NCBI GenBank assembly: GCA_027057985.1 | Contig: JALUTJ010000454.1 | Span: forward strand, 12,503-21,228 | Length of the DNA stretch: 8,726 nucleotides | Origin: Chromatiales bacterium | GTDB taxonomy: Bacteria; Pseudomonadota; Gammaproteobacteria; UBA6429; Thiohalophilaceae | Direction: 5' to 3' | Shown here: positions 1 to 8,726 of the stretch, one piece after another | How positions within the stretch are numbered: position 1 is the first letter of the stretch | How the letters are laid out: every line of letters starts with the position of its first letter | Notes under the pieces: model-generated | Told to the model about the DNA's origin: nothing | What the model saw: the letters and a program-made list of their open reading frames with translations, nothing else | Database searches by the model: none | Made by a program: the position numbers and the translations under genes

Positions 1-30
1 TTATCAGAAAAGTTAAATTGTCAGCTCACT

Positions 31-2991
31 TCAACCAGCAATAATTAGTCGTAGCGCATCCAGCCGCAGTTGTGGATACTGGATATATTCCAGTATCTGT
101 GTTTTTTCATCTTCAAGCTGCTGTATCTCGTCATCACGCACATTGGGATTATTTTTCTGCAAGGATCGCAGACGGGATAGCTGTTCACCCAGCCGGGATT
201 CAACTTCCTCCTCGGCAGCTTCTATCAGTGAAGGCAGGTTATGCGCCAGCTGCGTCTCGGCATGACTGATAATCCGGCGCAGGGTGTCACGGTGTCCCAT
301 GACAACCTGGCGGAATGTTGCGGCATCCACCGATGGTACCAGGCTCTTGCAGGCAGTAAAGCTAATGCTTTCACTGTGATCAACCTGCTCTTTGTCCATT
401 AACAGGCGAATAAGCTGGGCGGGCATAAACCGATCTATCTGCAGATGCGCCGGCGCAATACATTGCACTGCAAAGATCATTTCAAGCAATACTGTTCCGG
501 TGCTAAAGGCCTTGTTTTTGATAATACTGAAAGCCACGTTGCCATGCTCTCCTTCAAGCACCATGTCCATACTGCCGGTTACCATGGGGTGTTCCCAGCT
601 CATAAAGAGACGATCTTCATGTACCAGTGCGGTTTCACGATCAAAAGTAATAGTGACACCATCATCCGGTAATTCAGGGAAATGCGGGGTAAGCATGTGA
701 TTACCCGGATGCAGAACATAACTGGCATAACTGTGTTCATTCTGTTCCACGCCATAGGTATCGAATACACGCAGCATATAATCCTGCAAGCCAGAAGTAT
801 TTTCTATCTCATGAATTTCATCGATCAGTTGATCAGCAACCGCTTTACGGAAAGAGTTGATTTCCAGCAGACGATCTCTTCCTTTTTGCAGTTCCTGGTT
901 AAGTTGCTGGTAAAGCGGTTTTGCCTGATCAAGCAAAGCGATCAGTTCTTCAACCGGATAAGTCGTCTGTTCCAGTAACTGTTGCAGAGTAGCGCCAAGC
1001 TGTTTCATCAGTCCCTGTCCAACCGGGCAGGTCTGGGCAAAGGCCTGTAGTCCTTCACGATACCAGTGGAACATGATTTCCTGTGCCGACTCGCGGATAT
1101 ACGGGACATGGATCTGGATGGTTTCTTTTTGCCCGATACGATCGAGGCGGCCGATACGCTGTTCCAGCAGATCAGGGTTAAGCGGCAGATCAAACAGAAC
1201 AAGGTGATGAGCAAACTGGAAGTTACGACCTTCACTACCAATCTCGGAACAGATCAGAGCCTGTGCCCCCTGTTCCATATCAGCAAAATAAGCCGCGGCA
1301 CGATCGCGTTCAATAATACTGAGCTCCTCATGGAAAACTGCAGTACGAATGGCATGGCGGTTAGCCAGGATATCGTCGAGTTCCAGCGCGGTTTCGGCAT
1401 GGGCACAGATGACCAGTACCTTTTCATTTTTCAGCTGTTTTAGTAACTGCAATAACCATTCAAAGCGGGGATCAAAACTGCTCCAGTGCGGGCTGTCTTT
1501 AAGAAAGGAAATGCCAATTTTCTGTAAGCGCTGGTATGCAGCTTCAGGGGTTAGCATAACCTCGGCAAAGCTACGTTGAAAGTCCAGTGCAAACTGAAAT
1601 TTTTTATCTTCACTGGTAAAAATTTTATTAAAGACGTCGTTATAGTTTGAAGTTGCAGGCAGAGGGGCGGCCTGAACTTCTCGCTCGGGAAAGCCCTTGA
1701 TGGCCTGGCGTGTATTACGAAACAGTACTCGGCCGGTACCATGCTGGTCGATAAGTAACTGTACGATTTTCTGGCGTAGAGCCTGCTGATCGCCTTCGCC
1801 CTTTGCAAGGTCATCGAGCAGAACCTGGTTGTCATGAGGAATAAACTCCTCTAGCACCTTTATATCTTTTTCGCTTAATGCGCGATCTTCGATAAGGGCA
1901 TCAGCGGTGTTGGCAAGACGGTTATAGTGTGCTTCCTCAGCGAGGAAAACGTCGAGATCATGAAAGCGATGCGGATCAAGCAGGCGCAGCCGGGCAAAAT
2001 GACTGGCTGGGCCAAGTTGTTCCGGGGTTGCGGTAAGCAGTAAAACACTGGCCGTTTTTTCTGCCAGTTGCTCAACCATACGATATTCTGAACTGACATC
2101 TTCTGCTGACCATTCAAGGTGGTGGGCTTCATCGACAACCATGAGATCCCATTGTGCATCGATGATCTGTTGCTGGCGCTGAGGGTTTCGCATCAGAAAA
2201 TCGAGACTGCATAAAACCAGTTGCTCGGTCTGAAAAGGATTCATTACCTCGCCATCATCATCTTCTTTTTTATCCAGTGACTTGCAGCGGGCTTCGTTAA
2301 AAAGACTGAAGCGAAGATTGAAGCGGCGCAGCATTTCTACCAGCCACTGGTGTAACAGGGTATCGGGTACAATGATCAGTACCCGTTGCGTCCGTCCGGT
2401 TACCAGTTGCTGATGCAGGATAAGCCCGGCTTCAATGGTTTTACCCAGTCCAACTTCATCTGCCAATAGTACCCGGGGTGAAGGACGCGAGGCCACTTCA
2501 TGCGCGATATATAGCTGGTGTGGGATCAGGCTCATACGGGCACCGTATAAACCGTTTACCTCGGAGCCAGCAAGCTGATGATGAATACGCAGGGTATCAT
2601 GGCGCAGGATATAGGCTTTCTCTGCATCGAACTGCGCGGTAAAAAGGCGATCCTGAGGCCGGTTTAACTTGATGGTAGCACTGAGTTCATTTTCATTAAC
2701 AAGCCTTTCATGGCCGTTATCATCAAGCACCGAGTAATGAACGATACCATGTTCTTCGTTAACGGCCTGCACCTTGTATTTTTTATTATCCGTTGTGGTG
2801 ATGGTATCTGCCACGGCAAACGTTACCCGGCTCAATGGTGCCTGTTCAATGGCATAGGTGCGCAGGTTATCAGTGGCAGGAAAATAGATGCTGACCGTGC
2901 GCTGATCCAGCTCACGGATTATACCGAGACCAAGCTCACTTTCACTATTACTGATCCAGCGCTGGCCGGGAACAAAAACTTCAATACTCAC
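31..2991 (-). CDS. rapA: RNA polymerase-associated protein RapA (Swi2/Snf2 ATPase)
   Basis: RapA binds core RNA polymerase and uses ATP to recycle polymerase stalled in post-termination complexes (known for the E. coli protein). This copy is 986 residues, close to the 968 of E. coli. The N-terminal ~110 residues fit the Tudor-like domains, starting with the family-typical FVPGQRW. The ATPase core follows: Walker A DEVGLGKT (residues 178-185, Lys184), DEAH box at 287-290, and motif III-like LLLTATPEQLG around 317-327. The second helicase lobe has SEIGSEGRNFQ (582-592) and EQRIGRLDRIGQ (610-621), so all ATPase motifs look intact. The remaining C-terminal third is the RapA-specific region, with a Glu/Gln-rich likely coiled coil near the end. 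The start is GTG at 2991, supported by AGGA seven bases upstream. It lies 31 bp downstream of arsM on the same strand, an uncommon neighbour for rapA. No terminator is visible in the 30 bases after the stop. Confidence 0.97.
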   Translation of the reverse strand: MSIEVFVPGQRWISNSESELGLGIIRELDQRTVSIYFPATDNLRTYAIEQAPLSRVTFAVADTITTTDNKKYKVQAVNEEHGIVHYSVLDDNGHERLVNENELSATIKLNRPQDRLFTAQFDAEKAYILRHDTLRIHHQLAGSEVNGLYGARMSLIPHQLYIAHEVASRPSPRVLLADEVGLGKTIEAGLILHQQLVTGRTQRVLIIVPDTLLHQWLVEMLRRFNLRFSLFNEARCKSLDKKEDDDGEVMNPFQTEQLVLCSLDFLMRNPQRQQQIIDAQWDLMVVDEAHHLEWSAEDVSSEYRMVEQLAEKTASVLLLTATPEQLGPASHFARLRLLDPHRFHDLDVFLAEEAHYNRLANTADALIEDRALSEKDIKVLEEFIPHDNQVLLDDLAKGEGDQQALRQKIVQLLIDQHGTGRVLFRNTRQAIKGFPEREVQAAPLPATSNYNDVFNKIFTSEDKKFQFALDFQRSFAEVMLTPEAAYQRLQKIGISFLKDSPHWSSFDPRFEWLLQLLKQLKNEKVLVICAHAETALELDDILANRHAIRTAVFHEELSIIERDRAAAYFADMEQGAQALICSEIGSEGRNFQFAHHLVLFDLPLNPDLLEQRIGRLDRIGQKETIQIHVPYIRESAQEIMFHWYREGLQAFAQTCPVGQGLMKQLGATLQQLLEQTTYPVEELIALLDQAKPLYQQLNQELQKGRDRLLEINSFRKAVADQLIDEIHEIENTSGLQDYMLRVFDTYGVEQNEHSYASYVLHPGNHMLTPHFPELPDDGVTITFDRETALVHEDRLFMSWEHPMVTGSMDMVLEGEHGNVAFSIIKNKAFSTGTVLLEMIFAVQCIAPAHLQIDRFMPAQLIRLLMDKEQVDHSESISFTACKSLVPSVDAATFRQVVMGHRDTLRRIISHAETQLAHNLPSLIEAAEEEVESRLGEQLSRLRSLQKNNPNVRDDEIQQLEDEKTQILEYIQYPQLRLDALRLIIAG

Positions 2992-2998
2992 AGATTAT

Positions 2999-3002
2999 TC
3001 CT
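2999..3002 (-). promoter_or_regulatory. Shine-Dalgarno site of rapA
   Basis: Read on the minus strand, AGGA lies seven bases before the GTG at 2991. It decides the non-ATG start, which also gives the family-typical N-terminus MSIEVFVPGQRW. I see no convincing promoter in the 31 bp between arsM and rapA, which favours read-through from arsM. An internal promoter within arsM is not excluded. Confidence 0.6.
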
Positions 3003-3022
3003 GTTGTAGTCTGAACAATAAT

Positions 3023-3892
3023 TTATTGACCCGGCTTGATAGCTTCAATATGGGCGGAGACGACATAGTCGGTTACATTCTTACCCGGTGCCCAGTCGCG
3101 GATAAATTCCTTCGATTCATCTTTGGGGGTAATCCGGATCTGCTCAAAACCGGCCTGCTGCATCATGGCTTCAAGATCCGCGATCAGGGAGGCGCCGGCC
3201 ATGCAACCGGCATAAAGTGCGGGATCATTTTTCATTTCTTCCGGCATTTCACAGGTGGCGACAACATCGGAAATCGCCAGCCGGCCTCCGGGTTTGAGAA
3301 TACGCAGGGCATCCCGAAAGACCTGGGCCTTGTTTGGCGAGAGATTGATTACACAGTTAGAGATAATGACATCCACGCTATTATCTGCAACCGGCAGGTG
3401 TTCGATTTCACCAAGCCGGAATTCGACATTGTCAAAACCGGCAATTTCGGCATTGTTTCTGGCCTTGCTGAGCATGGTGGGGGTCATATCGATACCGATG
3501 ACCCGGCCGCTTTTACCGACTTCACGAGCGGCAAGAAAGGCATCGAATCCGCCACCAGCACCGAGATCAACCACGGTCTCACCGGCTTTTAGCGAGGCAA
3601 TCGCACGTGGATTACCGCAGCCCAGACCCATATCGGCCCCCTTGGGCACATTTTCCAGATCTTCTTCAGAATAGCCCAGGCGCAGGGAATTAAGGGTATT
3701 GATATCGATGTCTTCAGAAACTCCGCAGCAGCTGGATTCCACCCCACAGCTCTCATTGTTATTGCTGGCCTCGGCTACTTTGGCGTAACTCTCCCGGACA
3801 TGCTGGCGCACGCTGTCGGACTGGCTGTGTTGTTCGCTGGATGGAACTTCGCCACAGCAGGCAGATGAGTTACAGGAGGTGGATTCGCTCAT
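3023..3892 (-). CDS. arsM: Arsenite S-adenosylmethionine methyltransferase ArsM
   Basis: ArsM transfers methyl groups from S-adenosylmethionine to trivalent arsenic in the cytoplasm, giving methylated and eventually volatile arsines. The 289-residue protein has a class I methyltransferase core: motif I VVDLGAGGGFDAF (residues 107-119), the acidic motif GIDMTP (133-138), and LKPGGRLAISDV (199-210). The cysteines expected of ArsM are present: Cys92 in GLGCGNP, Cys180 in SNCVINL and Cys230 in YAGCMAGA, in the positions of the As(III)-binding cysteines of characterised ArsM proteins. Cys49 and Cys55-Cys56 (SSCCG) are candidates for the fourth conserved cysteine region. Further N-terminal cysteines Cys7 and Cys12-Cys13 form a Cys-rich leader. 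The ATG at 3892 has GGAG seven bases upstream. No arsR, arsB or acr3 is nearby. The gene is divergent from the histidine kinase and lies directly upstream of rapA. Confidence 0.94.
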   Translation of the reverse strand: MSESTSCNSSACCGEVPSSEQHSQSDSVRQHVRESYAKVAEASNNNESCGVESSCCGVSEDIDINTLNSLRLGYSEEDLENVPKGADMGLGCGNPRAIASLKAGETVVDLGAGGGFDAFLAAREVGKSGRVIGIDMTPTMLSKARNNAEIAGFDNVEFRLGEIEHLPVADNSVDVIISNCVINLSPNKAQVFRDALRILKPGGRLAISDVVATCEMPEEMKNDPALYAGCMAGASLIADLEAMMQQAGFEQIRITPKDESKEFIRDWAPGKNVTDYVVSAHIEAIKPGQ

Positions 3893-3899
3893 GGGTGTT

Positions 3900-3903
3900 C
3901 TCC
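3900..3903 (-). promoter_or_regulatory. Shine-Dalgarno site of arsM
   Basis: Minus-strand GGAG lies seven bases before the ATG at 3892. It is a near-ideal ribosome-binding site and fixes the start that keeps the Cys-rich N-terminus. Confidence 0.6.
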
Positions 3904-3929
3904 GGATAGTTAAGGATTATCGGGGCTCA

Positions 3930-3938
3930 ATAATAGCA
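3930..3938 (-). promoter_or_regulatory. Candidate extended -10 promoter element of arsM
   Basis: On the minus strand this reads TGCTATTAT: a TG-n extension followed by TATTAT (five of six matches to TATAAT). No good -35 hexamer sits at normal spacing, which is tolerated in extended -10 promoters. Transcription would start near 3923, leaving a leader of about 30 bases with the GGAG site in it. The GCTATT motif is repeated just upstream (GCTATTTTGCTATT). This was found by eye only. Confidence 0.35.
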
Positions 3939-3950
3939 AAATAGCGAGCC

Positions 3951-3972
3951 AGGGACGCGAATAAATGTCCCT
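3951..3972. repeat. Short inverted repeat upstream of arsM
   Basis: AGGGAC (3951-3956) and GTCCCT (3967-3972) are perfect 6-bp inverted arms around 10 bases. They lie just upstream of the candidate arsM -10 element, where an operator or activator site could be. A second pair, GGCTC (3924-3928) and GAGCC (3946-3950), brackets the -10 element itself. Arms this short can arise by chance. Confidence 0.3.
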
Positions 3973-4020
3973 TAGCGGCCAAAATAGCCTGAAAGCAGGA
4001 GTGTAAAACACGCAATTATT

Positions 4021-4051
4021 TTGTCAATTTAATCAAGTATTTTGTTAGCAT
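4021..4051 (+). promoter_or_regulatory. Weak candidate promoter for the histidine kinase operon
   Basis: TTGTCA (4021-4026, five of six to TTGACA) is followed after 19 bases by TAGCAT (4046-4051, four of six to TATAAT). The spacer is slightly long and the -10 is poor. The surrounding sequence is AT-rich, and a promoter is expected here because the upstream gene is divergent. This is the best candidate I can see, not a confident call. Confidence 0.25.
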
Positions 4052-4093
4052 GCCGACAAAGAAAATATTGCATTACAGGAATGAAATACTCCA

Positions 4094-5551
4094 ATGAAGG
4101 TTATCTCAGAAGATTCATTGAAAATTGCGCTCGGTTTTCTCGTTATGCTGGTCCTGCTGGTAGTCATGACCCTGCTTGGCCTGAGCAAAATGCAGGATAT
4201 CCAGTCCAAGATCGAGGTTATTACCAGCGAAAATAATCTCAAGACCGAGCTGATGATGACCATTCGCCACGGCATTTATGAGCGTGAAGTGAGTCTACGC
4301 AATATCCTGTTACTGGATGACCCTTTTGAACGGGATGAAGGTAAGTCCCGTTTTAATCAGCATGCCATTGATATAGTCGCCGCCCGCAACCAGTTTGCGA
4401 CGATGCGGCTTAATGACAGGGAAAAACAATTACTAGAAGAAATCAATGCTGCCATGCGTAAGGCTTATTACGCCCAGGTTAATCTTATCGATAAAAGTAT
4501 CTATCGTGCCGAAGAGCCAATTACCCGGGATGAGATCGAACGAGCCTTTCAGACCCAGGAAGTATTTATGGAACGGGTTAAGCAGATGATTTCACTGCAA
4601 AAAAACGCAACTCAGAAAGCACTGAAGGATGCAAGACAGTCCTATAACCAGGCGCGTACTTCAATTTATATTCTCGGAAGCGCGGCCTTGCTGGTCGGAA
4701 GCCTGGTGGCTATTCTGGTTATTCGCCTTAATGAATCTCAGAGCCGTAGTATTCGTGAAGCTCTGCGCAAGGTCGAGGAGGCCAATAGCCAGTTAGAAGA
4801 TCGGGTGGAACGACGTACCCGGCAACTGGCACTGGCGCGTGATGAAGCGCTGGCCTCGAGCAAGGCAAAGGATGCCTTTATGGCAACCATGAGTCACGAG
4901 TTGCGTACTCCACTTAATATTATTCTTGGTTATAGCGAGCTACTGGAAGAAATCGTCGATGAAGACAGTCAGACACAGTATCTGCCAGACCTGAAAAAAA
5001 TCAAGAATGCCGCACAGCATCAACTGGGCCTGATTAACTCGATCCTGGATATATCAAAGATTGAGGAAGGTAAGCTGGATATTCACCCGGTTGAATTTAA
5101 TATTTGCGAATTACTGCATGATATAAAAGAAGCCGCGTTGCCGTTAATGGCGAAGAACCAGAACGCGTTTAACCTGAACTGCAGTAATAATGCCGGGATG
5201 ATGTATTCGGATGATACTCGTATTCGTCAGATTCTATTGAACCTGATCAGTAATGCTGCAAAGTTTACCGAGCAGGGTCAGGTATCTTTAAACGTTGAAG
5301 TTGATGAAAATGAAATTTCTTTTGTGGTAGAGGATACTGGCATTGGCATAGATGAGAATTACAAGAGCCAGTTATTCAAAAAGTTCTCACAGGAAGATAA
5401 TTCTACAACACGGCGTTATACCGGCTCCGGGCTTGGTCTTTCTATTTCACGTCACCTTGCAGTATTGCTAAAGGGCAGTATTTCTGTTGAAAGTGAAAAA
5501 GGAAAAGGTTCCAGGTTTACATTACGCCTGCCAATTATTTATGTGGAGTAG
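4094..5551 (+). CDS. Membrane sensor histidine kinase (orphan)
   Basis: This is a two-component sensor kinase of 485 residues. A first membrane helix (about 11-30) is followed by a periplasmic segment (31-189) that looks like a four-helix-bundle sensor. It includes VSLRNILLLDDPFERDEGKS-like text near residues 66-85, which resembles the 4HB_MCP type of chemoreceptors. A second membrane helix covers about 190-210. I see no clear HAMP domain; instead a charged coiled coil (about 215-260) leads to the H-box MSHELRTP with His268. The ATPase domain is complete: N-box NLISNAAKFT (Asn387), G1 EDTGIGI (413-419), F-box LFKKFSQED (427-435) and G2 GSGLGLSI (444-451). There is no receiver domain and no response regulator gene in the window, so its partner lies elsewhere. 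The ATG at 4094 is the only sensible start, because a stop lies four codons upstream in frame and the first helix begins by residue 11. The nearest AGGA is 13 bases away, so initiation may be modest. The ligand cannot be told from sequence. Confidence 0.92.
   Translation: MKVISEDSLKIALGFLVMLVLLVVMTLLGLSKMQDIQSKIEVITSENNLKTELMMTIRHGIYEREVSLRNILLLDDPFERDEGKSRFNQHAIDIVAARNQFATMRLNDREKQLLEEINAAMRKAYYAQVNLIDKSIYRAEEPITRDEIERAFQTQEVFMERVKQMISLQKNATQKALKDARQSYNQARTSIYILGSAALLVGSLVAILVIRLNESQSRSIREALRKVEEANSQLEDRVERRTRQLALARDEALASSKAKDAFMATMSHELRTPLNIILGYSELLEEIVDEDSQTQYLPDLKKIKNAAQHQLGLINSILDISKIEEGKLDIHPVEFNICELLHDIKEAALPLMAKNQNAFNLNCSNNAGMMYSDDTRIRQILLNLISNAAKFTEQGQVSLNVEVDENEISFVVEDTGIGIDENYKSQLFKKFSQEDNSTTRRYTGSGLGLSISRHLAVLLKGSISVESEKGKGSRFTLRLPIIYVE
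5545..5548 (+). promoter_or_regulatory. Shine-Dalgarno site of the 54-residue membrane protein gene
   Basis: GGAG lies six bases before the ATG at 5555, inside the last codons of the histidine kinase gene. It supports translation of the small downstream frame and its coupling to the kinase. Confidence 0.5.
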
Positions 5552-5554
5552 GGA

Positions 5555-5719
5555 ATGATAAGAATATTATCTATGTTGCTGGCCTCGCTGGCTTCCTACC
5601 TGGTTATCGACAAGTTACAGCCCTACGCCGGACTGAGTGTGCGTGCTTTTATCGGGTTGATCGCTTTCGTTGTTGTTTTTGTTTATACCGACCGTTACCT
5701 GAAGAATCTTCGGGATTGA
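5555..5719 (+). CDS. Small two-helix membrane protein (54 residues)
   Basis: This is a 54-codon frame, ATG at 5555 to TGA at 5717-5719. It begins three bases after the histidine kinase stop and has GGAG six bases upstream. The translation begins MIRILSMLLASLASYLVIDK and ends TDRYLKNLRD. It contains two hydrophobic stretches, about residues 2-18 and 29-46, joined by a short polar loop (DKLQPYAGLSVR) and followed by a positively charged tail. That suggests a hairpin in the inner membrane with both ends in the cytoplasm. I do not recognise a family. Its position between a membrane kinase and the MerB-like gene suggests an accessory role, perhaps with the kinase, but this is inference. That it is a real gene rests on the ribosome-binding site, the tight spacing and the coherent membrane topology. 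Confidence 0.65.
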   Translation: MIRILSMLLASLASYLVIDKLQPYAGLSVRAFIGLIAFVVVFVYTDRYLKNLRD

Positions 5720-5753
5720 AATTTTTCTGCAAGTTGTATGAGAGTGACAGAAA

Positions 5754-6371
5754 ATGATAAGAGCCGAAAATGCAATTGAAAGACTTAATACACTTTTACC
5801 GCTGGCACAACGTAAGCAGCAGCTGGATGAGGAAAGCCTGACAGCTTCCCTGAAAATCATGCAGCAACTGGCTTTTTATGGTCGGATTAATGATAAGTTT
5901 GAAACAGATATTATTAATAAACTGTCAGGCCAGGATCTTATTGTCATAGATGAAAAAACAGGTAAGATTAAAGGTGCCTATCCGTTTAGCCTGCAGCAAA
6001 CCGCACACCATCTTGTCTATAATGAAGTGAATATCTATGCCATGTGTGCCCTTGATGCACTGGCAGTGTCGGCAGTTTACGGTTTTCGGATGAAAATCAC
6101 CTCGCAGTGTGGATTAACCGAAACCCCCATTACGATTATTTTAAATGGCGACAGCACAGAAAAGGTTTCACCATTTAATGATGTACAGCTTGGTGTTCAG
6201 TGGCAGGACCCCGGTAGCTGTGCAGCGGATAATCTTTGCCTGCAGATGGTGTTTTTAAAGGATCGTAAAACCGCGGAACAATGGCAGTCTCGCTTTGCTG
6301 GCAGTGATATCTTTACCCTTGACGAAGCGATTTATTTTGCAGGCGAATATTTCAAACCCCTGTTAAAATAA
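5754..6371 (+). CDS. MerB-family organomercurial (alkylmercury) lyase-like protein
   Basis: MerB cleaves the carbon-mercury bond of organomercurials in the cytoplasm, releasing Hg(II). This 205-residue protein is close to the usual ~212. The N-terminal part (about 25-90) fits the winged-helix-like MerB domain, ending in IDEKTGKIKGAYPFSLQQT, which parallels the MerB segment before the active site. The core YAMCALDALAVSAVYG (residues 95-110) matches MerB YAWCALDT: Cys98 and Asp101 correspond to catalytic Cys96 and Asp99. Cys119 in TSQCG corresponds to structural Cys117. Cys162 in NLCLQMVFLKDRKTAEQW aligns with catalytic Cys159, with the TAE-x-W landmark at the same distance. The alignments were made from memory of the Tn501/R831-type MerB sequence. 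Overall identity looks low, so the true substrate is uncertain. No merA, merR or transport genes are in the window. The gene lies 34 bp after the small membrane gene and 4 bp before the DUF3301 gene. Its Shine-Dalgarno site is weak. Confidence 0.8.
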   Translation: MIRAENAIERLNTLLPLAQRKQQLDEESLTASLKIMQQLAFYGRINDKFETDIINKLSGQDLIVIDEKTGKIKGAYPFSLQQTAHHLVYNEVNIYAMCALDALAVSAVYGFRMKITSQCGLTETPITIILNGDSTEKVSPFNDVQLGVQWQDPGSCAADNLCLQMVFLKDRKTAEQWQSRFAGSDIFTLDEAIYFAGEYFKPLLK

Positions 6372-6375
6372 AGTA

Positions 6376-6681
6376 ATGGAACTGCTTATTGCTATAAGTA
6401 TGATTGCAGGGCTGGCTTACTGGCTGGACAGCATGCGTGCCAAGGAAATTGCAACCGAGGCCGCTCGCAGGCAATGTCAGAAATATCTGCTGGAATTTCT
6501 TGACGATACGGTACAGCTCAAAAAAGTGCGTTTACGTCGTAATGCTTATGGTCAACTTGGTTTTTTTCGCCAATACCGCTTTGAATTTACCAGTACCGGT
6601 CTACAACGCTACAGTGGTGAAGCACGCCTGATAAATAAAACCCTGCTTGGTATTAGCCTGCAACCTTACCAGTTTGAGTAA
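6376..6681 (+). CDS. DUF3301 family membrane-anchored protein
   Basis: The 101-residue protein fits DUF3301, a gammaproteobacterial family of unknown function. A hydrophobic N-terminus (residues 1-17, ending in Trp16) would anchor it in the inner membrane. The family-like body follows: RRQCQKYLLEFLDDTVQL (31-48, with Cys34 and the Asp43-Asp44 pair), then an Arg-rich stretch, RQYRFEFTSTGLQRYSGEARL (65-85) and a closing LGISLQPYQFE. It begins four bases after the MerB-like stop and lacks a good Shine-Dalgarno site, so translational coupling is likely. The last gene of this plus-strand run, it ends 3 bp from the convergent HopJ-family gene, leaving no space for a dedicated terminator. Confidence 0.85.
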   Translation: MELLIAISMIAGLAYWLDSMRAKEIATEAARRQCQKYLLEFLDDTVQLKKVRLRRNAYGQLGFFRQYRFEFTSTGLQRYSGEARLINKTLLGISLQPYQFE

Positions 6682-6684
6682 AAT

Positions 6685-7041
6685 TTATTTTCTGCTGAGT
6701 GGTGGCTGATCAAAATGAATTCCTTCCCAGCCATATTTCATAAAGTTACGAATATTGGCGTGGTCGCTGCCGCCGAGATTTAACAGCACATCCTGGCGGT
6801 AAAATCGACCAAAACAGGCCAGGGTCTGGGCTTCGTTAAGATCATTCATGTCGGCAAAAGCAAAGATTTTGCAGGAACCTTCATTGCTGCCGGCTTCATT
6901 GCTGACCCGGTTGTCCCCCATGCCATTATAAAATGTGGTTGGGGTATAGTCGTAGTCCTGGTCGATAACCGCCATCACCTGTTCAAATTCAACTTCAGTG
7001 GGATGGTTCTGGATTAGGTTAATCAGTTCCTGTGTATTCAT
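6685..7041 (-). CDS. HopJ type III effector family protein
   Basis: The 118-residue soluble protein matches the HopJ family (Pfam PF08888), named after a Pseudomonas syringae effector but widespread in free-living proteobacteria. Recognisable blocks are FYNGMGDNRVSNEAGSNEGS (37-56), CKIFAFADMNDL (57-68), TLACFGRFYRQDVL (73-86) and SDHANIRNFMKYGWEGIHF (92-110). There is no signal peptide and no type III secretion gene nearby, so an effector role is not supported here. The molecular function is unknown. The ATG at 7041 has AAGG ten bases upstream. It is convergent with the DUF3301 gene and separated from yeiP by a long structured intergenic region. Confidence 0.9.
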   Translation of the reverse strand: MNTQELINLIQNHPTEVEFEQVMAVIDQDYDYTPTTFYNGMGDNRVSNEAGSNEGSCKIFAFADMNDLNEAQTLACFGRFYRQDVLLNLGGSDHANIRNFMKYGWEGIHFDQPPLSRK

Positions 7042-7084
7042 CTTGTCTTTACCTTGTCAGAAAGCGTAGCAACGTGTCAAAGGG

Positions 7085-7113
7085 ATTCTGCAGTAAGCAG
7101 AGCAGCTGGTCAA
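7085..7113 (-). promoter_or_regulatory. Candidate sigma70 promoter of the HopJ-family gene
   Basis: On the minus strand TTGACC (plus 7108-7113, five of six to TTGACA) and CAGAAT (plus 7085-7090, four of six to TATAAT) are separated by exactly 17 bases. Transcription would begin near 7078, giving a leader of about 37 bases. A perfect TTGACA at plus 7075-7080 is also present but has no -10 partner at normal spacing. Confidence 0.35.
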
Positions 7114-7156
7114 TCCTGCCATGATTTTTTCTGTGCTCGATAACAATGCCTGTAAG

Positions 7157-7386
7157 ACTAAATAGCGATTCCAGATAGCTATCCATTTAAAGACTTAAAG
7201 TGTAATTCTAACTATTGTAAATAGAGGTAATCCAGCCATTGCCGATCAAGACACGCCGTAAATACATCCCTGTAGGCTCGGGGGCCGCTGTCCTTGCAGC
7301 CCACGGTCTTGATCGGCAACGGCTTTCTACCTCCTGTACTCTTTCATTATTCATCAGTGATCGGGTATCTGGAATCGCTATTTAGT
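7157..7386. repeat. 21-bp perfect inverted repeat flanking a 230-bp block
   Basis: The arm at 7157-7177 and the arm at 7366-7386 are exact reverse complements over 21 bases. The core is TAGCGATTCCAGATA on the left and TATCTGGAATCGCTA on the right. The interior is 188 bases and includes the inner palindromic element. The left arm runs into a 10-bp palindrome, GATAGCTATC (7174-7183). The right arm ends exactly where the yeiP -35 hexamer begins. No target-site duplication is evident outside the arms. It may be the terminal repeats of a small non-autonomous element, an inverted duplication, or a pair of regulator sites facing the two divergent genes. Confidence 0.75.
7234..7324. repeat. Palindromic multi-hairpin intergenic element
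   Basis: The outer stem pairs 7234-7252 with 7306-7324, 18 of 19 positions, including 14 perfect pairs (TTGCCGATCAAGAC and its complement). After a four-base bulge, CGT (7257-7259) can pair with ACG (7303-7305). Inside are two hairpins: TACA-TCCC-TGTA (7263-7274) and a GC-rich one pairing 7282-7288 with 7296-7302, six of seven, around the loop TGTCCTT. The result is a three-way junction. The two mismatches, A7238/C7320 and C7286/A7298, both become G-U pairs if the minus strand is the RNA. The layout resembles dispersed intergenic palindromic repeats of gammaproteobacteria, as I recall them. Only one copy lies in this window, so that it is repeated in the genome is unproven. Confidence 0.7.
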
Positions 7387-7416
7387 TTGCCAGCGCTTTA
7401 TAGTGACGGGTATAAT
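7387..7416 (+). promoter_or_regulatory. Sigma70 promoter of yeiP
   Basis: TTGCCA (7387-7392, five of six to TTGACA) and a perfect TATAAT (7411-7416) are separated by 18 bases. The start would be near 7422-7424, giving a leader of just under 30 bases before the GTG at 7451. The -35 hexamer directly abuts the right arm of the 21-bp inverted repeat, so anything bound to that arm could affect polymerase. Confidence 0.7.
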
Positions 7417-7439
7417 TCAGGTTTTTATCATTTTAGTTC

Positions 7440-7443
7440 AGGA
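7440..7443 (+). promoter_or_regulatory. Shine-Dalgarno site of yeiP
   Basis: AGGA lies seven bases before the GTG at 7451 and decides that start over an in-frame ATG at 7403, which sits upstream of the -10 box. Confidence 0.65.
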
Positions 7444-7450
7444 AAAGACA

Positions 7451-8017
7451 GTGCCAAAAGCCAGCGAATTAAAAAAAGGAATGGTGGTCGAGATTAATGG
7501 TGATCCCCATGCCGTGAAACAGGTCGAGGTGAAAAGCCCATCGTCGCGCGGCGCATCTACCCTGTACAAGGTGCGTTTTAATAACCTCAAAACCGGGCAA
7601 AAGCTGGACGAGTCCTACAAGGGCGAGGACATGCTCAAGGATGCCGATTGTGTTCGGGTGCAGGTGCAGTTTTCCTATGTCGATGGTGATGACTACACGT
7701 TTATGAATATGGAAGATTATAGCCAGTACACTCTGAACCGGGATGACATCGCGGATGAAGTGGGTTACCTGACTGAAGGGCTGGACGGTATCTTTGCCCT
7801 GATTATGGATGATGTCATGCTGGGGATTGAGCTGCCACAGTCGGTGGTGCTGGACATTACTGAAACTGCACCGGCTATCAAGGGAGCAACCGCAACTGGG
7901 CGTACCAAGCCGGCGATCCTGTCCAGCGGTCTTGAAATACAGGTACCAGAATATCTGGAGCCGGGTGAACAGGTAAAAGTCAATACCACCAATGCAAAGT
8001 TTATGTCGCGAGCATAA
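7451..8017 (+). CDS. yeiP: Elongation factor P-like protein YeiP (EfpL)
   Basis: YeiP/EfpL is a paralogue of elongation factor P that acts at the ribosomal E site to relieve stalling on proline-rich and related motifs. From the GTG at 7451 the product is 188 residues, against 190 in E. coli, and begins (V/M)PKASELKKGMVVEINGDP like the E. coli MPRANEIKKGM. Three beta-barrel domains are expected: a KOW-like domain (1 to about 63) and two OB domains. The loop that enters the peptidyl-transferase centre reads SPSSRGAS, with Arg33 at the tip, the position of Arg33 in E. coli YeiP. This separates it from canonical EF-P, which has a modified lysine. The C-terminal signature IKGATATGRTKPAILSSGLEIQVPEYLEPGE is well conserved. 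An in-frame ATG at 7403 would add 16 residues, but it lies upstream of the TATAAT box and the family N-terminus supports the GTG. It is convergent with the DUF3820 gene, with 15 bp between stops. Confidence 0.95.
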   Translation: MPKASELKKGMVVEINGDPHAVKQVEVKSPSSRGASTLYKVRFNNLKTGQKLDESYKGEDMLKDADCVRVQVQFSYVDGDDYTFMNMEDYSQYTLNRDDIADEVGYLTEGLDGIFALIMDDVMLGIELPQSVVLDITETAPAIKGATATGRTKPAILSSGLEIQVPEYLEPGEQVKVNTTNAKFMSRA

Positions 8018-8032
8018 CTTTACTGCTAACTC

Positions 8033-8290
8033 TTATCTATGCTTGTTTTTTCTTAGTGGCTGGAATAAATACTCCAGCCCGTTAATCTTGATCTCAAGTA
8101 CGATAGCCAGCATCTGTCCCAGTTCACCTTTGGGAAATCCCCTGTTGGCAAACCACACCACGTAGGGTTCGGGCAAATCGATAAGTAAACGACTGGCATA
8201 TTTGCCAAAGGGCATGCGGTAGTTTGCCAGCTTTAAAAGTAGCTCGGGGTCGGATTGCAGTTGTGAAAAAATATTACTGTCTTCATCCAT
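8033..8290 (-). CDS. DUF3820 family protein
   Basis: The 85-residue soluble protein belongs to the DUF3820 family (Pfam PF12843, labelled putative quorum-sensing-regulated virulence factor). The hallmark block spans residues 26-58: MPFGKYASRLLIDLPEPYVVWF followed by NRGFPKGELG. The tail has IKINGLEYLFQPLRK. No catalytic residues are known, and the virulence label is not supported by anything here. The ATG at 8290 comes two bases after the stop of the glutaredoxin gene with no clear Shine-Dalgarno site, so the two are probably translationally coupled. Confidence 0.88.
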   Translation of the reverse strand: MDEDSNIFSQLQSDPELLLKLANYRMPFGKYASRLLIDLPEPYVVWFANRGFPKGELGQMLAIVLEIKINGLEYLFQPLRKNKHR

Positions 8291-8292
8291 GT

Positions 8293-8682
8293 TCAGGCGG
8301 CAAAGCGATCATCGAGGTATTGCCTGATATCGTTTGATTCGTACATCCATTCCACCTCACCGTTATCTTTCACGATGCGCAGGCAGGGTACTTTTAACTG
8401 GCCGCCACCTTCGAGCAGTTCCTGTCTTGATTGCGGATCATACTGGGCATCGCGCAGTTCGATATTAAGCGACAGGCGCTTACTGTGACGACGTACCTTG
8501 ATACAGAATGGACAGGTCTGAAAATGATATAAAGCCAGTTGCGTGGTTTGCTGGTCAACACGCTGCTGCTCTTCTGCCGAACGCTCTATGCCTTTGGGTG
8601 TGGTAATTTTATCTGCCAGGGTAATAAAGGGGCCGATAACTTTACGTAATGTTCTGAAAAATAATCGAATAAACCATTTCAT
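8293..8682 (-). CDS. Glutaredoxin family protein with hydrophobic N-terminus
   Basis: This is a thiol-disulfide oxidoreductase with a glutaredoxin/thioredoxin fold. From the ATG at 8682 it is 129 residues. An amphipathic or hydrophobic leader (about residues 3-23, WFIRLFFRTLRKVIGPFITL) may attach it to the inner membrane, and a Glu/Gln-rich linker follows. The glutaredoxin domain starts near residue 48 (QLALYHFQ), with the redox motif CPFC at 57-60 followed by IKVRR, and KVPCLRI with the expected cis-Pro99. It ends with the glutathione-side SNDIRQYLDDRF. A GTG at 8706 would add eight residues but has no ribosome-binding site, whereas AAGG lies 11 bases before the ATG. Relatives in Pseudomonas, as I recall them, start with a similar hydrophobic leader. 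It is the first gene of a two-gene unit with the DUF3820 protein. Its promoter would be at or beyond the window edge. Confidence 0.88.
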   Translation of the reverse strand: MKWFIRLFFRTLRKVIGPFITLADKITTPKGIERSAEEQQRVDQQTTQLALYHFQTCPFCIKVRRHSKRLSLNIELRDAQYDPQSRQELLEGGGQLKVPCLRIVKDNGEVEWMYESNDIRQYLDDRFAA

Positions 8683-8726
8683 TGCGCATTTAACCTTGTC
8701 ATTCACAGGGAAATCAGGCCGGGTAT

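Follow-up and report, generated by a model that had tools for sequence, protein, structure and literature searches.

A divergent MerB-family protein and its possible partnership with a CopZ-type metallochaperone

The stretch of DNA analyzed here (the window, 8,726 nt) carries a gene for a diverged MerB-family protein, distinct from classical MerB. We predict that this protein is a C-Hg lyase, and we tentatively favor a scenario in which the Hg(II) that it frees goes to a CopZ-type chaperone and not to MerA. Such a carrier would likely take the role of the reductase for the freed mercury, since other bacteria have this carrier fused to MerB.

Family, fold, and active-site residues

The gene and its key codons are listed below in window coordinates; the residue equivalences come from the alignment to PDB 1s6l.

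5754-6371, plus strand: MerB-like gene of the organomercurial-lyase type, 205 aa (C454:18256-18873, where C454 is the window's contig, JALUTJ010000454.1)
6045-6047, plus strand: codon of Cys98, equivalent to MerB Cys96
6054-6056, plus strand: codon of Asp101, equivalent to MerB Asp99
6108-6110, plus strand: codon of Cys119, equivalent to the structural MerB Cys117
6237-6239, plus strand: codon of Cys162, equivalent to MerB Cys159

The initial annotation had described this protein as a MerB homolog with a complete catalytic set, a description that our results confirm. In a Pfam search, the protein matches PF03243 (MerB) with an E value of 5.5e-25 and 88.2 bits, above the gathering score of 27 bits. 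In structural alignments, the MerB fold, N-terminal domain included, superposes over the whole length of the protein; structure-search rows under NosL were disregarded. Cys98, Asp101, and Cys162 fall on the catalytic positions of MerB and Cys119 on the structural one, and all four are conserved among the sequences of the clade discussed below (Cys98, 103/103; Asp101, 102/103; Cys119, 103/103; Cys162, 103/103). One clade member (L091, from genome G384) has Glu at the catalytic Asp101 position.

While the window protein shares with MerB (PDB 1s6l, 3f0o, and 3f2g) the whole-length fold and the equivalents of Cys96, Asp99, Cys117, and Cys159, several features set it apart. Identity in structural alignments is 22-23%, and 1s6l has a second Cys where the window protein has Leu163. 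The profile of the N-terminal domain, PF12324, finds no match in the window protein at an E value of 10, and the controls L084 and L086 do match. The protein also scores under the NCBIfam MerB cut-offs (61.3 versus 200 bits for NF033555 and 60.3 versus 193 bits for NF009710), and its genome yielded no MerA. Nor is it the variant represented by Bacillus MerB2 (PDB 5c17), in which Ser replaces the catalytic Asp (Christakis et al. 2021, PMC8261052): the window protein keeps Asp101 and has no Ser at position 99.

The clade and its relation to mercury genes

Members of the clade to which the window protein belongs are known from Gamma-, Beta-, and Alphaproteobacteria, the former Deltaproteobacteria, Acidobacteria, and Anaerolineae. 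In a quick tree of 97 rows, which excluded identical rows and the incomplete loci L068 and L081, the classical MerBs and the MerA-linked L105 of the class sample lie on one side and the clade on the other, with support of 94. A second quick tree, built from 62 chosen rows with metagenome relatives, gives no support to the split between classical and clade sequences, and the clade rows L032 and L094 localize on the classical side; the border of the clade is therefore not firm. The root position of this tree is likewise without support. It does group the window protein with P0003 (support of 100), within a 17-row group containing the six remaining genus members (support of 94). The first tree had placed the window protein beside the Thioalkalivibrio fusion described below (support of 90); given the placement in the second tree, we regard this association as a long-branch effect.

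To relate the clade to merA, we used a class sample of 369 genomes, 17 of which carry a clade member (E < 1e-60) and 17 only a more distant MerB homolog. With gene positions read by hand from the profile-search results, the gene lies within 5 kb of MerA in none of the 17 clade genomes versus 8 of the 17 other-MerB genomes (p 0.0027, kinship ignored). In one clade genome (G386), an additional MerB of the distant type adjoins its MerA. MerA itself passes the cut-off in 5/17 clade genomes, compared with 12/17 other-MerB genomes (p 0.038) and 55/335 genomes without MerB. In a further set of 50 genomes, comprising the window's own and the genomes behind 49 of the 80 clade loci, MerA passes the cut-off in 9. 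As a rule, then, the clade gene is not a mer-operon gene.

The clade is tied to mercury by Simkania negevensis, on whose plasmid pSn (L082:3519-5995) a clade MerB-like domain is fused to MerA, with a MerR-family gene upstream. Downstream of this fusion lies an unannotated, weakly MerT-like open reading frame (5663-5995). Some clade proteins of MerB-only length (P0040, P0078, P0090, P0103, P0115, P0120, P0125, and P0128) carry the source name "mercuric reductase" (JGI); the name was probably transferred, possibly from a MerA-MerB fusion.

It had also been stated that the gene comes without a mer operon. This has to be amended: no merA was found and the window itself has no mer genes apart from the MerB-like gene, but a merT-merP-copZ run is located on the same contig, 16.9 kb from the MerB-like gene:

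C454:165-599, minus strand: CopZ_Nterm_CC gene (NF047645, "putative iron-sulfur cluster-binding metallochaperone," 156.8 bits, cut-off 100)
C454:612-929, minus strand: MerP gene (TIGR02052, 100.2 bits, cut-off 92.55)
C454:933-1346, minus strand: MerT gene (PF02411, 123 bits, cut-off 32.9)

With 12 bases separating merP from copZ, no merA lies in the gap. The contig extends 164 bases past copZ. The MerR-family gene of the contig scores best as CueR, under all cut-offs. On the opposite strand to merT-merP-copZ (L135:1436-3018, on C454) are a thioredoxin-like gene and a gene for a DsbD_TM/ArsG-like membrane protein, also present in L137, and the Deinococcus copZ-merB run described below is likewise accompanied by TlpA and CcdA genes. 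The thioredoxin-like and DsbD_TM/ArsG-like genes might supply a redox partner for the system.

One of the options raised by the initial annotation, a lyase that relies on merA at a distant site, is not borne out: none was found in the window's assembly (best E value of 5e-24), a metagenome-assembled genome that is 94.85% complete, and six of the seven genus genomes tested have no MerA over the cut-off, leaving a single genome that does. With the same model, the other 49 of the 50 genomes searched give E values of 1e-64 or better, mostly from flavoproteins under the MerA cut-off. The absence of merA from the window's genome is thus less certain, because this assembly lacks the strong flavoprotein hits that others give and may have gaps. 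Within the genus, CopZ_Nterm_CC is present in all eight genomes searched and MerT in four of the eight. One of these genomes (G424, L138) has the order MerR-family gene, merT, merP, merA, copZ; two others (G418 and G420; L136 and L137) have merT-merP-copZ without merA. A gene for a PhoX-like protein adjoins copZ in two genus genomes (L137:4765-6108 and L138:9899-11221).

CopZ-type proteins joined to MerB

In the metagenome-assembled Thioalkalivibrio sp. SpSt-1174 (L036), CopZ and a MerB of the clade form a single protein of 377 aa, with CopZ_Nterm_CC at residues 1-146 and MerB at residues 173-363; MerA is encoded elsewhere in this genome (G027/G386). Both domains are present in four more proteins (P0070-P0073), and P0074 is partial. 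Thiohalospira halophila DSM 15071 (G138) has the fusion in the MerB-CopZ order, 354 aa long, with a classical-type MerB that includes PF12324 at residues 23-212 and CopZ_Nterm_CC at residues 215-352. This fusion has two relatives (P0135 and P0136), and no MerA over the cut-off was found in G138, which is outside the 72/369 class-sample genomes with MerA. On plasmid pDrdI of Deinococcus wulumuqiensis, a MerR-type gene is followed by copZ and merB, which share an overlap of 8 bases; a MerA-superfamily flavoprotein is encoded downstream, and the best match of the cut piece that was scanned is not MerA.

CopZ genes also keep company with other mer-like genes on plasmids. A Methylomonas plasmid carries a MerR-family gene, copZ, and merT-like and merP-like genes that miss their NCBIfam cut-offs, with no merA within the 7.4 kb shown. 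On a plasmid of Planctomycetes bacterium K2D (L146:3004-4239), a CopZ-MerT-MerP fusion is annotated as merA and is not a reductase. In one of the six copZ plasmid stretches inspected, from Alicyclobacillus, copZ occurs without a mer gene. Judging from the two fusion orders, the two MerB lineages involved, the overlapping pair, and the shared runs, a CopZ-type protein likely works with MerB. CopZ also adjoins intact MerA in L138 and L145, and the genome of the Thioalkalivibrio fusion has MerA, so that CopZ accompanies MerA besides being its possible stand-in.

In the class sample, CopZ is found in 5/17 clade genomes, 2/17 other-MerB genomes, and 21/335 genomes without MerB, with kinship ignored. 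The difference between the clade genomes and those without MerB has a p value of 0.005, or of 0.02 when the fusion genome is dropped (4/16), again with kinship ignored. Outside the genus, CopZ is present in 9 of 43 clade genomes. As it is missing from the other 34, it is not a partner everywhere, and most members manage without it.

The nearest solved relative of the contig's CopZ-type protein (E value of 1.3e-13) is PDB 2hu9, which we take to be the N-terminal [2Fe-2S]/Zn domain of Archaeoglobus fulgidus CopZ; the entry is named "Mercuric transport protein periplasmic component." The contig's protein differs from A. fulgidus CopZ in that no HMA domain was matched and in that its gene adjoins merP and merT.

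According to the scenario that we favor, MerT and MerP would bring mercurials into the cell, presumably methylmercury or a similar organomercurial, and the MerB-like enzyme is predicted to remove the organic group by protonolysis of the C-Hg bond via Cys98, Cys162, and Asp101. The freed Hg(II) would pass in trans to the putative CopZ-type [2Fe-2S] metallochaperone instead of MerA, and it may end up bound to thiols, converted to HgS, or reduced. The iron-sulfur cluster of the CopZ-type protein is suggested by its family name only. A broader proposal, which we advance with greater reserve, is a second route for completing organomercury detoxification, in which MerB-type lyases might deliver Hg(II) to a [2Fe-2S] metallochaperone of the CopZ type, one that replaces MerA and may reduce or store the metal; the two fusion orders, the Deinococcus overlapping pair, and the contig's merA-less merT-merP-copZ run could be four forms of one reductase-free mercury system. 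Counting against the favored scenario, the MerB-like gene is 16.9 kb from the contig's merT-merP-copZ run, and in each of the seven assembled loci of the genus it has arsM, and no mer genes, as its neighbor. The scores under the NCBIfam MerB cut-offs, the presence of MerT in only four of the eight genus genomes, and the CueR-like score of the contig's MerR-family gene count against it as well.

That MerB occurs without MerA is already published: Christakis et al. reported 906 of 1795 MerB-encoding genomes without MerA, proposed MerA-independent fates for Hg(II), and asked how MerB turns over and how a cell survives the Hg(II) freed without MerA (PMC8261052). The fusions offer a concrete, testable answer in the form of a dedicated protein accepting Hg(II). 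In the portion of that article's text available to us, "fusion" and "chaperone" occur 0 times and "fused" once, on hgcAB. We found no earlier report of the MerB-CopZ link in a search at the level of titles and abstracts that covered few subscription journals and is weak evidence of absence. Thiohalospira halophila DSM 15071 is a strain with a collection number; hence, its fusion is open to direct test. The link also matters for inferring methylmercury demethylation from merA and merB counts in environmental surveys.

The arsM neighborhood and competing explanations

Around the MerB-like gene, the window encodes the following features, whose occurrence is given for the seven assembled loci of the genus.

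3023-3892, minus strand: arsM, arsenite methyltransferase (NF008823, 367.1 bits, cut-off 263; 7/7 loci)
4094-5551, plus strand: sensor histidine kinase (4HB_MCP_1, HisKA, and HATPase_c; no receiver domain matched; same place in 5/7 loci)
5555-5719, plus strand: small membrane protein of 54 aa, hydrophobic by reading (no family over cut-off; 7/7 loci)
6376-6681, plus strand: DUF3301 protein, starting 4 bases after the MerB-like gene (PF11743, E value of 1.8e-26; 7/7 loci)
6685-7041, minus strand: HopJ-family gene (PF08888, E value of 2.2e-44; 7/7 loci)

The block conserved in all seven loci thus has arsM on one strand and the genes for the small membrane protein, the MerB-like protein, and the DUF3301 protein on the other, and it is closed by the HopJ-family gene, for which we propose no joint action with the lyase. 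Transcription of arsM is directed away from the kinase/MerB-like run. An ArsR-type gene adjoins arsM in six of the seven loci, the window being the exception, and a search of the window's genome for such a gene gave no match at an E value of 0.01. In the eighth genus genome (G423), the missing locus is uninformative because the HopJ gene is at a contig end. We considered the histidine kinase as a thiol metal sensor and discarded the idea: its sensor part has no Cys, and its only cysteines, 338 and 363, are both outside that part.

The arsM link is real, but all its occurrences come from a single genus. For eight genomes drawn from further genera of the family, the clade gene has other surroundings, with no arsM among the neighbors shown. 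Gene maps were drawn from our own open reading frame calling, which found the MerB frame in 71 of 81 sequences (the window and 70 of the 80 loci); the 10 loci without it were left out of the neighbor counts. Among 56 hand-picked clade neighbors (55 of them on the same strand), there is no common partner outside the genus, the commonest families reaching 3/56. Three HGD-D rows among these neighbors fit the SAO-type neighbors included by hand.

Because the gene adjoins arsM in all seven assembled genus loci, the chief rival to mercury transfer is an organoarsenical lyase, which would carry out oxygen-free demethylation of trivalent methylarsenicals, supplied by ArsM or by neighbors, as a counterpart to ArsI. 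The ArsR-type gene beside arsM in most of these loci points the same way, as does the class sample, where ArsM passes the cut-off in 11/17 clade genomes versus 52/335 genomes without MerB (p 1.4e-5). Yet ArsM is also found in 7/17 other-MerB genomes, a difference with a p value of 0.30, so that the enrichment is not specific; moreover, the window and its genome are without an ArsR match, and in other organisms the MerA fusion and the CopZ fusion link the clade to mercury genes. An arsenic enzyme was our first idea, lowered in standing because the arsM neighborhood is confined to a single genus, and we now consider it unlikely. The protein might instead be a lyase for another organometal (for example, organotin, organolead, or a natural compound yet to be discovered), a role suggested for SaoL in the SAO system. 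SaoL (NF040728) has the same MerB-like domain, and clade members occur in SAO-type operons of the former Deltaproteobacteria (L010, 8418-11803; L055; L062), identified in L010 by SaoE, SaoC, and SaoX over their cut-offs and in L055 and L062 by the resemblance of their genes to those of L010. The clade MerB at the lyase position of these three operons is possibly a SaoL replacement. PDB entries 5u79-5u7c, which we take to be organotin and organolead complexes of canonical MerB, also speak for this idea. We nonetheless find it doubtful: against the SaoL equivalog cut-off of 140 bits, the SAO-linked clade members reach 52-62 bits and the window protein 47.8 bits, the window gave no match to an SAO gene, and the part of PMC13188914 available to us names no SAO substrate.

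Two further explanations concern the fate of the metal and the activity itself. An ordinary organomercurial lyase could leave its Hg(II) to glutathione or sulfide, with CopZ having no special role and the fusions being historical accidents. MerA-independent reduction and thiol and sulfide routes have been discussed (PMC8261052), and both the many clade genomes outside the genus that lack CopZ (34/43) and the MerA of the Thioalkalivibrio fusion genome agree with such a picture; two fusion orders on two MerB lineages, together with the overlapping genes on the Deinococcus plasmid, argue against accident, and we judge it improbable. That the protein is no longer a lyase, and instead serves as a metal-binding or regulatory protein of the run with the histidine kinase and DUF3301 genes, is very hard to reconcile with the retention of all three catalytic residues in the window protein and in 102/103 clade sequences.

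An Rfam search gave no match, and a promoter scan returned 6 sites versus 5.9 expected by chance. At 7451-8017, the window encodes an EF-P paralog that scores over the NCBIfam EfpL cut-off.
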